Below, piece after piece: positions 1-64,000 of a stretch of DNA of 64,000 nt. The notes below the pieces were generated by a model that saw nothing but the letters and a program-made list of their open reading frames with translations, was not told the DNA's origin and did not search any database. Position 1 is the first letter of the stretch; every line of letters starts with the position of its first letter. This DNA is from an uncultured Lachnospiraceae bacterium (GTDB taxonomy: Bacteria; Bacillota; Clostridia; Lachnospirales; Lachnospiraceae): assembly GCA_902779395.1 (NCBI GenBank), contig CACZBK010000022.1:1-64000 (forward strand), written 5' to 3'. Both the position numbers and the translations under genes were made by a program.

Positions 1-639
1 CACTCTTCTTGTCGGAGTCGGCGACTGCGTAGGCGTAGGTGTATCCGCACTTACAGTAGGTGTTTCTTCTGCAGTGGGTGTAGGATCTGATAAGGGATCA
101 TGCTTTACGTAAACAAACATCCAGGATTCCGAAAGCTCATTACCGGCATCGATCGTTACCACATCAAAATCACCCTCAGTATATGTGTCCATTACAGTCG
201 GTTTTCCGACCTCGGCATCCTGTGTATTTCCCAAAAGATATATAACATATACAGTATAATCAAGCCCTTCGGGAGCCTGATGAAAATCCGAAGGCATAGG
301 CATTGTAATAAGCGCTTTATCCATTTTCAGATCAAGCGGTTTCAGGACACTGAAAATATAACCTTTGCATATATCCGTCTCAGCCAGTGTGAAGCCGGCT
401 TCCTGAAGGCGCCATCTTTCTTCATAACCGTCCAAAACACTCACGGTCGCACCATCTGCATCTGTTCCCGATAATTCTACTCTTATAAGGCCGGATGCAG
501 AATTATCTGTACGCTCATCAGTAATATAAGCCTCAATATCTGCCGCCCTTGTAAATACAGGCAGGATGGCGATAAGCACACCCAACAGTATAGCCGATAT
601 ACCGAAAAATCTTCTAAGTCTTAAATATTTGCGGTTCAT
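1..639 (-). CDS. Secreted or membrane-anchored protein of unknown function, C-terminus cut by window edge
   Basis: The reading frame is open from ATG at 639 to base 1 (213 codons) and continues outside the window. A short basic N-terminus (MNRKYLRLRRFFG) is followed by a hydrophobic segment at about residues 13-30, a signal peptide or signal anchor ending near FTRAAD. A mixed alpha/beta-looking middle follows, and the visible part ends in a Thr/Pro-rich stretch (PTPTAEETPT, TPTPTQSP) typical of cell-wall spacers. The start overlaps the stop of the sortase gene as ATGA, so the two are probably co-translated. That makes a sortase substrate or partner plausible, but any sorting signal would lie outside the window. 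I do not recognise the family. Confidence 0.7.
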   Translation of the reverse strand, partial: MNRKYLRLRRFFGISAILLGVLIAILPVFTRAADIEAYITDERTDNSASGLIRVELSGTDADGATVSVLDGYEERWRLQEAGFTLAETDICKGYIFSVLKPLDLKMDKALITMPMPSDFHQAPEGLDYTVYVIYLLGNTQDAEVGKPTVMDTYTEGDFDVVTIDAGNELSESWMFVYVKHDPLSDPTPTAEETPTVSADTPTPTQSPTPTRRV

Positions 640-1757
640 TTGATCTCTCTCCCCACTATCACGAGCCTTCCGTTTTCTTTCGAATATTCACAGGTCGAAA
701 GGCTTATGAGCTTGTCCCCCCAATAAGGACGCACCCCTGTATCGTATAGTGAATCATCCAGCGCGCTTCTTATATAACTGTTAAATTCCTCACGCGTCCG
801 GATATCTATAAAATCATAAAACTTGATGTCATCGCTTTCATCATCATACACCGAAGATATGAAAACTGCAAATATTTCATATCTCCTCTCCTGATACAGT
901 GTACTGAAGTTTATCACCGGATGTTCCCGATAATATGATTCATCTTCATATTTCTGAAGACTTCCGAACATACTGCCGTTACGCATATGATGCCCGTGTA
1001 TCAGCATGTTCATGCCGCTGCCGTCCATCCTGCATCGTTTATCAAGTACCAGCAGACCGCTCACATCATTCTTTCCTTCAAAATTATGTGACAGGTAAAA
1101 ATCATTATCATCCTCTTTATACATCACGGGATAATCAATAACCGTACCTTCTATTGTAAGCCAGCCTGCAAGATCATTATTCTCTTCATGGAGCTCTTTA
1201 AATCTCGGTAAAATCTCCGTAGGTATAACTTCAGGAGCAGGTTCTTCTTTATCTGTATGTTCTTCCGGCACCGGTTCGTTTACGGCGCTCAGTTCTGCCG
1301 CAGGCTTAGTGGGTACTGCTGTCGGCGTCACAAAAGCGGACGCTCTCTGCTGCAGCTCTTCCATACTTTTTCTGCTCTGTTCTTCTTTGGCTATCCAGAG
1401 TATTCCTATCCCTGCAGCTAATGTAAGTATCAGATAAAAAGGTATAAGCAAAAGATGTCTTGCTTTTTTCTCCTGTTTTATATGCGCGTTTTTTCTTTTC
1501 TTTTTCCGCTCCTGCCTCTCAAAATCCGTTTCTTCAACATGTGTGAAACTGTCCTTATCAAGCTGCTTTAGAAAGTCTTCACCCACAACAGTCTCAAAGC
1601 TGATGCTCTCCCTGGCTATCTGCTCTTTCATATTTCTGGCGATCTGCGCTTTGCTCCTGCCCTTTTTCTCCAGCGAGTCGATCCTGGCTTTATCGCGCTT
1701 AGCCGCTATATATTCGGTTATATCATCAAACTCGTATTTATCGAATGGGTATGACAT
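636..1757 (-). CDS. Class B sortase
   Basis: Membrane cysteine transpeptidase that cleaves sorting signals and links surface proteins to peptidoglycan or to each other. The 373-residue form begins with a long, charged, cytoplasmic-looking region of about 100 residues rich in Lys, Glu and Arg. A transmembrane helix follows at about 102-122, then a Pro/Glu linker and the catalytic domain from about 185. Catalytic residues visible are His in HGHHMRNGSMFG (about 256), Cys in ISLSTCEY (356) and Arg in NGRLVIVGR (364). The insertion pattern fits class B. I start at ATG 1757 because the in-frame ATG at 1808 lies inside the TATAATG of the best promoter. The long N-terminal cytoplasmic extension is unusual for a sortase. 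The stop overlaps the next gene (ATGA). Confidence 0.88.
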   Translation of the reverse strand: MSYPFDKYEFDDITEYIAAKRDKARIDSLEKKGRSKAQIARNMKEQIARESISFETVVGEDFLKQLDKDSFTHVEETDFERQERKKKRKNAHIKQEKKARHLLLIPFYLILTLAAGIGILWIAKEEQSRKSMEELQQRASAFVTPTAVPTKPAAELSAVNEPVPEEHTDKEEPAPEVIPTEILPRFKELHEENNDLAGWLTIEGTVIDYPVMYKEDDNDFYLSHNFEGKNDVSGLLVLDKRCRMDGSGMNMLIHGHHMRNGSMFGSLQKYEDESYYREHPVINFSTLYQERRYEIFAVFISSVYDDESDDIKFYDFIDIRTREEFNSYIRSALDDSLYDTGVRPYWGDKLISLSTCEYSKENGRLVIVGREIK

Positions 1758-1806
1758 AATTAACAGTAAGATCCCCGTACATGATGAAAAACGTATACTA
1801 CGGATC

Positions 1807-1815
1807 ATTATACCA
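1807..1815 (-). promoter_or_regulatory. Extended -10 promoter for the sortase gene
   Basis: On the minus strand TGGTATAAT forms an extended -10 element (TATAAT at 1812-1807). A start about seven bases on gives a leader of roughly 43 nt to the ATG at 1757. A -35 is not clear, because the expected place falls in the rplQ terminator. The element also shows why the ATG at 1808 is not the translation start. Confidence 0.6.
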
Positions 1816-1823
1816 GAAACTCA

Positions 1824-1857
1824 AAAATAAGGACACTCATACGAGTGTCCTTATTTT
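1824..1857 (-). terminator. Intrinsic terminator after rplQ
   Basis: Perfect 15-bp inverted repeat (1824-1838 with 1843-1857) with a 4-nt loop; the arms begin with A/T-rich ends that supply the U tract. It ends the rpmJ-rplQ transcript 24 nt after the rplQ stop and separates it from the sortase gene. The symmetry would let it work in both directions. Confidence 0.92.
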
Positions 1858-1880
1858 AAAAAGCTTTTAAAAATACCGGC

Positions 1881-2417
1881 TTATACCAGCTCAAGTATTA
1901 CCATCATAGCTGCATCGCCCTTACGGGGTCCGATCTTTACGATACGGGTATAACCACCGTTACGGTTAGCATACTTAGGTGCGATCTCATCAAACACCTT
2001 AGCGCACAGATCAACCTTCTTTGTATTCTTCTTGCGGCCCTGGATCTCAGCAGGAACCTCTTTAACATCATAGAATACACTCAGCATCTGATGACGTGCA
2101 TGCAGGCGGGAAGGATTGTCCTTCTTGATCTCCTTCTCTACCTCATCATATACGGTTACTTTCTTGCCTTCTTTTTCTTCCTTGACACGCTTGCCGTTTG
2201 CATCTTTCTGTGCAACCTTGGTCTTAACAGTTACGGTCTCGTAATTGTCTTTCTCACGGATACCCAGAGCTATGATCTTCTCAGCGATCTTCTTTACTTC
2301 CTTAGCACGTGCCTCGGTAGTAGTGATGCGTCCGTTGAGGATAAGCATGGTCACCTGGTTACGCAGCAGTGCCTTTCTCTGTGAAGATGTCTTACCTAAT
2401 TTTCTGTATTCTGCCAT
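1881..2417 (-). CDS. rplQ: 50S ribosomal protein L17, with an internal insertion
   Basis: Large-subunit protein near the exit tunnel and the last gene of the alpha-type operon. The N-terminus (MAEYRKLGKTSSQRKALLRNQ) and C-terminus (GGYTRIVKIGPRKGDAAMMVILELV) are canonical. At 178 residues it is about 50 longer than the usual 115-130. The extra length is a highly charged Lys/Glu segment at about residues 57-105, inserted between the two conserved halves. I recall similar extended L17 in related Clostridia but cannot check it here. It follows rpoA after a 117-nt spacer and is closed by a strong terminator. Confidence 0.97.
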   Translation of the reverse strand: MAEYRKLGKTSSQRKALLRNQVTMLILNGRITTTEARAKEVKKIAEKIIALGIREKDNYETVTVKTKVAQKDANGKRVKEEKEGKKVTVYDEVEKEIKKDNPSRLHARHQMLSVFYDVKEVPAEIQGRKKNTKKVDLCAKVFDEIAPKYANRNGGYTRIVKIGPRKGDAAMMVILELV

Positions 2418-2448
2418 TTTATTTCACTCCTTTCTTTTCCATACACAA

Positions 2449-2524
2449 GCGCGCTCTTCGGGCTTACCGCTCATGCGGGAGCTGTATACATGTACCGCGC
2501 TTCTTCGGACTTACCGGCCATGCG
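2449..2524. repeat. Imperfect direct repeat in the rpoA-rplQ spacer
   Basis: Two copies of about 29 bp (2449-2477 and 2495-2524) share the core CTTCGG-CTTACCG--CATGCG with a few differences. They fill most of the 117-nt gap between the rpoA stop and the rplQ start. This looks like a local duplication. The gap is long for this operon, and no coding sequence is seen in it. Confidence 0.5.
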
Positions 2525-2534
2525 TTTACGTTAC

Positions 2535-3503
2535 TTATTCCTCGCTGTCGCGAAGATGAAGACCTAATTCTTTAAGCTTCTCAAGTACCTCATCCAGAGA
2601 CTTCTTACCAAGGTTACGAACCTTCATCATCTCATCGGAAGTCTTGTTGCAAAGCTCTTCTACAGTATTGATGCCTGCACGCTTCAGGCAGTTGAAGGAT
2701 CTTACTGAAAGCTCGAGCTCATCGATGTTAAGTGAGATGGCCTGCTTTTCATTTCCTTCGGTAGCGCTGTTGATAACGGTTGCCTGCTGTCCCTTTGCAG
2801 AAAGGTTGATAAAGAGCTTAAGATGCTCGCTGAGAACCTTGGCTGCAAGGCTTACTGCCTCATCGGGAGTTAATGTACCGTTAGTCCAGACATCCATTGT
2901 GAGCTTATCATAATCAGTGATCTGACCCACACGTGTATTCTCAACAGCGATATTCACACGCTCAACAGGTGTATAGATAGAATCCACAGCGATGCTGCCA
3001 ACAGGCAGGTCTTCGCGCTTATTCTTATCAGCGCCCGCATAACCGCGGCCCTTGCTTACGATAAGATCCATCTTAAGGCTCGAATCTTTTGCACCGCTGA
3101 TCGTTGCTATTACCTGATCCTTATTTATAATGCTTACTTCAGGATCATCAAACTGTATATCCTCGGCACGGATCACTCCGTTACCTTCGGCTTTGATATA
3201 ACCTTTCTTGATGCCATCGCTCTCACTGTCATCCTTGATAGCCAGTGATTTGATGTTCATGATGATCTCAGGCACATCCTCTTTAACCCCGGGAATGGTT
3301 GAGAACTCATGCATAACTCCATCGATCTTGATCTGGCTTACAGCTGCACCGGGCAGTGATGAAAGCATGATCCTTCTCAATGAGTTTCCAAGAGTGATAC
3401 CGTAGCCTCTCTCAAGAGGCTCGATAACAAATCTTCCGTACTTCTTATCCTCGGAAATCTTTTCTACGGTTATATTGGGACTGTCAAAGTCAAATTCTAA
3501 CAT
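2535..3503 (-). CDS. rpoA: DNA-directed RNA polymerase alpha subunit
   Basis: Assembles the RNA polymerase core and contacts promoter UP elements and activators. The 322-residue product has the usual layout. The N-terminal dimerisation domain (about 1-230) carries [24 protein letters not shown] flexible linker follows, and the C-terminal DNA-binding domain (about 250-310) carries [19 protein letters not shown] and the [15 protein letters not shown] helix-hairpin-helix region. Length and start ([11 protein letters not shown]) are normal. It sits 50 nt after rpsD in the same transcript. Confidence 0.99.
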
Positions 3504-3553
3504 GTAGCTTATCTCCTTTTCCAGTATAGAGTTTTCTTCCGCCTACCTTTTAA

Positions 3554-4228
3554 TTATTTGGAATACAACTCGACGATGAGCATCTCATTTACGGGTACAT
3601 CTATTGCTTCTCTCAAAGGAAGCTCCTTAACTGTGCCCTTCTTTGCTTCGTAGTCCACTTCAAGCCATGCGGGAACGATCCTTCCCTCTGTAACTTCGAT
3701 AACATCCTTGAATCTCTGCAGGCCTTTAGCCTTCTCGGTAAGCTCGATAACATCGCCGGCCTTTACCTGATAAGAAGGAATATTGATCTTCTTACCGTTT
3801 ACAGTGATATGCTTGTGGCCTACTACCTGACGAGCTTCTTTTCTGGTGCGGGCGAATCCCATACGGAATACCACGCTGTCAAGACGGCTCTCAAGCAGGA
3901 TCATAAGGTTCTCACCGGTCATGCCCTTCATACGGTCAGCTTTCTCGTAATAATTACGGAAAGGCTTCTCAAGCACACCGTAGATGAACTTTGCCTTCTG
4001 CTTCTCTCTCAGCTGAAGGCCATATTCACTTACCTTCTTATTTGCATTGCGGGGCATACGGATAGATTCGTTCACCCTGCGGTCAAGTCTCTTATTGATA
4101 TTCTTCTTGCGGCCGTCAACCTCGCTCTTCCACTCTCTGGTGTGAGTATACTTCTCAACTCCAAGGAAAGAGGGATCTATGCCTAATGCTCTGCATCTTT
4201 TCAATACAGGTACTCTATTAACTGCCAT
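3554..4228 (-). CDS. rpsD: 30S ribosomal protein S4
   Basis: Primary 16S rRNA-binding protein and, in many bacteria, a translational autoregulator of its operon. The 224-residue product begins [19 protein letters not shown], lacks the N-terminal zinc-binding cysteine cluster, and carries the S4 RNA-binding fold at about 110-175 ([26 protein letters not shown]). It is slightly longer than the usual 200, with extra basic sequence in the N-terminal third ([20 protein letters not shown]). It lies 23 nt after rpsK and 50 nt before rpoA. Confidence 0.98.
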
Positions 4229-4251
4229 GATGATTTATCCTCCACTTTAAA

Positions 4252-4668
4252 CTATACACGACGACGCTTGGGCGGGCGGCATCCGTTATGGGGTACCGGC
4301 GTCACGTCGCGGATACTGGTCACCGTAAGACCGTTTGCCTGCAATGCACGGATAGCTGCTTCTCTTCCGCTTCCGGGTCCCTTCACCATGACGTCTACTG
4401 TCTTAAGGCCGTGGATGAGCGCCGCTTTAGTAGCGGTTTCTGCTGCCATCTGAGCTGCATAAGGAGTAGATTTCTTTGAACCGCGGAATCCCAGGCCACC
4501 TGCTGATGCCCATGAAAGAGCATTGCCTTCTGCATCTGTCAACGTAACGATGGTGTTGTTGAAAGAAGCCTGAATGTGTGCCTGTCCATGTTCAACGTTT
4601 TTCTTGACACGCTTCTTACCTGCAGTCTTCTTAGCTGCTGAGGAAGCACTTTTCTTAGTTGCTGCCAT
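4252..4668 (-). CDS. rpsK: 30S ribosomal protein S11
   Basis: Platform protein of the small subunit near the mRNA exit. The 138-residue product has an Ala/Lys-rich N-terminal tail, then conserved S11 sequence ([44 protein letters not shown]) and the C-terminal [12 protein letters not shown]. Start and length are normal. It sits between rpsM and rpsD in the standard order. Confidence 0.98.
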
Positions 4669-4728
4669 AAAACTAACCTACTTTCTCTTTTAATAATATA
4701 TTAACGGTTACTATTACTTCTGTATCAA

Positions 4729-5097
4729 TTATTTCTTCTTACCTGCAACAGTCTTCTTGGGACCCTTGCGTGTACGGGCATTGGTCTTGGTCTTCTGACC
4801 GCGTACCGGCAGACCCTTTCTGTGACGGATACCACGATAGCATCCGATTTCCTGAAGGCGCTTGATATTAAGTGCGATCTCTCTTCTAAGATCACCTTCT
4901 ACCATGAAACCTTCCTCGATGATGGCGCTTATCTGCTTAACCTCATCATCTGTCAGATCCCTGCAGCGTGTATCGGGATTAACCTTTGCTGCAGCGAGGA
5001 TCTTTGTTGCGCTGACACGCCCGATACCATAGATATAGGTAAGACCTATCTCTACACGTTTGTCTCTGGGCAAGTCAATACCTGCAATACGAGCCAT
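4729..5097 (-). CDS. rpsM: 30S ribosomal protein S13
   Basis: Head protein of the small subunit that contacts tRNA and L5. The 122-residue product starts [21 protein letters not shown], the standard start. An in-frame ATG ten codons earlier (5127) is rejected because GGAGG sits eight bases before the ATG at 5097. The C-terminus ([24 protein letters not shown]) is typical. It is preceded by an unusually long 292-nt untranslated spacer after rpmJ. Confidence 0.98.
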
Positions 5098-5389
5098 TTT
5101 TAAATTCCTCCGTTTTTGCTGTGCCATCCGGTATGCTTAAAAGCGATGGCATATTAACAGTTACTAATTGACTGGGGCTATCGTTCAGCCCGGCCGGAAC
5201 ATCCGGCCTTGCCTCCTTCCGTTTTGATCACCTAAGCCGGAAGAAGTATCAATCGCAAATGCACGGTAGCAGCATTTCTACCTCGACGACAGACAAAAAT
5301 GCCTGCCGCAAACTGCATTTATCGATGATCGGCAGACACTTTTGACGGAAAGTGCTGCCATAGCCGCTCATTACTCAATGCGTCCTCAA
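5098..5389 (-). other. Long structured spacer between rpmJ and rpsM
   Basis: A 292-nt stretch without a convincing gene, much longer than the other spacers of this operon. On the minus strand it contains a GC-rich hairpin (5192-5198 with 5202-5208, 7 bp) without a U tract, and further upstream a longer imperfect stem formed by GGCAGCACTT and AAGTGTCTGCC around 5331-5358. A 40-codon ATG frame inside it has no ribosome site. It may be a regulatory leader for the rpsM-rplQ part, since S4 or another protein often binds such leaders, but no known element was recognised. Confidence 0.45.
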
Positions 5390-5503
5390 TTAACCCTGAC
5401 GCTGTTTGTGTTTGGGATTCTCACAGATGATCATGATCCTCCCTTTTCTTTTGATGACCTTGCACTTTTCGCAGATCGGTTTTACTGATGATCTTACTTT
5501 CAT
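5390..5503 (-). CDS. rpmJ: 50S ribosomal protein L36 (zinc-binding type)
   Basis: A 37-residue product starting [21 protein letters not shown] and ending NPKHKQRQG. The Cys-x2-Cys ... Cys ... His zinc ligands of the C+ form are present. A strong AAAGGAGGT ribosome site lies nine bases before the ATG. In most bacteria infA directly precedes rpmJ. Here infA is about 33 kb away and rpmJ starts its own transcription unit with rpsM, rpsK, rpsD, rpoA and rplQ. Confidence 0.97.
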
Positions 5504-5537
5504 GGCGCTACCTCCTTTCCAAAAAAGACCGTTTTAT

Positions 5538-5566
5538 ATATTAGCACAGGGGTCTTTCTAATGCAA
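5538..5566 (-). promoter_or_regulatory. Promoter of the rpmJ-rpsM-rpsK-rpsD-rpoA-rplQ unit
   Basis: Minus-strand TTGCAT (5566-5561), a 17-bp spacer ending in TGC, then TAATAT (5543-5538): a -35 with an extended -10. The predicted start near 5531 leaves a leader of about 27 nt to rpmJ. AAAGACC and GGTCTTT around it could also pair as a loose hairpin. This promoter would make the alpha-type operon independent of the S10/spc transcript. Confidence 0.65.
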
Positions 5567-5615
5567 GCATTTTTTTCTTAATTTTTTATGCAGGAACCGG
5601 CGCCGGCATTTTCTC

Positions 5616-6110
5616 TCATGCCATCATTGTTTTTTCACTATCGGTGGGTTTTCCGCACTCATGACAGAACTTTGCATCTGCACTGATCCGCGCTCCGCAG
5701 CCGCTGCAATCCCTGTATCTTTGCGCATCCTTAAGCGGCGTTCCGCACTCCGGGCAGAATTTCAATTTGGCCACAGCACCGCATTCCGGGCAGAAACAGT
5801 AAGTCCCTTGCCTCGGCTGCGGGTTTATCCCTCCCTGAAGCATCATCGCCATCGAGCCCGGTACCGGCCCATTAAACTGCGGTCCGGCATAAGCCGACAT
5901 AAACTGCGCGAAGTCTTGTCCTCTCCCTCCGTGCTGCATCTGGACAGGCCCCGCATATACCATCATCATAGACATATCATGAGGTCCCGCGTATACCCCC
6001 TTCATCATCGCTTCACGCTGCCTGTCATTATCCGCATTGATCTCCTCACGAAGCTTTTGCGGATCAATATCTGTATCATTAAGTTTTTCTTCACTGTTAT
6101 TATCAGCCAT
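5616..6110 (-). CDS. Double zinc-ribbon protein with YAGP repeats, function unknown
   Basis: 164 residues. The N-terminal 30 residues are acidic. A Met/Gly-rich middle carries three copies of the tetrapeptide YAGP (about 40-43, 52-55, 74-77), two of them as VYAGP followed by Met-rich sequence. The C-terminal half has two zinc ribbons: CPEC...CPEC (Cys 107, 110, 119, 122) and CSGC...CHEC (135, 138, 149, 152). Zinc ribbons of this kind usually mediate protein or nucleic acid contacts. A clear AAAGGAGA ribosome site precedes the ATG. It lies alone between rpmJ and the metallophosphoesterase. I do not recognise a named family for the N-terminal part. Confidence 0.8.
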   Translation of the reverse strand: MADNNSEEKLNDTDIDPQKLREEINADNDRQREAMMKGVYAGPHDMSMMMVYAGPVQMQHGGRGQDFAQFMSAYAGPQFNGPVPGSMAMMLQGGINPQPRQGTYCFCPECGAVAKLKFCPECGTPLKDAQRYRDCSGCGARISADAKFCHECGKPTDSEKTMMA

Positions 6111-6147
6111 ACCGCTCTCCTTTCAAATGCCCCTGCCTTTATTATAT

Positions 6148-7053
6148 CTAATGTATGTCTATCACTACTATTTCCGGATGGTTAAAAAACCTCGGAGCAA
6201 ATGTACTCTCACGGCCCAGGCCGCGGCTCACTTCCAATATACTGCCGTTAGGCAGTTCGTAGGTTCCGTTTACATATTCAGCCATAAATCCCTGATCAGG
6301 CGCAAACACCCCCTTATTAATGAAAGGAATACGTATCTGTCCCGCATGTGCATGTCCGGCCATGATAATGTCAAATCCATACTCCTGATAGTCGCTTACC
6401 CTCTCCGGTCTGTGAGTAAGAAGAATCTTAATGTGGTCTTCCTTAGTCTGCGAATATGCCCGTTCGAGCTGCTCTTTCCACTCAGCCTCACCGGCCTCCG
6501 GATCATCAATGCCGCAGATATCAAACCAGACTCCTTTCAGAGTGGTACTTATGCAATCCCCTTCAAGTACATTCACACCTATTTCTCTCATGTACTGCTT
6601 CATCTGCCCGGCGCGGCCGCTCCAGAATTCATGATTGCCTGTTACATAATAACAGTTATAGTTTTCCGCAAGGTACTCAGCAGTGATCCTGGCATTCTCT
6701 TCGCCCAGCACATCATCAAAGAAATCACCGCCCAGCAATATGATATCCGGATCCGCCTTATCTATGGCATCCAAAAGCCATTTCTGCCCTTTTCCGTACC
6801 GGCAGGAATGCAGATCCGTCAAAAGTACTGCCGTCGCGGCATATTCGTCCGTCTGGGAAACATCTATATCCATGTGTTCAACTACCGGCATCCATGACCA
6901 CAGCCAGCCCAGCGCAAAGATGATCAGCGGGACTGCAAGGATAATGAAGCCCCGGGAAGGCTTGTGACCGGATATTACTTTTTGTTTTTCATCTGCCTGT
7001 GTCAAGATCTGCCGCTCCGCTCCGAATGATATATCAAAAAGATCCTTTAGCAT
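6148..7053 (-). CDS. Membrane-anchored metallophosphoesterase (YkuE/YaeI type)
   Basis: 301 residues. One N-terminal transmembrane helix (about 33-52, GFIILAVPLIIFALGWLWSW) precedes a calcineurin-like domain with the metal ligands visible: LLTDLHSCRYG (Asp, His), LLGGDFFDD (Asp), VTGNHEFW (Asn, His), LLTHRPE (His) and MAGHAHAGQ (His x His). In Bacillus subtilis the family includes YkuE, a cell-wall-associated phosphodiesterase. The substrate here is unknown. The start overlaps the end of the upstream oxidoreductase fusion by 20 bp, so the two are probably co-transcribed. Confidence 0.88.
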   Translation of the reverse strand: MLKDLFDISFGAERQILTQADEKQKVISGHKPSRGFIILAVPLIIFALGWLWSWMPVVEHMDIDVSQTDEYAATAVLLTDLHSCRYGKGQKWLLDAIDKADPDIILLGGDFFDDVLGEENARITAEYLAENYNCYYVTGNHEFWSGRAGQMKQYMREIGVNVLEGDCISTTLKGVWFDICGIDDPEAGEAEWKEQLERAYSQTKEDHIKILLTHRPERVSDYQEYGFDIIMAGHAHAGQIRIPFINKGVFAPDQGFMAEYVNGTYELPNGSILEVSRGLGRESTFAPRFFNHPEIVVIDIH

Positions 7054-8878
7054 TTATGCGCTCAAGATCCGGATGTTCACCCGAAAAGCCACGCTCAGGC
7101 AGACAGGAGAGGATCGACATATCATCATCGGAAATATCAAAACCGAAGACATCCAGATTTTCCTTCATCCTCTCAATGGATGATGCCTTAGGGATAACGG
7201 GTATGCAGCGCTGGATCAGATAGCGCAGCAGTACCTGCGCGCTGCTCCTGCCGTATTTCGCCGCCATCTGCGTGATGATGGGATCATTGATCACACGCGC
7301 CCTGCCAAGGGGACTCCAGGCCTGGGGAAGTATGCCTTCTTTCTTTAAATAAGAAAGGGCATATTCCTGCATATAACCCACATGCAGCTCCAGCTGATCC
7401 ACCATGGGCTTTATCCGCGCCGTCTCAAGCAGAGGCCTTATATGATGGGGAAGGAAATTAGACAGACCTATGGCCTTTATCCTGCCCTGCTCATAAAGCT
7501 CTTCCATTACCGTCCAGCTCTCTCTTACCTTATCGATCCATGCCGGATCGCTCTTATCGTCTTTAGGCCAGTGGATAAGGAACATATCAAGATATTCAGT
7601 CTTTAACTTTTCGCAGGAAGCTTCAAAGCTCTTAAGCGTCTTTTCGCGTCCCAGATCGGCAGGCCACACCTTGCTGCATAAGAATATATCTTCCCTTCTG
7701 ATATCACTTTCATTAAGCACCGTTCCTATCTGCTCTTCATTATAATAGAAGCTGGCCGTATCGATATATCTGTAGCCGGCCTCAAGCGCATCTTTAATGG
7801 TCTGTACCCCCAGCTTATCCGTGGACATGAATGAGCCGTAGCCCACGGCAGGGATCACAACACCGTTATCCAGCACAAACGCCTTTCTCTCACCGGTGTA
7901 GCCGGATACATCAAGTATACGGTCAAGAAGATGCATGTTCTTTAATGAGAACTCCTCACTGATATGGGGAACTGCACCTTCTTCGATACACCTGTTAAGC
8001 TGCATTATCTCAAGGCTGTAATTGGAAGCCGCATTTACCTTTTCCTTATGAGCTGTCCGCTCACCCCTATCATCCTTTACCCATACAGTAAATTCCAGTT
8101 CTCCTTCCTGATTGTATTCCACATCGGAGCGGATATATCCCTTTGATCCGTGTATAAAAAGACGGTCGTAACGGTCGCAGGTATCTATGCCCAGCGCCAT
8201 GCCGGCGTTTAAAGAAGCGCGGGCGCCGTTCTCAAATCCGATCAGCACCGACGCCATATGATCCACCTTCTTATCATCAAGTTCCGCATCGGCCTTTACA
8301 TAACTCACAGGCGAATCGATAAGGCTCAATATCATGGTAGTGCAGTAGCAGCCCACATCCAGTATGCCGCCTCCGCCGTATTCTTTATGGAGTCTGAAAT
8401 CTTCCGAATAATCCTGGGTGATAAATGCGGTATCGATATAATCAACTTCGCCTATCTCTCCGCTTTTTACTGTCTTCTTTAAAGCTTCCACATAGGGGCT
8501 GTGCAGATAAGCATAGGCCTCCATGAGAATCACACCGTTTTCACGGGCGGTTTTGAACATCTCCTTCATCTCGGCTTCGTTCATGGCCATCGGCTTTTCG
8601 CATAATACATGTTTGTGAGCCTTTAAAGCCTTTACCACCCATTCATAATGTATATGATTAGGAAGCGGTATATATACCGCCTGCACTTGGGGATCGTTTA
8701 TCAGAGCATCATAACCTTCATATGCCTTCACAAAACCGAAGCGTTCTTTAAAACTTTCCGCTTTCTTTAAACTCCTGCCGGCGATCGCATATAATTCACA
8801 GCCATCCGCCTTTTGCATACCGGGTATAGTGCACCCCTGCGCTATCCCTGCCGTACCAAGCACACCCCACTTAACCAT
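7034..8878 (-). CDS. Fusion of Gfo/Idh/MocA oxidoreductase and aldo/keto reductase
   Basis: A 614-residue protein with two complete NAD(P)-dependent enzymes in one frame. Residues 1-330 form a Gfo/Idh/MocA dehydrogenase: an N-terminal Rossmann start (WGVLGTAGIAQGCTIPGM), the catalytic EKP motif (94-96) and a C-terminal beta-sheet domain with GGGGILDVGCY. Residues 334-614 form an aldo/keto reductase barrel with the tetrad Asp373, Tyr378, Lys403 and His436 (YIDTASFYYNEEQIG, SKVWP, FLIHWP). Both halves are full length, so this is a true fusion rather than a read-through of broken genes. Linked action on a sugar or polyol is plausible, but the substrate is unknown. AAGGAGG precedes the ATG, and a good promoter lies at 8988-9016. 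Confidence 0.9.
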   Translation of the reverse strand: MVKWGVLGTAGIAQGCTIPGMQKADGCELYAIAGRSLKKAESFKERFGFVKAYEGYDALINDPQVQAVYIPLPNHIHYEWVVKALKAHKHVLCEKPMAMNEAEMKEMFKTARENGVILMEAYAYLHSPYVEALKKTVKSGEIGEVDYIDTAFITQDYSEDFRLHKEYGGGGILDVGCYCTTMILSLIDSPVSYVKADAELDDKKVDHMASVLIGFENGARASLNAGMALGIDTCDRYDRLFIHGSKGYIRSDVEYNQEGELEFTVWVKDDRGERTAHKEKVNAASNYSLEIMQLNRCIEEGAVPHISEEFSLKNMHLLDRILDVSGYTGERKAFVLDNGVVIPAVGYGSFMSTDKLGVQTIKDALEAGYRYIDTASFYYNEEQIGTVLNESDIRREDIFLCSKVWPADLGREKTLKSFEASCEKLKTEYLDMFLIHWPKDDKSDPAWIDKVRESWTVMEELYEQGRIKAIGLSNFLPHHIRPLLETARIKPMVDQLELHVGYMQEYALSYLKKEGILPQAWSPLGRARVINDPIITQMAAKYGRSSAQVLLRYLIQRCIPVIPKASSIERMKENLDVFGFDISDDDMSILSCLPERGFSGEHPDLERINAKGSF

Positions 8879-8987
8879 TGAAATATCCTCCTTAAGTTTT
8901 ATATAGGTTTACGGTTTCATCAGGCTTAAAGAACGGTTCCTGATCATTATCCGATAAACTCCCCCCGGTACGGATAATCCACCGGCT

Positions 8988-9016
8988 ATTCTAACATAAA
9001 TGCCGTCCGGGAACAA
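8988..9016 (-). promoter_or_regulatory. Promoter of the oxidoreductase fusion gene
   Basis: Minus strand TTGTTC (9016-9011), 17-bp spacer ending TGT, TAGAAT (8993-8988): a -35 plus an extended -10. The predicted start near 8981 gives a leader of about 100 nt before the AAGGAGG site. Confidence 0.65.
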
Positions 9017-9039
9017 GATTCACCCGGCGGTCCGGCCGG

Positions 9040-9068
9040 TTTTCAAAAAAACGGATCTGTGATAAAAT
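9040..9068 (+). promoter_or_regulatory. Promoter of the guanine-deaminase-like gene
   Basis: TTTTCA at 9040-9045, 17-bp spacer, TAAAAT at 9063-9068. The start near 9075 would leave a very short leader that still carries GGAGG. The arrangement is divergent from the oxidoreductase promoter. Confidence 0.5.
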
Positions 9069-9088
9069 CAGTTGAGGAGGATCGGATA

Positions 9089-9565
9089 ATGGCTAACTCT
9101 TATATGAAAATAGCTGCCGCTCTGGCAGAAGAAAATCTGAGCACGAATGCCGGCGGGCCTTTCGGCACCGTAATAGTCAGAGAAGGAAAGATAGTCGGAA
9201 TGGGTTCAAACCACGTGCTGGCCCATAATGATCCCACTGCTCACGGTGAAGTCATGGCCATCAGGGATGCCTGCAAAAATCTGGGAACTTATGATCTGAG
9301 CGGATGCGTACTGTATACAAACGCATATCCCTGCCCGATGTGTCTCTCTGCCATAATCTGGGCTAATATAAAGAAAGTATGTTACGGGAATACCAAAGAG
9401 GATGCCGCTGAAATAGGTTTTCGCGATGATGCGATATATGAATATATATCCGCTCTTAATAATAACGAAAAAGACGAACGGCTCATCCTAACGCAGATGG
9501 ACCGGGATGAAACGATAAAGGCTTTCGAAGCTTTTAAGGAAAAAGAAGATAAAACGATATACTGA
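9089..9565 (+). CDS. Cytidine/deoxycytidylate deaminase family enzyme, probably guanine deaminase
   Basis: A 158-residue zinc hydrolase of the purine/pyrimidine salvage type. Zinc ligands are His52 (in AHGEVMAIR, with proton-shuttle Glu54) and Cys82/Cys85 (PCPMC). The C-terminal part with GNTKEDAAEIGFRDDAIYEY resembles Bacillus guanine deaminase GuaD rather than tRNA adenosine deaminase. His-Gly-Glu replaces the commoner His-Ala-Glu. I start at ATG 9089 because GAGGAGG lies just upstream; the frame is open from 9059 but has no ribosome site there. One of few plus-strand genes here, divergent from the oxidoreductase fusion. Confidence 0.85.
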   Translation: MANSYMKIAAALAEENLSTNAGGPFGTVIVREGKIVGMGSNHVLAHNDPTAHGEVMAIRDACKNLGTYDLSGCVLYTNAYPCPMCLSAIIWANIKKVCYGNTKEDAAEIGFRDDAIYEYISALNNNEKDERLILTQMDRDETIKAFEAFKEKEDKTIY

Positions 9566-9573
9566 TAAAAGTG

Positions 9574-9819
9574 CTATCTGCTCTTTCCCTGTTTTAATAT
9601 CTCTATCACTTTATCATAGTTTTCCGGGATATGAGGAAATACACAATCCATACAGCTTTTGACCTTTTTACCCCTTACTTCCACATAACTGTAGTTTCCC
9701 GGACAGTCAAACTCATACAGCGGGCAATAACAGAACAGGCAGTTTATATCCACGCTGCATTTATGACAGGGGTAGTATTCGCAATCTTTATTTGCAAAAA
9801 AACGGCTTGAATTCTCCAT
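9574..9819 (-). CDS. Cysteine-rich small-domain protein
   Basis: 81 residues with ten cysteines in CEYYPCHKC, CLFCYCPLYEFDC and SCMDC patterns, giving a probable metal-binding fold. This matches the small cysteine-rich domain I know from Clostridia (Pfam zf-like family), often found near or fused to cobalamin biosynthesis proteins. Here it is near, but not in, the corrin blocks. It follows the DUF454 gene by 14 nt, so the two are probably co-transcribed. The molecular role is unknown. Confidence 0.75.
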   Translation of the reverse strand: MENSSRFFANKDCEYYPCHKCSVDINCLFCYCPLYEFDCPGNYSYVEVRGKKVKSCMDCVFPHIPENYDKVIEILKQGKSR

Positions 9820-9833
9820 GGATATGTTCCCCT

Positions 9834-10085
9834 TTATGCCTGCTCCTCAGCACAGCCAGATAAGATCTTCGAAAGGAATCTGCTGGTTTTGATGTGCTCT
9901 TCAAGGTGCTTTTTATACAGCGCGGTTTCCCTGAACCATTTGGCAAAACGCTTTGAACCGATCATCATAAAAACCGTCGCCGCGACAAAAAAGGGGATCT
10001 GCGGAATCACGGGCAGCACAAGCCCTACCAATCCTGCGGCAAATGATATTATTCCCAATATACAGCATATAATCTTAGCGATCAT
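9834..10085 (-). CDS. DUF454 (YbaN-like) small inner-membrane protein
   Basis: 83 residues with two hydrophobic segments (about 3-25 and 27-45: IICCILGIISFAAGLVGLVLPVIPQIPFFVAATVFMMI) and a basic tail (KRFAKWFRETALYKKHLEEHI), matching the DUF454 family. Its function is not established. It lies downstream of a terminator and 14 nt before the cysteine-rich gene. Confidence 0.8.
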   Translation of the reverse strand: MIAKIICCILGIISFAAGLVGLVLPVIPQIPFFVAATVFMMIGSKRFAKWFRETALYKKHLEEHIKTSRFLSKILSGCAEEQA

Positions 10086-10100
10086 TTCTTTCCCCGAAAA

Positions 10101-10133
10101 TCATTAAAATACCGGAGGGAAATTCCCTCCGGT
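10101..10133 (-). terminator. Intrinsic terminator after the PHP-domain gene
   Basis: Near-perfect inverted repeat (ACCGGAGGGAA, 10111-10121, with 10123-10133), followed on the minus strand by ATTTTAATGA. It lies 116 nt beyond the stop of the PHP gene and 26 nt before the DUF454 start. The 115 nt between it and the PHP stop shows nothing recognisable. Confidence 0.8.
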
Positions 10134-10248
10134 AAATCTTATCATATACAGAAAACGTTTTCAACAGTCCTTACTCAGCCTTTACATGCAATATCCATAT
10201 AAGCATAAGACTACGACTGATATACTAAAGCTTTTTCACAAGAAAACG

Positions 10249-11115
10249 TCATGCTCCCAGTTCCCCGACTATCTTCCTGACAATACCTTCCGGCTGTGAA
10301 AGTGCCGGTGCAAAGGCCGCGCCTGCATCTTCAACCCATTTACATATCTCATCATTATCCAGCTGCTCCCAGCGTCCACCCCTGTGTATCTCCGCAGGAA
10401 GCTTGATATCTATGCCGCCCATCCCCTCGAATAACTCATCCGGAAAGAATATCCCCGGCTTTTTTCGCCCGGTCAGCCGCCCTGCATAATCTTTCTCAGA
10501 CATGACCGGTTCTTCATAAAGGATACCTCCGTTACCGTCACCTATCTGTCTGACAAAATGGGTATCGGATCCGGCCTGGATCATCATCCCGTATTTCAGT
10601 GCATAACATAAAGCCGCCAGATTGTCATTCGCCTTGTTGGCTGTATTTATGCCTTCTATTCCATCCACGTCATCCAGATACAGATGTATCTTCTTGATAT
10701 AATCCCTGTCCCTGAAAGGATGTGCCTGCATCACAGCGCCGCCGTACTCATGCACCCACTTTATCATCTCTTCCCTGGTCCAGTGGGGAATAGACGGATG
10801 CGCCAGAAGGAATTCCCTGTCTATCCCGTAAAGCAGGAACTCATCTCCTTCAAAATTCTCCTCTATCCCGAAAAACACTTTAAAACCGATAGCATCTCCG
10901 GCTTTTTTTGCCTCTTCATATCCTTTCATATATGCATCAACGTAATCCGGCCAGTCCAGCTCTCTGGACGGTCTGGTGTTCCCGTGGAAGAAATGGTCGG
11001 TTATAAAGATACCGTCATAGCCTCTTTCTTTGAAGATAGCCGGATACTCCCTGCCCGGTGTAACACCGCAGGCACTTCCTTCCACAGTATGAAGATGTGT
11101 TTCATATCGATACAT
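10249..11115 (-). CDS. PHP-domain metallohydrolase
   Basis: A 288-residue polymerase-and-histidinol-phosphatase family protein. Metal ligands are visible as THLHT (His7, His9), FITDHFFHGN, the Glu of GIEENFEG, the His of MQAHPFRDRD, and GSDTHF near residue 190. Such single-domain PHP proteins are phosphoesterases or nucleases. The substrate cannot be told from sequence. It is a monocistronic gene between two terminators (11152-11183 upstream, 10101-10133 downstream). Confidence 0.82.
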   Translation of the reverse strand: MYRYETHLHTVEGSACGVTPGREYPAIFKERGYDGIFITDHFFHGNTRPSRELDWPDYVDAYMKGYEEAKKAGDAIGFKVFFGIEENFEGDEFLLYGIDREFLLAHPSIPHWTREEMIKWVHEYGGAVMQAHPFRDRDYIKKIHLYLDDVDGIEGINTANKANDNLAALCYALKYGMMIQAGSDTHFVRQIGDGNGGILYEEPVMSEKDYAGRLTGRKKPGIFFPDELFEGMGGIDIKLPAEIHRGGRWEQLDNDEICKWVEDAGAAFAPALSQPEGIVRKIVGELGA

Positions 11116-11151
11116 TGCTCTTTCTCTCCCGTAAAAAAAATAATCTGTAAT

Positions 11152-11183
11152 AAAAAACTCCGTCCTATTTTAGCAGAACGGAG
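11152..11183 (-). terminator. Intrinsic terminator after the GH25 lysozyme gene
   Basis: CTCCGT/ACGGAG stem (11178-11183 with 11158-11163), an internal extension, and a run of six T residues on the minus strand (11157-11152). It ends the second corrin block 18 nt after the lysozyme stop. Confidence 0.85.
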
Positions 11184-11201
11184 CCCATACTGCCATATGT
11201 T

Positions 11202-12506
11202 TTATTGAATATAATATACATCCAGATCCACATCCCCGTTAATACCGTCGATACGGCCGGTACAGCCATGCTGCCACATAAAATACTGTCCCTGATATGT
11301 GGTGGAATTAACATAATGGGCAAGCCAGAGCGGATGTTTTGCGGCGCTGCTCCATACGGTTTCCAGGTAATACTTGCTGTTATACAGACAGGCGCTGTAT
11401 CCCCTGGCTTCGATCTCCGCAGCAAATACATCCAGATTATTGTTCAGGTCATGGATGTTCATGCCGTAATTCTCAAAATGAAGGAAATCTTCCCAGTCAT
11501 ATGCGATGGGAAAATCAAGAGTCTGACCGCCAAGTACACCCATAAGATAATCAACACTTTCCTTTACCTGAGCTGCATTGGCTTCTTCGGCATGCCAGTA
11601 GATCCCCACTTTAAGCCCTGCCGCCTTTGCCCCGGCAATATTATTGAGATAATACCTGTCAGTGTATAATTCGCCCTCATCTCGGCCGCCTATCCTCATA
11701 TAAACAAACTCACAGCCGGCATCCCTTACCTTTTCAAAATCCACTGTTTCCTGCCATCTGGAGATATCAATACCTACCATGGTATTTTCGGTTTTATATT
11801 TTGCCCTGAAATCAGAAAACTCTTCCTTACTCCCTGCATATCCGCCGCCTCCGGGCAGTTCGGAAACAAGCTTTACGGTCATACTACGGGAAGCACTCTT
11901 CCCCGTATCATCGCGGATGGTTATGCTGAGCGGATAGCTTCCCTCCGCTGCCGTATTCACCTCTCCGCTCACTTCCAGATCCACATAACGGTCCACATCA
12001 TCCGCATATCCGATATATTTATGTATGTCAAAAGCATCCCCTATCTTTATAGTGGGATTTCCGTTAAATGAAAGGAAGAAAGGTGCTCCGGTATCTTCGG
12101 GCAGGTCCTCTTCCGGTTCAGACGGCAGAGGCGTGGGGGACGGCGTTTCGTTTTCCGATACCGGATCCGCTTCCTCCGAAGCTGTCTGCTCCGAAGAGTT
12201 ATCCGATACTGCAGCTTCGATATTTCCGGATACGCTCATTGTTCCGTTTTCCGATACGGCACCGGCTTTATCATCGGATACGGCTGCGATCTCTTCTTCA
12301 GGCATGGGTGTCACATCATCACTGCTTACTTCAACGATCTTAAATGTTTCGGAATCGGCATTGATCTCTACCATATTGTGACTGATGACCGGTACTGCCT
12401 GTTCTTCCCCTTCAGCCGCTCCGAATAAATGCAGCAGGGCAAAACACAGTGTAAGTACTGCCACCACGCCTATGCCGCATATTATGATAAGTTTAAGATA
12501 TTTCAT
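11202..12506 (-). CDS. Membrane-anchored GH25 lysozyme with an Ig-like domain
   Basis: A 434-residue muramidase acting on peptidoglycan outside the cell. One N-terminal transmembrane segment (about 3-28) is followed by a long Ser/Glu/Thr-rich spacer with VSDN/VSEN repeats (about 30-135). A bacterial Ig-like region follows (about 140-215), then the GH25 barrel from about 243 with GIDISRWQ (Asp247) and YDWED (Asp337, Glu339) as the active site. The start at ATG 12506 has GGAGG six bases upstream, inside the last codons of cbiA. The gene begins 2 nt after the cbiA stop, so it is translationally linked to corrin synthesis, with no obvious shared function. Confidence 0.9.
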   Translation of the reverse strand: MKYLKLIIICGIGVVAVLTLCFALLHLFGAAEGEEQAVPVISHNMVEINADSETFKIVEVSSDDVTPMPEEEIAAVSDDKAGAVSENGTMSVSGNIEAAVSDNSSEQTASEEADPVSENETPSPTPLPSEPEEDLPEDTGAPFFLSFNGNPTIKIGDAFDIHKYIGYADDVDRYVDLEVSGEVNTAAEGSYPLSITIRDDTGKSASRSMTVKLVSELPGGGGYAGSKEEFSDFRAKYKTENTMVGIDISRWQETVDFEKVRDAGCEFVYMRIGGRDEGELYTDRYYLNNIAGAKAAGLKVGIYWHAEEANAAQVKESVDYLMGVLGGQTLDFPIAYDWEDFLHFENYGMNIHDLNNNLDVFAAEIEARGYSACLYNSKYYLETVWSSAAKHPLWLAHYVNSTTYQGQYFMWQHGCTGRIDGINGDVDLDVYYIQ

Positions 12507-12508
12507 GC

Positions 12509-14005
12509 TCATCCTCCGCAAGTACCGTTCTTTATTTTACTCTTTTTCTCTTTAAATCCGGCCATGGCTGTCACAAAGAATCTTATGCTTTCCGGTGCTG
12601 AAGGATAATAAAAATGAGGAAAGCCCCACAGCGATACTTCATTACCGCACATACAGCTCCATTTTTTTGACCCGTCGGGCTTCCCGGCCATACAGTATCC
12701 GCCGTTAGCGGTGCTGTCGTAATAATGGAATTCATGACCTTTCATGCCTTTCAGCATCTTTGCGATACCCGGACTGTCATCTTCTGCTCCCGTTATGCTC
12801 ATGTAGCCAAAACGCACGCTTTTCCCGGTATATATGCACTCTCCCTCTATCACACCCGCAAGCGGATATCTTTTTCCTTCAATATCCGAAACACTTTTAT
12901 GAAGATACATAAAGCCTCCGCACTCCGCAAGGGATGGCATACCTTCGTTTACCGCCTCTCTCACGGCATCCAGCATAGCGGTATTGCTGCTCAGTTCCTC
13001 AAGATACATCTCCGGATAACCGCCTCCTAACAATATTCCGTCGGCTTCTCCGGGAAGTGCCTTATCGTGTACCGGAGAGAAATACTTTATCGTGACCCCG
13101 TATCGTTCCAAAAGCTCAAGATTATCCTTGTAATAAAAACAGAAAGCTTCATCTTTTGCCACAGCCAGCGTAAGCGTATTAACCGCAGGGGCTCCTCCTC
13201 TGTCTTCACCAGCTGCAGGGTTTACAAATGAATTATCCGGCGCTCCCGCCCCGGATGCGGGTATAATACTATCCCCCGGGCAAGCCAGCTTAAGGATATT
13301 TTCAGTCACGGAACCGTTTCCGTGATCGATGCTCATAAGCTCTGCCATGCGGCCGATACCTCTTAGCACCTCATCCCTGGCTGCTGAAATATCCAGCCCC
13401 AGATGACGGCTGCCTATCTTAAGGGCAGGTTCATCGGGAATGCTGCCAAGGACACGGACATCAGGATATTCTTTTTGCAGCTCCTGTGAAAGTACCGGAG
13501 ACAGTCTGGCAAAGAAAGCATTTGATATCCTGTTTAAAATGACTCCTTTTATAAGCTTTCTTCTGTCGTCCGAAAGAACACCTTTTATAAGCGATATGAT
13601 ACTGCGCCCCGCTCCGTGGGCATCAATGATAAGGACTACCGGGGTATCTGTCATAGCTGCTATCTCATAACATGAACCTTTGATACTGTCTACACCGAGC
13701 CCGTCATATATACCCATCACCCCTTCTATCACGGCTATCCCGTTTCCGGTCCTTCCCAGACTGTGCTTAAGCTGCTCTTTATCCATAAAATAGCTGTCCA
13801 GATTATAGGACCCGATCCCAAGTACTCTTTCATGAAAAAGCGGATCGATATAATCCGGTCCGCACTTAAAAGCAACAGGATCTTTACCTGACTCCTTCAG
13901 GCTTTTTAACAGGGCACAGGTAATAAGCGTTTTTCCGCTGCCGCTTCTTGGTGCGGCAAGAAGTATACGCGGGGCACTTCTTTTATCCATGTAATAACAC
14001 CTCAT
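12509..14005 (-). CDS. cbiA: Cobyrinate a,c-diamide synthase
   Basis: Amidates the a and c side chains of cobyrinate using glutamine and ATP. The 498-residue product has the N-terminal P-loop synthetase domain (ILLAAPRSGSGKTLITCALL, then KCGPDYIDPLFHERVLG and VIEGVMGIYDGLG). The C-terminal glutamine amidotransferase domain has the nucleophile Cys in SLAECGGFMYL and GHEFHYYDS near the end. ATG codons at 14005 and 13990 are both possible starts, each with a moderate ribosome site. An Ala/Gly/Asp-rich linker (about 245-270) separates the domains. It follows cbiJET by 40 nt. Confidence 0.95.
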   Translation of the reverse strand: MRCYYMDKRSAPRILLAAPRSGSGKTLITCALLKSLKESGKDPVAFKCGPDYIDPLFHERVLGIGSYNLDSYFMDKEQLKHSLGRTGNGIAVIEGVMGIYDGLGVDSIKGSCYEIAAMTDTPVVLIIDAHGAGRSIISLIKGVLSDDRRKLIKGVILNRISNAFFARLSPVLSQELQKEYPDVRVLGSIPDEPALKIGSRHLGLDISAARDEVLRGIGRMAELMSIDHGNGSVTENILKLACPGDSIIPASGAGAPDNSFVNPAAGEDRGGAPAVNTLTLAVAKDEAFCFYYKDNLELLERYGVTIKYFSPVHDKALPGEADGILLGGGYPEMYLEELSSNTAMLDAVREAVNEGMPSLAECGGFMYLHKSVSDIEGKRYPLAGVIEGECIYTGKSVRFGYMSITGAEDDSPGIAKMLKGMKGHEFHYYDSTANGGYCMAGKPDGSKKWSCMCGNEVSLWGFPHFYYPSAPESIRFFVTAMAGFKEKKSKIKNGTCGG

Positions 14006-14045
14006 ACGTCACGCCTTCCGCATGGCGTCTTTCTCCGCAGGATCA

Positions 14046-16034
14046 TCAATACGTAAATGAAAACAGCATCACCGGATTATTTGCATGAAACATATGATGT
14101 GAACCGGCTTTATGTATCTCATTCACCTGAAGCTGTATACATTCCGCATCACTGATATTACTGCTTTCGGTAAGCTTCCTTATCTCTTCCGCTGTTTCCA
14201 GACTGACTGCAGTAACAACATAGCGTATTCCGCTTCCTTTTGAATGAACGGCTTCTATTATACCGGCTAAAGCCCCGCTGCTTCCGCCTATAAAAACCGC
14301 ATCGGGCTTTATCAGTTCATACAATGCCTCCGGGGCTTCTCCGCGTATCAGCGTAACATTTCCGGCATGAAGTTTTTCAATATTCTTTTCGATAAGTTCC
14401 GCAGCCTCCGCTTTTTTCTCTATGGTATATACTTTTAATGAAGGATGCAGTCCCGCCGCTTCTATGGCTACCGATCCGGTACCTCCGCCGATGTCATAGA
14501 CCACATCCCCTTCCTTAAGCTTCATTCGTATGAGTGCTTCATGACGTATGCATTCCTTGGTCATCGGTACTTTGTCCCTTATAAGATCTTCATCTTTAAG
14601 TACAGGCAGGAGCATTCTTTTTTCAGCCGCGTCATTTATCACAAGCGCGGTCAGTACTCCTTCCGAACTGAAGCCTAACGCCGTCTGAGTATCAAGCACA
14701 AATAGTTCCTCTGTTTCATATGAAAGGTCCCTGCCTATAATGATCTTACACTGTGTTCCGTTATCTTTTAATGCACGGCCCAGCTTCCTCACGTCTTCCT
14801 CACCTGATAGAAGCACGTAAGTCTTTCTGCTGTACCTTATCGTGCGGACTAATGCCATAATATCCTCAGGGCTGTTATGTCCGTGTATGCTCACTATCCC
14901 GGCATCATCATAAGACTCGCCGGTAAGTGCCGCCATATATGAAACGGAAGATATCCCGGGGAGGATCCTTATCCGTGCCTGCGGACATCCATCCTTAAAT
15001 TCATTATATGCCTTTGTTGCCCCGCTGAAAAAACCGCTGTCACCGGAAAAGAGAACGACGACATTTTTATACTCCTGCTTATCGTTCAGGATACTGATTA
15101 TATCTTCGGCCTTGTACATGGCATATTTATGTCTGTGGCTGAGAGCATTTATAAGGCGCTTTGCCCCGAATACAGCATCCGCTCTTTTCAGTGCATCCTT
15201 TACTTCCTGCGTCATACCGCTGTCCGTGCCCATTCCGCAGCCTGCCAGCGTGATCATGACACAGGGCCTGCCTATCATCCTGAGAGCTTCATCCACACTT
15301 ACACCGTCAACATCTTCAGGCTTTTTTATCACATAAGCCGTGATCCCTGCTTCATGACAGGCACGTATCTTCTCATCGAAGCCCCCTGCAATACCGCTCT
15401 GCTTGGTCACAAGATGCTTTATGCCGTACTGTCTGATGATGGCGAGATTGAATTCACAGCTGAAAGGCCCGTGGACCGCTATGATATGTCTGGCTTCTAT
15501 TCCTTCCTTTTCACAGGCTTCCAGGCTTTCCTTTACCGGAAGCACTCTGACATACGTACGTTTTTTCAGTTCGTCATCCGCAGCTTCACAATATGCATGA
15601 AGCTCCTTAGCGCCGCAGGTAAGAAGGATATTTCCTTCAGCCTGCTCAAGGATACTGCGGCTTTTTTGTATGTCTTCCACATACCTCACTCCGCTCATAT
15701 CTGTATCTGCTGCCGAAGTATCCCGGGTTACTCTTATGTATCCTGTATCCACGGCCGCTGAAGCCCTTCTTATATTCTCGCTGACTTCTACCGCATAAGG
15801 ATGAGTTGCATCTACACAGATATCATCTTTTCCGAAATCTTCAGATCTCAGATATGAGCTCATGGCATCAGCATCCATCCTGCCGACCAGTACATGTCTC
15901 TTTTCGTTGGTATCAAGCATTTCATTACCGTATTCGGAGGCCACGGAAACCACATGCTCTATTCCCGCATCCACAAGCTTATCGGATAACGATCTGCCTT
16001 CTGTTGTACCGCCAAAGATGATGATCTTTTTCAT
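14046..16034 (-). CDS. cbiJ/cbiE/cbiT: CbiJ-CbiE-CbiT triple fusion (precorrin-6 reductase, C5/C15 methyltransferase, decarboxylase)
   Basis: 662 residues joining three corrin-ring enzymes. Residues 1-250 form the cobalt-precorrin-6A reductase CbiJ (IIIFGGTTEGRSL, DATHPYAVEVSENIRRA, VTKQSGIAGGFDEKI). Residues about 258-470 form CbiE, the C5 methyltransferase (ITLAGCGMGTDSGMT, FSGDSGFFSGAT, ILPGISSVSYMAA). Residues about 480-662 form CbiT, the C15 methyltransferase and C12 decarboxylase (SAM-binding YDIGGGTGSVAIEAA, FIGGSSG). CbiET (CobL) fusions are common; adding CbiJ in front is less so. The order places three late ring-modification steps in one chain. It follows cbiH by 75 nt. Confidence 0.94.
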   Translation of the reverse strand: MKKIIIFGGTTEGRSLSDKLVDAGIEHVVSVASEYGNEMLDTNEKRHVLVGRMDADAMSSYLRSEDFGKDDICVDATHPYAVEVSENIRRASAAVDTGYIRVTRDTSAADTDMSGVRYVEDIQKSRSILEQAEGNILLTCGAKELHAYCEAADDELKKRTYVRVLPVKESLEACEKEGIEARHIIAVHGPFSCEFNLAIIRQYGIKHLVTKQSGIAGGFDEKIRACHEAGITAYVIKKPEDVDGVSVDEALRMIGRPCVMITLAGCGMGTDSGMTQEVKDALKRADAVFGAKRLINALSHRHKYAMYKAEDIISILNDKQEYKNVVVLFSGDSGFFSGATKAYNEFKDGCPQARIRILPGISSVSYMAALTGESYDDAGIVSIHGHNSPEDIMALVRTIRYSRKTYVLLSGEEDVRKLGRALKDNGTQCKIIIGRDLSYETEELFVLDTQTALGFSSEGVLTALVINDAAEKRMLLPVLKDEDLIRDKVPMTKECIRHEALIRMKLKEGDVVYDIGGGTGSVAIEAAGLHPSLKVYTIEKKAEAAELIEKNIEKLHAGNVTLIRGEAPEALYELIKPDAVFIGGSSGALAGIIEAVHSKGSGIRYVVTAVSLETAEEIRKLTESSNISDAECIQLQVNEIHKAGSHHMFHANNPVMLFSFTY

Positions 16035-16109
16035 GATTTTCTACATCCTCAAAAATTATATAAGATCCGCCGCTGTATATTAAGACTGTAAGCATGATGA
16101 TCCCGGCTG

Positions 16110-16838
16110 TTATTCTTTATATCCTCTTGGTGTTACCATACGTCCGTTAACGACTTCCGTGCGGGAATTGCCGATGAAGACGGTAGTAAACATGTCCGCG
16201 TCAACCCCTGCAAGTCCGGCCAGGCTGCAGGTTCCGCTCTCCATCCCTTCCCTTTCGATATTCTTTACCCAGCCACAGATACGTCCGGGCGGCAGGATCT
16301 CAAGAAGTATATTCACCGCATTCTTAAGGTGATCCTTCCGCTGTCTGCTTGCCGGATTATAGATCGATATGCAAAAATCACCTTCTGCGGCACAGCGGAG
16401 TCTTTTTTCTATAAGCTCCCAGGGTGTGAGCAGATCACTCAGACTTATAACACAGAAATCATGTCCAAGAGGCGCACCCAGGACAGCCGCACCGGCATTC
16501 GCCGCACTGACTCCGGCTATCACCTCGGTATCCGTAAAGCCTTCTTCTGCTGCAATGCCAAGAGCAGGCGATGCCATCCCGTATACTCCTGCATCACCAC
16601 TGCATATGAGTGAAACAACCTTTCCGTCTTTTGCCATTCTGACAGCTTCCCTGCAGCGGGATATCTCCTCACGCATGCCGCTCTCACGAAACTCCTTATC
16701 CGGATATCCGGCGCGGATAAGATCCAGGTAGGTTTTATACCCCAGAATGATATCACTGTTATCAAGTGCTTCCTTAGCTCTTGCTGTCATCATATCGGCG
16801 GCTCCGGGCCCGATGCCGATTATATAGAGTCTGCTCAT
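16110..16838 (-). CDS. cbiH: Cobalt-precorrin-3 C17-methyltransferase
   Basis: Catalyses C17 methylation and ring contraction in the anaerobic corrin route. The 242-residue product has the tetrapyrrole methylase fold: IIGIGPGAADMMTARAKEAL at the N-terminus, VSLICSGDAGVYGMAS, GVSAANAGAAVLGAPLGHDFCVISLSD and SIYNPASRQRKDHL. These last two blocks are diagnostic for CbiH/CobJ. It lies 35 nt after cbiFG and 75 nt before cbiJET. Confidence 0.95.
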   Translation of the reverse strand: MSRLYIIGIGPGAADMMTARAKEALDNSDIILGYKTYLDLIRAGYPDKEFRESGMREEISRCREAVRMAKDGKVVSLICSGDAGVYGMASPALGIAAEEGFTDTEVIAGVSAANAGAAVLGAPLGHDFCVISLSDLLTPWELIEKRLRCAAEGDFCISIYNPASRQRKDHLKNAVNILLEILPPGRICGWVKNIEREGMESGTCSLAGLAGVDADMFTTVFIGNSRTEVVNGRMVTPRGYKE

Positions 16839-16873
16839 ATCTTCATATACCTTTCCGGATAGATAATCTTATG

Positions 16874-18694
16874 TCAGGATAAGAAGGAAACGCTTTTGCG
16901 TATCGCGACCGCCGCGGTTATTCCGCCCCGGGCAGTCTTATGCACCAAAAGCTCCCCGCCGCCGGCACCAAGCACTGCGGCACGCTCGCATACATTATCC
17001 GTACCTGTAGTCTTTTTTACAAAATCCGATGAAGCAAAATCACCGCTTGCTTTATTGAGCAGCGCTGCCTCAAAACTGATGAGCGGTATCCTGTATTTTT
17101 GGGAAAATGCTTTAAGTCCCGGTTCATTTTCTTTAATATCTATGGTACAGACAGCATAGATATCATCGGCTGCGATACCGGCATCGCCAAGTACTTTTAA
17201 AGCAAATTCCTCTATCTTTTCAAACGGAGTATCTTTCTTCATTCCCATGCCCAGGGTATATTTCTTAGGGGATAAAAGAAGCGAATACTCCCTGTCAGTC
17301 TCGTCAGCCACTATGATATCCACCGGCTCCTTAGGCGGATAATCCTTTATGGACAGGCTTATGGCTTTTCCTTCGATCGCTTTTGCCGAAACCTTTTTGA
17401 GTCCGCTTCGGCCGCCTATCTTAAAACGGTTTTCCACAGCGAAAACATCGGCAGAAAATGCATCGTTGATATCCGATGAAGTTGTGATCACCGGCTGTGC
17501 ATCAAGAAGATCCGCTATTATAACAGCTGTCTTATTCGCTCCGCCTGCATGTCCCGATAAAAGCGGTATCACATTCCGACCGTTATCATCTATGACGATG
17601 ACCGCAGAGTCGGACAGTTTATCCTTAACAAAAGGAGCTATCGACCTTACCGCTATCCCCGCAGCTCCGACAAAAACCATCGATGCATTAAGCCTGAATC
17701 CTTCTTCTACCCATTCTTTAAGTCTTCCGCTAACGGATACAAAGCCATCCGGCGCGGCATCCGTATTAAAAGAATAAAACGCCTCCGGCGCAGCAATCCC
17801 CTTATCTCCGGCAGCTTTGATCAGCCGCTGCAGAACTCTTACCCCCTGATGAGAAAAACATACTGCCCGATATAGCTGCGGCGCTTCAGACCGTTCTTCT
17901 TTTGGGCTGTGATCCGGCAAAGGCTCTGTTCCGGTCTTCGCCGCCGCTTTTCTGAATCCCGTCTCAAATGAAGGATCATAAAGCTTTGAACGCGAATAAC
18001 CACTGCCTTCTATAAAGTCTCCTACCAGTACCATGGCAGTCTTTGTAATATGATGTGCACGTGCCGTCTCTGCAAGGCTGCCCACAGTGCAGATATACTT
18101 TTCCTCTTCAGGCCAGCTTGCTTTATATACAAGTGCAGCCGGGGTATCTTTTGCATAACCGCCTGCAACAAGGCGCTCCGATAGCCTCTCAAGCATACCT
18201 GTGCTCAGATATACCGCCATGGATGCATGATGGGCCGCCAAAGCTTCTATGTTTTCTTTTTCCGGTACGGAAGTACGCCCTTCCATGCGGGTGATTATAA
18301 GTGTCTGCGAGATCCCGGGAAGCGTAAACTCAAGATCAAGCGAAGAGGCTGCCGCGCAGGCAGCGGTGATCCCGGGGCAGGAATCATACTCTATCCCCAA
18401 TGCATCAAGGGCATCCATCTGCTCCCTTACAGCTCCATAAATGCTCTGGTCTCCGGTATGAAGCCTTACCACTTCCCTCCCGGCAAGATCAGCTGCCTTC
18501 ATCACATCAAGCACTTCTTCAAGAGTCATTTTGGCGCTGTTGAATATCTGAGCACCTTCTTTCGCAAATTCAAGAAGCCCGGGGTTAACCAGGCTTCCTG
18601 CATAAATGATCACATCTGCTTTTTCTATTAATGCTTTGCCCCGGACAGAGATAAGGTCTGCTGCTCCGGGTCCTGCTCCGACAAAGTTTATCAT
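16874..18694 (-). CDS. cbiF/cbiG: CbiF-CbiG fusion (C11-methyltransferase and cobalt-precorrin-5A hydrolase)
   Basis: About 606 residues. Residues 1-245 form CbiF, the cobalt-precorrin-4 C11-methyltransferase (MINFVGAGPGAADLISVRG, VVRLHTGDQSIYGAVREQ, GITAACAAASSLDLEFTLPG). After a linker, the rest forms CbiG, which opens the delta-lactone (VGAAGIAVRSIAPFVKDKLSD, GRNVIPLLSGHAGGANK, TTSSDINDAFSADVFA, LGMGMKKDTPFEKIEEF). ATG 18694 gives the usual CbiF N-terminus; an in-frame TTG at 18709 lies inside the -10 element. There is no ribosome site. The promoter places the transcript start at the A of this ATG, so the mRNA is probably leaderless. It heads the second corrin block. Confidence 0.94.
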   Translation of the reverse strand: MINFVGAGPGAADLISVRGKALIEKADVIIYAGSLVNPGLLEFAKEGAQIFNSAKMTLEEVLDVMKAADLAGREVVRLHTGDQSIYGAVREQMDALDALGIEYDSCPGITAACAAASSLDLEFTLPGISQTLIITRMEGRTSVPEKENIEALAAHHASMAVYLSTGMLERLSERLVAGGYAKDTPAALVYKASWPEEEKYICTVGSLAETARAHHITKTAMVLVGDFIEGSGYSRSKLYDPSFETGFRKAAAKTGTEPLPDHSPKEERSEAPQLYRAVCFSHQGVRVLQRLIKAAGDKGIAAPEAFYSFNTDAAPDGFVSVSGRLKEWVEEGFRLNASMVFVGAAGIAVRSIAPFVKDKLSDSAVIVIDDNGRNVIPLLSGHAGGANKTAVIIADLLDAQPVITTSSDINDAFSADVFAVENRFKIGGRSGLKKVSAKAIEGKAISLSIKDYPPKEPVDIIVADETDREYSLLLSPKKYTLGMGMKKDTPFEKIEEFALKVLGDAGIAADDIYAVCTIDIKENEPGLKAFSQKYRIPLISFEAALLNKASGDFASSDFVKKTTGTDNVCERAAVLGAGGGELLVHKTARGGITAAVAIRKSVSFLS

Positions 18695-18700
18695 GCTCTG

Positions 18701-18729
18701 ATTATACAATAAGCATTAATGCACCGCAA
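18701..18729 (-). promoter_or_regulatory. Promoter of cbiFG, leaderless type, with a palindrome in the spacer
   Basis: Minus strand TTGCGG (18729-18724), 17-bp spacer, TATAAT (18706-18701), then six bases to the ATG at 18694. Transcription would begin on the start codon. The spacer holds the 10-bp palindrome GCATTAATGC (18713-18722), which could be an operator. No cobalamin riboswitch was found here, unlike upstream of cbiK. Confidence 0.62.
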
Positions 18730-18772
18730 GAACGAACGCTGTCATAATGCCTTTCCATTTCAGCTTTATTCA

Positions 18773-20392
18773 TCAGTCCCCCACTATCTCTCTGTACAGA
18801 TCCAGCCCAAAACTGGTCAGTTCCGGATCATGCCTGATCATACGGAATGTTCTGGTACCGTCCTGCTTTCTTTCTGCGGATAAAAACTCCACACCGGACT
18901 CAGGATCATCTGCACTTTCTTCGTGAATGCGCCTTGCAAAGGTCAGAAGATGGGTAACAGTCAGGATCCTGACTCCGGCTTCTTTCAAGGCACGGGTTAT
19001 ATCATATGCGATCACGGATCCGTCTTTTTCAGTGGTGGTTGCAAAAGACTCATTCAGCAGAAGGAGCGATCCGTCTCCCAGCTGTTCCACTATCTTGTCC
19101 ATACGGTTCAGCTCTTCATCAAGCCGTCCGCTGTTCATCGCACTGTCCTCCCTGCGTGTAAAGTGAACGAACAGATGCGGAAAAATCCCGGCACTGTATG
19201 CTTCTGCCGTAACCATAAGGCCGCACTGCATCATAACCTGAGCGATCCCTATACTCCTTAGAAATGTGGATTTCCCGCCCTGATTGGCTCCCGTGACTAT
19301 CAGCAGATCTTTCTTTTTAAAGCAGCAGCTGTTCCCGATCACATTGACACGCTGTTCTATTCCCATCACAAGCTCTTTCAGCTCCGTAAACTCAAGATCA
19401 CGCCTGTCGCAGACAGCCGGGAAACACCATTTTATCCCCAGTCTGTCTATCTGATGCTTAAGCTGCACAGCAGCCAGATAAAACGCCGCCTGATAATGAA
19501 GCCGGTCAAAAAAACTGTTAAACTCATCCGTAAAAGCTCTGAGTTCATCGGTAAGATAGCTTACTATACCGTATTCAAGGATCCCTGCCTGTTCCTTTAT
19601 CCTTACATCATTAACCGCAGAAAAGGAATCGGGCGTGCGTGAGTTCATAAAATCCCGTATCTTATACATTGTACTTCCGGGTTTATAGAATTTTGCGCTT
19701 TGGGAGGATACCTCCTCAAGCTTAAGGGAACTGAATTTAAGCCCGTCCTCGAGTCCGCATTCGATCACTATCCTTGGACGTACCACCTGCCGGCGGCCTT
19801 CATCCTCCCTGTCACTGCCATCCGTATAGAAGGAGATATCATCAAGAACTTTCCTTACAAAAGCTTCCCTTTCATCAGAAAACGCACTGAGCAGCTCAGC
19901 CATAAAACGCTTTAACCCCTTTGAGCTAAGCGGCTCTTCCTGCTGCTTAAGCAGTCCCTTTATCTTTGAAAGAGACTCACAGAACAGATGCAGCACTTTT
20001 ATATCCGAAACAAGTTTCGTTACGGGATTGCTCATCCCCGGCTTGTCGCGGCTGCCTCTTCCCAGTTCATTCCATTTTTTAAGGACTTCCGCACTTATCA
20101 GATAAAGGGAACGTATAAGATCTTCATGCTTTATGCAGTCTTCCACTATACTCTGCCTGAAGACTATCTCATCTGCTGAAGCAAGCGGAGTCATCATTAC
20201 GCTTCTCAGGGTATCCGTCAGATAAGTATCTTCTTTTTCGGCCTTTTTTACTTCACCGTTTTCATAGACCAGCTTTTTGGAAGCGGCAAGAAATATCGCC
20301 TTAAGCCCCAGGTCCTGTATTATGCTCGCGGTATCGTAATATGTTTTTTCATTTACACGTTCCCTGTCTTCATACAATAAACAAACTTTCAT
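18773..20392 (-). CDS. MutS-like ATPase, second of a tandem pair
   Basis: 539 residues ending in a MutS-type ATPase. The P-loop VTGANQGGKSTFLRSIGIAQVM lies at about residues 370-390, followed by a Ser/Arg-rich switch region, the Walker B-like LLLLNESFATTTEKDG, and VTHLL. The N-terminal half (coiled, lever-like) has no mismatch-recognition Phe-x-Glu domain, so this is a MutS-core family member, not classical MutS. The Walker B acid is Asn-Glu instead of Asp-Glu. It overlaps the upstream paralog by ATGA (20389-20392), suggesting co-translation and a heteromeric complex. Function unknown; recombination or RNA/DNA structure handling is possible. Confidence 0.82.
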   Translation of the reverse strand: MKVCLLYEDRERVNEKTYYDTASIIQDLGLKAIFLAASKKLVYENGEVKKAEKEDTYLTDTLRSVMMTPLASADEIVFRQSIVEDCIKHEDLIRSLYLISAEVLKKWNELGRGSRDKPGMSNPVTKLVSDIKVLHLFCESLSKIKGLLKQQEEPLSSKGLKRFMAELLSAFSDEREAFVRKVLDDISFYTDGSDREDEGRRQVVRPRIVIECGLEDGLKFSSLKLEEVSSQSAKFYKPGSTMYKIRDFMNSRTPDSFSAVNDVRIKEQAGILEYGIVSYLTDELRAFTDEFNSFFDRLHYQAAFYLAAVQLKHQIDRLGIKWCFPAVCDRRDLEFTELKELVMGIEQRVNVIGNSCCFKKKDLLIVTGANQGGKSTFLRSIGIAQVMMQCGLMVTAEAYSAGIFPHLFVHFTRREDSAMNSGRLDEELNRMDKIVEQLGDGSLLLLNESFATTTEKDGSVIAYDITRALKEAGVRILTVTHLLTFARRIHEESADDPESGVEFLSAERKQDGTRTFRMIRHDPELTSFGLDLYREIVGD

Positions 20393-21915
20393 AGGCGCTC
20401 CTTAAGCTGTTCATATGTAAGACGGTATTTCTTCACTACATTTTCCGCACATGCGATCCCTTCATCATCGCCTCTTGTGATCTTAAAGGTCTGGATATTA
20501 TCTTTATCCAGCATAGCCCTTAAGCTGACAACGCTATCCTGCTCATCGGCTAATCCCTTTAAATGCGTAACATATATACCCCTGCAGGAAAGGCTGATAA
20601 AATGCTTTAGCACCTTCCTGCCCATGATCTGAGCATCATAACTGGCAGCCGTAGTGAAAAGTTCGTTGATCACCACAAATGATCCTGTTTTATTCTCCTC
20701 CATCATGGGCGCAAGCCTTGTCAGTTCCTCTTTAAGTTTACCGCGTCCTGTCTCTATGCTTTCCTCTACCGAAAAATGTGTCTGTATTTCCGAAAAAAAC
20801 GGAAGGCTCGCCGATACGGCCGGTACGTCCAGTCCGATAGAAGAAAAATAAACGAGCTGGCCGAGACTTCTTGCAAATGTTGTTTTCCCGCCCTGATTGG
20901 GGCCGGTGAGCACATAAAAGCTCTCGTTTTCATTAAGATACAGGTCGTTGGAAACTACTTTCTTCCCTGATGAAAGTGAACTTAAGGCAAGCGCCAGATC
21001 ATATGATCCTTCAGCTTCTATCCTTTTTGACTCCGTACAGACCGGTGTTGCAAAGGAAAAGCCCTCTTTTTCCATATCCCGGGAAAGTGTACGGAATGAA
21101 AGATAAAACTGTATCTCCTGTTCGAATCTTCTCAGAACCGCAGATCCGTGATCACGGCTGCTCCCGGCTGCATCGATCAGTTCACGGAAGAAACCGGCTT
21201 TCTTTTTCAGCAATATCTCTATAGCGGCCTTCTCCAGTTCGCACAGGTATGGATCGGCACGAAACGGATTCTTAAGATGATGTATCTCCCTGCCGCTTTT
21301 TTCTCTGAGCATCTTTTCATATTCCCCGCCGCCTTCTGCTTCGACCGGAGTGATCATCATCCTGTCCCTGTCATATGTGATCATAAAGCGTATCTTTCTT
21401 ATCTGATCCATAAGAGCTTCGCTCTTACTTCGGACAGAAAGATACTCCTCGCTTTTTATCGTATTCCTGAGGATCTGAAGGAAAGAATTCATTCCTTCCG
21501 AAGAAAGCTCCTGCTCAGACAGCTCATGTTCGAGCTTTTCATATGTGCTGCAATATGCGCAGATCTCACGTATCTGCCAGACGGCCTTTTGGGTCGGATC
21601 GCTCACTTTTTCCTTCTCGCCGTGAAGATCCTTTACTTCCTCCATTGCTTCGGTAAAAGCCATTAACGATCTGTAGGTCGCCTCTTTTTTAACATCTGTG
21701 TAAACAGCCCTGCGGTATGCAGCTTCCTCAGCCGATCCGGGCAGATACCGGTAATATCTCCTGACAGCTTTCCCCCAGCGCCGGCACATTTTATCAATTA
21801 TCTGCGAAATATTAAGATCCTGATAAAAAGGCGCGATCGATTCGGGATCACGCTCTTTTCCATACAGATCAAGTATACTGAAATCTTCTGATATAATTCC
21901 GTCTCCTTCACCCAT
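20389..21915 (-). CDS. MutS-like ATPase, first of a tandem pair
   Basis: 508 residues with the same plan as its downstream partner. The N-terminal region (about 1-310) is helical and lacks MutS domain I. The C-terminal ATPase has LTGPNQGGKTTFARSLGQLVYF, a signature region with SVEESIETGRGKLKEEL, a Walker B-like FVVINELFTTAAS and YVTHLKG. As in the partner, Asn stands in the Walker B Asp position. The two are clearly paralogous but well diverged, as expected for an obligate heteromer. It has its own strong promoter (21960-21988). Confidence 0.82.
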   Translation of the reverse strand: MGEGDGIISEDFSILDLYGKERDPESIAPFYQDLNISQIIDKMCRRWGKAVRRYYRYLPGSAEEAAYRRAVYTDVKKEATYRSLMAFTEAMEEVKDLHGEKEKVSDPTQKAVWQIREICAYCSTYEKLEHELSEQELSSEGMNSFLQILRNTIKSEEYLSVRSKSEALMDQIRKIRFMITYDRDRMMITPVEAEGGGEYEKMLREKSGREIHHLKNPFRADPYLCELEKAAIEILLKKKAGFFRELIDAAGSSRDHGSAVLRRFEQEIQFYLSFRTLSRDMEKEGFSFATPVCTESKRIEAEGSYDLALALSSLSSGKKVVSNDLYLNENESFYVLTGPNQGGKTTFARSLGQLVYFSSIGLDVPAVSASLPFFSEIQTHFSVEESIETGRGKLKEELTRLAPMMEENKTGSFVVINELFTTAASYDAQIMGRKVLKHFISLSCRGIYVTHLKGLADEQDSVVSLRAMLDKDNIQTFKITRGDDEGIACAENVVKKYRLTYEQLKERL

Positions 21916-21959
21916 ATTCCATTATTCCTTCCGGGATGATAACAGCTCTTTACAAAGAA

Positions 21960-21988
21960 ATTATAAATTGCTGTACTAATAAATTCAA
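21960..21988 (-). promoter_or_regulatory. Promoter of the MutS-like pair
   Basis: Minus strand TTGAAT (21988-21983), 17-bp spacer, perfect TATAAT (21965-21960). The -35 overlaps the stop codon of the upstream kinase gene. The start near 21953 leaves a 38-nt leader. Confidence 0.7.
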
Positions 21989-23310
21989 GAAGCAGTCCGT
22001 ATCGTCAGTCTGAATTCCGGTAGGCTTTCTATCTGCATCTCGCCGCCCGTTCCTTCAACTTTTTTTCGAAGAGCTAAAAGGCCGCCGCTCTCAGCGACAG
22101 GGTGCTTGGGAGGGATGCCGTTATTCGTGATGGTAATGAGCAGTGCTGCGGCATGGGAAGATCCTTCGCTTCGCTCAGGATGACCGGGCGCAGCCACATC
22201 ATGATGGCAGCATACACTTATGCTGTCGCCCTCGGCGTGCTTTACCGTATTGGCGGCGCATTCGCTTATGGCAGCAGCAAGTATCTCCCTTATTTTTTCA
22301 TCCGCAGGTTCATCGCCTTCAAAATGAACGGTAACGCCGATGCTGCCGGCCATTGCCACGGCGGCCGCCACCGCATCCGCAGATGCCGGGGTATCGGCCG
22401 GCGCCTCACCCAAAAGGAAACGGTTCATCTGCGTAGTTACGGTATAGACCAGTCCGGGGTCCGTGCTGTCACGATGATCAAGAAAGTATCGTCCCATAAG
22501 CAGTACCTGCCCCAGCTGATTATGCAGTGCTGCACGCGCCTTCTGCTGTTCCTCCGCAATGAACATATCTGCGGACAGATCCGATACCGCCTTCATACGC
22601 CTGCGTATATCGGTAAGATGTGCGTTCTTATCTTTAAGCTCCTTAATGATCAGGTAACGCTCCGTAACATCCCCGGCAATGATCTGTATGTATTCTTCCC
22701 CGTCCAGAGTGACCGCCTCATCCTCAAACTGCCACACAGTGCCGTCTTCCATCGATACTATCTTCTGCTCCTCACCACCCGAGGCGTTCTTTCTTATCTG
22801 CTCCGTCAGGTCCCTGAGGTCCGAGAGTACGCTGCCCGTCATATTCCGGTAGAGCTCTTCCATCTTAAGATTTGCTAAAAGCACGGTGCCGTCCTTCCTG
22901 CCTATCGCTATCCCTTCGGGCAGATAGTTTACTGCCTGGCGGATGGTATCAGCCGTAAGATGCTTCTTTTCATACGTAAGCTTCTCGGTCACTATATATA
23001 CAAGGAGCGCAGCACACAAAAGCTCCGATCCGGCATAGAAAAGCCACGGCCTTGAAAATAAAAAGTACTGAAGCTGTATATACCGGTCATTACCATTCCT
23101 GGCGATAAAATAAAAACTGCAGTCCATAAGTATCTCAAATACCGCAAAGGAAGAACACATGATAAAAAACGAAAAAATGATAAGGCCCGTACTTCGTTTT
23201 TCCCTGATAGTCCTTATGAACATTCCTATCGCCCATACCATTATAAATATGGCTGATATACATAAAGTGTGCAGGACCGGTGAACCATATAAACTGTCTA
23301 TAGCCCTCAT
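21985..23310 (-). CDS. Membrane sensor histidine kinase (HisKA_3 type) with a repeat-derived insertion
   Basis: 441 residues. Three or so transmembrane helices (about 13-33, 40-66, 88-108) precede a PAS-like region (NYLPEGIAIGRKDGTVLLANLKMEELY). A HisKA_3-like dimerisation helix follows with phospho-acceptor His in ARAALHNQLGQVLL (about 270), then an ATPase domain with the N box ISECAANTVKH and G box ITNNGIPPK. It would phosphorylate the LuxR-type regulator encoded two genes upstream. The ATPase domain contains a foreign-looking loop GHPERSEGSSH encoded by a palindromic repeat (22159-22185). The start overlaps the upstream stop (ATGA). Confidence 0.85.
   Translation of the reverse strand: MRAIDSLYGSPVLHTLCISAIFIMVWAIGMFIRTIREKRSTGLIIFSFFIMCSSFAVFEILMDCSFYFIARNGNDRYIQLQYFLFSRPWLFYAGSELLCAALLVYIVTEKLTYEKKHLTADTIRQAVNYLPEGIAIGRKDGTVLLANLKMEELYRNMTGSVLSDLRDLTEQIRKNASGGEEQKIVSMEDGTVWQFEDEAVTLDGEEYIQIIAGDVTERYLIIKELKDKNAHLTDIRRRMKAVSDLSADMFIAEEQQKARAALHNQLGQVLLMGRYFLDHRDSTDPGLVYTVTTQMNRFLLGEAPADTPASADAVAAAVAMAGSIGVTVHFEGDEPADEKIREILAAAISECAANTVKHAEGDSISVCCHHDVAAPGHPERSEGSSHAAALLITITNNGIPPKHPVAESGGLLALRKKVEGTGGEMQIESLPEFRLTIRTAS
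22159..22185. repeat. Intragenic palindromic repeat encoding HPERSEGS
   Basis: AGATCCTTCGCTTCGCTCAG and following bases match, from memory, a short imperfect palindrome seen scattered in many bacterial genomes, often between genes. On the minus strand it reads in frame as GHPERSEGSS inside the kinase ATPase domain. ATCCT and AGGAT arms around GC-TTC-GC give a hairpin. No second copy was noticed in this window. Confidence 0.6.
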
Positions 23311-24953
23311 TTTCCTTCACCTCCCTTATTCCCGTATATCGTAAGGAAAGTGAAACCATCCGCCTCGGTGCTTTTAACAAAAAGCGCCAGATCCGGAAGT
23401 TTGGCTGCCTCTGTAAGCTCCGCCGCAATACGTATCCCTTCTTCCGTAAGTGATACCGTAAGGCGCTTAAGATAAGGCAGCCATGCCTCGATAAGCGTTT
23501 CAAAATCATCATACAGCTCATGAACATAAGATAAGGGAAAATCCGTGTATTCCTCTCCCACAGCGGCCGCCTCGATCCCGCAGCATTTTAAGAAGCGCGC
23601 TGTTTCCTGTAATGCCAGATACAGCTCACGGTTACTCTTTGGAAGATTATCCTGTGATATCAGCAAAAGATTACTCTTTCGTTTTGAATATGCATTAAGG
23701 ACACAAGCCTCGCCAAGCCTTGCACCAAAATCCGTATCCTTCGGGTCAATACTCTCTAGAAGCTGCTCTATCCTCTTCTGTTTAGGGTATATCACAGAGG
23801 CTATCCTGTCATACACTTTAGCCTCGGCATCAAGCCTTGCCTTCTTTTCCTTCAGCTCATTCTCCACGCGGATCAGATCGTTTTCTTCACTGAGGATAGC
23901 ATTCGCCTCTTCAAGACGTCTCGTCGCTTTATGAAGCTCTTTTTCGTCTTCATTCCAGAACACATAACCGGCCCCTACCCTTATACCGCTCAGCTTGGTA
24001 TATTCATCGGTATAAACCGGAAAATCAAGCGCGGATCGCATTTCTTCGTCTGATGCCTTCAATGTAACGGCACTGCAAAAAACCGGAGCCATCTTCCCGT
24101 CGGTCATCAGTACAGGAAGCTTAAGCCCGGATAAGAAACCGGCGTAATTCTCATTATGAGGTATCAGGCGGCTGCGGATACAGATCTCAAGTATCGCCAG
24201 CATCGAAAACGTGCGTATCTCCGGCGTATTGTACATACGCGGCAGACCTAAAGGTATCAGGATAAATACCCGGAAACACTCAAGCGCTGCCCACATAAGC
24301 AGTACTGCTATCATCCAGAAAACGATCTTTCCCGGGCGCTTTCTGGTAACACGAAACAATATAACAGCAGCATATAAAGCCATGACTGCGATCCATATAT
24401 ATATCAGATAAAGCAGTATCCCCATGGAATATGTGCCGGTATTTACACAAAATTCGGAAAGCTCCACCCGCGGTATGTATACAAGCTTATGCAGATCATT
24501 GGTGATGACCAGAAGACACAAAAGGACCGAAGGTATAAGAAGCAGTTTTTCGCTGCCTTTATCATTAATATCTTCTCCTCTGCTTATACATATCGAAGCC
24601 ATCAGAAACAGGGTAGGTATGAGAAGTGTCGGGATCAGGTATAAGTATTCTATATACCGTGACGGAGTTATGATATTTGAAAACACACGATATTTACAGA
24701 TCTTTAAGATCAAAAAAAGCAGCATCAGCACAGCTGATGTCAGTATATATGCACGGCACCTGGTCGGAAGCAGCCGTACACGCACAGACTCCATCCAGTA
24801 TACCAGGAGTCCGCAGTATATGGAAAAATTAAGGGAGAACATCAACGATGCAAACAGCGCGTTATTTCCGCGCATTACGGCATTACAGATCCCTGCCAGT
24901 ATAAAAAACGCAATAAATATATACAGTTTATATCTCTTTTTATGTTCAGCCAT
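23307..24953 (-). CDS. Multi-pass membrane sensor protein, probably a degenerate histidine kinase
   Basis: About 548 residues. Seven or eight hydrophobic segments fill residues 10-265. A PAS-like region follows (LKLPVLMTDGKMAPVFCSAV), then a long charged coiled coil (about 330-375) and a C-terminal domain of about 150 residues. That domain sits where a kinase would be but has Tyr (VYDRIASVIY) in place of an H box and no clear N or G boxes. I read it as a non-catalytic partner of the kinase encoded next, with which it overlaps (ATGA). ATG 24953 and GTG 24974 are both possible starts; either overlaps the regulator gene. Confidence 0.7.
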   Translation of the reverse strand: MAEHKKRYKLYIFIAFFILAGICNAVMRGNNALFASLMFSLNFSIYCGLLVYWMESVRVRLLPTRCRAYILTSAVLMLLFLILKICKYRVFSNIITPSRYIEYLYLIPTLLIPTLFLMASICISRGEDINDKGSEKLLLIPSVLLCLLVITNDLHKLVYIPRVELSEFCVNTGTYSMGILLYLIYIWIAVMALYAAVILFRVTRKRPGKIVFWMIAVLLMWAALECFRVFILIPLGLPRMYNTPEIRTFSMLAILEICIRSRLIPHNENYAGFLSGLKLPVLMTDGKMAPVFCSAVTLKASDEEMRSALDFPVYTDEYTKLSGIRVGAGYVFWNEDEKELHKATRRLEEANAILSEENDLIRVENELKEKKARLDAEAKVYDRIASVIYPKQKRIEQLLESIDPKDTDFGARLGEACVLNAYSKRKSNLLLISQDNLPKSNRELYLALQETARFLKCCGIEAAAVGEEYTDFPLSYVHELYDDFETLIEAWLPYLKRLTVSLTEEGIRIAAELTEAAKLPDLALFVKSTEADGFTFLTIYGNKGGEGK

Positions 24954-25602
24954 TCCCTGTGCGCTGTTTATCACTTACCACCAGTCCAAGTGCTTTGGCA
25001 TTCATTGCCACATCCAGGCGGTTCTCATAACCCGTCTTTTCCATGATATTCTGGATGTGCCGCTTGACCGTATTAACAGAAATGCATAACTTCTCGGCTA
25101 TTTCCTCATTTGTAAGGCTCCCGGTAAGCTCACGCAGAACATCCAGCTCCCGGTCTGTCAGATCGGATCGTTTGATCTTGCCGAAAGATACATCCGGTGC
25201 ATCTCCGGGGTAGACCGATTCGCCCGCTATGGTACGGTTCATTATCTCCTGTATGCCATGCTCATCGTACTCTTTGAACCAGAAGCTCTCCACTCCTATC
25301 TCACGTGCCTTATCCTCCCAGCCGGTCTCTGCAGCCGAAGTAGTCAGTATTATCTTAAGCTGCGGGTGTTCCTTTTTGATCAGGGCCGCAGCGCTCAACC
25401 CATCGATACCATCCTGCATCATAACATCAAGTATCAAAAGATCGGCCTCATGCTCCTTAAGATAGTCCACAGCTTCCCTTGCGGTGCGAAGCCCTGCTAT
25501 AAGCTCAAAGCCAGCTGCTGCGCGGACATACATCTCAAAGAATCCACGGGATATATTCTGATCATCGCATACGATGACTCTCACCGCATCCTGCCCGTTC
25601 AT
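24946..25602 (-). CDS. NarL/LuxR-family response regulator
   Basis: 218 residues. The receiver domain (about 8-125) has VIVCDDQNISRG, the phospho-acceptor Asp in LLILDVMMQDGIDG, and the Lys in FWFKEYDEHG. The C-terminal LuxR helix-turn-helix (about 150-210) has LTDRELDVLRELTGSLTNEEIAEKLCISVNTVKRHIQNIM. ATG 25602 has GGAAGGTG at good spacing; an upstream GTG at 25611 does not. It is the first gene of an operon with two sensor-like proteins. Its targets are unknown; the position between corrin blocks makes them worth testing. Confidence 0.92.
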   Translation of the reverse strand: MNGQDAVRVIVCDDQNISRGFFEMYVRAAAGFELIAGLRTAREAVDYLKEHEADLLILDVMMQDGIDGLSAAALIKKEHPQLKIILTTSAAETGWEDKAREIGVESFWFKEYDEHGIQEIMNRTIAGESVYPGDAPDVSFGKIKRSDLTDRELDVLRELTGSLTNEEIAEKLCISVNTVKRHIQNIMEKTGYENRLDVAMNAKALGLVVSDKQRTGNG

Positions 25603-25723
25603 GATACTCACCTTCCTTCCGCCGGCATTTAATTATGCCCTTGCATATATAATACAAAACAGGAAGGATAATGTATATCACCCATTTGTACCATTTTTAT
25701 CTGCATAAAAAAATCACATGGTC

Positions 25724-26788
25724 TCAAAAGTGTCCGCATGAGCGTCCCGTGCCTGAAAAAACCACGCAGTGTATCTGCATAGCTCCGCCGGCGCGGTTAT
25801 TAAGATAGAATAATATCCTTTCGTGTATAATAGACAAAGCTTTATCCCCAAGGCCGCCTTCATAAAGATATTCAAGAGCCTCATCCGTGGTGTTCATATC
25901 TAGGATCTTAAGAGCTGTCTGGGCATCAGCCCCTGCCCTTAATGCAGCGGCAGCCATAAGCTCCATTCGGCAGTCCGCTTCTTTTGAATGTGTATTCATT
26001 ATGCCGCCCGATACTTTGATAAGCTTTCCGATATGCCCGCAGAGCAGCATCTTCTTAAAGCCCAGCTCCTTAACGATATCTATGGTATCGCCGATGAAGT
26101 TACTGCATTTGACGGCTTTATCAAGATCAAAGCCGTAATGTTCACGCATAAAATCAAGGCCGTAATTGCCGGGTGCCACCACCGCCTCCTCTGCTCCCTC
26201 AGCTTTCTGCTGATTAAGCTCCACCCTGATGGTATCGATCAGCGCCTTTGTACTCATGGGCTCCACTATGCCGGACGTACCTATTATGGATATGCCGCCT
26301 TCTATGCCAAGCCTTGGGTTAAAGGTCTTTTTAGCAAGCTCTTCACCCTCGGGCACGGATATGGTGACTTCTACGGAATCCGTGAAAGCATACTGCTCCA
26401 TGGCATCGCTTACCGTTTCCTTTATCATATGTCTGGGAACGGAATTGATGGCGTATTCACCCACAGCCTGGTCAAGCCCCGGGCGTGTAACGCGGCCCAC
26501 TCCCTTTCCGCCTTTAATATATACTTCTCCCCTGCCGTCCGCTACCGGCCTTACAGCCGCATATATCAGCGTGCCGTTTGTAATATCCGGATCATCGCCG
26601 GAGAATTTTTTTACGGCACAGGAAACGCTCTCCTGCGATCTGCTGATATCAAGGATATCGGCATGATACTCGATACCCGCAGGGGTCATTATTGTGATCT
26701 TATCTGTTTCTTTTCCGAAAAAAAGCATGCGGGCTGCGGCGCCTGCTGCCGCTGCAGCGCAGCTGCCGGTGGTAAAACCGTGGGTCAT
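25724..26788 (-). CDS. cbiD: Cobalt-precorrin-5B C1-methyltransferase
   Basis: Methylates C1 of the corrin ring in the anaerobic route. The 354-residue product has the family start THGFTTGSCAAAAAGAAARM, then KKFSGDDPDITNG, GKGVGRVTRPGL, GISIIGTSGIVEPMS and the C-terminal LCGHIGKLIKVSGGIMNTHSK. It begins 3 nt after cbiC and is the last gene of the riboswitch-headed block. No clear terminator was found in the 121 nt before the two-component operon. Confidence 0.96.
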   Translation of the reverse strand: MTHGFTTGSCAAAAAGAAARMLFFGKETDKITIMTPAGIEYHADILDISRSQESVSCAVKKFSGDDPDITNGTLIYAAVRPVADGRGEVYIKGGKGVGRVTRPGLDQAVGEYAINSVPRHMIKETVSDAMEQYAFTDSVEVTISVPEGEELAKKTFNPRLGIEGGISIIGTSGIVEPMSTKALIDTIRVELNQQKAEGAEEAVVAPGNYGLDFMREHYGFDLDKAVKCSNFIGDTIDIVKELGFKKMLLCGHIGKLIKVSGGIMNTHSKEADCRMELMAAAALRAGADAQTALKILDMNTTDEALEYLYEGGLGDKALSIIHERILFYLNNRAGGAMQIHCVVFSGTGRSCGHF

Positions 26789-26791
26789 GAT

Positions 26792-27421
26792 TCACCTCAT
26801 CGAATACAGTACCGCATTGCAGATCGCGGCTGCCACATTGCTGCCTCCCTTACGTCCACGGTTTACTATATGCGGGATGTCCGTGGATATTATCAGCTCC
26901 TTCGCAGCCTCTACATTTACGAAGCCTACCGGCACGCCTATGACAAAGGCCGGGGTGTATCTGCCTTCCTTATATGCGTTATAAAGCGTGATGAGCGCAG
27001 TGGGTGCATTACCTATAGCAAAGATAAGCGGCTTTGTCTTTTCCATGGCACGTTCCATGCTTACCGAAGCCCGGGTAATGCCACGTTCTTTAGCTTCCCT
27101 TGCAACCTCCTCATCTGCCATATAGCAGATAACTTCGCCGCCGTATTTTCCAAGTTCCTTTTTATTTATCCCGGATAAGCCCATATTTGTATCCGTTACA
27201 ATGTCTGCCCCCAGCTTTATAAGCTCTTTAAGCTTTGATACGGCATTTTCGGAAAATACCAGGCTGTCGGCATATTCAAAATCCGCCGTTGTATGTATGC
27301 AGCGCTTTATCACAGGAGCTGTGTCTCCCGTAAGGACAACTCCCTTCTGCGCCAGCTCCTCCGTTAAGATCTCAAAAGACTTAAGCTCTATCTCCTCCGG
27401 TCCCAGATCATATATCTGCAT
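26792..27421 (-). CDS. cbiC: Cobalt-precorrin-8X methylmutase
   Basis: Moves the methyl group from C11 to C12 to give cobyrinate. The 209-residue product has the catalytic His43 in CIHTTADFEYADSL, then DTNMGLSGINK, RSM-type substrate-binding sequence (GITRASVSMERAM), IGNAPTALITLY and PAFVIGVPVGFVNVEAAKE. Length and start (MQIYDLGPEEIE) fit the family. It is 15 nt after cobD and 3 nt before cbiD. Confidence 0.97.
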   Translation of the reverse strand: MQIYDLGPEEIELKSFEILTEELAQKGVVLTGDTAPVIKRCIHTTADFEYADSLVFSENAVSKLKELIKLGADIVTDTNMGLSGINKKELGKYGGEVICYMADEEVAREAKERGITRASVSMERAMEKTKPLIFAIGNAPTALITLYNAYKEGRYTPAFVIGVPVGFVNVEAAKELIISTDIPHIVNRGRKGGSNVAAAICNAVLYSMR

Positions 27422-27436
27422 AAGTCATTACCCTCC

Positions 27437-28486
27437 TCACCCTTTATACTCTTTAAGCATGCGTATAAATCCCTCATTTTCCGCTTCATTTTTTACGGCT
27501 GCACGGAAATATCCGCTCCCCAGAGCTTCTTCATTTTTCAGATCCCGTATAAGAATGCCCCGCTTAAGCATATATCCATACAGGAGCGGATCCGCCTTAA
27601 AACACAGATAAACCGTATCACTGTCAAATACGGTATATCCCGCTTCCAGGATCCCCTGCTTCAGGAACTGCCTTCCCTGCGATACAGTATGCAAAGAATC
27701 ATGAATAAAACTTCCTTCCTTAAGTACTGAGACGCACTCCTCCATACAGTACTGTGCCGGTATGCTTAAGTTCCACTCGGGAAGCTGCCTTTTAACTGTC
27801 TGTATATTCTGCGGCCGGGATATCAGGTATCCCATCCTGATACCGGGCAGAGCAAAAAGCTTGGTAAAGGAACGGATGATATAGAGGCCGGGATAACGTT
27901 TTATATATGAGGCCGTATCACGTCTGACATATTCACGCATCCTTTCGGAAAGAAAGAAAAAGCTCTCATCCAGGATCACGCTCATGCCATGTGCTTCAGA
28001 GTATTCCAGCAATTTATCCAGATCGGTATCGTCAATATTCTTTCCCGTATGACTGACAGGATCGGCGATACAGATAAGGTCCGTATCTGCAGGGATGCGT
28101 GTGATCAGATCTTCAGAAAATTCAAATCCGTCATCTGCCTCTGAACAGATCAGATCCACCTCACATCCGTCAATACGGCTAAGTGCCCTTTTGTAGCCTG
28201 AAAAAGCAGGACAGATGACCGCTGCCTTTTTCGGAGCTATGGTTGCCGTTACCGCCATGATAAGTTCCGATGCACCGTTACCTGCCAGACAGTATGTGCT
28301 GTCCAGATCATCGATCGAAGAAAGGGCATTGCGTACGCTCTGCTGATCGATATCAGGATATGCCCCGGACGCCTTTATGCCGTTACTTAAGGCAGAAAAG
28401 ATACTGTCCGGAATGGCATGCGGGTTTAAATTGACAGACATGTCGATATTAACTTTGTTTCTGTATATGTCGCCGCCATGTGGCAT
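27437..28486 (-). CDS. cobD: Threonine-phosphate decarboxylase-like aminotransferase (CobD/CobC)
   Basis: A PLP enzyme that makes the aminopropanol phosphate linker for the nucleotide loop. The 349-residue product begins MPHGGDIYRNKVNIDMSVNLNP, typical of CobD. PLP-binding features are GNGASELIMA, the Asp in VILDESFFFLSE and Lys209 in RSFTKLFALPGIRMGY. The usual Asn-Pro-x-x-Pro-Thr-Gly motif appears here as DPVSHTGK, a departure to check. It lies directly after cbiB, its pathway partner, with a 15-nt gap. Confidence 0.9.
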   Translation of the reverse strand: MPHGGDIYRNKVNIDMSVNLNPHAIPDSIFSALSNGIKASGAYPDIDQQSVRNALSSIDDLDSTYCLAGNGASELIMAVTATIAPKKAAVICPAFSGYKRALSRIDGCEVDLICSEADDGFEFSEDLITRIPADTDLICIADPVSHTGKNIDDTDLDKLLEYSEAHGMSVILDESFFFLSERMREYVRRDTASYIKRYPGLYIIRSFTKLFALPGIRMGYLISRPQNIQTVKRQLPEWNLSIPAQYCMEECVSVLKEGSFIHDSLHTVSQGRQFLKQGILEAGYTVFDSDTVYLCFKADPLLYGYMLKRGILIRDLKNEEALGSGYFRAAVKNEAENEGFIRMLKEYKG

Positions 28487-28501
28487 AAGGCAGCCCTCCG
28501 C

Positions 28502-29491
28502 TTACAGTAATATCAGCACCGCAAAACACAATACCGCCATCAGTATGCCGGCAGCGGTGAACATCATGATATTCGCACGCGCGATATCCTTAACATTGAC
28601 CGGTCGTTTATCATCCCCCAGATAAGGATGCATTGACGGAACGCCTTTATAGCTGCATGGTCCGCCAAGTCTTATCCCCAGTGCTCCTGCGCAGGCGCTC
28701 TCACTCTGTGCGGAATTGGGACTCTGATGCCTGCGTCTGTCACGTCTCCATATGCGGAAAGCTTCCGCAGCATGTGCAAAGGGTATAAAAAAGGATGCTA
28801 TACAAAAAAGCAGTGCGCATAAGCGCGACGGAATAAAGTTCAGCACATCATCCGCTGCGGCCGCAGTCTTTCCGAAATGCTCATAACGCTCATTATGATA
28901 GGCTATCATGGAGTCCATGGTGTTGACCGCCTTATACAAAAGGCCTGCAACGGGGCCACCGATGAATGTGTATATAAAAGGGGCTATCACGCCGTCGGAT
29001 GCATTCTCCGCAACCGTCTCTACCGCTGCCCTTATGATCCCCGCTTCATCCAGCTTATCCGTATCACGCCCTACTATCATCGAAAGGTCAAAGCGAGCCT
29101 TATCGATATCTCCCGCTTTCAGATCACGGCTTACCTTCATACTCTCGTTGCACAGACATCTCCCGGCCAGTATATAACAGGTAAGTATGGCTTCCGCGAC
29201 CGCTCCTGCACAGGGATGTATCAGATATGCCGCTGCGACTATCGCTGCGCTTACTGATAAAGTCAGTATTACGACTGTCATAAAGAGAAGGGTACCCCTG
29301 CGCCTCAAAGCCCTGTTCAGCTCATCATCAGACCTGCCGTTGCGGCTGATATACAGCTTTTTTTCCAGCGCGGATATAAGACTCCCTATAGCCCTGACAG
29401 GATGCGGTATGTTATATGGATCGCCTATTATCAGATCGAGCACACAGCCGGCCGCAAATGCGATCATATGTAAGTACAGATAAAGTCTCAT
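28502..29491 (-). CDS. cbiB: Adenosylcobinamide-phosphate synthase
   Basis: Membrane enzyme that attaches aminopropanol phosphate to cobyric acid. The 329-residue product has several transmembrane segments and the family motifs LDLIIGDPYNIPHPVRAIG near the N-terminus, VAENASDGVIAPFIYTFIGGPVAGLLYKAVNTMDSMIAY in the middle, and SPNSAQSESACAGALGIRLGG. ATG 29491 overlaps the cobS stop as ATGA; an upstream TTG at 29503 is less likely. Confidence 0.95.
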   Translation of the reverse strand: MRLYLYLHMIAFAAGCVLDLIIGDPYNIPHPVRAIGSLISALEKKLYISRNGRSDDELNRALRRRGTLLFMTVVILTLSVSAAIVAAAYLIHPCAGAVAEAILTCYILAGRCLCNESMKVSRDLKAGDIDKARFDLSMIVGRDTDKLDEAGIIRAAVETVAENASDGVIAPFIYTFIGGPVAGLLYKAVNTMDSMIAYHNERYEHFGKTAAAADDVLNFIPSRLCALLFCIASFFIPFAHAAEAFRIWRRDRRRHQSPNSAQSESACAGALGIRLGGPCSYKGVPSMHPYLGDDKRPVNVKDIARANIMMFTAAGILMAVLCFAVLILL

Positions 29492-30258
29492 CTTACCAGG
29501 CAAAGTAAAGCCAGCAGGACGATATTGGCCACCTCGCTTATGGTAACAAAGTATCCCGCAGTATCACCGGTGACTCCGCCGAACTGCTTTTCGGTCATAT
29601 TCCGGTATGCGATCAGACAGCTCATGTAAACGGCAACGGTAAGCAAAGCCGTTTCCGAATCTATTACAAATACAGCGACCAGAGACAGGATATACCATGC
29701 CAGCAATGCAGCCATAACATGTGTTTTCTGTCCCTCTGTTTCTTTATATAGCATGCCTTCTTTTTTTGCTTTAGGCAGGATAAGCGAAAGAAGTCCCGAA
29801 AGTGATCTGCTGAAAACAAAAGATACTCCCACATTGAGCATGATATAGAAATCTCCCGTTTCGTATATAACCATGGCAGCAGCCGCAAATGTGAGCATAA
29901 CACAGATAAGGCCTATCACAGCAAAGGCCCCTACGTTCGGATCCTTTAATATCTTAAGCTTTTCCTCTCTGGAACGATAAGATCTTAAGGCATCGGTCGT
30001 ATCCATAAAACCGTCCAGATGAAAACCGCCTGTGATGACGACCGGTATGAGAAGCATCACGATAACCGCTGCCAGATGATGCATATCGAAATATCTGCAG
30101 AACTGAAATGCCGCCACCTCCGCAGCTCCTATGATCACTCCCACCAGTGGAAAGAACATAAGACTGTCCCTCATATCATCTTCTTCCCAGTAAAAATGCG
30201 GCATGGGTATCCGTGAGTATAGAGAAAGGCTCACTGCTATGCGTCTGAATAATCTCAT
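29488..30258 (-). CDS. cobS: Adenosylcobinamide-GDP ribazoletransferase (cobalamin synthase)
   Basis: Integral membrane enzyme that joins the activated lower ligand to adenosylcobinamide-GDP, the last assembly step. The 256-residue product shows the family features SLYSRIPMP, FFPLVGVIIG and GGFHLDGFMDTTDAL (metal-binding Asp residues), with about six transmembrane segments. It overlaps cobU and cbiB by ATGA junctions, forming a tightly coupled cobT-U-S-B set. Confidence 0.96.
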   Translation of the reverse strand: MRLFRRIAVSLSLYSRIPMPHFYWEEDDMRDSLMFFPLVGVIIGAAEVAAFQFCRYFDMHHLAAVIVMLLIPVVITGGFHLDGFMDTTDALRSYRSREEKLKILKDPNVGAFAVIGLICVMLTFAAAAMVIYETGDFYIMLNVGVSFVFSRSLSGLLSLILPKAKKEGMLYKETEGQKTHVMAALLAWYILSLVAVFVIDSETALLTVAVYMSCLIAYRNMTEKQFGGVTGDTAGYFVTISEVANIVLLALLCLVR

Positions 30259-30776
30259 ATATCTACCACCTTATCTGCCAGAAGGCGAATCTTTTCGGTC
30301 AATGTGTTGTTCAGCCGTACATATGCTTTAGTCTCTTCGTCATACATCTCGTCATCTTCTTTAAACATATTGGCAACAATGATCAGTTCCTTAACAGCAG
30401 CGGAAAGATCTGCGATGTTTTTTATGATACGCTCTGTCAGCGTATCATATCCTGACGTAAACGAAACCGGATCGAATCCCCCTGTTTCGTGCATCTCATT
30501 GCCTGCCAGATTTGAAAGGCATTCAAGCAAGACCGCACTTTGGGCGGGATCCTTTATTTCCTTCAATGCACTGTCTGCGCATACCGGTATCTCGAGTGTG
30601 ATAAAGCCTTTTCCGGCCCTCGCCTTTCTGTGCTTTTCTACGCGCTTTATCCCCTCTTCGTCAAACACCCGCATCGTGGCTATATAATATTTATGAACTG
30701 CTTTTATTTCACAAAACAGCTCTTCCGCACGCGCGGACTTTCCGCTGTTTGGACCTCCGCATACAAGCGTTATCAT
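30255..30776 (-). CDS. cobU: Adenosylcobinamide kinase / guanylyltransferase
   Basis: Phosphorylates and guanylylates adenosylcobinamide. The 173-residue product has the P-loop GGPNSGKSARAEE (7-14), YYIATMRVFDEEGIKRVEKHRKAR (guanylylated His at about 49) and a C-terminal Asn-rich acidic segment. Length is normal. ATGA overlaps on both sides with cobT and cobS point to translational coupling. Confidence 0.96.
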   Translation of the reverse strand: MITLVCGGPNSGKSARAEELFCEIKAVHKYYIATMRVFDEEGIKRVEKHRKARAGKGFITLEIPVCADSALKEIKDPAQSAVLLECLSNLAGNEMHETGGFDPVSFTSGYDTLTERIIKNIADLSAAVKELIIVANMFKEDDEMYDEETKAYVRLNNTLTEKIRLLADKVVDI

Positions 30777-31861
30777 TGATCAAACCTCTTATAGCTTTCT
30801 ATACCGGTATTTCCAAAAGCCGTTCCTGCTTTATACAGGTTCATGGCCATATCCAGCATGGGCAGCAGAAGTACCGCACCGCTGCCTTCTCCCAGTGCCA
30901 GATCGGCATCTATCACGGGATGCAGCTTAAGCTTAGCGAGTACCGCTTCGCATCCCCTTTCTTTTCCGTTATGCGATGCCAGCATATATGAGCTGCAGCC
31001 GGGTGCTATATACTCTGCGCAGAGTGCAGCCACGGCACTTATAAGGCCGTCTGCCACAACCGGTACTTTATACATCGCACCGCCGATAAATGTACCTGTC
31101 AGAGCCGCTATATCAAAGCCACCCAGACTGCGGAGTACCTTAAAGGCATATTCTTTTGAAATAACCCCGGGTGTGCAGTCAAGCTGATGAAAAGATAATG
31201 CCTTTTTTATTACCGCTATCTTCTTTGCAAGCCCTTCATCAGAAAGGCCGGCTCCCCTTCCCGTTACCTGCTCCGGCCCGAGTCCTGAGAGCGCACACAG
31301 CACTGCCGTGCTGGTAGTGGTATTGCCTATGCCCATCTCTCCGGTAGCAATGATACCATAACCCTGTTTTGCCAGCTCATGTACCATTTCTGTTCCGCAT
31401 TCTATCGCCTTAAGGCATTCCTCTTCCGACATGGCAGCTTCTTTCATGATATTTCCGCTGCCCCTGCGGATCTTATGTTCAATTACTCCATCTATACTCT
31501 CATCAGAGTCGATACCTGTATCCACCGTAATGATATCAACAGGATAACCCTGAGTCATTATGCCCACGGAACTCTTTCGCTGTCCCATTAATTCCGCTAC
31601 TTTAAATGTAACGTCGCTGCCGCACTGTGATACCCCTTCACTCACGACTCCGTTATCCGCACAGAATATCAGCAGCGCTTTTTTTGTTATATCCGGCAGC
31701 ACACGGCCCTGTGCTGCTGCGATGCGGCAGATATCCTCCTCCAAGGCTCCCAGCCCGTCCAGAGGATGAGCCACACTGTCCCAGATATGTTTTGAGGATG
31801 CACAGATATCCCGTGAAACGGGAGGAACAGACAGCTCATATAAGTCATTAAGGCGCATCAT
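30773..31861 (-). CDS. cobT: Nicotinate-nucleotide-dimethylbenzimidazole phosphoribosyltransferase
   Basis: Activates the lower-ligand base by transferring phosphoribose from nicotinate mononucleotide. The 362-residue product has FCADNGVVSEGVSQCG, GYGIIATGEMGIGNTTTSTAVLC and the catalytic Glu325 in LGEGSGAVLLLPMLDMA. CobT homologs accept various bases, so the lower ligand of this organism cannot be read from it. No dimethylbenzimidazole synthesis gene was recognised here. It overlaps the upstream fusion gene by 4 bp. Confidence 0.97.
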   Translation of the reverse strand: MMRLNDLYELSVPPVSRDICASSKHIWDSVAHPLDGLGALEEDICRIAAAQGRVLPDITKKALLIFCADNGVVSEGVSQCGSDVTFKVAELMGQRKSSVGIMTQGYPVDIITVDTGIDSDESIDGVIEHKIRRGSGNIMKEAAMSEEECLKAIECGTEMVHELAKQGYGIIATGEMGIGNTTTSTAVLCALSGLGPEQVTGRGAGLSDEGLAKKIAVIKKALSFHQLDCTPGVISKEYAFKVLRSLGGFDIAALTGTFIGGAMYKVPVVADGLISAVAALCAEYIAPGCSSYMLASHNGKERGCEAVLAKLKLHPVIDADLALGEGSGAVLLLPMLDMAMNLYKAGTAFGNTGIESYKRFDQ

Positions 31862-34149
31862 TCTCTCATCCCCATCAGTTCATATATATATTTCATATCC
31901 AGGCTCTGCTCTAAAGTATCGGCCAGCTTCTCATACTGTATTTCCTTATATTCACGGTAATCCATGATGGCGGAAGTATCAATACTTCTTCCGCGCGCTT
32001 CCGCCACGGCATTTACTAAAGCCGCTGCCATATCGTCTGCGTCAAATACACCGTGCACATAAGTGCCATATACATTATCAAGACAGTATCCGCTGCCCTG
32101 TGAAGTAAACACATGCACATCGCCGTCAAACGAGTCCGATAAAACGGACACGCCCATATGTATCTCATAGCCGCGAACTTTCTTCCCGTTCAGGCAGCTG
32201 AGCACTCCTCCCGGCTGTTCTATGCATCCTTCAAACTGCGTCCTTTTCTTCGCTCCGCTCATGACTGTGCTGATTGGAAGGAGCGCCAGGCCTTCTTCCT
32301 CGCCGCCGGTCTCGCAGCCATCCGGGTCGCTCACCTTAAGTCCAAGCATCTGGTATCCTCCGCAGATACCGATCATCACACAGCCCTCATCCTTAAGCTG
32401 CTTTATCTTACCGTCAAAGCCTTTTTCCTTAAGCCACCTAAGATCGCCGATGGTATTCTTTGTCCCCGGTAGCATCAGTATATCCGGCTTATTCAGCTGT
32501 ACGGGATCAGTCACATATCTTACCGAGATATCCTCCGACTGCTCAAACACATCAAAATCCGTGAAATTCGAAATATGCGGAAGGCGTATCACGGCTATAT
32601 CAAACTCTCTGCATTCACGTTTTAAAAACCTGTCCGATAAAGAGTCCTCATCCTCAAGATCGACATCAGTGAAAGGCACCACGCCCAGGACTTTTTTACC
32701 GCTCTTATCCTCAAGCATTTTGACTCCGCTTTCAAAGAGACTTATATCCCCGCGGAATTTATTGACTATAAGGCCTCCCACACGCTCACGCTCTTCTTGA
32801 TCTAACAGATCCAGCGTGCCTGTCAGCTGTGCAAATACGCCGCCCCGGTCGATGTCTCCCACCAAAAGGACCGTTGCTCCCGTCATCTCTGCCAGGCCCA
32901 TGTTAACGATATCATTTTTCTTTAAGTTGATCTCTACAGGCGATCCTGCACCTTCTATCACGATTATGTCAGATGTCTCACGAAGTTTATCGAAGGCTTT
33001 TTGTATCTCGGGGATAAGCTTTGTCTTGTATTTAAAATACTCCACGGCACGCATGTTTCCCGCCACGCGCCCGTTTACTATAACCTGTGACCCCTTATCA
33101 TCCGTGGGTTTGAGCAGCACCGGATTCATGCATACCAAAGGTTCACGCCTGCAGCATTCAGCCTGCATGGCCTGGGCTCTGCCCATCTCAAGGCCTTCCT
33201 TTGTCACAAAGGAATTAAGCGCCATGTTCTGGGATTTAAACGGCGCCACTTTATAACCGGCCCTGGTGAATACCCTGCACAGTCCGGCAGCGATCATGCT
33301 CTTCCCGGCTCCGGACATGGTGCCCTGTATCATTATAACACCCTTATTCCTTTTTATGGGCGATTTTTTCACCTCCGGCTGCGCAAACCACGGCACGGCT
33401 CCTATCAGCTCCATATCCATGCCTTCGATGCCATAGAGCCTGCGGATAAAGCTTTCCTCAAACACCTCGCGCGGTGTTCCTATACGTTCTATGCCTTCTG
33501 TTCCTACAGCCACCACCTGATCGGATATACACATGGCCTGATCCAGTTCATGAAGCGACATCAGTACGGCCATGTTCTTTTCCCTTGAGAGGGTACGGAT
33601 TATTTCCAGTATCTGCAGACGGAAACGTATATCCAGAAAAGATGTCGGTTCGTCGAGTATCATCACCTGCGGTTCCTGGCATATAGCCCTTGCCAGCATG
33701 ATACGCTGTCTCTGTCCGTCGCTGACAGCACTGAAAGGACGTCCTGCTATGTCCACGGTATCCGTCAGCTCAAGTGCATTGTCCACGCTTTTTCTGTCTT
33801 CATCACTCAAGATATTAAGCATACCGGTATATGGATATCTTCCCATCTCCACTATCTCACGGCAGCTCATAAGCTCGGGTATGCTTCGTTCCGTCATTAC
33901 CATTGACATGCTCTTTGCGATATCCGATGGCCTGATATCATCCATATCTTCACCGCATAGATATACTCTGCCGCCCTTCTTTTTAAGCTGGGCCGTGAGG
34001 GTCTTTAATAGCGTAGACTTGCCGCTGCCGTTAGGGCCTATGAGACTCATTATGCAGCCCGGCTCAAGACGCAGGGTGATATCCCTTATGAGCTCGGTGC
34101 TGTAGCCGATGGATAATGAATCAGTTGATATGATCGGGGTTGATGACAT
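31858..34149 (-). CDS. cobQ: Fusion of a corrinoid/siderophore-type ABC ATPase and cobyric acid synthase
   Basis: 763 residues, two enzymes in one chain. Residues 1-255 form an FepC/BtuD-type ABC ATPase with Walker A GPNGSGKST (38-46), signature SDGQRQR (about 143-149) and Walker B VMILDEPTS (162-170). Residues about 265-763 form CobQ/CbiP, which amidates b, d, e and g side chains. It has a P-loop at about 276-284 (GTMSGAGKS), KSQNMALNSFVTKEG, the amidotransferase nucleophile Cys596 (GICGGYQMLG) and His699 (YGTYVHGVFD). Both halves look complete. It lies 70 nt after the ABC permease gene, which it probably energises, tying uptake to biosynthesis. Confidence 0.93.
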   Translation of the reverse strand: MSSTPIISTDSLSIGYSTELIRDITLRLEPGCIMSLIGPNGSGKSTLLKTLTAQLKKKGGRVYLCGEDMDDIRPSDIAKSMSMVMTERSIPELMSCREIVEMGRYPYTGMLNILSDEDRKSVDNALELTDTVDIAGRPFSAVSDGQRQRIMLARAICQEPQVMILDEPTSFLDIRFRLQILEIIRTLSREKNMAVLMSLHELDQAMCISDQVVAVGTEGIERIGTPREVFEESFIRRLYGIEGMDMELIGAVPWFAQPEVKKSPIKRNKGVIMIQGTMSGAGKSMIAAGLCRVFTRAGYKVAPFKSQNMALNSFVTKEGLEMGRAQAMQAECCRREPLVCMNPVLLKPTDDKGSQVIVNGRVAGNMRAVEYFKYKTKLIPEIQKAFDKLRETSDIIVIEGAGSPVEINLKKNDIVNMGLAEMTGATVLLVGDIDRGGVFAQLTGTLDLLDQEERERVGGLIVNKFRGDISLFESGVKMLEDKSGKKVLGVVPFTDVDLEDEDSLSDRFLKRECREFDIAVIRLPHISNFTDFDVFEQSEDISVRYVTDPVQLNKPDILMLPGTKNTIGDLRWLKEKGFDGKIKQLKDEGCVMIGICGGYQMLGLKVSDPDGCETGGEEEGLALLPISTVMSGAKKRTQFEGCIEQPGGVLSCLNGKKVRGYEIHMGVSVLSDSFDGDVHVFTSQGSGYCLDNVYGTYVHGVFDADDMAAALVNAVAEARGRSIDTSAIMDYREYKEIQYEKLADTLEQSLDMKYIYELMGMRE

Positions 34150-34219
34150 ATATTTACTCCGTAAAAAAATAATTCTTCGTTAAACCCGGTACGCCGGAAA
34201 GAGGATGTACTGCTCTCCT

Positions 34220-35221
34220 TCATCTTCTGCGTGAAAGCATCATATATATTACCACAGGTACCAGGAGCACAGCTGTAACGGAACTGATGCTCACTTCCGT
34301 AGGTGCAAATATGTTCCTGGCCAGACAGTCGCACAGCAGGGTCACAGCGCTGCCGCCGATAAAAGCAGCAGGCACGAGCACCTTAGGTTCGGAGGTTTTG
34401 AACGAAAGCCTCATAAGATGCGGCACGGCAATACCTACGAAGGAGATCGGCCCTGCAAAGGCCACTACACAGGCCGATAAAAGGCTGGCTGTAAGTATCA
34501 GCATCACCCGCAGAAGTGTGATATTCACGCCCATGTTCCTTGCATATGCTTCACCCAGACGGTAAGCCCCCATGGGTTTTGACATAAGAAAAGCTGTTAT
34601 CAGGCATATAGCGCTTATAATGCTCATCTGTGTTACGCCGGACCAGTTAATGCCTGATAAAGACCCCATCGACCAGTTATGAAGATTGACTATGTTTGAG
34701 TCATCGGCAAAGGTCACCAGAAGGTCGGTCACGGCAGAACAGATATAGCCTGTCATGATCCCGCACACCACCAGAATGCTCATATTCCGTGCCTTAAAAG
34801 ATATCATAAGCACAAAGCCCATCACAGCCAGCGATCCGAGAAATGCGGCGCCTATCATGCCTGCCGATCCCGGGTTTTTCCCTTTTGATAAAAAGAATAT
34901 CATAAGGAGCGCTACAGTGAGCTTTGCGCCGGACGATACTCCAAGCACAAAAGGGCCCACGATAGGATTGTCAAAAAAGGTCTGCAGCAGATAGCCCGAT
35001 AAGGCAAGTGCCCCGCCCAATACTATCGCCGCTGCGATGCGCGGCAGTCTGATATTATAGATCACAGGATAATAGGGTGATGAATCCTTTCCGCTTAAAA
35101 GGATCGAAAATATCTCAGGAAGCTTTAAAGAAACGGTACCCGCAGCCAGATTAACGGCTGTGAGCACCAGCAGAAGTACAAGCAATATGATAAAGATAAG
35201 AGCACATCTTTTCTTACTCAT
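34220..35221 (-). CDS. ABC transporter permease, BtuC/FecCD family
   Basis: A 333-residue multi-pass permease (about ten transmembrane segments) for vitamin B12, siderophore or heme-type ligands. Family features are LRLPRIAAAIVLGGALALSGYLLQTFFDNPIVGPFVLGVSSGAKL (close to the usual NPLADPxxLG block) and GPISFVGIAVPHLMRL near the C-terminus. It sits 7 nt after the binding-protein gene and before the ABC-ATPase/CobQ fusion. Ligand is inferred as a corrinoid or precursor from context only. Confidence 0.93.
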   Translation of the reverse strand: MSKKRCALIFIILLVLLLVLTAVNLAAGTVSLKLPEIFSILLSGKDSSPYYPVIYNIRLPRIAAAIVLGGALALSGYLLQTFFDNPIVGPFVLGVSSGAKLTVALLMIFFLSKGKNPGSAGMIGAAFLGSLAVMGFVLMISFKARNMSILVVCGIMTGYICSAVTDLLVTFADDSNIVNLHNWSMGSLSGINWSGVTQMSIISAICLITAFLMSKPMGAYRLGEAYARNMGVNITLLRVMLILTASLLSACVVAFAGPISFVGIAVPHLMRLSFKTSEPKVLVPAAFIGGSAVTLLCDCLARNIFAPTEVSISSVTAVLLVPVVIYMMLSRRR

Positions 35222-35228
35222 ACGGATA

Positions 35229-36779
35229 TCATTCCAGTCTGTTTAAATATATCGTTTTTTCCCCGCTTCCGGTCAGTACATTGTTCAGATCGTTCATAAA
35301 CTGTGCCATGCCGGTAGTCTGCTGGAAGAAGTTTCTGGAGGTGCAGTAAACCTCTCTGTTTTTTACTGCCTTAAAATCGGCGAACAGTTCATTCTTGCCC
35401 AGCAGTTCCGAAAGAGAACCTATCTCCCCGCCTATCGTACTGTTATAGATCAGCACATCCGCATCCTTTGCCTGCAGATAGAAATCCTCCATCTGCATGT
35501 TCATCGAAGACATAAGCGCAGCATTATCGCTGCCGGCTTTAATGATATACTCCCCTCCGGACAGATCGATCATCCTGCTTATATAATCACCCGGCCTGCG
35601 CACATTGACAGTACCTGCTGCAGTCACATGAAAGAAGGCCACACTCCGTCCCGTGGACGGTTTATCCATCACAGCCTCGGTCTTTATACGCTGCTCATCA
35701 TAATATGCGTCTGCGGCTTCCTGCTTACCAAATAATACACCATAAAGCCTTATCCATTCAAGTCTGCCAAGCGGATGCGGTTCATAACTTGACATCTCCA
35801 CCATCACAGGGATCCCCAGCTCCTCTATCTTTTCCTTTACCGCAGGCTCATGATAGATCATGGTATTCTCTATAGCAAGATCACAGCCACGGCTTATCAG
35901 TGTTTCATAATCAGGTGCCCTGTATTTGCCGATATAGACCAGGTCTCCGCTGTTCAGAGCATTCTTTGCCTCATCCACATACCAGCCGGCTGCATCTGTA
36001 GAGCACATGCTGATATTATCAAGAGCTCCTGCTGCGCGTACCAGATCCATGGCGGATGTAGATGCCAGATAGACATTCTGCGGCGTTTTTTCCAGGACTG
36101 TCACATTCCCCGGCAGGTCTTTGGGTATATCCGCAGCGGATGCGGGCAGCAGATAGTTTCCGCCTCCGCAGATACTGATCAGCTTAGTATCACCGTATAA
36201 GCTTATCTTAAACATCTTTGCATATTTAAGTTCCACTTCTCCTGTCTTTGCAAGTCCCGGGATATTCACATCATCAAAAACCGCCCCTGCCGCATCAAAA
36301 CCATCGTCTTCCTCCGCCGGGACATCATCCTTCTCCCAGTATATGACATATTCGATCTCATGAGGCGTACTCATGGCGGTAGTATCCGCAATGATGTTCA
36401 TGGGCTCGTCGATGCTCTTTACAGGCACGGTAAAGCTCGACTCTTCGCCCGGTGTCTCGTTATCGTAACGCACACCGTCCACGATCATATAATCGTAGTT
36501 CTTACTGTTCCAGACTAAGACGGCCTTCATATCTCCCCCCGATACCTTTACCGTTACAGGCGATTTTATATACGCCTTTCCGGAGCCGCCTTCCAGTCTG
36601 ATGTCAACAGATAAAGTACCATCCTTAAGCTCTGTCCCTGCGGCTGCACCAGCTTCTTCACCGTACGGAGACGGCGCTGCGTCAGAGGAAATGCCCTCTT
36701 CATAAGAACTAACCCCCCGTGATTCACAGGAGGTTAGCATGAATAAACATATTAAGCTTAAAAGAATAAATCTTCTCAT
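35229..36779 (-). CDS. ABC substrate-binding lipoprotein with an N-terminal NEAT-like domain
   Basis: 516 residues. A lipoprotein signal ends in LTSC (Cys18), followed by an acidic Ser/Ala-rich spacer. A beta-rich domain at about 52-160 (LKDGTLSVDIRLEGGSGKAY, FTVPVKSIDEPMNI) looks like a NEAT or iron-transport-associated domain. The C-terminal half (about 170-516) is a class III periplasmic-binding-protein fold of the BtuF/FecB type, with two lobes and EPHPLGRLEWIRLYG at the hinge region. It would sit on the outer face of the membrane and pass a ligand to the adjacent permease. The start overlaps the cbiK stop. Ligand unproven. Confidence 0.86.
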   Translation of the reverse strand: MRRFILLSLICLFMLTSCESRGVSSYEEGISSDAAPSPYGEEAGAAAGTELKDGTLSVDIRLEGGSGKAYIKSPVTVKVSGGDMKAVLVWNSKNYDYMIVDGVRYDNETPGEESSFTVPVKSIDEPMNIIADTTAMSTPHEIEYVIYWEKDDVPAEEDDGFDAAGAVFDDVNIPGLAKTGEVELKYAKMFKISLYGDTKLISICGGGNYLLPASAADIPKDLPGNVTVLEKTPQNVYLASTSAMDLVRAAGALDNISMCSTDAAGWYVDEAKNALNSGDLVYIGKYRAPDYETLISRGCDLAIENTMIYHEPAVKEKIEELGIPVMVEMSSYEPHPLGRLEWIRLYGVLFGKQEAADAYYDEQRIKTEAVMDKPSTGRSVAFFHVTAAGTVNVRRPGDYISRMIDLSGGEYIIKAGSDNAALMSSMNMQMEDFYLQAKDADVLIYNSTIGGEIGSLSELLGKNELFADFKAVKNREVYCTSRNFFQQTTGMAQFMNDLNNVLTGSGEKTIYLNRLE

Positions 36780-38416
36780 ACAGGGCTTGATACTATCACC
36801 TTATGATCATACCATTTTCCTTTGGTACCGATAAGTGCCAGATCGAATTCCTTATCAAGATAAGGAACAGGGACATCAAAACCGTTAACTTCATCAGTAG
36901 TGCCGTCGCTGTACTTTACGGTATCAACGGTAGGGTTGAGCAGTACTGCGCCTGCCTTCTGCGCATCATCAGCAGTTCCGGGGAACAGGTTTACGATACT
37001 CTTTGATACAAGGCTGATATGTATGCTCATCTTGCCATCCTTTACGGTAAGCTCTCCCATATCATTAAGCTCCTCGTTTACCTTAAACATGGAGCTGTCG
37101 GTTGTGAACTTCACCTGGTATTTTCCGTCTTCCAGAACACTTGACTTTGCAACCACGCCGGATTCCCTGATAGCTGCTGCGGTGTGATCCACGTAAAGCT
37201 GCTGCACTGCTTCGATACGGCCCAGACCTGCTATCTGGCATTCGATGCTGTCAAAGGAACCGTCTGCTGTGAACATGCTCTTCCAGGAATCCTCATCATC
37301 ACCTGCCATATCATTATTTGCATGATCGCCTGCCACAACCATGAGGGGTCTTAAGATAACCTTCTTATAACCGGCTTCCTTAACTGCCTCAATGATATTC
37401 TCGCATGCGGTCTCTTCGGGCTCGCCCTCTACGGTACCCACGAATACATTATCATATCCCAGCTTATCCATCTGAGTGGCCATCTGTGAATAGCTTACCT
37501 TTGCGGTATGTGCTGTTCCATGACCCATGAATACAAATGCAACGCCGTCTTCATCCGCTGCCTTAAGTGAATCAAAATCTGCCGCAGCTACCGCCTCTGC
37601 TACAAGCGCCTCAGCCACTGCCTTCTTATCTTCATTGATCACGGTGGCATCCGAACCTACTTCTCCCAGAAGAGGCTCTGCAACCACCAGCTGTTCAAAG
37701 TTATCAGAGTAGTCTTCAACTGCAGCTATTATCTCATCATACTCTGCACCATGCATAAGGTGAGTGGGCTGTATTATAAGATTCTTAACTCCGTTTGCTA
37801 CTGCACGCTCAAGTGCCTGCTCCATGTTATCGATCTTCTCATTATCTCTTGCCTGTACATGATTGATGATGATCTGCGCGGTAAAAGCACGTCTTACATC
37901 CCAGCCGGGATTTGCTGCTGCGATAGCCTTTTCTACAGAACTGATATCCTGCGCACGGCTGTCGTTAAATGATGTACCGAAGCTTACGACAAGGATCTCG
38001 TTCTCACCTATACCGTCTGCATTGAGCGGATCATCCTTTGATGCATCGCCGGTATCACGGCCGAAGTAATCGGGATCGGCATCCTCGCCCTCTACCAGCT
38101 CCTTCTGGGCATCGGTAAGAGCATCCCATGCTGCCTTTGCTGCAGCACACTGTGCGTCGGTCTCATCGGTACGCTCCTGAACGTAGATAGCATCGATCAG
38201 ATCCGCTACTTCCGCAGCCCTGTCTTCATCACTTACTTCAGGCTCTGTGGGCTCTGCTTCAGGCGCAGGTGTTTCCTCTGCTTCGGGTGTGGGTGCCTCA
38301 GTCGGTGTCTCAACTACCGGTGCGGGATTGTTTGTTTCACCGGATGTACAGCCTGCGAGTGAAAGCACTGCTGCAGCGCTTAGGCCCAATACTCTTGCTA
38401 CGAAACTTTTCTTCAT
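36776..38416 (-). CDS. cbiK: Surface lipoprotein sirohydrochlorin cobaltochelatase (CbiK) with a C-terminal NEAT-like domain
   Basis: 546 residues from ATG 38416, with AAGGAGGAG upstream. A lipoprotein signal ends in SLAGC (Cys23), followed by a long Pro/Glu/Thr spacer (to about 62) and a small helical region (AAKAAWDALTDAQKELVEG, about 91-110). The CbiK domain (about 138-420) has ILVVSFGTSFNDSR and the metal ligands His299 (MGHG), Glu330 (TVEGEPE) and His365 (AGDHANND). A beta-rich C-terminal domain (about 425-545) ends with FDVPVPYLDKEFDLAL. CbiK inserts cobalt into sirohydrochlorin, normally in the cytosol, so export is odd. First gene after the cobalamin riboswitch and its terminator. Confidence 0.92.
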   Translation of the reverse strand: MKKSFVARVLGLSAAAVLSLAGCTSGETNNPAPVVETPTEAPTPEAEETPAPEAEPTEPEVSDEDRAAEVADLIDAIYVQERTDETDAQCAAAKAAWDALTDAQKELVEGEDADPDYFGRDTGDASKDDPLNADGIGENEILVVSFGTSFNDSRAQDISSVEKAIAAANPGWDVRRAFTAQIIINHVQARDNEKIDNMEQALERAVANGVKNLIIQPTHLMHGAEYDEIIAAVEDYSDNFEQLVVAEPLLGEVGSDATVINEDKKAVAEALVAEAVAAADFDSLKAADEDGVAFVFMGHGTAHTAKVSYSQMATQMDKLGYDNVFVGTVEGEPEETACENIIEAVKEAGYKKVILRPLMVVAGDHANNDMAGDDEDSWKSMFTADGSFDSIECQIAGLGRIEAVQQLYVDHTAAAIRESGVVAKSSVLEDGKYQVKFTTDSSMFKVNEELNDMGELTVKDGKMSIHISLVSKSIVNLFPGTADDAQKAGAVLLNPTVDTVKYSDGTTDEVNGFDVPVPYLDKEFDLALIGTKGKWYDHKVIVSSPV

Positions 38417-38435
38417 AACTTTTCTCCTCCTTATA

Positions 38436-38466
38436 ATAAAAAACTCACTTAAATGTTTAAGTGAGT
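38436..38466 (-). terminator. Riboswitch-controlled intrinsic terminator before cbiK
   Basis: Perfect 11-bp stem ACTCACTTAAA with TTTAAGTGAGT (38466-38456 and 38453-38443) and a 2-nt loop, followed on the minus strand by TTTTTTATTA. It lies between the cobalamin aptamer and the cbiK ribosome site, so it is the likely OFF structure of the expression platform. Confidence 0.9.
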
Positions 38467-38494
38467 AATTTCCATACAAAAACAATGAAACCTT

Positions 38495-38512
38495 AAACCT
38501 CAGATGAGGTTT
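38495..38512 (-). promoter_or_regulatory. Hairpin in the riboswitch expression platform
   Basis: Stem AAACCTC (38495-38501) with GAGGTTT (38506-38512), extendable through ACAAAAAC/GTTTTTGT arms. It lies between the aptamer and the terminator and is a candidate for the alternative structure that competes with one of them. Confidence 0.5.
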
Positions 38513-38567
38513 TTGTTCCATTCTTTACCGTACGACCAATTACTCGTGGCCCCGAAATCTCTTTCGT

Positions 38568-38758
38568 GTACCGGCATAACGGCAGGTCTCCTGGCTTTAG
38601 CATCATCATGCTGTGAACGCCTTCCCGGTCTCCCAGTGACTGCAGCATCTACATGCTGCCTGTTCATGCACTCCGCTTACACAGTGACGAGTTCGCACAG
38701 GCCTCACACCTGTTTCCCTTTTAACCCTCGTATCATATACACTCAGATACTCCGGCAC
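38568..38758 (-). ncRNA. Cobalamin riboswitch (aptamer)
   Basis: Minus-strand features of the B12 aptamer are present in order: a closing stem GUGCCGG/CCGGUAC (38758-38752 with 38574-38568), the GUAUC...GAUAC stem, UUAAAAGGGAA (about 38724-38714), GUCACUG, GGGAAGGC (about 38626-38619) and the B12 box GCCAGGAGACCUGCC (38595-38581). It is followed by an intrinsic terminator and then cbiK, so ligand binding should switch off the downstream corrin genes. The closing stem begins 31 nt after the infA stop codon, with no terminator and no convincing promoter between them. Confidence 0.96.
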
Positions 38759-38789
38759 CGTCAGCCATATATTCTTTTTTTACAGCTTC

Positions 38790-39008
38790 TTACTTATCTC
38801 TCCAGGTGATACGTCCTTTAGAGAGATCATAAGGGGAAAGTTCCATAGTAACCTTATCCCCCGGAAGGATCTTAATAAAGTTCTGACGAAGCTTACCGCT
38901 TATATGTGCAAGAACTTCATGACCGTTCTCAAGCTGTACCTTAAACATAGTGTTTGGCAGCTTTTCCGTTACGGTTCCCTCGATCTCAATAACATCTGCT
39001 TTAGACAT
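38790..39008 (-). CDS. infA: Translation initiation factor IF-1
   Basis: A 72-residue OB-fold factor that occupies the A site during initiation. The sequence is canonical ([67 protein letters not shown]). It overlaps the KOW gene by 8 bp. It is the last translation gene of the S10/spc unit here; the next gene downstream is cbiK rather than the expected rpmJ. Confidence 0.99.
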
Positions 39009-39291
39009 TATCCTCCTCCTTGGTATTTTGCAAAACTTTTTTATACTCCCTGATCAGTTTCCTGACCGATATATCATCCGGCTTCTTATCATTAAACAGG
39101 CTGTTATCATAACCGTTTATAAGAAGAGCCAGGTGTTTTTTATTTTTCTTTTTGGGTTTATCGATGCTCCTGTGTTTTCCGTCGCACAGATACGCATATC
39201 TCTCATCCTCGGAAAGCACATAGCTTATCTCTCCCAGATCATGGCCGGCACGGCTCCTGACCAGAAACCCGCTGAACTTTTCCCTGCTCAT
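39001..39291 (-). CDS. KOW-domain RNA-binding protein
   Basis: A 96-residue basic protein with a short KOW/L14e-like beta domain at the N-terminus ([46 protein letters not shown]) and a charged helical tail. Proteins of this type sit between map and infA in many Clostridia, as here. The likely role is ribosome or RNA binding; no function has been shown to my knowledge. It starts 13 nt after map. Confidence 0.85.
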
Positions 39292-39304
39292 TGAATAAAG
39301 CCCC

Positions 39305-40057
39305 TTAATATAAGCTTAATATCTCGGGATCGCCGTCAGTGATAAGAATGGTATTTTCATAGTGTGCGGAGGGTGAACCATCCTCACTTACCACTGTCCA
39401 TTCATCGTCCTCCCATACCACATCACCGCGCCCTAAATTGATCATGGGCTCTACAGCAAGTGTCATGCCCGGCAGCAGTTTGGGTCCTCTTCTGCTCTGA
39501 CGGAAATTGGGGATCTGCGGATCCTCATGCAGCTCGGTTCCTACTCCGTGTCCTACAAGGTCACGCACTATACCATATCCGAACTTTGAAATATAATCAT
39601 CAATGGCATTTGATATATCATAAAGATGATTACCTGCACGTGCCATCTTGATCCCTTCAAAGAAGCTGTTCCTGGTCTCGTCGATAAGCTGCTGCTTTTC
39701 TGCCGAGATCTTTCCTACGCCATAAGTACGTGCGGCATCGGAATGGTAACCTTTATAGATAAGCCCTGCATCTATCGAAACTATATCGCCTTCATGCAAG
39801 ACCTTCTCCTTACCGGGTATCCCGTGTACTACCTCATCATTAACGGATACACAGATCTGGGCCGGATATCCTTCATAGTTATAAAAGTTTGACACTACGT
39901 CGTGCTTCTTTAAAAACTCAGCAGCCAGGTTATCCAGCTCTATGGTAGGCAGTCCCGGACGTATTATCTTTTCAAGTTCCCTGTGCATATCACATAACAT
40001 ATGGTTGGATATGCGCATTAATTCTATCTCTCTGGGAGATTTGATCGAAATCGACAT
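39305..40057 (-). CDS. map: Type I methionine aminopeptidase
   Basis: Removes the N-terminal Met from nascent proteins. The 250-residue product has the metal ligands in [23 protein letters not shown] (two Asp), [17 protein letters not shown] (His), [12 protein letters not shown] (Glu) and [12 protein letters not shown] (Glu). Short form without an N-terminal extension. It lies 19 nt after adk. Confidence 0.98.
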
Positions 40058-40076
40058 TTTTATTCAAGCCTCAACA

Positions 40077-40718
40077 TCATCCTAAAATCTTTTTGATATC
40101 CTCAAATACCTCTGCGGAATCTTTTGTCCCGTCAACTTCTTTAAGAACACCCTTGTTACTGTAAAAATCTATAAGGGGCTGTGTCTGCTGATGATAGATC
40201 GCAAGACGGTTCTTTACTGTCTCCTCTTTATCATCATCGCGAAGTATAAGCTCACTGCCGCAGGCATCACAGATACCCTCTTTCTTAGGCGGAATGTGCA
40301 CGATATGATAGGTTGCGCCGCAGTTTACACATGCACGTCTTCCGCTCATACGCTTAACGATGTTCTCGTCAGGCACTTCCACATCTATAGCATAATCTAT
40401 CTTCTCGCCAAGCTTGGTGAGCTCGGCATCAAGTACCTCAGCCTGAGGTATGGTACGGGGGAAACCGTCCAGAACATATCCGTTCTTACAGTCTTCCTGT
40501 GCCACTCTGTCTAAAAGGATACGTACGGTAAGCTCATCGGGTACAAGCTCTCCCTTATCCATATATGTCTTAGCCTCAAGGCCAAGAGGAGTACCGCCCT
40601 TTACATTTGCACGAAAGATATCTCCGGTGGAAACATGAGGCAGTCCGTAGGAAGATGCGATCATCTTCGCCTGAGTGCCCTTGCCGGCACCGGGTGCTCC
40701 AAGCATAACAATTTTCAT
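40077..40718 (-). CDS. adk: Adenylate kinase, zinc-lid form
   Basis: Interconverts AMP, ADP and ATP. The 213-residue product has the P-loop GAPGAGKGTQAKMI, YVLDGFPRTIPQAE, and a long lid with four Cys (CVNCGATYHIVHIPPKKEGICDACG) that bind structural zinc, as in many Gram-positive bacteria. It is separated from secY by 79 nt that hold an attenuator-like hairpin. Confidence 0.98.
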   Translation of the reverse strand: MKIVMLGAPGAGKGTQAKMIASSYGLPHVSTGDIFRANVKGGTPLGLEAKTYMDKGELVPDELTVRILLDRVAQEDCKNGYVLDGFPRTIPQAEVLDAELTKLGEKIDYAIDVEVPDENIVKRMSGRRACVNCGATYHIVHIPPKKEGICDACGSELILRDDDKEETVKNRLAIYHQQTQPLIDFYSNKGVLKEVDGTKDSAEVFEDIKKILG

Positions 40719-40741
40719 TTTGCTAACCCCTTTCTTTTTAA

Positions 40742-40779
40742 AACTATAAAACCCGCGAGGCTTATTAAAAGCCCCGCGG
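40742..40779 (-). terminator. Attenuator-like hairpin between secY and adk
   Basis: Stem CCGCGGGGCTT/AAGCCTCGCGG (40779-40769 with 40763-40753; one mismatch) with a 5-nt loop, followed on the minus strand by GTTTTATAGTTTT. It looks like an intrinsic terminator inside the operon. Partial termination would lower adk, map and infA relative to the ribosomal genes. Confidence 0.75.
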
Positions 40780-40797
40780 TCATACCTTCACAATTTC

Positions 40798-42117
40798 TTA
40801 TGAATTCAGGAATCCCTTGTAGTTACGCTCTACCATCATGGTCTCTACCTGACGGATAGATTCAAGAACTACGCTGACAATGATTATAAGAGATGTTCCT
40901 GCAAAAGTAACGCTTGCACCGAAGATACCATTGAACACGATGGGTATAACAACCACTATGAACAGGCCCACGGCACCGATGAAGATTATATACTGCAGAA
41001 TATTGTTGAGATATTCTGTAGTAGGTTTGCCGGGACGTACACCCGGAACAAAACCGCCTCTCTTCTTCAGGTTATCCGATATAAGAACCGGATTGAAGGT
41101 TATTGCGGTATAGAAGTATGCAAAGAAGATAACAAGTACTATATACAGCAACAGACCTAAAGTATAATAAGGAGTTTCAGCTTTAAACCAGTAGCTGGAC
41201 TGAAGCGCCTTAAGGATATGACTCCATACTCCCGTACCCGGATCAAGATTGAACATACTCCAGATGATCACGGGGAACTGCATTATGGATGATGCAAAGA
41301 TCACGGGCATAACGCCTGAGGTATTAACTCTTAAGGGAATATGATTGGTATTTCCCATAGCCGCGATACGGCTGTTATTGCTGCGTCCGTTATAATGTAC
41401 GGGGATCTTGCGGATACCGTCATTTAACAGGATGGTAAGTATAACGGTGATAAGTATGACACCGATTATTATGATAGCTGCAAGTATAGCACGTCCAACA
41501 TTGCTTGCCGATGTAACAAACTGTGTAAACAGACCGGTGATATCAGCGATTATACGTGATGCTATATTAAACACCAGTATGATAGAAGATCCGTTACCTA
41601 CACCTTTTTCAGTGATCTGCTCACCAAGCCACATTACAAATGCAGAACCGGCTGTAAGAGCTGCTACGGTAGCGATAACATTAAGTACATTGAAATCACG
41701 AAGCAGTCCCTTCTGACCGAAACCTACTGCCATACCGATAGCCTCGAACAGTGCAAGGCCGATGGTAGCATAACGTGTTGCCTCCTGGATCTTGGCATGT
41801 CCGTCTTCTTCCTTGCTCATTTCCTCCAGTTTAGGAATTGAAAGAGTGAGCATCTGTATGATGATGGATGCCATGATGTAAGGTGTGATACCTAATGCAA
41901 ACACGGACATGCTTGTGAATGAACCACCCGTGAATGCATCAAAGAAATTAAATGCATCTCCGCTCTGTTGTGCAAACCACTGCTGGAAATACGTAGGATC
42001 CGTACCCGGCACAGGTAACTGGCTGCCCAGTCTTACGATGAGCAAAGCCAGTATTGTGTAGAACAGCCTCTTACGGATATCCTTGATCTTAAATGCGTTA
42101 ACCAAAGTCCGAAACAT
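40798..42117 (-). CDS. secY: Preprotein translocase subunit SecY
   Basis: Channel subunit of the Sec translocon. The 439-residue, ten-helix membrane protein has PVPGTDPTYFQQWF, GSFTSMSVFALGITPYIMASIIIQ (plug and helix 2 region) and the C-terminal QVETMMVERNYKGFL. It follows rplO by 32 nt in the standard position. Confidence 0.98.
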   Translation of the reverse strand: MFRTLVNAFKIKDIRKRLFYTILALLIVRLGSQLPVPGTDPTYFQQWFAQQSGDAFNFFDAFTGGSFTSMSVFALGITPYIMASIIIQMLTLSIPKLEEMSKEEDGHAKIQEATRYATIGLALFEAIGMAVGFGQKGLLRDFNVLNVIATVAALTAGSAFVMWLGEQITEKGVGNGSSIILVFNIASRIIADITGLFTQFVTSASNVGRAILAAIIIIGVILITVILTILLNDGIRKIPVHYNGRSNNSRIAAMGNTNHIPLRVNTSGVMPVIFASSIMQFPVIIWSMFNLDPGTGVWSHILKALQSSYWFKAETPYYTLGLLLYIVLVIFFAYFYTAITFNPVLISDNLKKRGGFVPGVRPGKPTTEYLNNILQYIIFIGAVGLFIVVVIPIVFNGIFGASVTFAGTSLIIIVSVVLESIRQVETMMVERNYKGFLNS

Positions 42118-42149
42118 ATAGTATCCTCCGAAAGATATGGCAGGAAGTC

Positions 42150-42590
42150 TTATTCGACTTCAACGCTGCCGCCTGCTGCTTCAATCTTTTCCTTAGCCGT
42201 AGCGCTTACAGCATAAAGCTTAACAGTAAGCTTCTTGCTGATCTCGCCGTTTCCGAGAAGTTTAACGCCATCTCTTGCATTGCTGATAACGCCCTTCTCA
42301 AGAAGGCTTTCTGCAGTAACGGTATCTCCGTTCTCGAATACTTCAAGACGGTTTACGTTGATAGCAACGATGTCTAAAGTATTACGATTCTTGAAGCCCC
42401 TCTTGGGGATACGACGGTACAGAGGCATCTGACCACCTTCGAAACCGATTCTGGGTGCTCCGCTTCTTGCCTTCTGTCCTTTATGACCCTTACCTGCGGT
42501 CTTGCCGTTTCCGGATCCATGACCGCGGCCGCGTCTGAAGTTGTCGCTGTGTTTGGACCCGTCCGCGGGTCTTAAATTAGCTAAATCCAT
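42150..42590 (-). CDS. rplO: 50S ribosomal protein L15
   Basis: 146 residues with the glycine-rich N-terminal extension ([26 protein letters not shown]), the conserved [20 protein letters not shown] and a C-terminal globular part ending [13 protein letters not shown]. Normal length and position between rpmD and secY. Confidence 0.98.
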
Positions 42591-42613
42591 CTGTATATCC
42601 TCCTAATCCCGGC

Positions 42614-42796
42614 TTACTCTTCTACCTTCAGCATGTAACCGACCTGCTGAATCTGTCCTCTGGTGGCCGCGTTGTCCGGAAGGGTCACGGTCTTGTGCAT
42701 CTTAGTAAGACCCATAGCCTCAACGGTCCTTCTGTGCTTGGGAACGGCACCAATGGGAGATCTTACCAAAGTGATCTTTAAAGTTTTCTCTGCCAT
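42614..42796 (-). CDS. rpmD: 50S ribosomal protein L30
   Basis: 60 residues, the short bacterial form (LKITLVRSPIGAVPKHRRTVEAMGL, VGYMLKVEE). It lies 17 nt after rpsE and 23 nt before rplO, with its own AGGAGG site. Confidence 0.98.
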   Translation of the reverse strand: MAEKTLKITLVRSPIGAVPKHRRTVEAMGLTKMHKTVTLPDNAATRGQIQQVGYMLKVEE

Positions 42797-42813
42797 GATA
42801 TTCTCCTCCTTAC

Positions 42814-43326
42814 TTACGCGCGGATCTCATCCACAGATTTGCCTCTTGCTATAGCAACTTCCTCAGGGCTCTTAAGAGCTGCGAGGCCTGCTATTGTAGC
42901 AAGTACGACGTTCTGCTTGTTGTTTGATCCCAAAGACTTTGTACGGATATTCTTTATACCTGCCATATCGCAGACGATACGTGCGGGACCGCCTGCAATG
43001 ACACCGGTACCACCGGGAGCACGCTTAAGAAGCACGCTTGCGGATCCGAAAGCTCCGATCTGATCATGTGTGATACTCTCATTGTCATCACGTGCAACGC
43101 TTACAAGATGCTTAGCTGCATCTTCCTTGCCTTTACGGATGGCTTCGGGAATTTCACTTGCCTTACCAAGGCCTGCTCCAACATGACCGTTACCGTCACC
43201 TACAACTACCAGTGCTGTAAAACGGAAGTTACGACCACCCTTTACAACCTTGGTAACACGCTTGATGGTGACTACCTTATCGTTCAGTTCACCTAACTGA
43301 CTGGCATCTATTCTTTCACGTCTCAT
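42814..43326 (-). CDS. rpsE: 30S ribosomal protein S5
   Basis: 170 residues. The double-stranded-RNA-binding-like N-terminal part ([33 protein letters not shown]) and C-terminal domain ([31 protein letters not shown]) are both typical. Proofreading-related protein of the 30S body; normal length and position. Confidence 0.99.
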
Positions 43327-43340
43327 ATTCTACTCTCCTC

Positions 43341-43709
43341 CTAGAACTGTAAGCCGGCTTCTCTTGCCGCCTCAGCTAATGCTGCAACCTTACCGTGATA
43401 AATGTAACCGCCTCTGTCGAAAACGACGGTCTCGATGCCCTTGTCTAATGCGCGCTTTGCAATGATGCTGCCAAGCACCTTTGCAGCCTCCACGTCGTTG
43501 GTCTTCTGAAGCTGCGCCTTAACATCCTTTTCCACTGTTGAAGCAGCTACCAGTGTATTTCCGGCCTCATCATCGATGACCTGAGCATACATATGGTTAT
43601 TGCTTCTGTATACCGCAAGGCGGGGCCTGCTGGCTGTGCCGCTGAAACGGTTGCGGATCTTTAAATGCTTCTTCTCGCGCACTTTCTGTCTTGATTCTTT
43701 GCTTACCAT
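43341..43709 (-). CDS. rplR: 50S ribosomal protein L18
   Basis: 122 residues, the 5S rRNA-binding protein. Recognisable blocks are [28 protein letters not shown], and [25 protein letters not shown] at the C-terminus. It begins 15 nt after rplF and ends 14 nt before rpsE. Confidence 0.99.
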
Positions 43710-43724
43710 TTCCTAAGGCCCTCC

Positions 43725-44267
43725 TTACTTCTTACCGGTCTTGCCGACTTTACGTCTGATGGTCTCATCCGCATACTTGATACCCTTGCCCTTATAAGGT
43801 TCAGGTCTTCTCTTATCGCGGATCTCAGCGGCAAACTGACCGACTTTTTCTTTATCGATACCCTTAACGATGATGATATTCTGGCCGTCTACAACAGTCT
43901 CGATACCTTCGGGATCTTCCATCTCAACGGGATGTGAATATCCAAGTGAAAGCACCAGCTTCTTGCCCTGCTTAGCAGCCCTGTAACCTACACCATTAAC
44001 TTCAAGCTTCTTCTCATAGCCGTTTGTAACACCTACGACCATATTGTTGATCAGTGTCCTTGTAAGACCATGAAGAGACTTACTTCTCTTTAAGTCATTG
44101 GGTCTTGATACAGTGAGCTCTGCTCCTTCAAGCTTGATCTCCATCTCTGCGGGGAGCACTCTCTCAAGTGTACCCTTTGGACCCTTTACAGTCACTTTAT
44201 TATTTTCTGCTATATCTACCGTTACTCCGGCAGGTACAGCGATTGGCATTCTTCCGATTCGTGACAT
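43725..44267 (-). CDS. rplF: 50S ribosomal protein L6
   Basis: 180 residues from ATG 44267 ([19 protein letters not shown]), which has GGAGGG seven bases upstream. The frame is open to 44300, but that extension has no ribosome site and overlaps the end of rpsH. Two L6 repeats are visible, with [26 protein letters not shown] at the end. Binds near the sarcin-ricin loop. Confidence 0.98.
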
Positions 44268-44289
44268 GCCCGTACCCTCCTTTAAAATT

Positions 44290-44691
44290 TTACCATACAA
44301 ATGCTAATACTTCGCCGCCAACTCCCTGCTTGCGGGCTTCCTTATCTGTGATGATGCCCTTATTGGTAGAGATGATGGCAACTCCCAGACCGCCTAATAC
44401 GCGGGGAAGTTCATCCTTGCCTGCGTACACACGAAGACCGGGCTTTGAGATCCTCTTTATACCGGTGATGATCTTCTCGGTCTTGTCTGCACCGTACTTC
44501 AAAGTGATGTGGATAGTCTTGAATGCTCCATCATCAACCACATCATATTTTCTGATATAACCTTCATCCTGCAGTATCTGGGCGATAGCCAGCTTCATCT
44601 TGGATGAGGGAACGTCAACCGTATCATGCTTTGCAGTATTTGCGTTACGGATTCTCGTAAGCATATCTGCGATAGGATCGCTCATAGTCAT
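44290..44691 (-). CDS. rpsH: 30S ribosomal protein S8
   Basis: 133 residues ([58 protein letters not shown]). S8 is a central-domain 16S binder and the usual translational repressor of the spc operon in enterobacteria; no repressor site was looked for here. GGAGGAGG precedes the start. Confidence 0.99.
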
Positions 44692-44714
44692 TTCCTTTTT
44701 CCTCCTCCTTTATT

Positions 44715-44900
44715 TTACCAACTGGATTTCTTGACGCCGGGTATCTGGCCCTTGTAAGCCAGCTCTCTGAAGCAAACACGGCAGATGCCATACTTGCGCA
44801 GAACTGAATGGGGGCGTCCGCAGATTCTGCAACGGGTATATGCCCGTGTGGAGAATTTGGGTTTGCGTGACTGCTTGATCTTCATTGCTGTTTTTGCCAT
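44715..44900 (-). CDS. rpsN: 30S ribosomal protein S14, zinc-binding type Z
   Basis: 61 residues with the C+ zinc motif: [38 protein letters not shown]. This short form is typical of Firmicutes. It lies between rplE and rpsH as expected. Confidence 0.99.
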
Positions 44901-44921
44901 GATTTCTTATCCTCCGTTTAT

Positions 44922-45470
44922 TCAGGCTGAAGCCTTTGCAAAGGGCATGTTAAACAGTGTCAAAAGCTCTCTTGCTTCTTCATCGGTCTTAGCGGTGGTA
45001 ACGATGATAACGTCCATACCGCGTACCTTATCCACCTTATCGTATTCGATCTCGGGGAAGATGAGCTGCTCCTTAATGCCCAGAGCGTAGTTGCCTCTGC
45101 CGTCGAATGCATTGGGGTTAACACCTCTGAAGTCACGCACACGGGGCAGTGCCAGGTTGATCAGTCGATCAAGGAACTCATACATCTTATCGCCGCGAAG
45201 AGTTGTCTTGCAGCCGATTGCCTGATGCTCTCTGATCTTAAAGTTTGCAATGGAGTTCTTAGCACGGGTAATGACTGCCTTCTGGCCGGTGATGGTCTCC
45301 ATATCGGAAACAGCGCTCTCAAGGATCTTTGCATTATCCTTTGCCTCACCTACACCCATGTTTACAACGATCTTGTCGATCTTGGGAACTTCCATTATGT
45401 TCTTATAGCCGAACTTCTTTGTAAGTGCAGCTACTATCTCATTTGTATATGTATCTTTTAATCTGCTCAT
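44922..45470 (-). CDS. rplE: 50S ribosomal protein L5
   Basis: 182 residues, the 5S rRNA-binding protein that also contacts P-site tRNA ([67 protein letters not shown]). Normal length. It follows rplX by 15 nt. Confidence 0.99.
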
Positions 45471-45485
45471 TCAGAACCTCCTCCG

Positions 45486-45803
45486 TTAATCGATCACATC
45501 ACCGGTGGACTTGGCAACACGAACTTTCTTGCCGTCATCCGTTACCTTAAAACCGATCCTGGTGGGCTGTCCCTTGTGAACATACATCACGTTAGAGATG
45601 TCGATAGCAGCTTCCTTCTCGATAATACCACCGGTCTGGTTCTGTGCTGAAGGCTTAGCATGACGCTTAACGATGTTAATACCTTCTACAAGCACTTTGC
45701 CATTCTTACTGTCAACCTTCAGGACCTTGCCTTCTTTTCCTTTGCCCTTCTTGGTGCTTCCGGTCATCACGCGGACCGTATCGCCTGTCTTGATCTTTGT
45801 CAT
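45486..45803 (-). CDS. rplX: 50S ribosomal protein L24
   Basis: 105 residues from ATG 45803 (MTKIKTGDTVRVMTGSTKKGKG). GGAGGG lies eight bases upstream; an in-frame GTG at 45812 abuts that site and is rejected. KOW-type assembly-initiator protein with NIVKRHAKPSAQNQTGGIIEKEA. Confidence 0.98.
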   Translation of the reverse strand: MTKIKTGDTVRVMTGSTKKGKGKEGKVLKVDSKNGKVLVEGINIVKRHAKPSAQNQTGGIIEKEAAIDISNVMYVHKGQPTRIGFKVTDDGKKVRVAKSTGDVID

Positions 45804-45817
45804 CTTCAGCACCCTCC

Positions 45818-46186
45818 TTATAATACTTCGGGAGCCAGAGAAACTATCTTCATAAACTGCTTCTCTCTCAGCTCTCTTGCCACAGGCCCGAAGATACGGG
45901 TTCCTCTGGGTGTTTTATCATCTTTGATGATTACTGCTGCATTCTCGTCAAACTTGATGTAGGATCCGTCTTTTCTGTGCGCACCCTTTACGGAACGAAC
46001 AACAACAGCCTTTACTACATCACCTTTCTTGACAACGCCGCCGGGTGTTGCATCCTTGACCGTAGCAACGATCACATCCCCTATATTGGCATATCTCCTG
46101 GTGGAGCCGCCTGATACGCGGATGCACAGGATCTCTTTAGCACCTGTATTGTCAGCGACTTTAAGTCTGCTTTCCTGCTGTATCAT
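45818..46186 (-). CDS. rplN: 50S ribosomal protein L14
   Basis: 122 residues ([75 protein letters not shown]). It contacts 16S rRNA across the subunit interface. Canonical length and start. Confidence 0.99.
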
Positions 46187-46207
46187 GATCTATCTCCTTT
46201 CATCCGC

Positions 46208-46465
46208 TTACTTAGCTCTTTCAACGATTTCCACCAGTCTCCATCTCTTATCCTTAGACAGAGGGCGGGTCTCCATAACCTTTACGGTATCGCCGTTCTT
46301 GGCATCATTTGTCTCATCATGAGCCTTAAGCTTGTAGGTCTTCTTTACGATCTTGTTGTAAAGAGGGTGACGAACGTGATCTTCAACTGCCACGGTGATG
46401 GTCTTATCCATCTTGTCACTTATAACCTTTCCGGTACGTGTTTTTCTTAAATTTCTCTCTTCCAC
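46208..46465 (-). CDS. rpsQ: 30S ribosomal protein S17
   Basis: 85 residues, OB-fold primary 16S binder ([66 protein letters not shown]). It lies 18 nt after rpmC. Confidence 0.99.
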
Positions 46466-46483
46466 TTTTTATCCCTCCCGGCC

Positions 46484-46696
46484 TTATGCTCGACTGCTTG
46501 CACTCAGAACTGTCTGAATGCGGGCTATGTTCTTTTTGACCTCGCCAATCCTGGCCGTATTATCAAGCTGGTTGGTGGCATTCTGGAATCTTAAGTTGAA
46601 CAGCTCCTTCTTTGCATCAACCAGTGCCTGATTAAGTTCTGCCGGAGATTTCTCTCTCAGGCTGTCTGTATATTTCTTAATCTTCTTAGTTGCCAT
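46484..46696 (-). CDS. rpmC: 50S ribosomal protein L29
   Basis: 70 residues of helical hairpin ([52 protein letters not shown]) near the tunnel exit, where it helps form the docking site for SRP and trigger factor. It overlaps the end of rplP by 11 bp. Confidence 0.98.
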
Positions 46697-47147
46697 TTAC
46701 AACACCGCCTTCCTGATCAGCTCCAACCTCAGCTTCAAGCTCAGCTTTGGAAACAATCTTGCACTTGCAGGGCAGTTTGTGAGTTGCAAGACGAAGTGCC
46801 TCTCTTGCTATTTCTTCAGACACACCTGCGATCTCGAACATCACGCGTCCCGGCTTTACAACTGCTACCCAGTACTCAAGAGTACCTTTTCCTGAACCCA
46901 TTCGGGTCTCAGCAGGCTTTGTGGTTACCGGCTTATCCGGGAAGATCTTTATCCACACGCGGCCACCACGCTTGATATAACGGGTCATTGCCACACGGGC
47001 TGCCTCTATCTGGTTCGATTTGATCCAGGCGGGCTCTGTTGCTATGATACCATACTCACCATAGGTGATCACATTGCCGCGGCTGGCCTTGCCTGACATG
47101 GTACCGCGGAACTGCTTACGGCGCTTTACTCTCTTAGGCATTAACAT
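46686..47147 (-). CDS. rplP: 50S ribosomal protein L16
   Basis: 153 residues ([68 protein letters not shown]). It organises the A-site tRNA region. The C-terminal tail ([19 protein letters not shown]) is slightly longer and more acidic than usual. Confidence 0.98.
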
Positions 47148-47166
47148 GATTTCTTACGCTCCTTCC

Positions 47167-47859
47167 TTAGGCATCCTTGCGGGCCTTGTCTTCACTGTTT
47201 CCCTTTGTGGGAAGCACCTCACCGCGATAGATCCAAACCTTAACACCGATCTTTCCGTAGGTTGTATCTGCCTCGGCAAAGCCGTAGTCAATATCTGCAC
47301 GGAGTGTCTGCAGGGGGATGGTACCCTCACTGTAGAATTCCGTTCTTGCCATATCGGCACCGCCTAAACGTCCGCTTACTGCAGCCTTGATTCCCATGGC
47401 CCCCGTAAGGGAATTTCCGCGGTTATCTTTCTTCATGGTACGGCTCATGCAGCTCTTTACTGCGCGGCGGAAGGAGATACGGTTCTCCAGCTGCTGTGCA
47501 ATGTTCTCAGCTACGAGCTGAGCGTCTGCATCGGGCTTCTTAACTTCCTGAACATCCAGGTTAAGATCCTTGCGGCCTATCTCTTTCTGAAGAGCCTTCT
47601 TTGTGGTCTCAATACCTGTGCCGCCCTTACCGATAACAACACCGGGCTTCTGGGTGTAAACAACTACCTCAACCTTGTCACCCTTTCTGGCGATATCGAT
47701 CTTGGAGATGCCGGCTGCATACAGCCTCTTCTTCAGGAACTTTCTGATATTGTAATCCTCAACGAGGTAATCAGCGAACTTATCCTCTGAGTACCACTTG
47801 GAATCCCAATCCTTTATCACACCGACTCTTAAGCCGTGCGGATTAACTTTCTGACCCAT
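47167..47859 (-). CDS. rpsC: 30S ribosomal protein S3
   Basis: 230 residues from ATG 47859 ([23 protein letters not shown]), with AAAGGAGC upstream. The frame is open for 42 more codons but that part overlaps rplV. KH domain with [17 protein letters not shown] and the C-terminal domain with [21 protein letters not shown] are typical of this mRNA-entry-channel protein. Confidence 0.99.
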
Positions 47860-47861
47860 AC

Positions 47862-48260
47862 TTACTCTGCTCCTTTCTCGTCCAGAACGATGGTGATGTG
47901 ACTTACTCTCTTTTCGATGCGGTATGCTCTTCCCTGTGCCCTGGGATGGATCCTCTTCATCGTAGGTCCCTTGTTTGCAAAGCACTCTGCAATATACAGG
48001 TTATCGGGGTTCATACCGTTATTGTTCTCTGCATTGGCAATTGCCGAATCCAGAAGCTTGCCGATCAGGGCTGAAGCATATCTGGGATTGTACTTGAGTA
48101 TTGCCCTTGCGGTGGTCACATCCTTGCCCCGGATCGCGTCCAGAACGAAGCATGCCTTCTGAACAGAAACCCTGGCGTAAGAAAGTTTTGCGGAGGGTCT
48201 TTTCTCTCTGTTCTCTTCATTTCTCTGTCGCTTTATCTGCGATCTGTGTCCCTTAGCCAT
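47862..48260 (-). CDS. rplV: 50S ribosomal protein L22
   Basis: 132 residues. The N-terminus is extended and very basic ([24 protein letters not shown]), before the usual [22 protein letters not shown] and the tunnel loop [20 protein letters not shown]-type region. It ends 2 nt before rpsC. Confidence 0.98.
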
Positions 48261-48274
48261 TGTAACTCTCCTCC

Positions 48275-48556
48275 TTACTTCACCTTGGATTTCTTATCGT
48301 CCTTACCGTGTCCACGGAAAGTACGTGTAGCAACAAATTCTCCAAGCTTGTGTCCTACCATATCTTCGGTAACATATACAGGCACATGCTTGCGTCCGTC
48401 ATGTACTGCGATCGTGTTTCCCACAAATGAGGGGAAGATCGTGGAACGTCTGGACCAGGTCTTGATCGCCGTCTTCTTGCCTGATGCGTTCATGGCCTCA
48501 ACTGCCTTCAAAAGGCTGGCATCTGCAAAAGGGCCTTTCTTTAATGATCTTGCCAT
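48275..48556 (-). CDS. rpsS: 30S ribosomal protein S19
   Basis: 93 residues ([64 protein letters not shown]). Canonical head protein that pairs with S13. Normal position between rplB and rplV. Confidence 0.99.
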
Positions 48557-48574
48557 TGTATTATCCTCCTCCCC

Positions 48575-49417
48575 TTACTTTATCGCTTTGCCGTCGCGTC
48601 TTCTTACGATCAGCTTGTTAGACTGTTTCTTCTTCTTCCTGGTCTTTAAGCCAAGAGCCGGCTTACCCCAGGGGGTAGAGGGACCGGGACGTCCGATACC
48701 TGTCTTACCTTCACCACCACCATGAGGATGGTCGTTGGGGTTCATTACGGAACCGCGTACTGTAGGACGGATACCCATGTGACGCTTGCGTCCTGCCTTA
48801 CCGATATTGATCAGGTTATGATCACCGTTTCCGATAACACCGATGGAAGCGCGGCACTCGATGGGAACCATTCTCATCTCGCCTGAAGGGAGACGCAGTG
48901 TTGCGTACTTGCCTTCCTTAGCCATAAGCTGTGCGGCATTACCTGCTGCTCTTACCATCTGGCCGCCCTTGCCGGGAAGCAGCTCGATATTATGTACCAT
49001 GGTACCGACGGGGATCTCAGATAAAGGCAGGCAGTTTCCGGGACGAACCTCGGCGTTTGCTCCGTTCATTATCTTCATACCGTTCTTAAGCCCTTCGGGT
49101 GCCAGTATATATGCCTTTTCGCCGTCTGCATAGCAGATCAGTGCGATATTTGCGGTACGGTTGGGATCGTATTCGATACCGATCACCTTTGCAGGCACAT
49201 CATCCTTAAGACGCTTGAAATCAACGATCCTGTATTTCTGTCTGTTGCCGCCGCCGTGATGACGTACAGTTATCTTACCCTGATTGTTACGGCCTGCGGT
49301 CTTATCCTTCTTCGCAAGAAGTGACTTTTCGGGGCTTTTCTTGGTTATTTCCGAGAAATCCGAACCGGTCATATTTCTTCTTGACGGTGTATAGGGATTA
49401 TACTTTTTAATACCCAT
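48575..49417 (-). CDS. rplB: 50S ribosomal protein L2
   Basis: 280 residues, core protein next to the peptidyl transferase centre ([79 protein letters not shown] with the conserved His). Length and start normal. Confidence 0.99.
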
Positions 49418-49474
49418 TTCTCTTCTCCTTCTTTCCGGTTTATTAGCACACTTGTCTGTGTATACTGCGGACTA

Positions 49475-49774
49475 TTACAGTCCTGCAAAGATCTCGATGT
49501 CCTTGCTGTCTGCGGTGAGCTGTACAATAGCCTTCTTGGTCTTTGCAGTCTTTCCGCTCACAAGGCCGCGGCGTCTGGACTTACCCTCTTTATTCTGGGT
49601 GTTGACCTTTGCCACCTTAACGCCGTCGAACATTTTCTCAACAGCATCCTTGATCTGGGTCTTGTTTGCTTCGGGATGAACAAGGAAAGTGTACTTCTTC
49701 TCGCCCATACCCTCCATGCTCTTCTCAGTGACCATGGGTTTAAGGATCACATCATAATATAATAAGCTTGCCAT
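49475..49774 (-). CDS. rplW: 50S ribosomal protein L23
   Basis: 99 residues ([53 protein letters not shown]). Tunnel-exit protein that docks trigger factor and SRP. Its ATG shares one base with the rplD stop. Confidence 0.98.
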
Positions 49775-50394
49775 TATGCGTACACCTCCTCAATGTTGGC
49801 TACTGCTGCCTTGGTAAGGACCACGGTGCCTGCATTCATGACATCATATACGTTCATGTTATCTGCAACCGTTGTCTTGGTCCCGGGGATGTTGCGTGCG
49901 GAGAGGATCACATTGTCATTCTTCTCTTCCATAACTACCAGAGCTTTCTCAGCCTTGATATTTCCCAGCACCTCAGCAAACTTCTTTGTCTTTACTTCAT
50001 CCATCTTCAGCTCATCAAGCACGATAAGCTTCTGATCCTGTACCTTGCTGGTAAGAGCACTCTTAAGAGCAGCTCTCTTCTCCTTCCTGTTAAGCTTGAA
50101 GGAGTAATCCCTGGGAACGGGAGCGAATACAACTCCGCCGCCTTTCCACTGGGGAGCACGGATAGAACCCTGACGGGCATGTCCCGTACCCTTCTGTCTC
50201 CAGGGCTTTCTGCCGCCGCCGGATACTTCCGAACGGGTCTTAGCTTTCTGTGTGCCCTGTCTTAAATTAGCAAGCTGCTGTACCACTGCCAGATGTACGA
50301 GATGTTCATTGATCTCTACGCCGAATACTGCGTCATTCAGATCGATGGTACCAACTTCCTTGCCTTCCATATTTACAACAGATACTGTAGCCAT
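49774..50394 (-). CDS. rplD: 50S ribosomal protein L4
   Basis: 206 residues with the basic loop that lines the exit tunnel ([39 protein letters not shown]) and the globular domain ([18 protein letters not shown]). In some bacteria L4 represses the S10 operon through its leader; the leader here is long enough for such control. Confidence 0.99.
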
Positions 50395-50415
50395 CTTTTA
50401 ACTTCCTCCTTCCAC

Positions 50416-51099
50416 TTAAGCGTCTGCCTTGGTGGTCTCTTTGATGGTGATCAGAGCTTTCTTAGCTCCGGGCACTGCACCCTTGACCAACAGCAGATTC
50501 TTTTCTGCGTCCACGCGTACTACTTCCAGATTCTTAACCGTCACCTGAACGCTTCCCATGTGTCCGGCCATTCTCTTGCCCTTGAACACCCTGGAAGGTG
50601 AGGAGCAGGCACCGTTTGATCCTGCATGGCGATGATACTTGGAACCGTGAGCCATAGGTCCTCTGGACTGTCCGTGACGCTTGATGGCGCCCTGGAATCC
50701 TTTACCCTTGGTAATAGCGGTCGCATCTACCTTATCACCGTTTGCGAAGATGTCAGCCCTGATCTCCTGAGCCAGGCTGTACTCCTCTGCATTCTCAAAG
50801 CGGAACTCTCTTAAATATCTCTTTGCGGAAACTCCTGCTTTCTTGAAGTGACCCTGCTCAGCCTTGTTAGCACCGTGACGGTGAACTATTTCCTTGCTGC
50901 CGGCCTTGTCCTTGTTCACGATACGCTCCTTCTTCTCGCCGAAGCCTACCTGAACTGCAGAGTATCCGTCATTCTCCACTGTCTTGACCTGGGTTACAAC
51001 GCAGGGGCCTGCTTCCAGAACAGTTACAGGGATAAGACTTCCGTCTTCCTTAAAGATCTGTGTCATACCGATCTTTGTTGCCAGTATTGCTTTCTTCAT
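50416..51099 (-). CDS. rplC: 50S ribosomal protein L3
   Basis: 227 residues from ATG 51099 ([35 protein letters not shown]), with AAAGGAGGG upstream; a longer open frame to 51150 has no support. The conserved [23 protein letters not shown] loop reaches toward the peptidyl transferase centre. Normal length. Confidence 0.99.
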
Positions 51100-51169
51100 T
51101 TCATTCCCTCCTTTGTTTCTACTAAAGCGGTACGCACATTTCGCGTACATAAAGTTAGTAGAGGTTTAA

Positions 51170-51484
51170 TTATTTCATCTTTACGTCTACGTAGACACCT
51201 GCAGGCAGATCCGTCTTCTGCATAGCCTCAACGATCTTGGGGCTGGCATTGTGGATATCGATCAGGCGCTTGTGGGTGCGCTGCTCGAACTGCTCACGGC
51301 TGTCCTTGTACTTATGTACCGCACGCAGAATGGTAACCACTTCCTTTCTGGTAGGTAAGGGTACCGGACCGCTGACCACTGCACCGCTCTTCTTTGCGGT
51401 ATCAACGATCTTCTTTGCGGATGCATCCACCAGCTGGTGGTCATAAGCCTTAAGAATAACTCGCATCTTCTGTCCTGTTGCCAT
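51170..51484 (-). CDS. rpsJ: 30S ribosomal protein S10
   Basis: 104 residues ([74 protein letters not shown]). First gene of the S10 operon and partner of NusB in antitermination. Preceded by a leader of about 260 nt. Confidence 0.99.
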
Positions 51485-51746
51485 AAAAAAAGTCTCCTCT
51501 CTTTGTAATTGATTTCTTACAAGCGGCGACTGTACACTCTCCCGTGTGTGTCATTTTTTCTCTTTAGTAAAAGCTCTTTTGAGAGCCGTTACCATACACT
51601 ACACGTCGTTTCTGCCAAAGGCAGACTGTTATTAAGTACAGTGACTTGTCGTCATGATGATTGACATTCGCTCCGCGAAAAACCCGCCGTGCCTTATGTT
51701 TTCGGTCAGGCGGCAACCTCCGCTTCACAGCTATCATGTCACAGCA
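51485..51746 (-). promoter_or_regulatory. S10 operon leader
   Basis: About 260 nt of untranslated leader between the predicted start and rpsJ. Several hairpins are visible on the minus strand, including TCTGCC/GGCAGA and GCTCT/AGAGC near 51570-51630 and a longer GC-rich stem around 51660-51720. No open frame with a ribosome site lies in it. A long leader before rpsJ fits autoregulation by a ribosomal protein, but no specific binding site was identified. Confidence 0.6.
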
Positions 51747-51752
51747 AGGGGT

Positions 51753-51781
51753 AGTATACACTATGCATAAAATAATTGCAA
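51753..51781 (-). promoter_or_regulatory. S10 operon promoter
   Basis: Minus strand TTGCAA (51781-51776), 17-bp spacer ending GTG, TATACT (51758-51753), preceded by a very A/T-rich stretch (51785-51810) that could serve as an UP element. Predicted start near 51746. Confidence 0.8.
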
Positions 51782-51821
51782 GTATTTTTTACAAATTTTT
51801 TAATAATCTTCTCAGACACAG

Positions 51822-51849
51822 AAAACCGGGGGACCGTCCCCCCGGTTTT
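51822..51849 (-). terminator. Intrinsic terminator after putP
   Basis: AAAACCGGGGGA and TCCCCCCGGTTTT arms with a 3-nt loop and one bulge. The arms' own A/T ends give a T tract on either strand. It lies 12 nt after the putP stop and upstream of the S10 promoter. Confidence 0.85.
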
Positions 51850-51861
51850 ACGTATCTGTAT

Positions 51862-53385
51862 TCAGGCTTTCTTATGAACTCTGTCAAAGGTATCGGTAAT
51901 ATCCTTCTCCGGTGCTTTGGTAAGAAGACTTACCACCACTATGCAGATAAGGCTTATAGGAAATCCGACCGCCAGCGAATAAAGGCCGGTCGAAGCCCCC
52001 AGTGTTGTTCCCGATACAAACGGTATATAATCCCACAGGATAACGGTAAGCGCTCCGCTCACAAGCCCGGCGATAGCCCCGGGCAGATTTGTCCTCTTCC
52101 AGAAAAGACTCATCAGCACGAGCGGTCCGAAAGCCGCACCAAGCCCCGCCCAGGCATCGCTCACGAGCGTCATGACCGATGAATTGGGATCCAGTGCTAT
52201 GATGTATGCCACTATAGCTATGACTATTATCGCGATACGGCTCAGCATCAGGACCTTCTTATCATCTGCGTCTTTCTTTATCACTCCCTTATAGATATCC
52301 TCTGCTATGGCCGATGCACTGACCAGAAGCTGTGAATCCGCTGTACTCATTATAGCTGCCAGTATACCGCAAAGGAAGATACCCGCTATAAATGATGCAT
52401 GGATGTTTTCAACGAATATCTTCTTGATCATTTCTATAAATATACGTTCGCTTCCGGCTTCCATAACAGCATCATAATCCATAAAAGCCCTTCCGACAAC
52501 ACCGATCACGCATGCAAATACAAGCGAAAGTGTTACCCAGCTGATAGCTACTGCTTTTGATTTGCCCATCTCCTTCTCATCCCTGACAGCCATAAAACGC
52601 ACAAGGATATGAGGCATGCCGAAATAACCAAGTCCCCAGCCGAAACCGGAAATAATGCTTGTAGCACTCGTACCGGTAAACAGACTTGTAAAAGACGCAG
52701 TATCACTTATCCCATTATTTACAAGTCCCTGTTCTACAGTAAGGCCGTCCCCTTTCATTATCGCAAGTGCAACAAGAGGCACTGCCAGGAGTCCGACTAT
52801 CATCAGCGTTCCCTGGATAAAGTCCGTTACGCACACTGCCTTAAATCCGCCCAGGAACGTATAGGATAATATGACCACCGCACCTATCGTAAGCGCTGCG
52901 GTATAGCCGATACCGAACACCGAACTGAAGAGCTTTCCGCCGGCAGCGAATGCAGAGGCCGTATAGACCACAAAAAAGAATGCTATGATGATCGACGATA
53001 CGGTCATCAGTACCTTCTTTTTATCTCCGTAACGATGTTCAAAAAACATGGGAAGCGTCACGGAATTGCCGGCCAGGATAGTATAGCGGCGAAGAGGTGA
53101 TGCCACTATCAGCCAGTTTAAAATGGTTCCGACAAGAAGCCCAAGAGCTACCCATCCGTCTCCGGATATACCTGTTATAAAGATCGCACCGGGCAGTCCC
53201 ATAAGGAGCCAGCCGCTCATATCGGAAGCCTGGGCAGAAAGTGCAGCCACAAAGCCGCCAAGCGACCTGCCGCCCAGGAAATAATCTTCCGAATTCTGGT
53301 TCTTTTTGCTGTAGACCGCACCTATGCAGACCATCATCAGCATATACAGTACGAATGCAGCAACGAGCATAACATTTAAGCCCAT
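51862..53385 (-). CDS. putP: Sodium/proline symporter, PutP type
   Basis: About 507 residues, 12-13 transmembrane segments of the SSS family. Features are EDYFLGGRSLGGFVAALSAQASDMSGWLLMGLPG (sodium site), FLGGFKAVCVTDFIQGTLMI, and GFGWGLGYFGMPHILVRFMA, characteristic of proline transporters. ATG 53385 has GAGAGG nine bases upstream; an in-frame ATG at 53406 has none. Imports proline or a related compatible solute with sodium. Monocistronic, with its own promoter and terminator. Confidence 0.92.
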   Translation of the reverse strand: MGLNVMLVAAFVLYMLMMVCIGAVYSKKNQNSEDYFLGGRSLGGFVAALSAQASDMSGWLLMGLPGAIFITGISGDGWVALGLLVGTILNWLIVASPLRRYTILAGNSVTLPMFFEHRYGDKKKVLMTVSSIIIAFFFVVYTASAFAAGGKLFSSVFGIGYTAALTIGAVVILSYTFLGGFKAVCVTDFIQGTLMIVGLLAVPLVALAIMKGDGLTVEQGLVNNGISDTASFTSLFTGTSATSIISGFGWGLGYFGMPHILVRFMAVRDEKEMGKSKAVAISWVTLSLVFACVIGVVGRAFMDYDAVMEAGSERIFIEMIKKIFVENIHASFIAGIFLCGILAAIMSTADSQLLVSASAIAEDIYKGVIKKDADDKKVLMLSRIAIIVIAIVAYIIALDPNSSVMTLVSDAWAGLGAAFGPLVLMSLFWKRTNLPGAIAGLVSGALTVILWDYIPFVSGTTLGASTGLYSLAVGFPISLICIVVVSLLTKAPEKDITDTFDRVHKKA

Positions 53386-53428
53386 GTTTTTATACCTCTC
53401 TTCCATATAATAATACTAAACATACAGG

Positions 53429-53457
53429 ATTCTATCATAATGCGTATTTATTGACAA
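53429..53457 (-). promoter_or_regulatory. putP promoter
   Basis: Minus strand TTGTCA (53457-53452), 17-bp spacer ending TGA, TAGAAT (53434-53429): a -35 plus an extended -10. Start near 53422, leader about 37 nt. Confidence 0.72.
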
Positions 53458-53482
53458 GAACGGTACACATCTGCCGTCTTCA

Positions 53483-54811
53483 TCATTCATCCGACTCAGT
53501 AAATTCAAGCTCGAACGTAACGGATAAGACCTCACCATGCTCCTGTTCCCAGCTGCCTATGATATTGCCTATAACCTGTGAAACAGCTTCCTCTTTTATC
53601 TCTGTAAGCAGCACGAATATCTGGTTCTTCCTGTAACGCATGACAAGATCGCTCTTTCTCAATGTATCCCCGACATGCTCACAGAAAGCATCATACACCT
53701 CTTCGATACCGTCCTCCCCAGCATCCTTTCCCGGAAGCAGTGTAAACAGCAGCTTGCAGGCTTTTTTATGGTAACGCAGCACATAACGCATGACAAAACG
53801 ATAAACCTGTATGAAAGCCTCCCTGTTTAAAAGAAGTGCACTGTTGGATATATTCCTCTCCCCAAGGATCATGCTTATGCTCTTTAAGTTCATAAGCTGA
53901 TCATTTTCTTCCGTATCATCATAGCGGTATACGCTGTATCCGTGTTTTCCGTTCTGTTTGACTTTATAGAGTGCCTTATCCGCCAGTTTGAACACTTCCG
54001 AAAAATCAGCTCCCATCCCGGATACAAACATCGCTCCTATGGAGGCACCAAGCGGTATATCCATATCCTCCCCCATATATTCCTTAGCTTTTGCAACCAG
54101 AGATGTATTTATCTTTTCCGTAATATCCCTTATCTGATCCTCATTTGCGACCGAAGGTGAAAAGGCGACAAATTCATCCCCGCCTATCCTTCCGGCTATG
54201 CTGTCGCTGCTTAAAGCCCCCCGGATTATCTCCGAAAATGCGATCAGGATCTTATCTCCCATCTCATGACCGTGAAGATCGTTCACAAGCTTAAAACTGT
54301 CAAGGTCTATCATCATGAAACATCCTGCGGTATCTAAACATACAGCGCTGAGCTTCTCATTTACAGCCGCCTTATTTAACAGCCCCGTAAGCTTATCCCT
54401 GGTAGCTTCCTCCTGGAAATGAAGGATCTTCTCCTGCTTGCCAAGGATATTATCCACGCGTCTGACAAGTATATCCGGATCAAAAGGCTTCCTTATATAA
54501 TCGGATACTCCCATCTCAAATCCGCGGTTTTCCGTGCTGATATCATCATCGGCAGTCAGAAATATTACCGGGATCTCATCCTTATGTGCATTTTTTTCAT
54601 ATTCCCGTAAGAGCTTGAGTGTCTCAAAGCCATCCATCCCGGGCATATTGATATCGAGCAGAATAAGATCGGGCACGCTCTCCCTGACATATTCAAGCAT
54701 AGCCTGTCCCGATTTAAATGCAGATACTCTCTTCTTATTTTTACTGAGGATGCTTCCCGCAGCCTTAAGATTCATTATGTCATCATCAACGATAAATATC
54801 CAACCTGCCAT
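53483..54811 (-). CDS. Response regulator with GGDEF domain (diguanylate cyclase) and a degenerate third domain
   Basis: 442 residues. The receiver domain (1-125) has phospho-acceptor Asp53 (LLLDINMPGMDG) and Lys108. The GGDEF domain (about 135-295) has RIGGDEF at 208-214 intact, so it should make cyclic di-GMP. The product-inhibition motif RxxD five residues earlier is absent. The C-terminal 140 residues (YRFVMRYVLRYHKKACKLL, DTLRKSDLVMRYRKNQIFVLL) look like a second, degenerate GGDEF-like fold without the signature. No cognate kinase is adjacent. Confidence 0.9.
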   Translation of the reverse strand: MAGWIFIVDDDIMNLKAAGSILSKNKKRVSAFKSGQAMLEYVRESVPDLILLDINMPGMDGFETLKLLREYEKNAHKDEIPVIFLTADDDISTENRGFEMGVSDYIRKPFDPDILVRRVDNILGKQEKILHFQEEATRDKLTGLLNKAAVNEKLSAVCLDTAGCFMMIDLDSFKLVNDLHGHEMGDKILIAFSEIIRGALSSDSIAGRIGGDEFVAFSPSVANEDQIRDITEKINTSLVAKAKEYMGEDMDIPLGASIGAMFVSGMGADFSEVFKLADKALYKVKQNGKHGYSVYRYDDTEENDQLMNLKSISMILGERNISNSALLLNREAFIQVYRFVMRYVLRYHKKACKLLFTLLPGKDAGEDGIEEVYDAFCEHVGDTLRKSDLVMRYRKNQIFVLLTEIKEEAVSQVIGNIIGSWEQEHGEVLSVTFELEFTESDE

Positions 54812-54847
54812 TTTCCCTCCGGATAAACGATAAAAACTTTAGTGTGT

Positions 54848-54876
54848 ATTCTAACAGAACAAAAAACTTTTTACAA
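54848..54876 (-). promoter_or_regulatory. Promoter of the REC-GGDEF gene
   Basis: Minus strand TTGTAA (54876-54871), 17-bp spacer ending TGT, TAGAAT (54853-54848): extended -10. Start near 54841; CGGAGGG precedes the ATG. Confidence 0.7.
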
Positions 54877-54913
54877 TGACATTTATGATGATGAAACGGC
54901 TTTTCTTTCTATA

Positions 54914-54929
54914 GAATATGTACATATTC
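54914..54929. promoter_or_regulatory. Perfect 16-bp palindrome upstream of the REC-GGDEF promoter
   Basis: GAATATGTACATATTC, a perfect inverted repeat without spacer, lies 38 bp upstream of the -35 of the REC-GGDEF promoter and 10 bp beyond the stop of the small upstream gene. It is the right size for a dimeric regulator. No regulator is identified. Confidence 0.4.
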
Positions 54930-54939
54930 CGGGCTCTTT

Positions 54940-55212
54940 TCAGATCCCCGTATCTTCCTCCAGCACATGTATCTCAAGATAATCATAATCGATCATTTCT
55001 ATAAAGCTGTCCTGATAAAAACGGCAGCGGGAACTGCGCTTGAAATCCTTGATATTCTTATCAAGCCAGATCGGCATGGGAAGGTCAAAAGCATGTACCG
55101 CCTCTTCGAGCGCATTTAATATCTTATGGGTACGTGTATCCTTTTCATTCCTTTCGACAGTCAGTTCTTTTCTGAGCTTTGTATCTTTCCATAATTTAAA
55201 CCAGAATCTCAT
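54940..55212 (-). CDS. Small conserved-looking protein of unknown function
   Basis: 90 residues from ATG 55212 (MRFWFKLWKDTKLRKELTVER). It is amphipathic and charged, with PMPIWLDKNIKDFKRSSRCRFYQDSFIEMIDYDYLEIHVLEED at the end, which reads like a compact alpha/beta protein. The frame is open much farther upstream, but that would run into the divergent methyltransferase. A good promoter (55279-55307) fixes the shorter form. I do not recognise the family. Confidence 0.7.
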   Translation of the reverse strand: MRFWFKLWKDTKLRKELTVERNEKDTRTHKILNALEEAVHAFDLPMPIWLDKNIKDFKRSSRCRFYQDSFIEMIDYDYLEIHVLEEDTGI

Positions 55213-55278
55213 AATCCTATAACCTTTCCGTATCAAACCGCTGAGCTTATCCCGCAACGGCCGGCTTATCATTCCAGC

Positions 55279-55307
55279 ATTATACCGCATACACCGCGTA
55301 ATGAAAA
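55279..55307 (-). promoter_or_regulatory. Promoter of the 90-residue protein gene
   Basis: Minus strand TTTTCA (55307-55302), 17-bp spacer, TATAAT (55284-55279). Start near 55272, leader about 60 nt. Confidence 0.62.
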
Positions 55308-55317
55308 GCCGCCGCGA

Positions 55318-55347
55318 TTGACCCGCATGCTCAGACTGGTGTATACT
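55318..55347 (+). promoter_or_regulatory. Promoter of the methyltransferase gene
   Basis: TTGACC (55318-55323), 18-bp spacer, TATACT (55342-55347). Start near 55354, leader about 30 nt. Divergent from the promoter at 55279-55307. Confidence 0.68.
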
Positions 55348-55383
55348 ATCTTCATAATATATATAGAAAGCAGGGAAAAATAT

Positions 55384-56208
55384 ATGTGGATCGCTGACCG
55401 ATGGAAAGATTACCGGCTGCTGGATACCGGAGACGGTGAAAAGCTCGAGAAATGGGGAGACTATACTCTTGTCCGCCCCGACCCTCAGGTGATCTGGTCC
55501 ACAGATCATGAACATAAGGGCTGGAAAAAGAAAAACGGTCATTATCACCGCAGCTCAAAGGGCGGCGGCGAATGGGAGTTTTTTGACCTTCCCGAAGAAT
55601 GGAGCATTTCCTATGAACTTCCCGATAAGGATATCCCTCCTCTCAGATTCAACTTAAAGCCCTTCGCCTTCAAACATACCGGGCTTTTCCCGGAACAGGC
55701 TGTCAACTGGGACTGGATGAGCGGCCTTGTCAGGGAGGCACACAGCTCCGGGAAAGCTGTCAGGGTACTTAATCTGTTCGCGTATACAGGAGGTGCAACG
55801 GCTGCACTGGCGGCTTCGGGCGCAAATGTTACCCACGTGGATGCCGCAAAGGGAATGGTAAGCTGGGCCAAGGAAAATGCCGCCGCTTCATCTGTGCCTT
55901 CCGAAAATACCCGCTGGATAGTGGATGACTGCGTTAAATTCGTTGAAAGGGAATTACGCCGCGGCAACCGCTATGACGGCATTCTTATGGATCCTCCTTC
56001 CTACGGAAGAGGCCCTAAGGGAGAGATCTGGAAGATAGAAGAATCTGTATGGCCACTGATAACACTGGCTGCACAGCTTTTGTCCGATGCCCCTCTCTTC
56101 TTTCTGATTAATTCATATACCACCGGGCTGCAGCCCGCTGTACTGAGCTATATGCTCCAGAAAGCCATAGCCGCAAAACGGATATATAGACAGAAGGGGT
56201 TCTTTTAA
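55384..56208 (+). CDS. Class I SAM-dependent (rRNA-type) methyltransferase, C-terminus shortened
   Basis: 274 residues. An N-terminal RNA-contact-like region (WIADRWKDYRLLDTGDGEKLEKWGDYTLVRPDPQVIW) precedes a Rossmann methyltransferase domain with VLNLFAYTGGATAALAASGANVTHVDAAKGMV and the catalytic-type DPPSYGRGPKGEIWKIEE. This resembles RlmI/YccW-like enzymes. The family as I recall it continues for about 40 more residues after LLSYMLQ (ending in LPCGxxGRW); here it stops at RIYRQKGFF next to a small inverted repeat. It may be C-terminally truncated, with uncertain activity. The start is ATG 55384; the frame upstream covers the promoter. Confidence 0.8.
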   Translation: MWIADRWKDYRLLDTGDGEKLEKWGDYTLVRPDPQVIWSTDHEHKGWKKKNGHYHRSSKGGGEWEFFDLPEEWSISYELPDKDIPPLRFNLKPFAFKHTGLFPEQAVNWDWMSGLVREAHSSGKAVRVLNLFAYTGGATAALAASGANVTHVDAAKGMVSWAKENAAASSVPSENTRWIVDDCVKFVERELRRGNRYDGILMDPPSYGRGPKGEIWKIEESVWPLITLAAQLLSDAPLFFLINSYTTGLQPAVLSYMLQKAIAAKRIYRQKGFF

Positions 56209-56245
56209 CCCCACGCAGATGTTTCAGCCTTAACGGAGGCATACT

Positions 56246-56809
56246 TTGAACGTATCCGAATTGTCACAAAGTTTATACAGTAAAGCCGGAGTAGATGCAG
56301 CTGCCCTGCGCAGGCTCAATTCCACACGGCGAAGCGACAGGCCCGCTGCACTTGGCGAAGATCATGCCGATGGGCCTAAGTTCAGTGATGTCCTGGCAAA
56401 GCTTGCCGTAAAGCACGCTCCCGCTTCCTTGATACAGAATACGGAAAACCTGTCCGGCCGCGAAGTGTCTGCTGCAGAAGAACAAAGCGATACCAAAAAC
56501 TCTGTTTCATTAAGCGATAAGCAGATAGGTTCCATACTGAAAAATGCATTAAATTCCGGTGAGCTGTCATCGGATCTGGTCAATGCTCTTACGGACGATC
56601 CCGATCTGCTCGATCAGATATTCAGCCTTTCTCCGGAAGATGATGATAATGAGTACTTAAGCGATATGCTTGGAGGTGAAGACAACAATGCCTCCCTTAA
56701 CAGAATGCTTACGGACATAAACACCGCACGTGAATATCTGAGCTCACGCTCCGGCCGTGATCTGATGGTCGCAATGGCTCAGAGATCCATCTCCGGTCTG
56801 GTGGAATAG
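56246..56809 (+). CDS. Hypothetical acidic protein with TTG start
   Basis: 187 residues starting at TTG 56246, supported by GGAGG six bases upstream; the first ATG is far downstream. The N-terminus (NVSELSQSLYSKAGVDAAALRRL) looks helical. The middle contains FSDVLAKLAVKHAP, the second half is Asp/Glu/Ser-rich (LTDDPDLLDQIFSLSPEDDDNEYLSDMLGGEDN), and the end is again helical (AREYLSSRSGRDLMVAMAQRSISGLVE). No signal peptide or membrane segment. I do not recognise the family. Terminal helices flanking a variable acidic middle recall secreted-substrate or export-adaptor proteins, but this is only an impression. Confidence 0.65.
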   Translation: MNVSELSQSLYSKAGVDAAALRRLNSTRRSDRPAALGEDHADGPKFSDVLAKLAVKHAPASLIQNTENLSGREVSAAEEQSDTKNSVSLSDKQIGSILKNALNSGELSSDLVNALTDDPDLLDQIFSLSPEDDDNEYLSDMLGGEDNNASLNRMLTDINTAREYLSSRSGRDLMVAMAQRSISGLVE

Positions 56810-56814
56810 GATCT

Positions 56815-58416
56815 TTACAGCCATTCCATCAATCCCTTTAATCCCTGCTCTTTATAAATCTCTTTATAGAACGAAGCCTCTTCTCCTATAAGACTGTCGA
56901 TAACTCTCATTCCCAGCAGCTCAACAGGGGCCTTGTCGTCTGTCATGATCAGATCACCTCCTGTATAAGGCTCAAGGTAAGAATACACCCGTCCCATCAT
57001 AGAATACAGATCTGCTGCCTCTTCCGACTCCACTCCGGCGTTGAAACGATCAAGGCAGGAAGGATCGCTGTATGCGAACAGCTCCCGGTTTGTACTGCCC
57101 GTAACGTCTACGGTATAAATATTTTCAAATACAGATGCAACGGTATCTGCCAGATAATGTGTGATATCATCATTTTCGCCGTTTCTCATATTCATGTTCA
57201 TGACCATCACTCCGTCAGCATTCAGATGTTCCTTTACTAAGGTAAAGAACTCCACACTGCTCATCTGGAAGGGGATCGTTATATCCTGATACGCATCTAC
57301 CATTATCACATCATATTTCTTATCGTCGGCATTAAGATACGCTCTGCCATCGTAGGTCACCACTTTAATATCATCGGAAAGTCCGAAGTACTGTCTTGCC
57401 AGATCACTTATACTCTGGTCTATCTCAACTCCTGTAATCTCACAGTTATCGAAATATCTGCTGCACTGGGTAGCAAAAGTCCCTGTACCCATGCCGAGGA
57501 TCAGCACATCAAGCTTATCCTTTTCTTTCACCCCGGCCATAAAAGGAGCCGCCATGGCGTAGTCATAATACATCCCCGTAAGCTCCTTCTCCTTACGGTA
57601 TACGCTCTGTACACCGAAAAGCACGTTGGTCGAAAGCACCACCTGCCTGTCATTTTCATATACCTGAAGGTAGTTATATACGGATTCCCCTTCATATGAA
57701 AGATCATCCTGCCAGAAAGCGAAACTCCCGCTGTGTCCGAATATGCAGCAAAGTATAAAGAGGACTGCGGATACCGGCAGCTTCTTAACAAAGATCTTTT
57801 CGGAAATAAAGTAAATAAACGAAAGCGCAAGAAGTATCCCGGCAAATATCAGAAAGGTTACCGCGGTTCCCACCGCAGGAATGGAGATAAAGGTAGGAAC
57901 GAAGGTGCCTATAATGGATCCTATGGTATTGGCAGCATTAAGACGCCCTACTACCCTGCCGCTCTCATCTGTGCTTTCCACCGTGTATTTGACCAGTGAA
58001 GGCGTGACCGTTCCAAGCAGAAAAAGCGGGAATACAAATACCACCATACATGCCGCAAAGGCAGCTATTATAAGAAAATTCGAATTTATCGAAAAGATCA
58101 GTGCTACAGCTATCCCGGTTATCAGGTATTTGCCTGCCACGGGAATGGCTGCGATCCATATGGCAGCAATGATGATCCTTCCGTAAAGCTTATCAGGATC
58201 CGGATCCTTATCCGCGCTCCTTCCCCCGTATAGATTTCCAAGGGCCATGGCTATCATTATGGTACCGATGATTATGGTCCACACTATCTGTGATGACGAA
58301 AAATACGGAGCCAGCAGGCGGCTTGCTCCCAGCTCAACTGCCATAACGCTCATGCCCGCAAAAAACTCCGTAAGATACAGATAAAACTTATTCTTTAAGA
58401 TTTTTCTTTCTTTCAT
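56815..58416 (-). CDS. Membrane protein with spermidine-synthase-like domain
   Basis: About 533 residues. Seven or so transmembrane helices (residues about 15-225, starting FYLYLTEFFAGMSVMAVELGASRLLAPYFSSS) are followed by a Rossmann domain of the polyamine synthase type: LDVLILGMGTGTFATQCSRYF, ITGVEIDQSISDLARQYF, VVTYDGRAYL, IMVDAYQDITIPFQMSSVEFF. The usual Asp-Asp of the active site is Asp-Ala here (VDAYQD). Such fused membrane forms are widespread and their substrates are unproven. The start at ATG 58416 lies 4 nt after the GspF-like stop; a TTG at 58440 is the alternative. Confidence 0.85.
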   Translation of the reverse strand: MKERKILKNKFYLYLTEFFAGMSVMAVELGASRLLAPYFSSSQIVWTIIIGTIMIAMALGNLYGGRSADKDPDPDKLYGRIIIAAIWIAAIPVAGKYLITGIAVALIFSINSNFLIIAAFAACMVVFVFPLFLLGTVTPSLVKYTVESTDESGRVVGRLNAANTIGSIIGTFVPTFISIPAVGTAVTFLIFAGILLALSFIYFISEKIFVKKLPVSAVLFILCCIFGHSGSFAFWQDDLSYEGESVYNYLQVYENDRQVVLSTNVLFGVQSVYRKEKELTGMYYDYAMAAPFMAGVKEKDKLDVLILGMGTGTFATQCSRYFDNCEITGVEIDQSISDLARQYFGLSDDIKVVTYDGRAYLNADDKKYDVIMVDAYQDITIPFQMSSVEFFTLVKEHLNADGVMVMNMNMRNGENDDITHYLADTVASVFENIYTVDVTGSTNRELFAYSDPSCLDRFNAGVESEEAADLYSMMGRVYSYLEPYTGGDLIMTDDKAPVELLGMRVIDSLIGEEASFYKEIYKEQGLKGLMEWL

Positions 58417-58420
58417 GATA

Positions 58421-59293
58421 TCAGCTTCGGAAAACGGCAAATATTATATCCGACTTCCCCTGCACCTCCGCTCTGTAATATTCCTCTATCTTATCAAGCA
58501 TGCCTTCAACATTTCCTGATGCCTCGCCCGTCCTCAGAGCATTTATCATATCAGGAGGAAAGATCGCCTGCCCTGCCAGACCTTCCGACAAAGGATTGCC
58601 AAGCGCAACTATCTTTGCGGCATTTTTAACCTTAGCCCGAAGGGCTTCGTTTCGTAGGGATCTTGCACTGTATTCCAGCCCCTTGGTGATCTCTGCGCCG
58701 CAGGAATAGAAAATAGCCATATTCGAAGCAAAATCCGCCAGCTCCGATTTCTGGACCATCTTACCGACGACCGGAAGTTTGATCAGTACATTGCCGACAA
58801 ATTCATTTGTCCTGCTCATTCCGCTTATGCCCTTTGGCACTATAACCATCGCACCGATAAAACCGACTATCGCACAGGATATCAGTATCGCCACAGGTAA
58901 AAAACCATAAAATTTCGCTACTGCCAGTAAACACACGATGAATACCATGACTACTATCAGAGGATATGTAGCCGCTCTTTTAATCTTCCTCCTTGTATCC
59001 AGCTGTGCATCAAAACGCCGGGCCATACGATCAAATGCTGCTTCGATATGCCCTGTCTGCTCACATACATAAACACAGTCAACCAGCTCTGAGGTATAAA
59101 TACTCTCATCCCTGCGCATGGCTTCGCTCAGTGACATTCCCTTCGTTATGCCTCTGTGCGTCCGTTTTATAGCCTCGTTAAGGCTGCTGTGCTCATCCTG
59201 CATCACGATAAAAGCACGCTCCACATCAAAGCCCGCATGGATGGCATTATACATTTTATGGCAGAAAACTGCCAGTTCCTGTCGGTCACTCAT
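58421..59293 (-). CDS. GspF/PilC-like membrane protein, orphan
   Basis: 290 residues with the type II secretion F fold: an N-terminal cytoplasmic helical domain (QELAVFCHKMYNAIHAGFDVERAF, YVCEQTGHIEAAFDRMARRFD), two transmembrane helices at about 110-170 (ATYPLIVVMVFIVCLLAVAKFYGF, ILISCAIVGFIGAMVIV) and a second, partial repeat (FPPDMINALRTGEASGNVEGMLDKIEEYYRAEV). It ends after about one and a half repeats. No ATPase, pilin or peptidase gene is adjacent, so partners must lie elsewhere. The start at ATG 59293 follows an extended -10 by seven bases and has no ribosome site, so the mRNA is probably leaderless. Confidence 0.83.
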   Translation of the reverse strand: MSDRQELAVFCHKMYNAIHAGFDVERAFIVMQDEHSSLNEAIKRTHRGITKGMSLSEAMRRDESIYTSELVDCVYVCEQTGHIEAAFDRMARRFDAQLDTRRKIKRAATYPLIVVMVFIVCLLAVAKFYGFLPVAILISCAIVGFIGAMVIVPKGISGMSRTNEFVGNVLIKLPVVGKMVQKSELADFASNMAIFYSCGAEITKGLEYSARSLRNEALRAKVKNAAKIVALGNPLSEGLAGQAIFPPDMINALRTGEASGNVEGMLDKIEEYYRAEVQGKSDIIFAVFRS

Positions 59294-59300
59294 GGAGTGG

Positions 59301-59309
59301 ATTATATCA
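59301..59309 (-). promoter_or_regulatory. Extended -10 promoter of the GspF-like gene, leaderless type
   Basis: Minus strand TGATATAAT (TATAAT at 59306-59301), seven bases before the ATG at 59293. The -35 position (TTTATT) is weak. Transcription would start at or one base before the start codon. Confidence 0.55.
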
Positions 59310-59331
59310 TACCCCGGGCATTTAATAAACA

Positions 59332-59360
59332 TTGTTTTTAACCCCTGTATATGCTAGAAT
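59332..59360 (+). promoter_or_regulatory. Promoter of the alarmone synthetase gene, near-leaderless
   Basis: TTGTTT (59332-59337), 17-bp spacer ending TGC, TAGAAT (59355-59360). The predicted start at 59367-59368 is one or two bases before the ATG at 59369. Divergent from and close to the GspF-like promoter. Confidence 0.6.
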
Positions 59361-59368
59361 ATCATAAT

Positions 59369-59980
59369 ATGGAAAATATATACGGGAATTACGAAAAAAC
59401 ACTGCATACCATAGCCATAGATCTGGTCGATAAGATAAACGGCTATGCCAATACATATATGGACAGCTGCGGAGATAAGCTTTTTGAGCATTTAAGCTGG
59501 CGCATCAAAAGCCCTGAGAGCATGGCAGACAAATGTGCCAAGGACGGGCTTCCTCTGAACATCCACAGTGCTCTTAAGGAAGTGCATGATGCCATAGGTC
59601 TCAGGATAGTGTGCCTCTTTCTGGATGACATCCATAAAAACATAGAACAACTTCGCACCCTTCCCGGTACAAGGGTAGTCAGGGAGAAGGATTTTATAAG
59701 CTCCGCCAAGCCCAATGGTTACAGGAGTTATCATATGATACTTGCGGTGGAAAACGAGATCCCTGATGTGGACGGCAATACCCCCGGTGAATATTTCGCC
59801 GAGATACAGCTTCGTACCATAGCCATGGATACCTGGGCCGCTCTTGAACACGAACTGAAATATAAAAAGGATATACATCACCCCGAGCTCATAAGCGAAG
59901 AACTCAAACGCTGCGCCGGCGAGCTCGCGAGCTGCGATGTATCCCTCCAGACCATAAGAGAACTGATACGGGGAAAATAG
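59369..59980 (+). CDS. Small alarmone synthetase (RelA/SpoT synthetase domain, RelQ-like)
   Basis: 203 residues that transfer pyrophosphate from ATP to GTP or GDP to give (p)ppGpp. Motifs are LSWRIKSPESMADKC (basic ATP-binding segment), DAIGLRIVCLFLDDIHK, SSAKPNGYRSYHMIL (G-loop) and FAEIQLRTIAMDTWAALEHELKYKK. There is no hydrolase or C-terminal regulatory domain. ATG 59369 is preferred to an in-frame ATG at 59351, which lies within the promoter. It is followed 4 nt later by an OmpR-type regulator. Confidence 0.93.
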   Translation: MENIYGNYEKTLHTIAIDLVDKINGYANTYMDSCGDKLFEHLSWRIKSPESMADKCAKDGLPLNIHSALKEVHDAIGLRIVCLFLDDIHKNIEQLRTLPGTRVVREKDFISSAKPNGYRSYHMILAVENEIPDVDGNTPGEYFAEIQLRTIAMDTWAALEHELKYKKDIHHPELISEELKRCAGELASCDVSLQTIRELIRGK

Positions 59981-59984
59981 TGTA

Positions 59985-60659
59985 ATGAAGATACTTTTAG
60001 CCGAAGACGAAACAGATCTTGCAGAAGTAATAAAGGCAATGCTTGAACATTCATCCTATACAGTGGATGCTGTTGAGAACGGAGCTCTTGCCGTAGAACA
60101 TGCCAGAAGCAATGCCTATGATCTTATCATACTTGATATAATGATGCCGGTTATGACCGGTCTTGAAGCCGTTAAGGAAATACGTGCCCATGGTATACTC
60201 ACACCCGTCCTTTTTCTGAGTGCCAAAGCAGAGGTAGATGACCGTATAAACGGCCTTGATGCCGGTGCCGATGATTATCTCACCAAGCCTTTTGCAATGG
60301 GTGAGCTTCTGGCCAGGGTAAGAGCCATGACCAGGCGCAGGGCAGATTACTCTCCAAGAGTGATCACCCTTCATGAAGTATCTCTTGATACGGAAAAAGC
60401 AGAGCTTTCCTGCAAAAACACCATCAGTCTTGCAGCAAAGGAGATAAGACTGATGGAACTTTTCATGAACAATCCCGATCTGGAGTTTACGACCGACGAC
60501 CTGCTGGAACGTTTCTGGCATGATGAAAAAGCCGATTCCGATGCGGTATGGATGTATATCTCATTCTTAAGAAACAAGCTGAAATCAGTGGGAGCCCCCC
60601 TTGCGATCATCGGCGAGGAAGGAGGCAGCTACTGCTTAAGGAAGGCCTCTCTTATCTGA
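59985..60659 (+). CDS. OmpR-family response regulator
   Basis: 224 residues. The receiver domain (1-115) has LLAEDETDLAE, phospho-acceptor Asp in LIILDIMMPVMTG (about 51) and DDYLTKPF. The winged-helix DNA-binding domain (about 125-222) has ISLAAKEIRLMELFMNNPDLEFTTDDLLERFW and VWMYISFLRNKLKSVGAPLAI. It is 4 nt downstream of the alarmone synthetase. Its likely partner kinase is encoded convergently, the stop codons overlapping by 8 bp. Confidence 0.94.
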   Translation: MKILLAEDETDLAEVIKAMLEHSSYTVDAVENGALAVEHARSNAYDLIILDIMMPVMTGLEAVKEIRAHGILTPVLFLSAKAEVDDRINGLDAGADDYLTKPFAMGELLARVRAMTRRRADYSPRVITLHEVSLDTEKAELSCKNTISLAAKEIRLMELFMNNPDLEFTTDDLLERFWHDEKADSDAVWMYISFLRNKLKSVGAPLAIIGEEGGSYCLRKASLI

Positions 60660-61875
60660 ATAGTATGCTGAAGCTGATCTTTTTATTCTTATAAGCCACC
60701 TGGATCCTGGCGCCTATTTTTCTCGCTATCTCCTGTGCGATAGACAGGCCTATACCGAATCCCGATTTCTTGCTGTTATGGGATTCATCCTCTCTGTAAA
60801 AACGATCGAAAAATCTTCTGTAATCAACTCCCTCACCCGCAGCATAATCATTAGTAACACTAAGGCGCGCATTTCTGCCCCCCGTAAGCTCGATCCTTAC
60901 ACAGCCGCCTTCATCGCAATACTTGGCTGCGTTATCCAGAAGTATCGAACACAGTTCCGTTACACTCCTTTTCTCTGCCTTTACGATCACAGCATCATCT
61001 ATACTCTTCTCAAACGTTTTGCCCTGAGTGGTCACAACCTCTTCAAAACTCTCCGCCTGCTCATTTGCAACGGCAGAGACATCCACATCACTCAGCACTA
61101 TCTCATCCTTCTCGTCGAGCTTTGATAAAGTGACCAGCTCCGATACCAGTGCACCAAGACGCTTTACCTGCCTCATCGTCGCCTCTGTCCATTTGCTCTT
61201 TCCGTTCTCCAGTTCTATCATCTCGGTATTTGCGGATATCACCGCAAGAGGAGTTTTCAACTCGTGTGACGCATTGGTGATAAAACGTTTCTGCCTCTCC
61301 TGATTTTCTATAAACGGCTGCACTATGCGGGTCGAAAGAGCCACCATCAGCGTACTGTATATCAACAGTATCACCAGTCCCACAATAATCAGGTAATACA
61401 TTGTCTGGTGGATTATCCAGTATCTCGAAGTCCAGTCCGCAAATACGATCAGATCCGCATCAGGCCTTCTTTCCATCTTATATATGTACCTGCTCCCGTC
61501 ATAAGAAAAACGGCCTACGGGAGCGCCTAATATCCTTACCTGTCTGCTTATCTTAAGCGCTTCTTCATCATCTATGGTGGCGACCGACTCCGTATTTATC
61601 ATTGCGGCCTCACCTTCTTCATCAAGTATCACGGAAAAATATCTTACCTCATACTGCTGTTCCTCGGTCACAGAGATAAAAGTCCCGCCGTCTATGTGTA
61701 CTGTCCTTGTGGGCATGTAGCCGTCATTCTGGATCAGTACATCCAGGATCATCTCCATCTGTGATGAAACGGAACTGCGCACAAGAAAATAAACCGGCCC
61801 CATCACCAGAGTCAGTACCAGCAATAATACAAATGTCGAGGCAAGTACAAATTGTACACGAAGACGTCCTAACAT
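60652..61875 (-). CDS. Sensor histidine kinase (HisKA/HATPase)
   Basis: 407 residues. Two transmembrane helices (about 8-30 and 170-195) enclose an extracellular sensor of about 135 residues. An H box (FITNASHELKTPLAVISANTEMIE, His about 225), a dimerisation helix and an ATPase domain with N box (CSILLDNAAKYCDEGG), RFYREDESHNSKKSGFGIGLSIAQEIARKIG follow. It is the likely partner of the convergently encoded OmpR-type regulator, although such pairs are usually in one operon. It lies 45 nt after the kinase-DegV fusion gene and probably shares its transcript. Confidence 0.92.
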   Translation of the reverse strand: MLGRLRVQFVLASTFVLLLVLTLVMGPVYFLVRSSVSSQMEMILDVLIQNDGYMPTRTVHIDGGTFISVTEEQQYEVRYFSVILDEEGEAAMINTESVATIDDEEALKISRQVRILGAPVGRFSYDGSRYIYKMERRPDADLIVFADWTSRYWIIHQTMYYLIIVGLVILLIYSTLMVALSTRIVQPFIENQERQKRFITNASHELKTPLAVISANTEMIELENGKSKWTEATMRQVKRLGALVSELVTLSKLDEKDEIVLSDVDVSAVANEQAESFEEVVTTQGKTFEKSIDDAVIVKAEKRSVTELCSILLDNAAKYCDEGGCVRIELTGGRNARLSVTNDYAAGEGVDYRRFFDRFYREDESHNSKKSGFGIGLSIAQEIARKIGARIQVAYKNKKISFSILFR

Positions 61876-61920
61876 AGAAGCTTTTTATCCTTTTAAACCA
61901 CTACAGGTCTTTTTCAGTGA

Positions 61921-64000
61921 TCATTTTCTGGAAAATATAAGGCCGAATGTTCCGGGCCCGCAGTTTATACCTACCGCAGGTGAGGCTTTCTGAAACCATA
62001 TCTTTTTAAAATCCACGTACCTGCGTACTTCTTCTTCGATATGCTTAAGCTCGCTTTCCTTCATTCCCACATAGGTAATGAACAGTACCGAATCATCAAT
62101 GCCTGCACGATTTTTTAAAGCCCATCTTATATAATCACTGCGGACGGTATCCCGGCGGCCAAAGAGTATATTTCCCGTTTTAAGTCTGCTGTCTTTCATC
62201 ATAAATACGGGATGCAGCATAAAGATCGTAAAGAACTTGTTCATATTTGCGGATAATCTGCCGCCTTTCATCAGATACTCCGTATCATCGACTATAAAGC
62301 CTGTCTGTATCTTCTTTTTCTTTTCATCCAGATGTGAAAGGAACTCTTCACTTACCGTCTGCTCGGATTCGGATAGATCCTTAGCATACAGAGCAAGCAA
62401 ACCCATACCACTGGACAGATGTCCGGAATCCACAACCGTAACATTATAAAACGAAAGTGCTGCTTCCTTTGCATTCGCATAACCGTCACTGGAGCGTTTG
62501 CCCATGGCTATATGCAGAATGTATTGAGCCTCTGAAAGACAGTGTGCGAAGAATTCTTCATATTCCGATACAGAGGGACATTCACTGTGTGCTTCACTGT
62601 TTCCGTAAGCCAGATAATTAAGCACGGAATCCCCTTCGGTCTCTATCCCATCCAGAAAGCTTCCGCCTGTCGTATGAACATGATAAGGCAGCACACGTAT
62701 ATGCAGACGTTTTACAAGCTCTGCGGGCAGATCACATACGCTGTCTGTTGTTACCATGAGAGGCATCTTATGCTTTGTTTCTTTAAGCACGCTGTTCTTA
62801 GCGAACTCCTCCTCCGTCATATTGTTAAGATGGACCTTATCTCTTGAGAGTACATGAAGAAGCGCAGCCTCGAGCAGAGTTCCGCTTATAGGCTTTACAA
62901 GATATCCGTCAAAGCCTTCCCTGCTGTAATATGCCTGATTGGCCGAGCCGGCATTGGCTGTCACAATGACCACCGGTGTATTCCGGCACAGACCGCCCGG
63001 CTGTTCCCTGACGGCATGCATGCATTCGATCCCATCCATTTCAGGCATAAGGTGATCCATCAGTATCGCATCGTAATGCTCCTTAAGCGTAAGTCTGAGC
63101 GCTTCGGCACCGCTTGATGCCGTATCCGTTTTACACTTCGTTGCACGAAGGAGTTTTTCCGCTACCATCAGGTTTGAGGTATTGTCATCTACGATAAGTA
63201 TCCTGGCTGAGGGCGCTTCAAAGCTCTGATGATAATGCTCGCGCGAGCTTAAGATATGCCATGTCTCCGGATTCAGATGCCCTATAGCCTTCTCATCCAC
63301 AACCTCCTGCTCTATCGTTACCATAAAGGTGGAACCCTTTGTGTAAATACTGTTTACGGATATCTCTCCGCCCATAAGATCAACAAGCTGTCTGACTATG
63401 GAAAGCCCCAGGCCTGTGCCTTCGATATAACGGTTTTTTTCTTCATCCACTCTTTTAAAGGCATCAAAAAGATGAGGTATGCTTTCCTTTCTGATACCCA
63501 TACCTGTATCACTGACGGTATACGTCACCGCCACTTTGTTAAGCTCGAGCTTTCTGCAGCTCAGCGAAAGACTTACACTCCCCTCTTTCGTATACTTCAC
63601 GGCATTGTTAAGAAGATTTATGAGTATCTGTTTTATCCTGACCTCATCGGCAAAAAGCTGTGACGGCATGGACGGATCAACATCTACATTAAACTCAAGT
63701 CCTTTTTCCTTCGCCCGTGACCATATCATATTGACCAGGTCCGAAAGCATATTGCCCACATCGTACGTAACACTGACTATATCCATCTTGCCTGATTCTA
63801 TCTTGGACATATCCAGGATATCATTGATAAGCGACAAGAGCATCCTTCCGGCCGACCGTATATTTCTTGCATCCTCAGCCACTTCATCGGAGATATCTTC
63901 CCTCAGGATCATCTCATCAAGTCCGATTATCGTATTAATGGGAGTACGTATCTCATGGCTCATGTTGGAGAAGAAACGGCTCTGGGATCTGTTAAGTTCT
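61921..64000 (-). CDS. Hybrid histidine kinase-receiver-DegV fusion, N-terminus cut by window edge
   Basis: The frame is open to the window end (693 codons seen). Visible order, numbering from Met at 63963: H box FFSNMSHEIRTPINTI (phospho-acceptor His3), ATPase domain (about 100-220; N box LINLLNNAVKYTKEG, G boxes SDTGMGI and EGTGLGLSIV), receiver (about 252-375; Asp303 in LMDHLMPEMDG, Lys357), then a complete DegV domain (about 400-680). DegV marks are VTTDSVCDLPAELV, ECPSVSEYEEFF, KRSSDGYANAKEAA, VVDSGHLSSGMGLL, DTEYLMKGGRLSA, HPVFMMKDSRLK and CGPGTFGLIF. DegV proteins bind fatty acids, so the kinase may sense or act on a lipid. The sensor part lies outside the window. Confidence 0.92.
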   Translation of the reverse strand, partial: ELNRSQSRFFSNMSHEIRTPINTIIGLDEMILREDISDEVAEDARNIRSAGRMLLSLINDILDMSKIESGKMDIVSVTYDVGNMLSDLVNMIWSRAKEKGLEFNVDVDPSMPSQLFADEVRIKQILINLLNNAVKYTKEGSVSLSLSCRKLELNKVAVTYTVSDTGMGIRKESIPHLFDAFKRVDEEKNRYIEGTGLGLSIVRQLVDLMGGEISVNSIYTKGSTFMVTIEQEVVDEKAIGHLNPETWHILSSREHYHQSFEAPSARILIVDDNTSNLMVAEKLLRATKCKTDTASSGAEALRLTLKEHYDAILMDHLMPEMDGIECMHAVREQPGGLCRNTPVVIVTANAGSANQAYYSREGFDGYLVKPISGTLLEAALLHVLSRDKVHLNNMTEEEFAKNSVLKETKHKMPLMVTTDSVCDLPAELVKRLHIRVLPYHVHTTGGSFLDGIETEGDSVLNYLAYGNSEAHSECPSVSEYEEFFAHCLSEAQYILHIAMGKRSSDGYANAKEAALSFYNVTVVDSGHLSSGMGLLALYAKDLSESEQTVSEEFLSHLDEKKKKIQTGFIVDDTEYLMKGGRLSANMNKFFTIFMLHPVFMMKDSRLKTGNILFGRRDTVRSDYIRWALKNRAGIDDSVLFITYVGMKESELKHIEEEVRRYVDFKKIWFQKASPAVGINCGPGTFGLIFSRK

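Follow-up and report, generated by a model that had tools for sequence, protein, structure and literature searches.

A family of gut bacteria, the Lachnospiraceae, has joined a retooled fatty-acid carrier of the DegV type to a membrane sensor kinase. This kinase is nearly always paired with a second one, an arrangement through which the cell may read a lipid-like signal. The gene described here crosses the end of a 64,000-nucleotide stretch of DNA (hereafter, the window) from an uncultured member of the family; the window occupies the beginning of contig C22 in a genome of 3.58 Mb and 56 contigs. We found that the gene is half of a two-kinase module in which the partner is near-obligately present, and that each pair has, as a rule, one HPt domain, located in either of the two proteins.

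Results

An intact hybrid kinase ends in a complete DegV domain

The last 692 residues of the protein reach the end of the window as a single open frame with the order HisKA-HATPase-REC-DegV (Table 1). The initial annotation had described this part as a kinase core, a receiver, and a complete DegV domain, and profile matches from Pfam and NCBIfam bear out all three. The partner kinase, the second copy with its HPt domain, and the exchanged DegV residues, all described below, were not visible to that annotation. Numbered within the 692-residue part, Pfam places HisKA at 6-70 (E 1.3e-17), HATPase_c at 118-231 (2.7e-27), Response_reg at 267-379 (5.5e-22), and DegV at 415-691 (5e-40), the last covering positions 3-279 of a profile of 280. 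The DegV part belongs to the DegV/EDD family, scoring 138 bits against PF02645 (cut-off 27) and 153 against the NCBIfam profile TIGR00762 (cut-off 99.7). Recovery of the gene beyond position 64000, as the annotation had recommended, gave an intact frame of 892 amino acids that runs to an ATG (contig positions 61921-64599; 3922-6600 of locus L009). Its ~190 N-terminal residues contain five to six hydrophobic segments by Kyte-Doolittle analysis. This membrane part gave no Pfam match and is weakly shared with two genes of the same genome, besides the copy on contig C8 described below.

Table 1. Features at the end of the window, with positions in the window
Feature	Position	Strand	Remarks
DegV-hybrid kinase, C-terminal 692 of 892 residues	61921..64000	-	frame continues to 64599, beyond the window
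HisKA with SHEIRTP H-box	63790..63984	-	Pfam PF00512
HATPase_c	63307..63648	-	Pfam PF02518
Receiver with DD, phospho-Asp, Thr, and Lys	62863..63201	-	Pfam PF00072
DegV, full length	61927..62757	-	Pfam PF02645; FakB2 positions 61/93/170/202/266 are S/S/R/F/N
Sensor kinase, HisKA-HATPase	60652..61875	-	45 bases downstream of the hybrid gene; probably a separate system
OmpR-type response regulator	59985..60659	+	convergent with the sensor kinase gene, 8-base overlap; probably the regulator of that kinase
Small protein with RelA/SpoT domain	59351..59980		

The fusion recurs in the genome, the genus, and the family

By its own account, the initial annotation would fail if the DegV part matched no family profile or if assembly had joined two genes. 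The profile is matched over its full length, and a join is ruled out by repeated occurrence: a paralogue on another contig has the same architecture, as do 34 genus frames and 41 of the 44 loci listed from a scan of named sequences. The paralogue, on contig C8 of the same genome, has 1142 amino acids with an HPt domain after DegV and is 51% identical across the 690 matched residues. The genus frames, which join a receiver to DegV and two of which are cut by contig ends, come from 21 of 35 genomes. In the family sample (250 genomes, 249 genera), at least 38 genomes carry a kinase-DegV fusion, a lower bound because they were read by eye from a list that covers the stronger matches; 33 were confirmed by the domains in the locus and five (G097, G119, G129, G141, and G155) by frame length alone.

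In a phylum sample of 398 genomes, 73 matched DegV with an E value of 1e-48 or better. At this threshold, which weaker fusions elsewhere could escape, DegV frames longer than 600 amino acids were found in the same family alone. The scan of named sequences returned at least 44 loci, and the fusion-bearing ones hold 42 such genes. Titles among the listed loci are mostly Lachnospiraceae, and many name ruminant hosts; a few or single loci carry the names Oscillospiraceae, Treponema, Bacteroides, Eubacterium, or Coprococcus, and for these misbinning is possible. One carrier of the fusion, Lachnospiraceae bacterium P6A3 (JNKP01000006.1; L150), comes from a record with no metagenome-bin label.

The fusion is paired with a second hybrid kinase

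The partner is a hybrid kinase encoded directly upstream, with hydrophobic N-terminal segments, HisKA-HATPase, a pseudo-receiver, and a true receiver. In alignment, the pseudo-receiver keeps the Lys-Pro of a receiver and is without the Asp motifs. Queried with the pseudo-receiver, 22 of the 35 genus genomes gave matches, namely all 21 fusion-bearing ones and G004, in which DegV is a separate gene; the remaining 13 have neither the partner domain nor a module DegV. Copy numbers are equal in all 35 genomes; in total, the 35 partner matches are balanced by 34 fusions and the one separate gene. Thirty-three of these matches lie on the same contig as the DegV part and within 3.1 kb of it, and the other two are on different contigs, in genomes whose fusion is truncated by a contig end.

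In the family sample of 250 genomes, 36 have both genes, three the DegV gene alone (G044, G196, and G207, all less than 90% complete), six the partner alone (strong in G167; at 1e-20 or weaker in G072, G099, G177, G221, and G274), and 205 neither. Fisher tests of co-occurrence gave 1.1e-33 for the family and 6.8e-10 for the genus, values that overstate independence because the genomes are related.

Gene neighborhoods were counted for 71 complete fusions, taken from loci longer than 4.1 kb, with frames clear of the locus ends and identical proteins counted once. In 65 of them, the next frame upstream is a kinase of the same strand. L160 is counted here, although its upstream frame is the front half of the fusion itself, broken off, and the true partner lies next to it. 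Among the six others, the upstream frames of L126 are called in pieces and a kinase follows, L153 sits at a contig edge with an HPt piece, and L127 and L128 have a different layout (see below). The upstream gene is on the opposite strand in L154 and L163, the two of 71 with no kinase beside the fusion upstream. At another locus (L157), one REC-HD-GYP gene and one partner kinase gene are flanked by two DegV-hybrid kinase genes.

Phosphotransfer residues are intact, with one HPt domain per pair

The His of HisKA, the HATPase motifs, and the receiver Asp, Thr, and Lys that define a hybrid histidine kinase are present. All 68 fusions in which HisKA was called (out of the 71 complete ones) have the H-box, as do 61 of 63 such partners, and all five receiver positions are kept in 69/69 aligned fusion receivers and 62/62 partner receivers. 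Of the 71 fusions, 16 did not match a simple N-box pattern and two did not match a G2 pattern.

As called, the HPt domain is in the partner only in 42 of the 65 pairs, in the fusion only in 20, in both in none, and in neither in three; 62 of 65 thus have one. The window gene is of the first kind, with HPt in its upstream partner and none of its own. As for the three pairs called without HPt, L058 has a separate HPt frame downstream, the true partner in L160 has an HPt domain, and in L065, where the pair itself lacks an HPt domain, the next kinase but one upstream has it. The HPt His is present in 42/42 partner and 20/20 fusion domains. HPt-bearing fusions fall mainly within one clade of a 96-row tree, and the distribution of HPt between the two proteins may therefore reflect few transfers.

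Many loci adjoin c-di-GMP genes

GGDEF or HD-GYP genes occur within five same-strand genes at 50 of the 71 fusion loci. The window gene belongs to a run that reads PBP-GGDEF, REC-GGDEF, REC-HD-GYP, partner, fusion. With the same annotation, such genes were found near 3 of 3 loci with a separate DegV gene as compared to 0 of 6 loci of stand-alone DegV genes, the latter a small control. No GGDEF or HD-GYP gene lies within five same-strand genes of the C8 paralogue. Thus, c-di-GMP output is not universal among these loci.

The fused DegV domain has exchanged FakB residues

We numbered DegV positions by FakB2, whose functional residues we take to be T61, S93, R170, R202, and H266, in agreement with the FakB2 chain sequence. 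Published work (PMC8892158) describes FakB1 Arg173 and Arg205 as completely conserved, with Arg205 key for FakA binding, and a carboxylate network that runs Ser171-His270-Thr62-carboxylate-Ser95. Residues were counted in 101 distinct fused DegV domains and in 43 stand-alone DegVs, a non-random set that combines the top-scoring matches of the fused domain in other genomes, stand-alone DegVs encountered within the genus, and three out of four from the genome of the window. At positions 61/93/170/202/266, 41 of the 43 stand-alone proteins read T/S-S-R-R-H, and the other two end before 266.

The FakA-docking Arg (FakB1 R205, FakB2 R202) is Arg in 43/43 stand-alone DegVs, whereas Arg or Lys occupies this position in 1/101 fusions; the window protein has Phe. 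The carboxylate His (FakB1 H270, FakB2 H266) is found in all 41 readable stand-alone DegVs as compared to one fusion (L089; G055:C115), and 90 of the 101 fusions, the window protein among them, have Asn instead. Lys200 is present in 43/43 stand-alone DegVs and 0/101 fusions. Lys-x-Arg-Gly has become hydrophobic-x-hydrophobic-Gly in most fusions, with the Gly kept in 99 of 101 (41 of 43 stand-alone DegVs). In 77 of the 101 fusions, at least one of columns 200-204 holds an Arg or Lys. The idea that the docking Arg has merely shifted was rejected, since the following Gly anchors the loop and none of columns 192-214 holds an invariant Arg, the highest count being 51/101 at 205.

The Ser/Thr of the carboxylate site are mostly retained. 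Position 61 is Ser or Thr in 91/101 fusions and position 93 in 71/101; the window protein has Ser at both, a conservative exchange for Thr at 61, and so retains the hydroxyl residues of the carboxylate network. The catalytic Arg (FakB1 R173, FakB2 R170) is present in the window protein and in 43 fusions altogether, and lost in 58. The lid that dips into the membrane in FakB1 (171-186) has a mean hydrophobicity of 0.23 in fusions as compared to 0.65 in stand-alone DegVs; over 175-184, the two are equal (1.04 and 1.09). We obtained dN/dS values of ~0.08-0.11 for the fused DegV in three close pairs, comparisons with the window protein itself being saturated at silent sites. These values show purifying selection, and the function of the fused domain is thus changed but maintained.

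The genome of the window has one FakA-type gene, recognized by a Dak2 match, and four other DegV genes. Two ordinary DegV genes of this genome, both with the FakB residues, stand in tandem with a one-base overlap (L012, 3256-4143 and 4143-5009).

Separate DegV genes and other layouts

In three genomes (G004, G077, and G097), DegV is a gene of its own that comes after the partner kinase. It sits just before REC-GGDEF in G004 and G077, and G097 has a fusion-length frame in addition. These separate forms read S/T-S-K/R-I/F-N at the five positions. A 40-row tree places the fusions (94/91) as the sister group of the separate forms (94/83), and the two groups jointly stand apart from 13 stand-alone DegVs with 100/100. 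A quick tree of 96 rows gave 99 for the fusions and 100 for fusions plus separate forms, with the separate forms not grouped. Rows were thinned by identity; the 96-row tree omits L041 (the same gene as L076), and the 40-row tree additionally omits L118, L123, and three stand-alone DegV rows from the genome of the window. The tree fits two histories: the DegV domain may have been recruited beside the kinase before it was fused, or the separate forms may have arisen by old splits.

In L127 (7790-10378) and L128 (7951-10563), loci of two genomes, DegV is attached to a partner-type kinase that adjoins a GGDEF gene. Their kinase parts score 238 and 264.5 bits to partners as compared to 90.5 and 95.6 to hybrids; no Pfam HisKA or receiver was matched in either protein, and long branches make their placement unsure. 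In L106 (1477-3849; G273), DegV is N-terminal to HisKA-HATPase-REC, with the partner domain just upstream. Two further frames have other arrangements: a 594-residue frame in L124 (8117-9901; G078) combines Dak2, the FakA middle domain, and DegV, which places kinase and carrier in one protein, and L195 (1495-2904) encodes a DegV with ~190 N-terminal residues that match no Pfam family.

Discussion

The residue changes make the fused DegV likely to be a repurposed sensing or docking domain. The reading that we prefer, and to which we give about an even chance, is that of a two-kinase phosphorelay whose DegV domain has become a regulatory domain sensing an acyl-chain ligand. The membrane anchor of the kinase would hold the cytosolic DegV domain at the inner leaflet, where the domain would no longer act as a substrate carrier for the fatty acid kinase but would bind a fatty acid or a derivative. 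Whether DegV is loaded or empty would then decide how kinase and phosphatase activity are balanced, or how phosphate moves among the two kinases, the HPt domain, and downstream receivers. The relay itself would run His-Asp-His-Asp across these components and, at many loci, tune c-di-GMP. The initial annotation had proposed that a bound lipid tunes signaling, and this part of it fits the intact relay residues, the purifying selection on DegV, and the mostly retained Ser/Thr. The nature of the ligand is less clear: with the His lost, position 93 other than Ser/Thr in 30 of 101 fusions, and Arg170 gone from more than half, it could be a non-acid, or there could be none. The on average less hydrophobic lid, the loci with no GGDEF or HD-GYP gene nearby, and the two fusions with no kinase beside them upstream likewise count against this reading.

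The last option leads to the best-surviving alternative, which we regard as rather unlikely. Here, DegV would be a ligand-free structural dock that joins the two kinases, or a kinase and the HPt domain or receiver, with the hydrophobic patch in place of Lys200 and Arg202 as the contact. The near-obligate pairing with the partner agrees with such a role, as do the patch itself, the loss of the carboxylate His, and the occurrence of DegV on a partner-type kinase, N-terminal to a kinase, or next to the partner in a gene of its own. However, a pure scaffold needs neither the Ser/Thr kept at 61 and 93 nor so specific an Asn in place of His. It is improbable that the domain binds a non-acyl small molecule or a phosphoryl group and signals through that ligand. 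The altered head-group site would be in keeping with this, as would the EDD fold, which is reported to be common to phosphotransferase domains; yet we identified no residue specific to phosphoryl transfer in the fused DegV, and the solved relatives include the fatty-acid-binding FakB1 and FakB2.

Delivery of fatty acid to FakA by the fused domain is unlikely because the docking Arg and the carboxylate His are each lost in 100 of the 101 fusions. The second proposal of the initial annotation, that phosphorylation by the kinase controls such delivery, therefore did not stand and is in our view very improbable: although the genome has a FakA-type gene for the domain to serve, the docking Arg is also gone from the separate-gene forms, the catalytic Arg is frequently missing, and the four other DegV genes could do the job. 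Least credible is a DegV part decaying as a passenger after a chance fusion, which would explain the loss of the residues that mark a FakB but is already contradicted by the low dN/dS, the new, nearly invariant residues, and the wide retention in one lineage.

Returning to the acyl-sensing reading, its broadest form is offered tentatively: a fatty-acid carrier, either in a gene next to a kinase or fused to it, may have become the lipid receptor for a phosphorelay of two kinases and one HPt domain, and this relay would link the membrane pool of free acyl chains to c-di-GMP turnover in gut Lachnospiraceae. If true, this would be a type of lipid-to-second-messenger system for which we found no description in the open-access literature that we searched. 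To our knowledge, little is known of intracellular lipid sensing by anaerobic gut bacteria or of the signals of most hybrid kinases. Here, the DegV fold points to a candidate class of ligand, the partner and the HPt domain define the relay, and a carrier genome not marked as a metagenome bin exists; thus, control of the phosphorelay by fatty acids is directly testable. The separate-gene forms, which branch next to the fusions, also document a possible route by which a metabolic carrier came into signaling.

In the portions of the open-access full texts covered by our search, no DegV-kinase fusion was described, and DegV appeared as a separate protein or gene. This agrees with the initial annotation, which knew of no characterized protein of this type. 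Among known systems, the FakB/DegV proteins of S. aureus (FakB1 and FakB2) share with the fused domain a full-length domain match, most of the Ser/Thr of the carboxylate site, and the Gly after the docking Arg. In contrast to them, the fused DegV sits in a membrane hybrid kinase, its docking Lys/Arg are mostly hydrophobic, its carboxylate His is mostly Asn, and its catalytic Arg is kept in a minority of fusions. Hybrid kinases of the BarA/TorS/ArcB type resemble the module in their intact HisKA, HATPase, receiver, and HPt residues, and the best NCBIfam kinase matches of the window protein are BarA and TorS. Nevertheless, the window protein falls far below the cut-offs of those families and has a DegV domain; the relay of the module is divided between two neighboring hybrid kinases that together have one HPt domain, and the partner has a pseudo-receiver. 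Bacillus degV, which we take to adjoin degSU, likewise stands beside a two-component system, but as a separate gene and next to a different class of kinase. Last, a study in S. aureus (PMC5539427) reports that free fatty acids repress the two-component system SaeRS, in line with the acyl-sensing reading. Fatty acids affect a two-component system there, as they would here; in S. aureus, FakA acts indirectly through the pool of free fatty acids, whereas here the FakB-like domain lies inside the sensor kinase.
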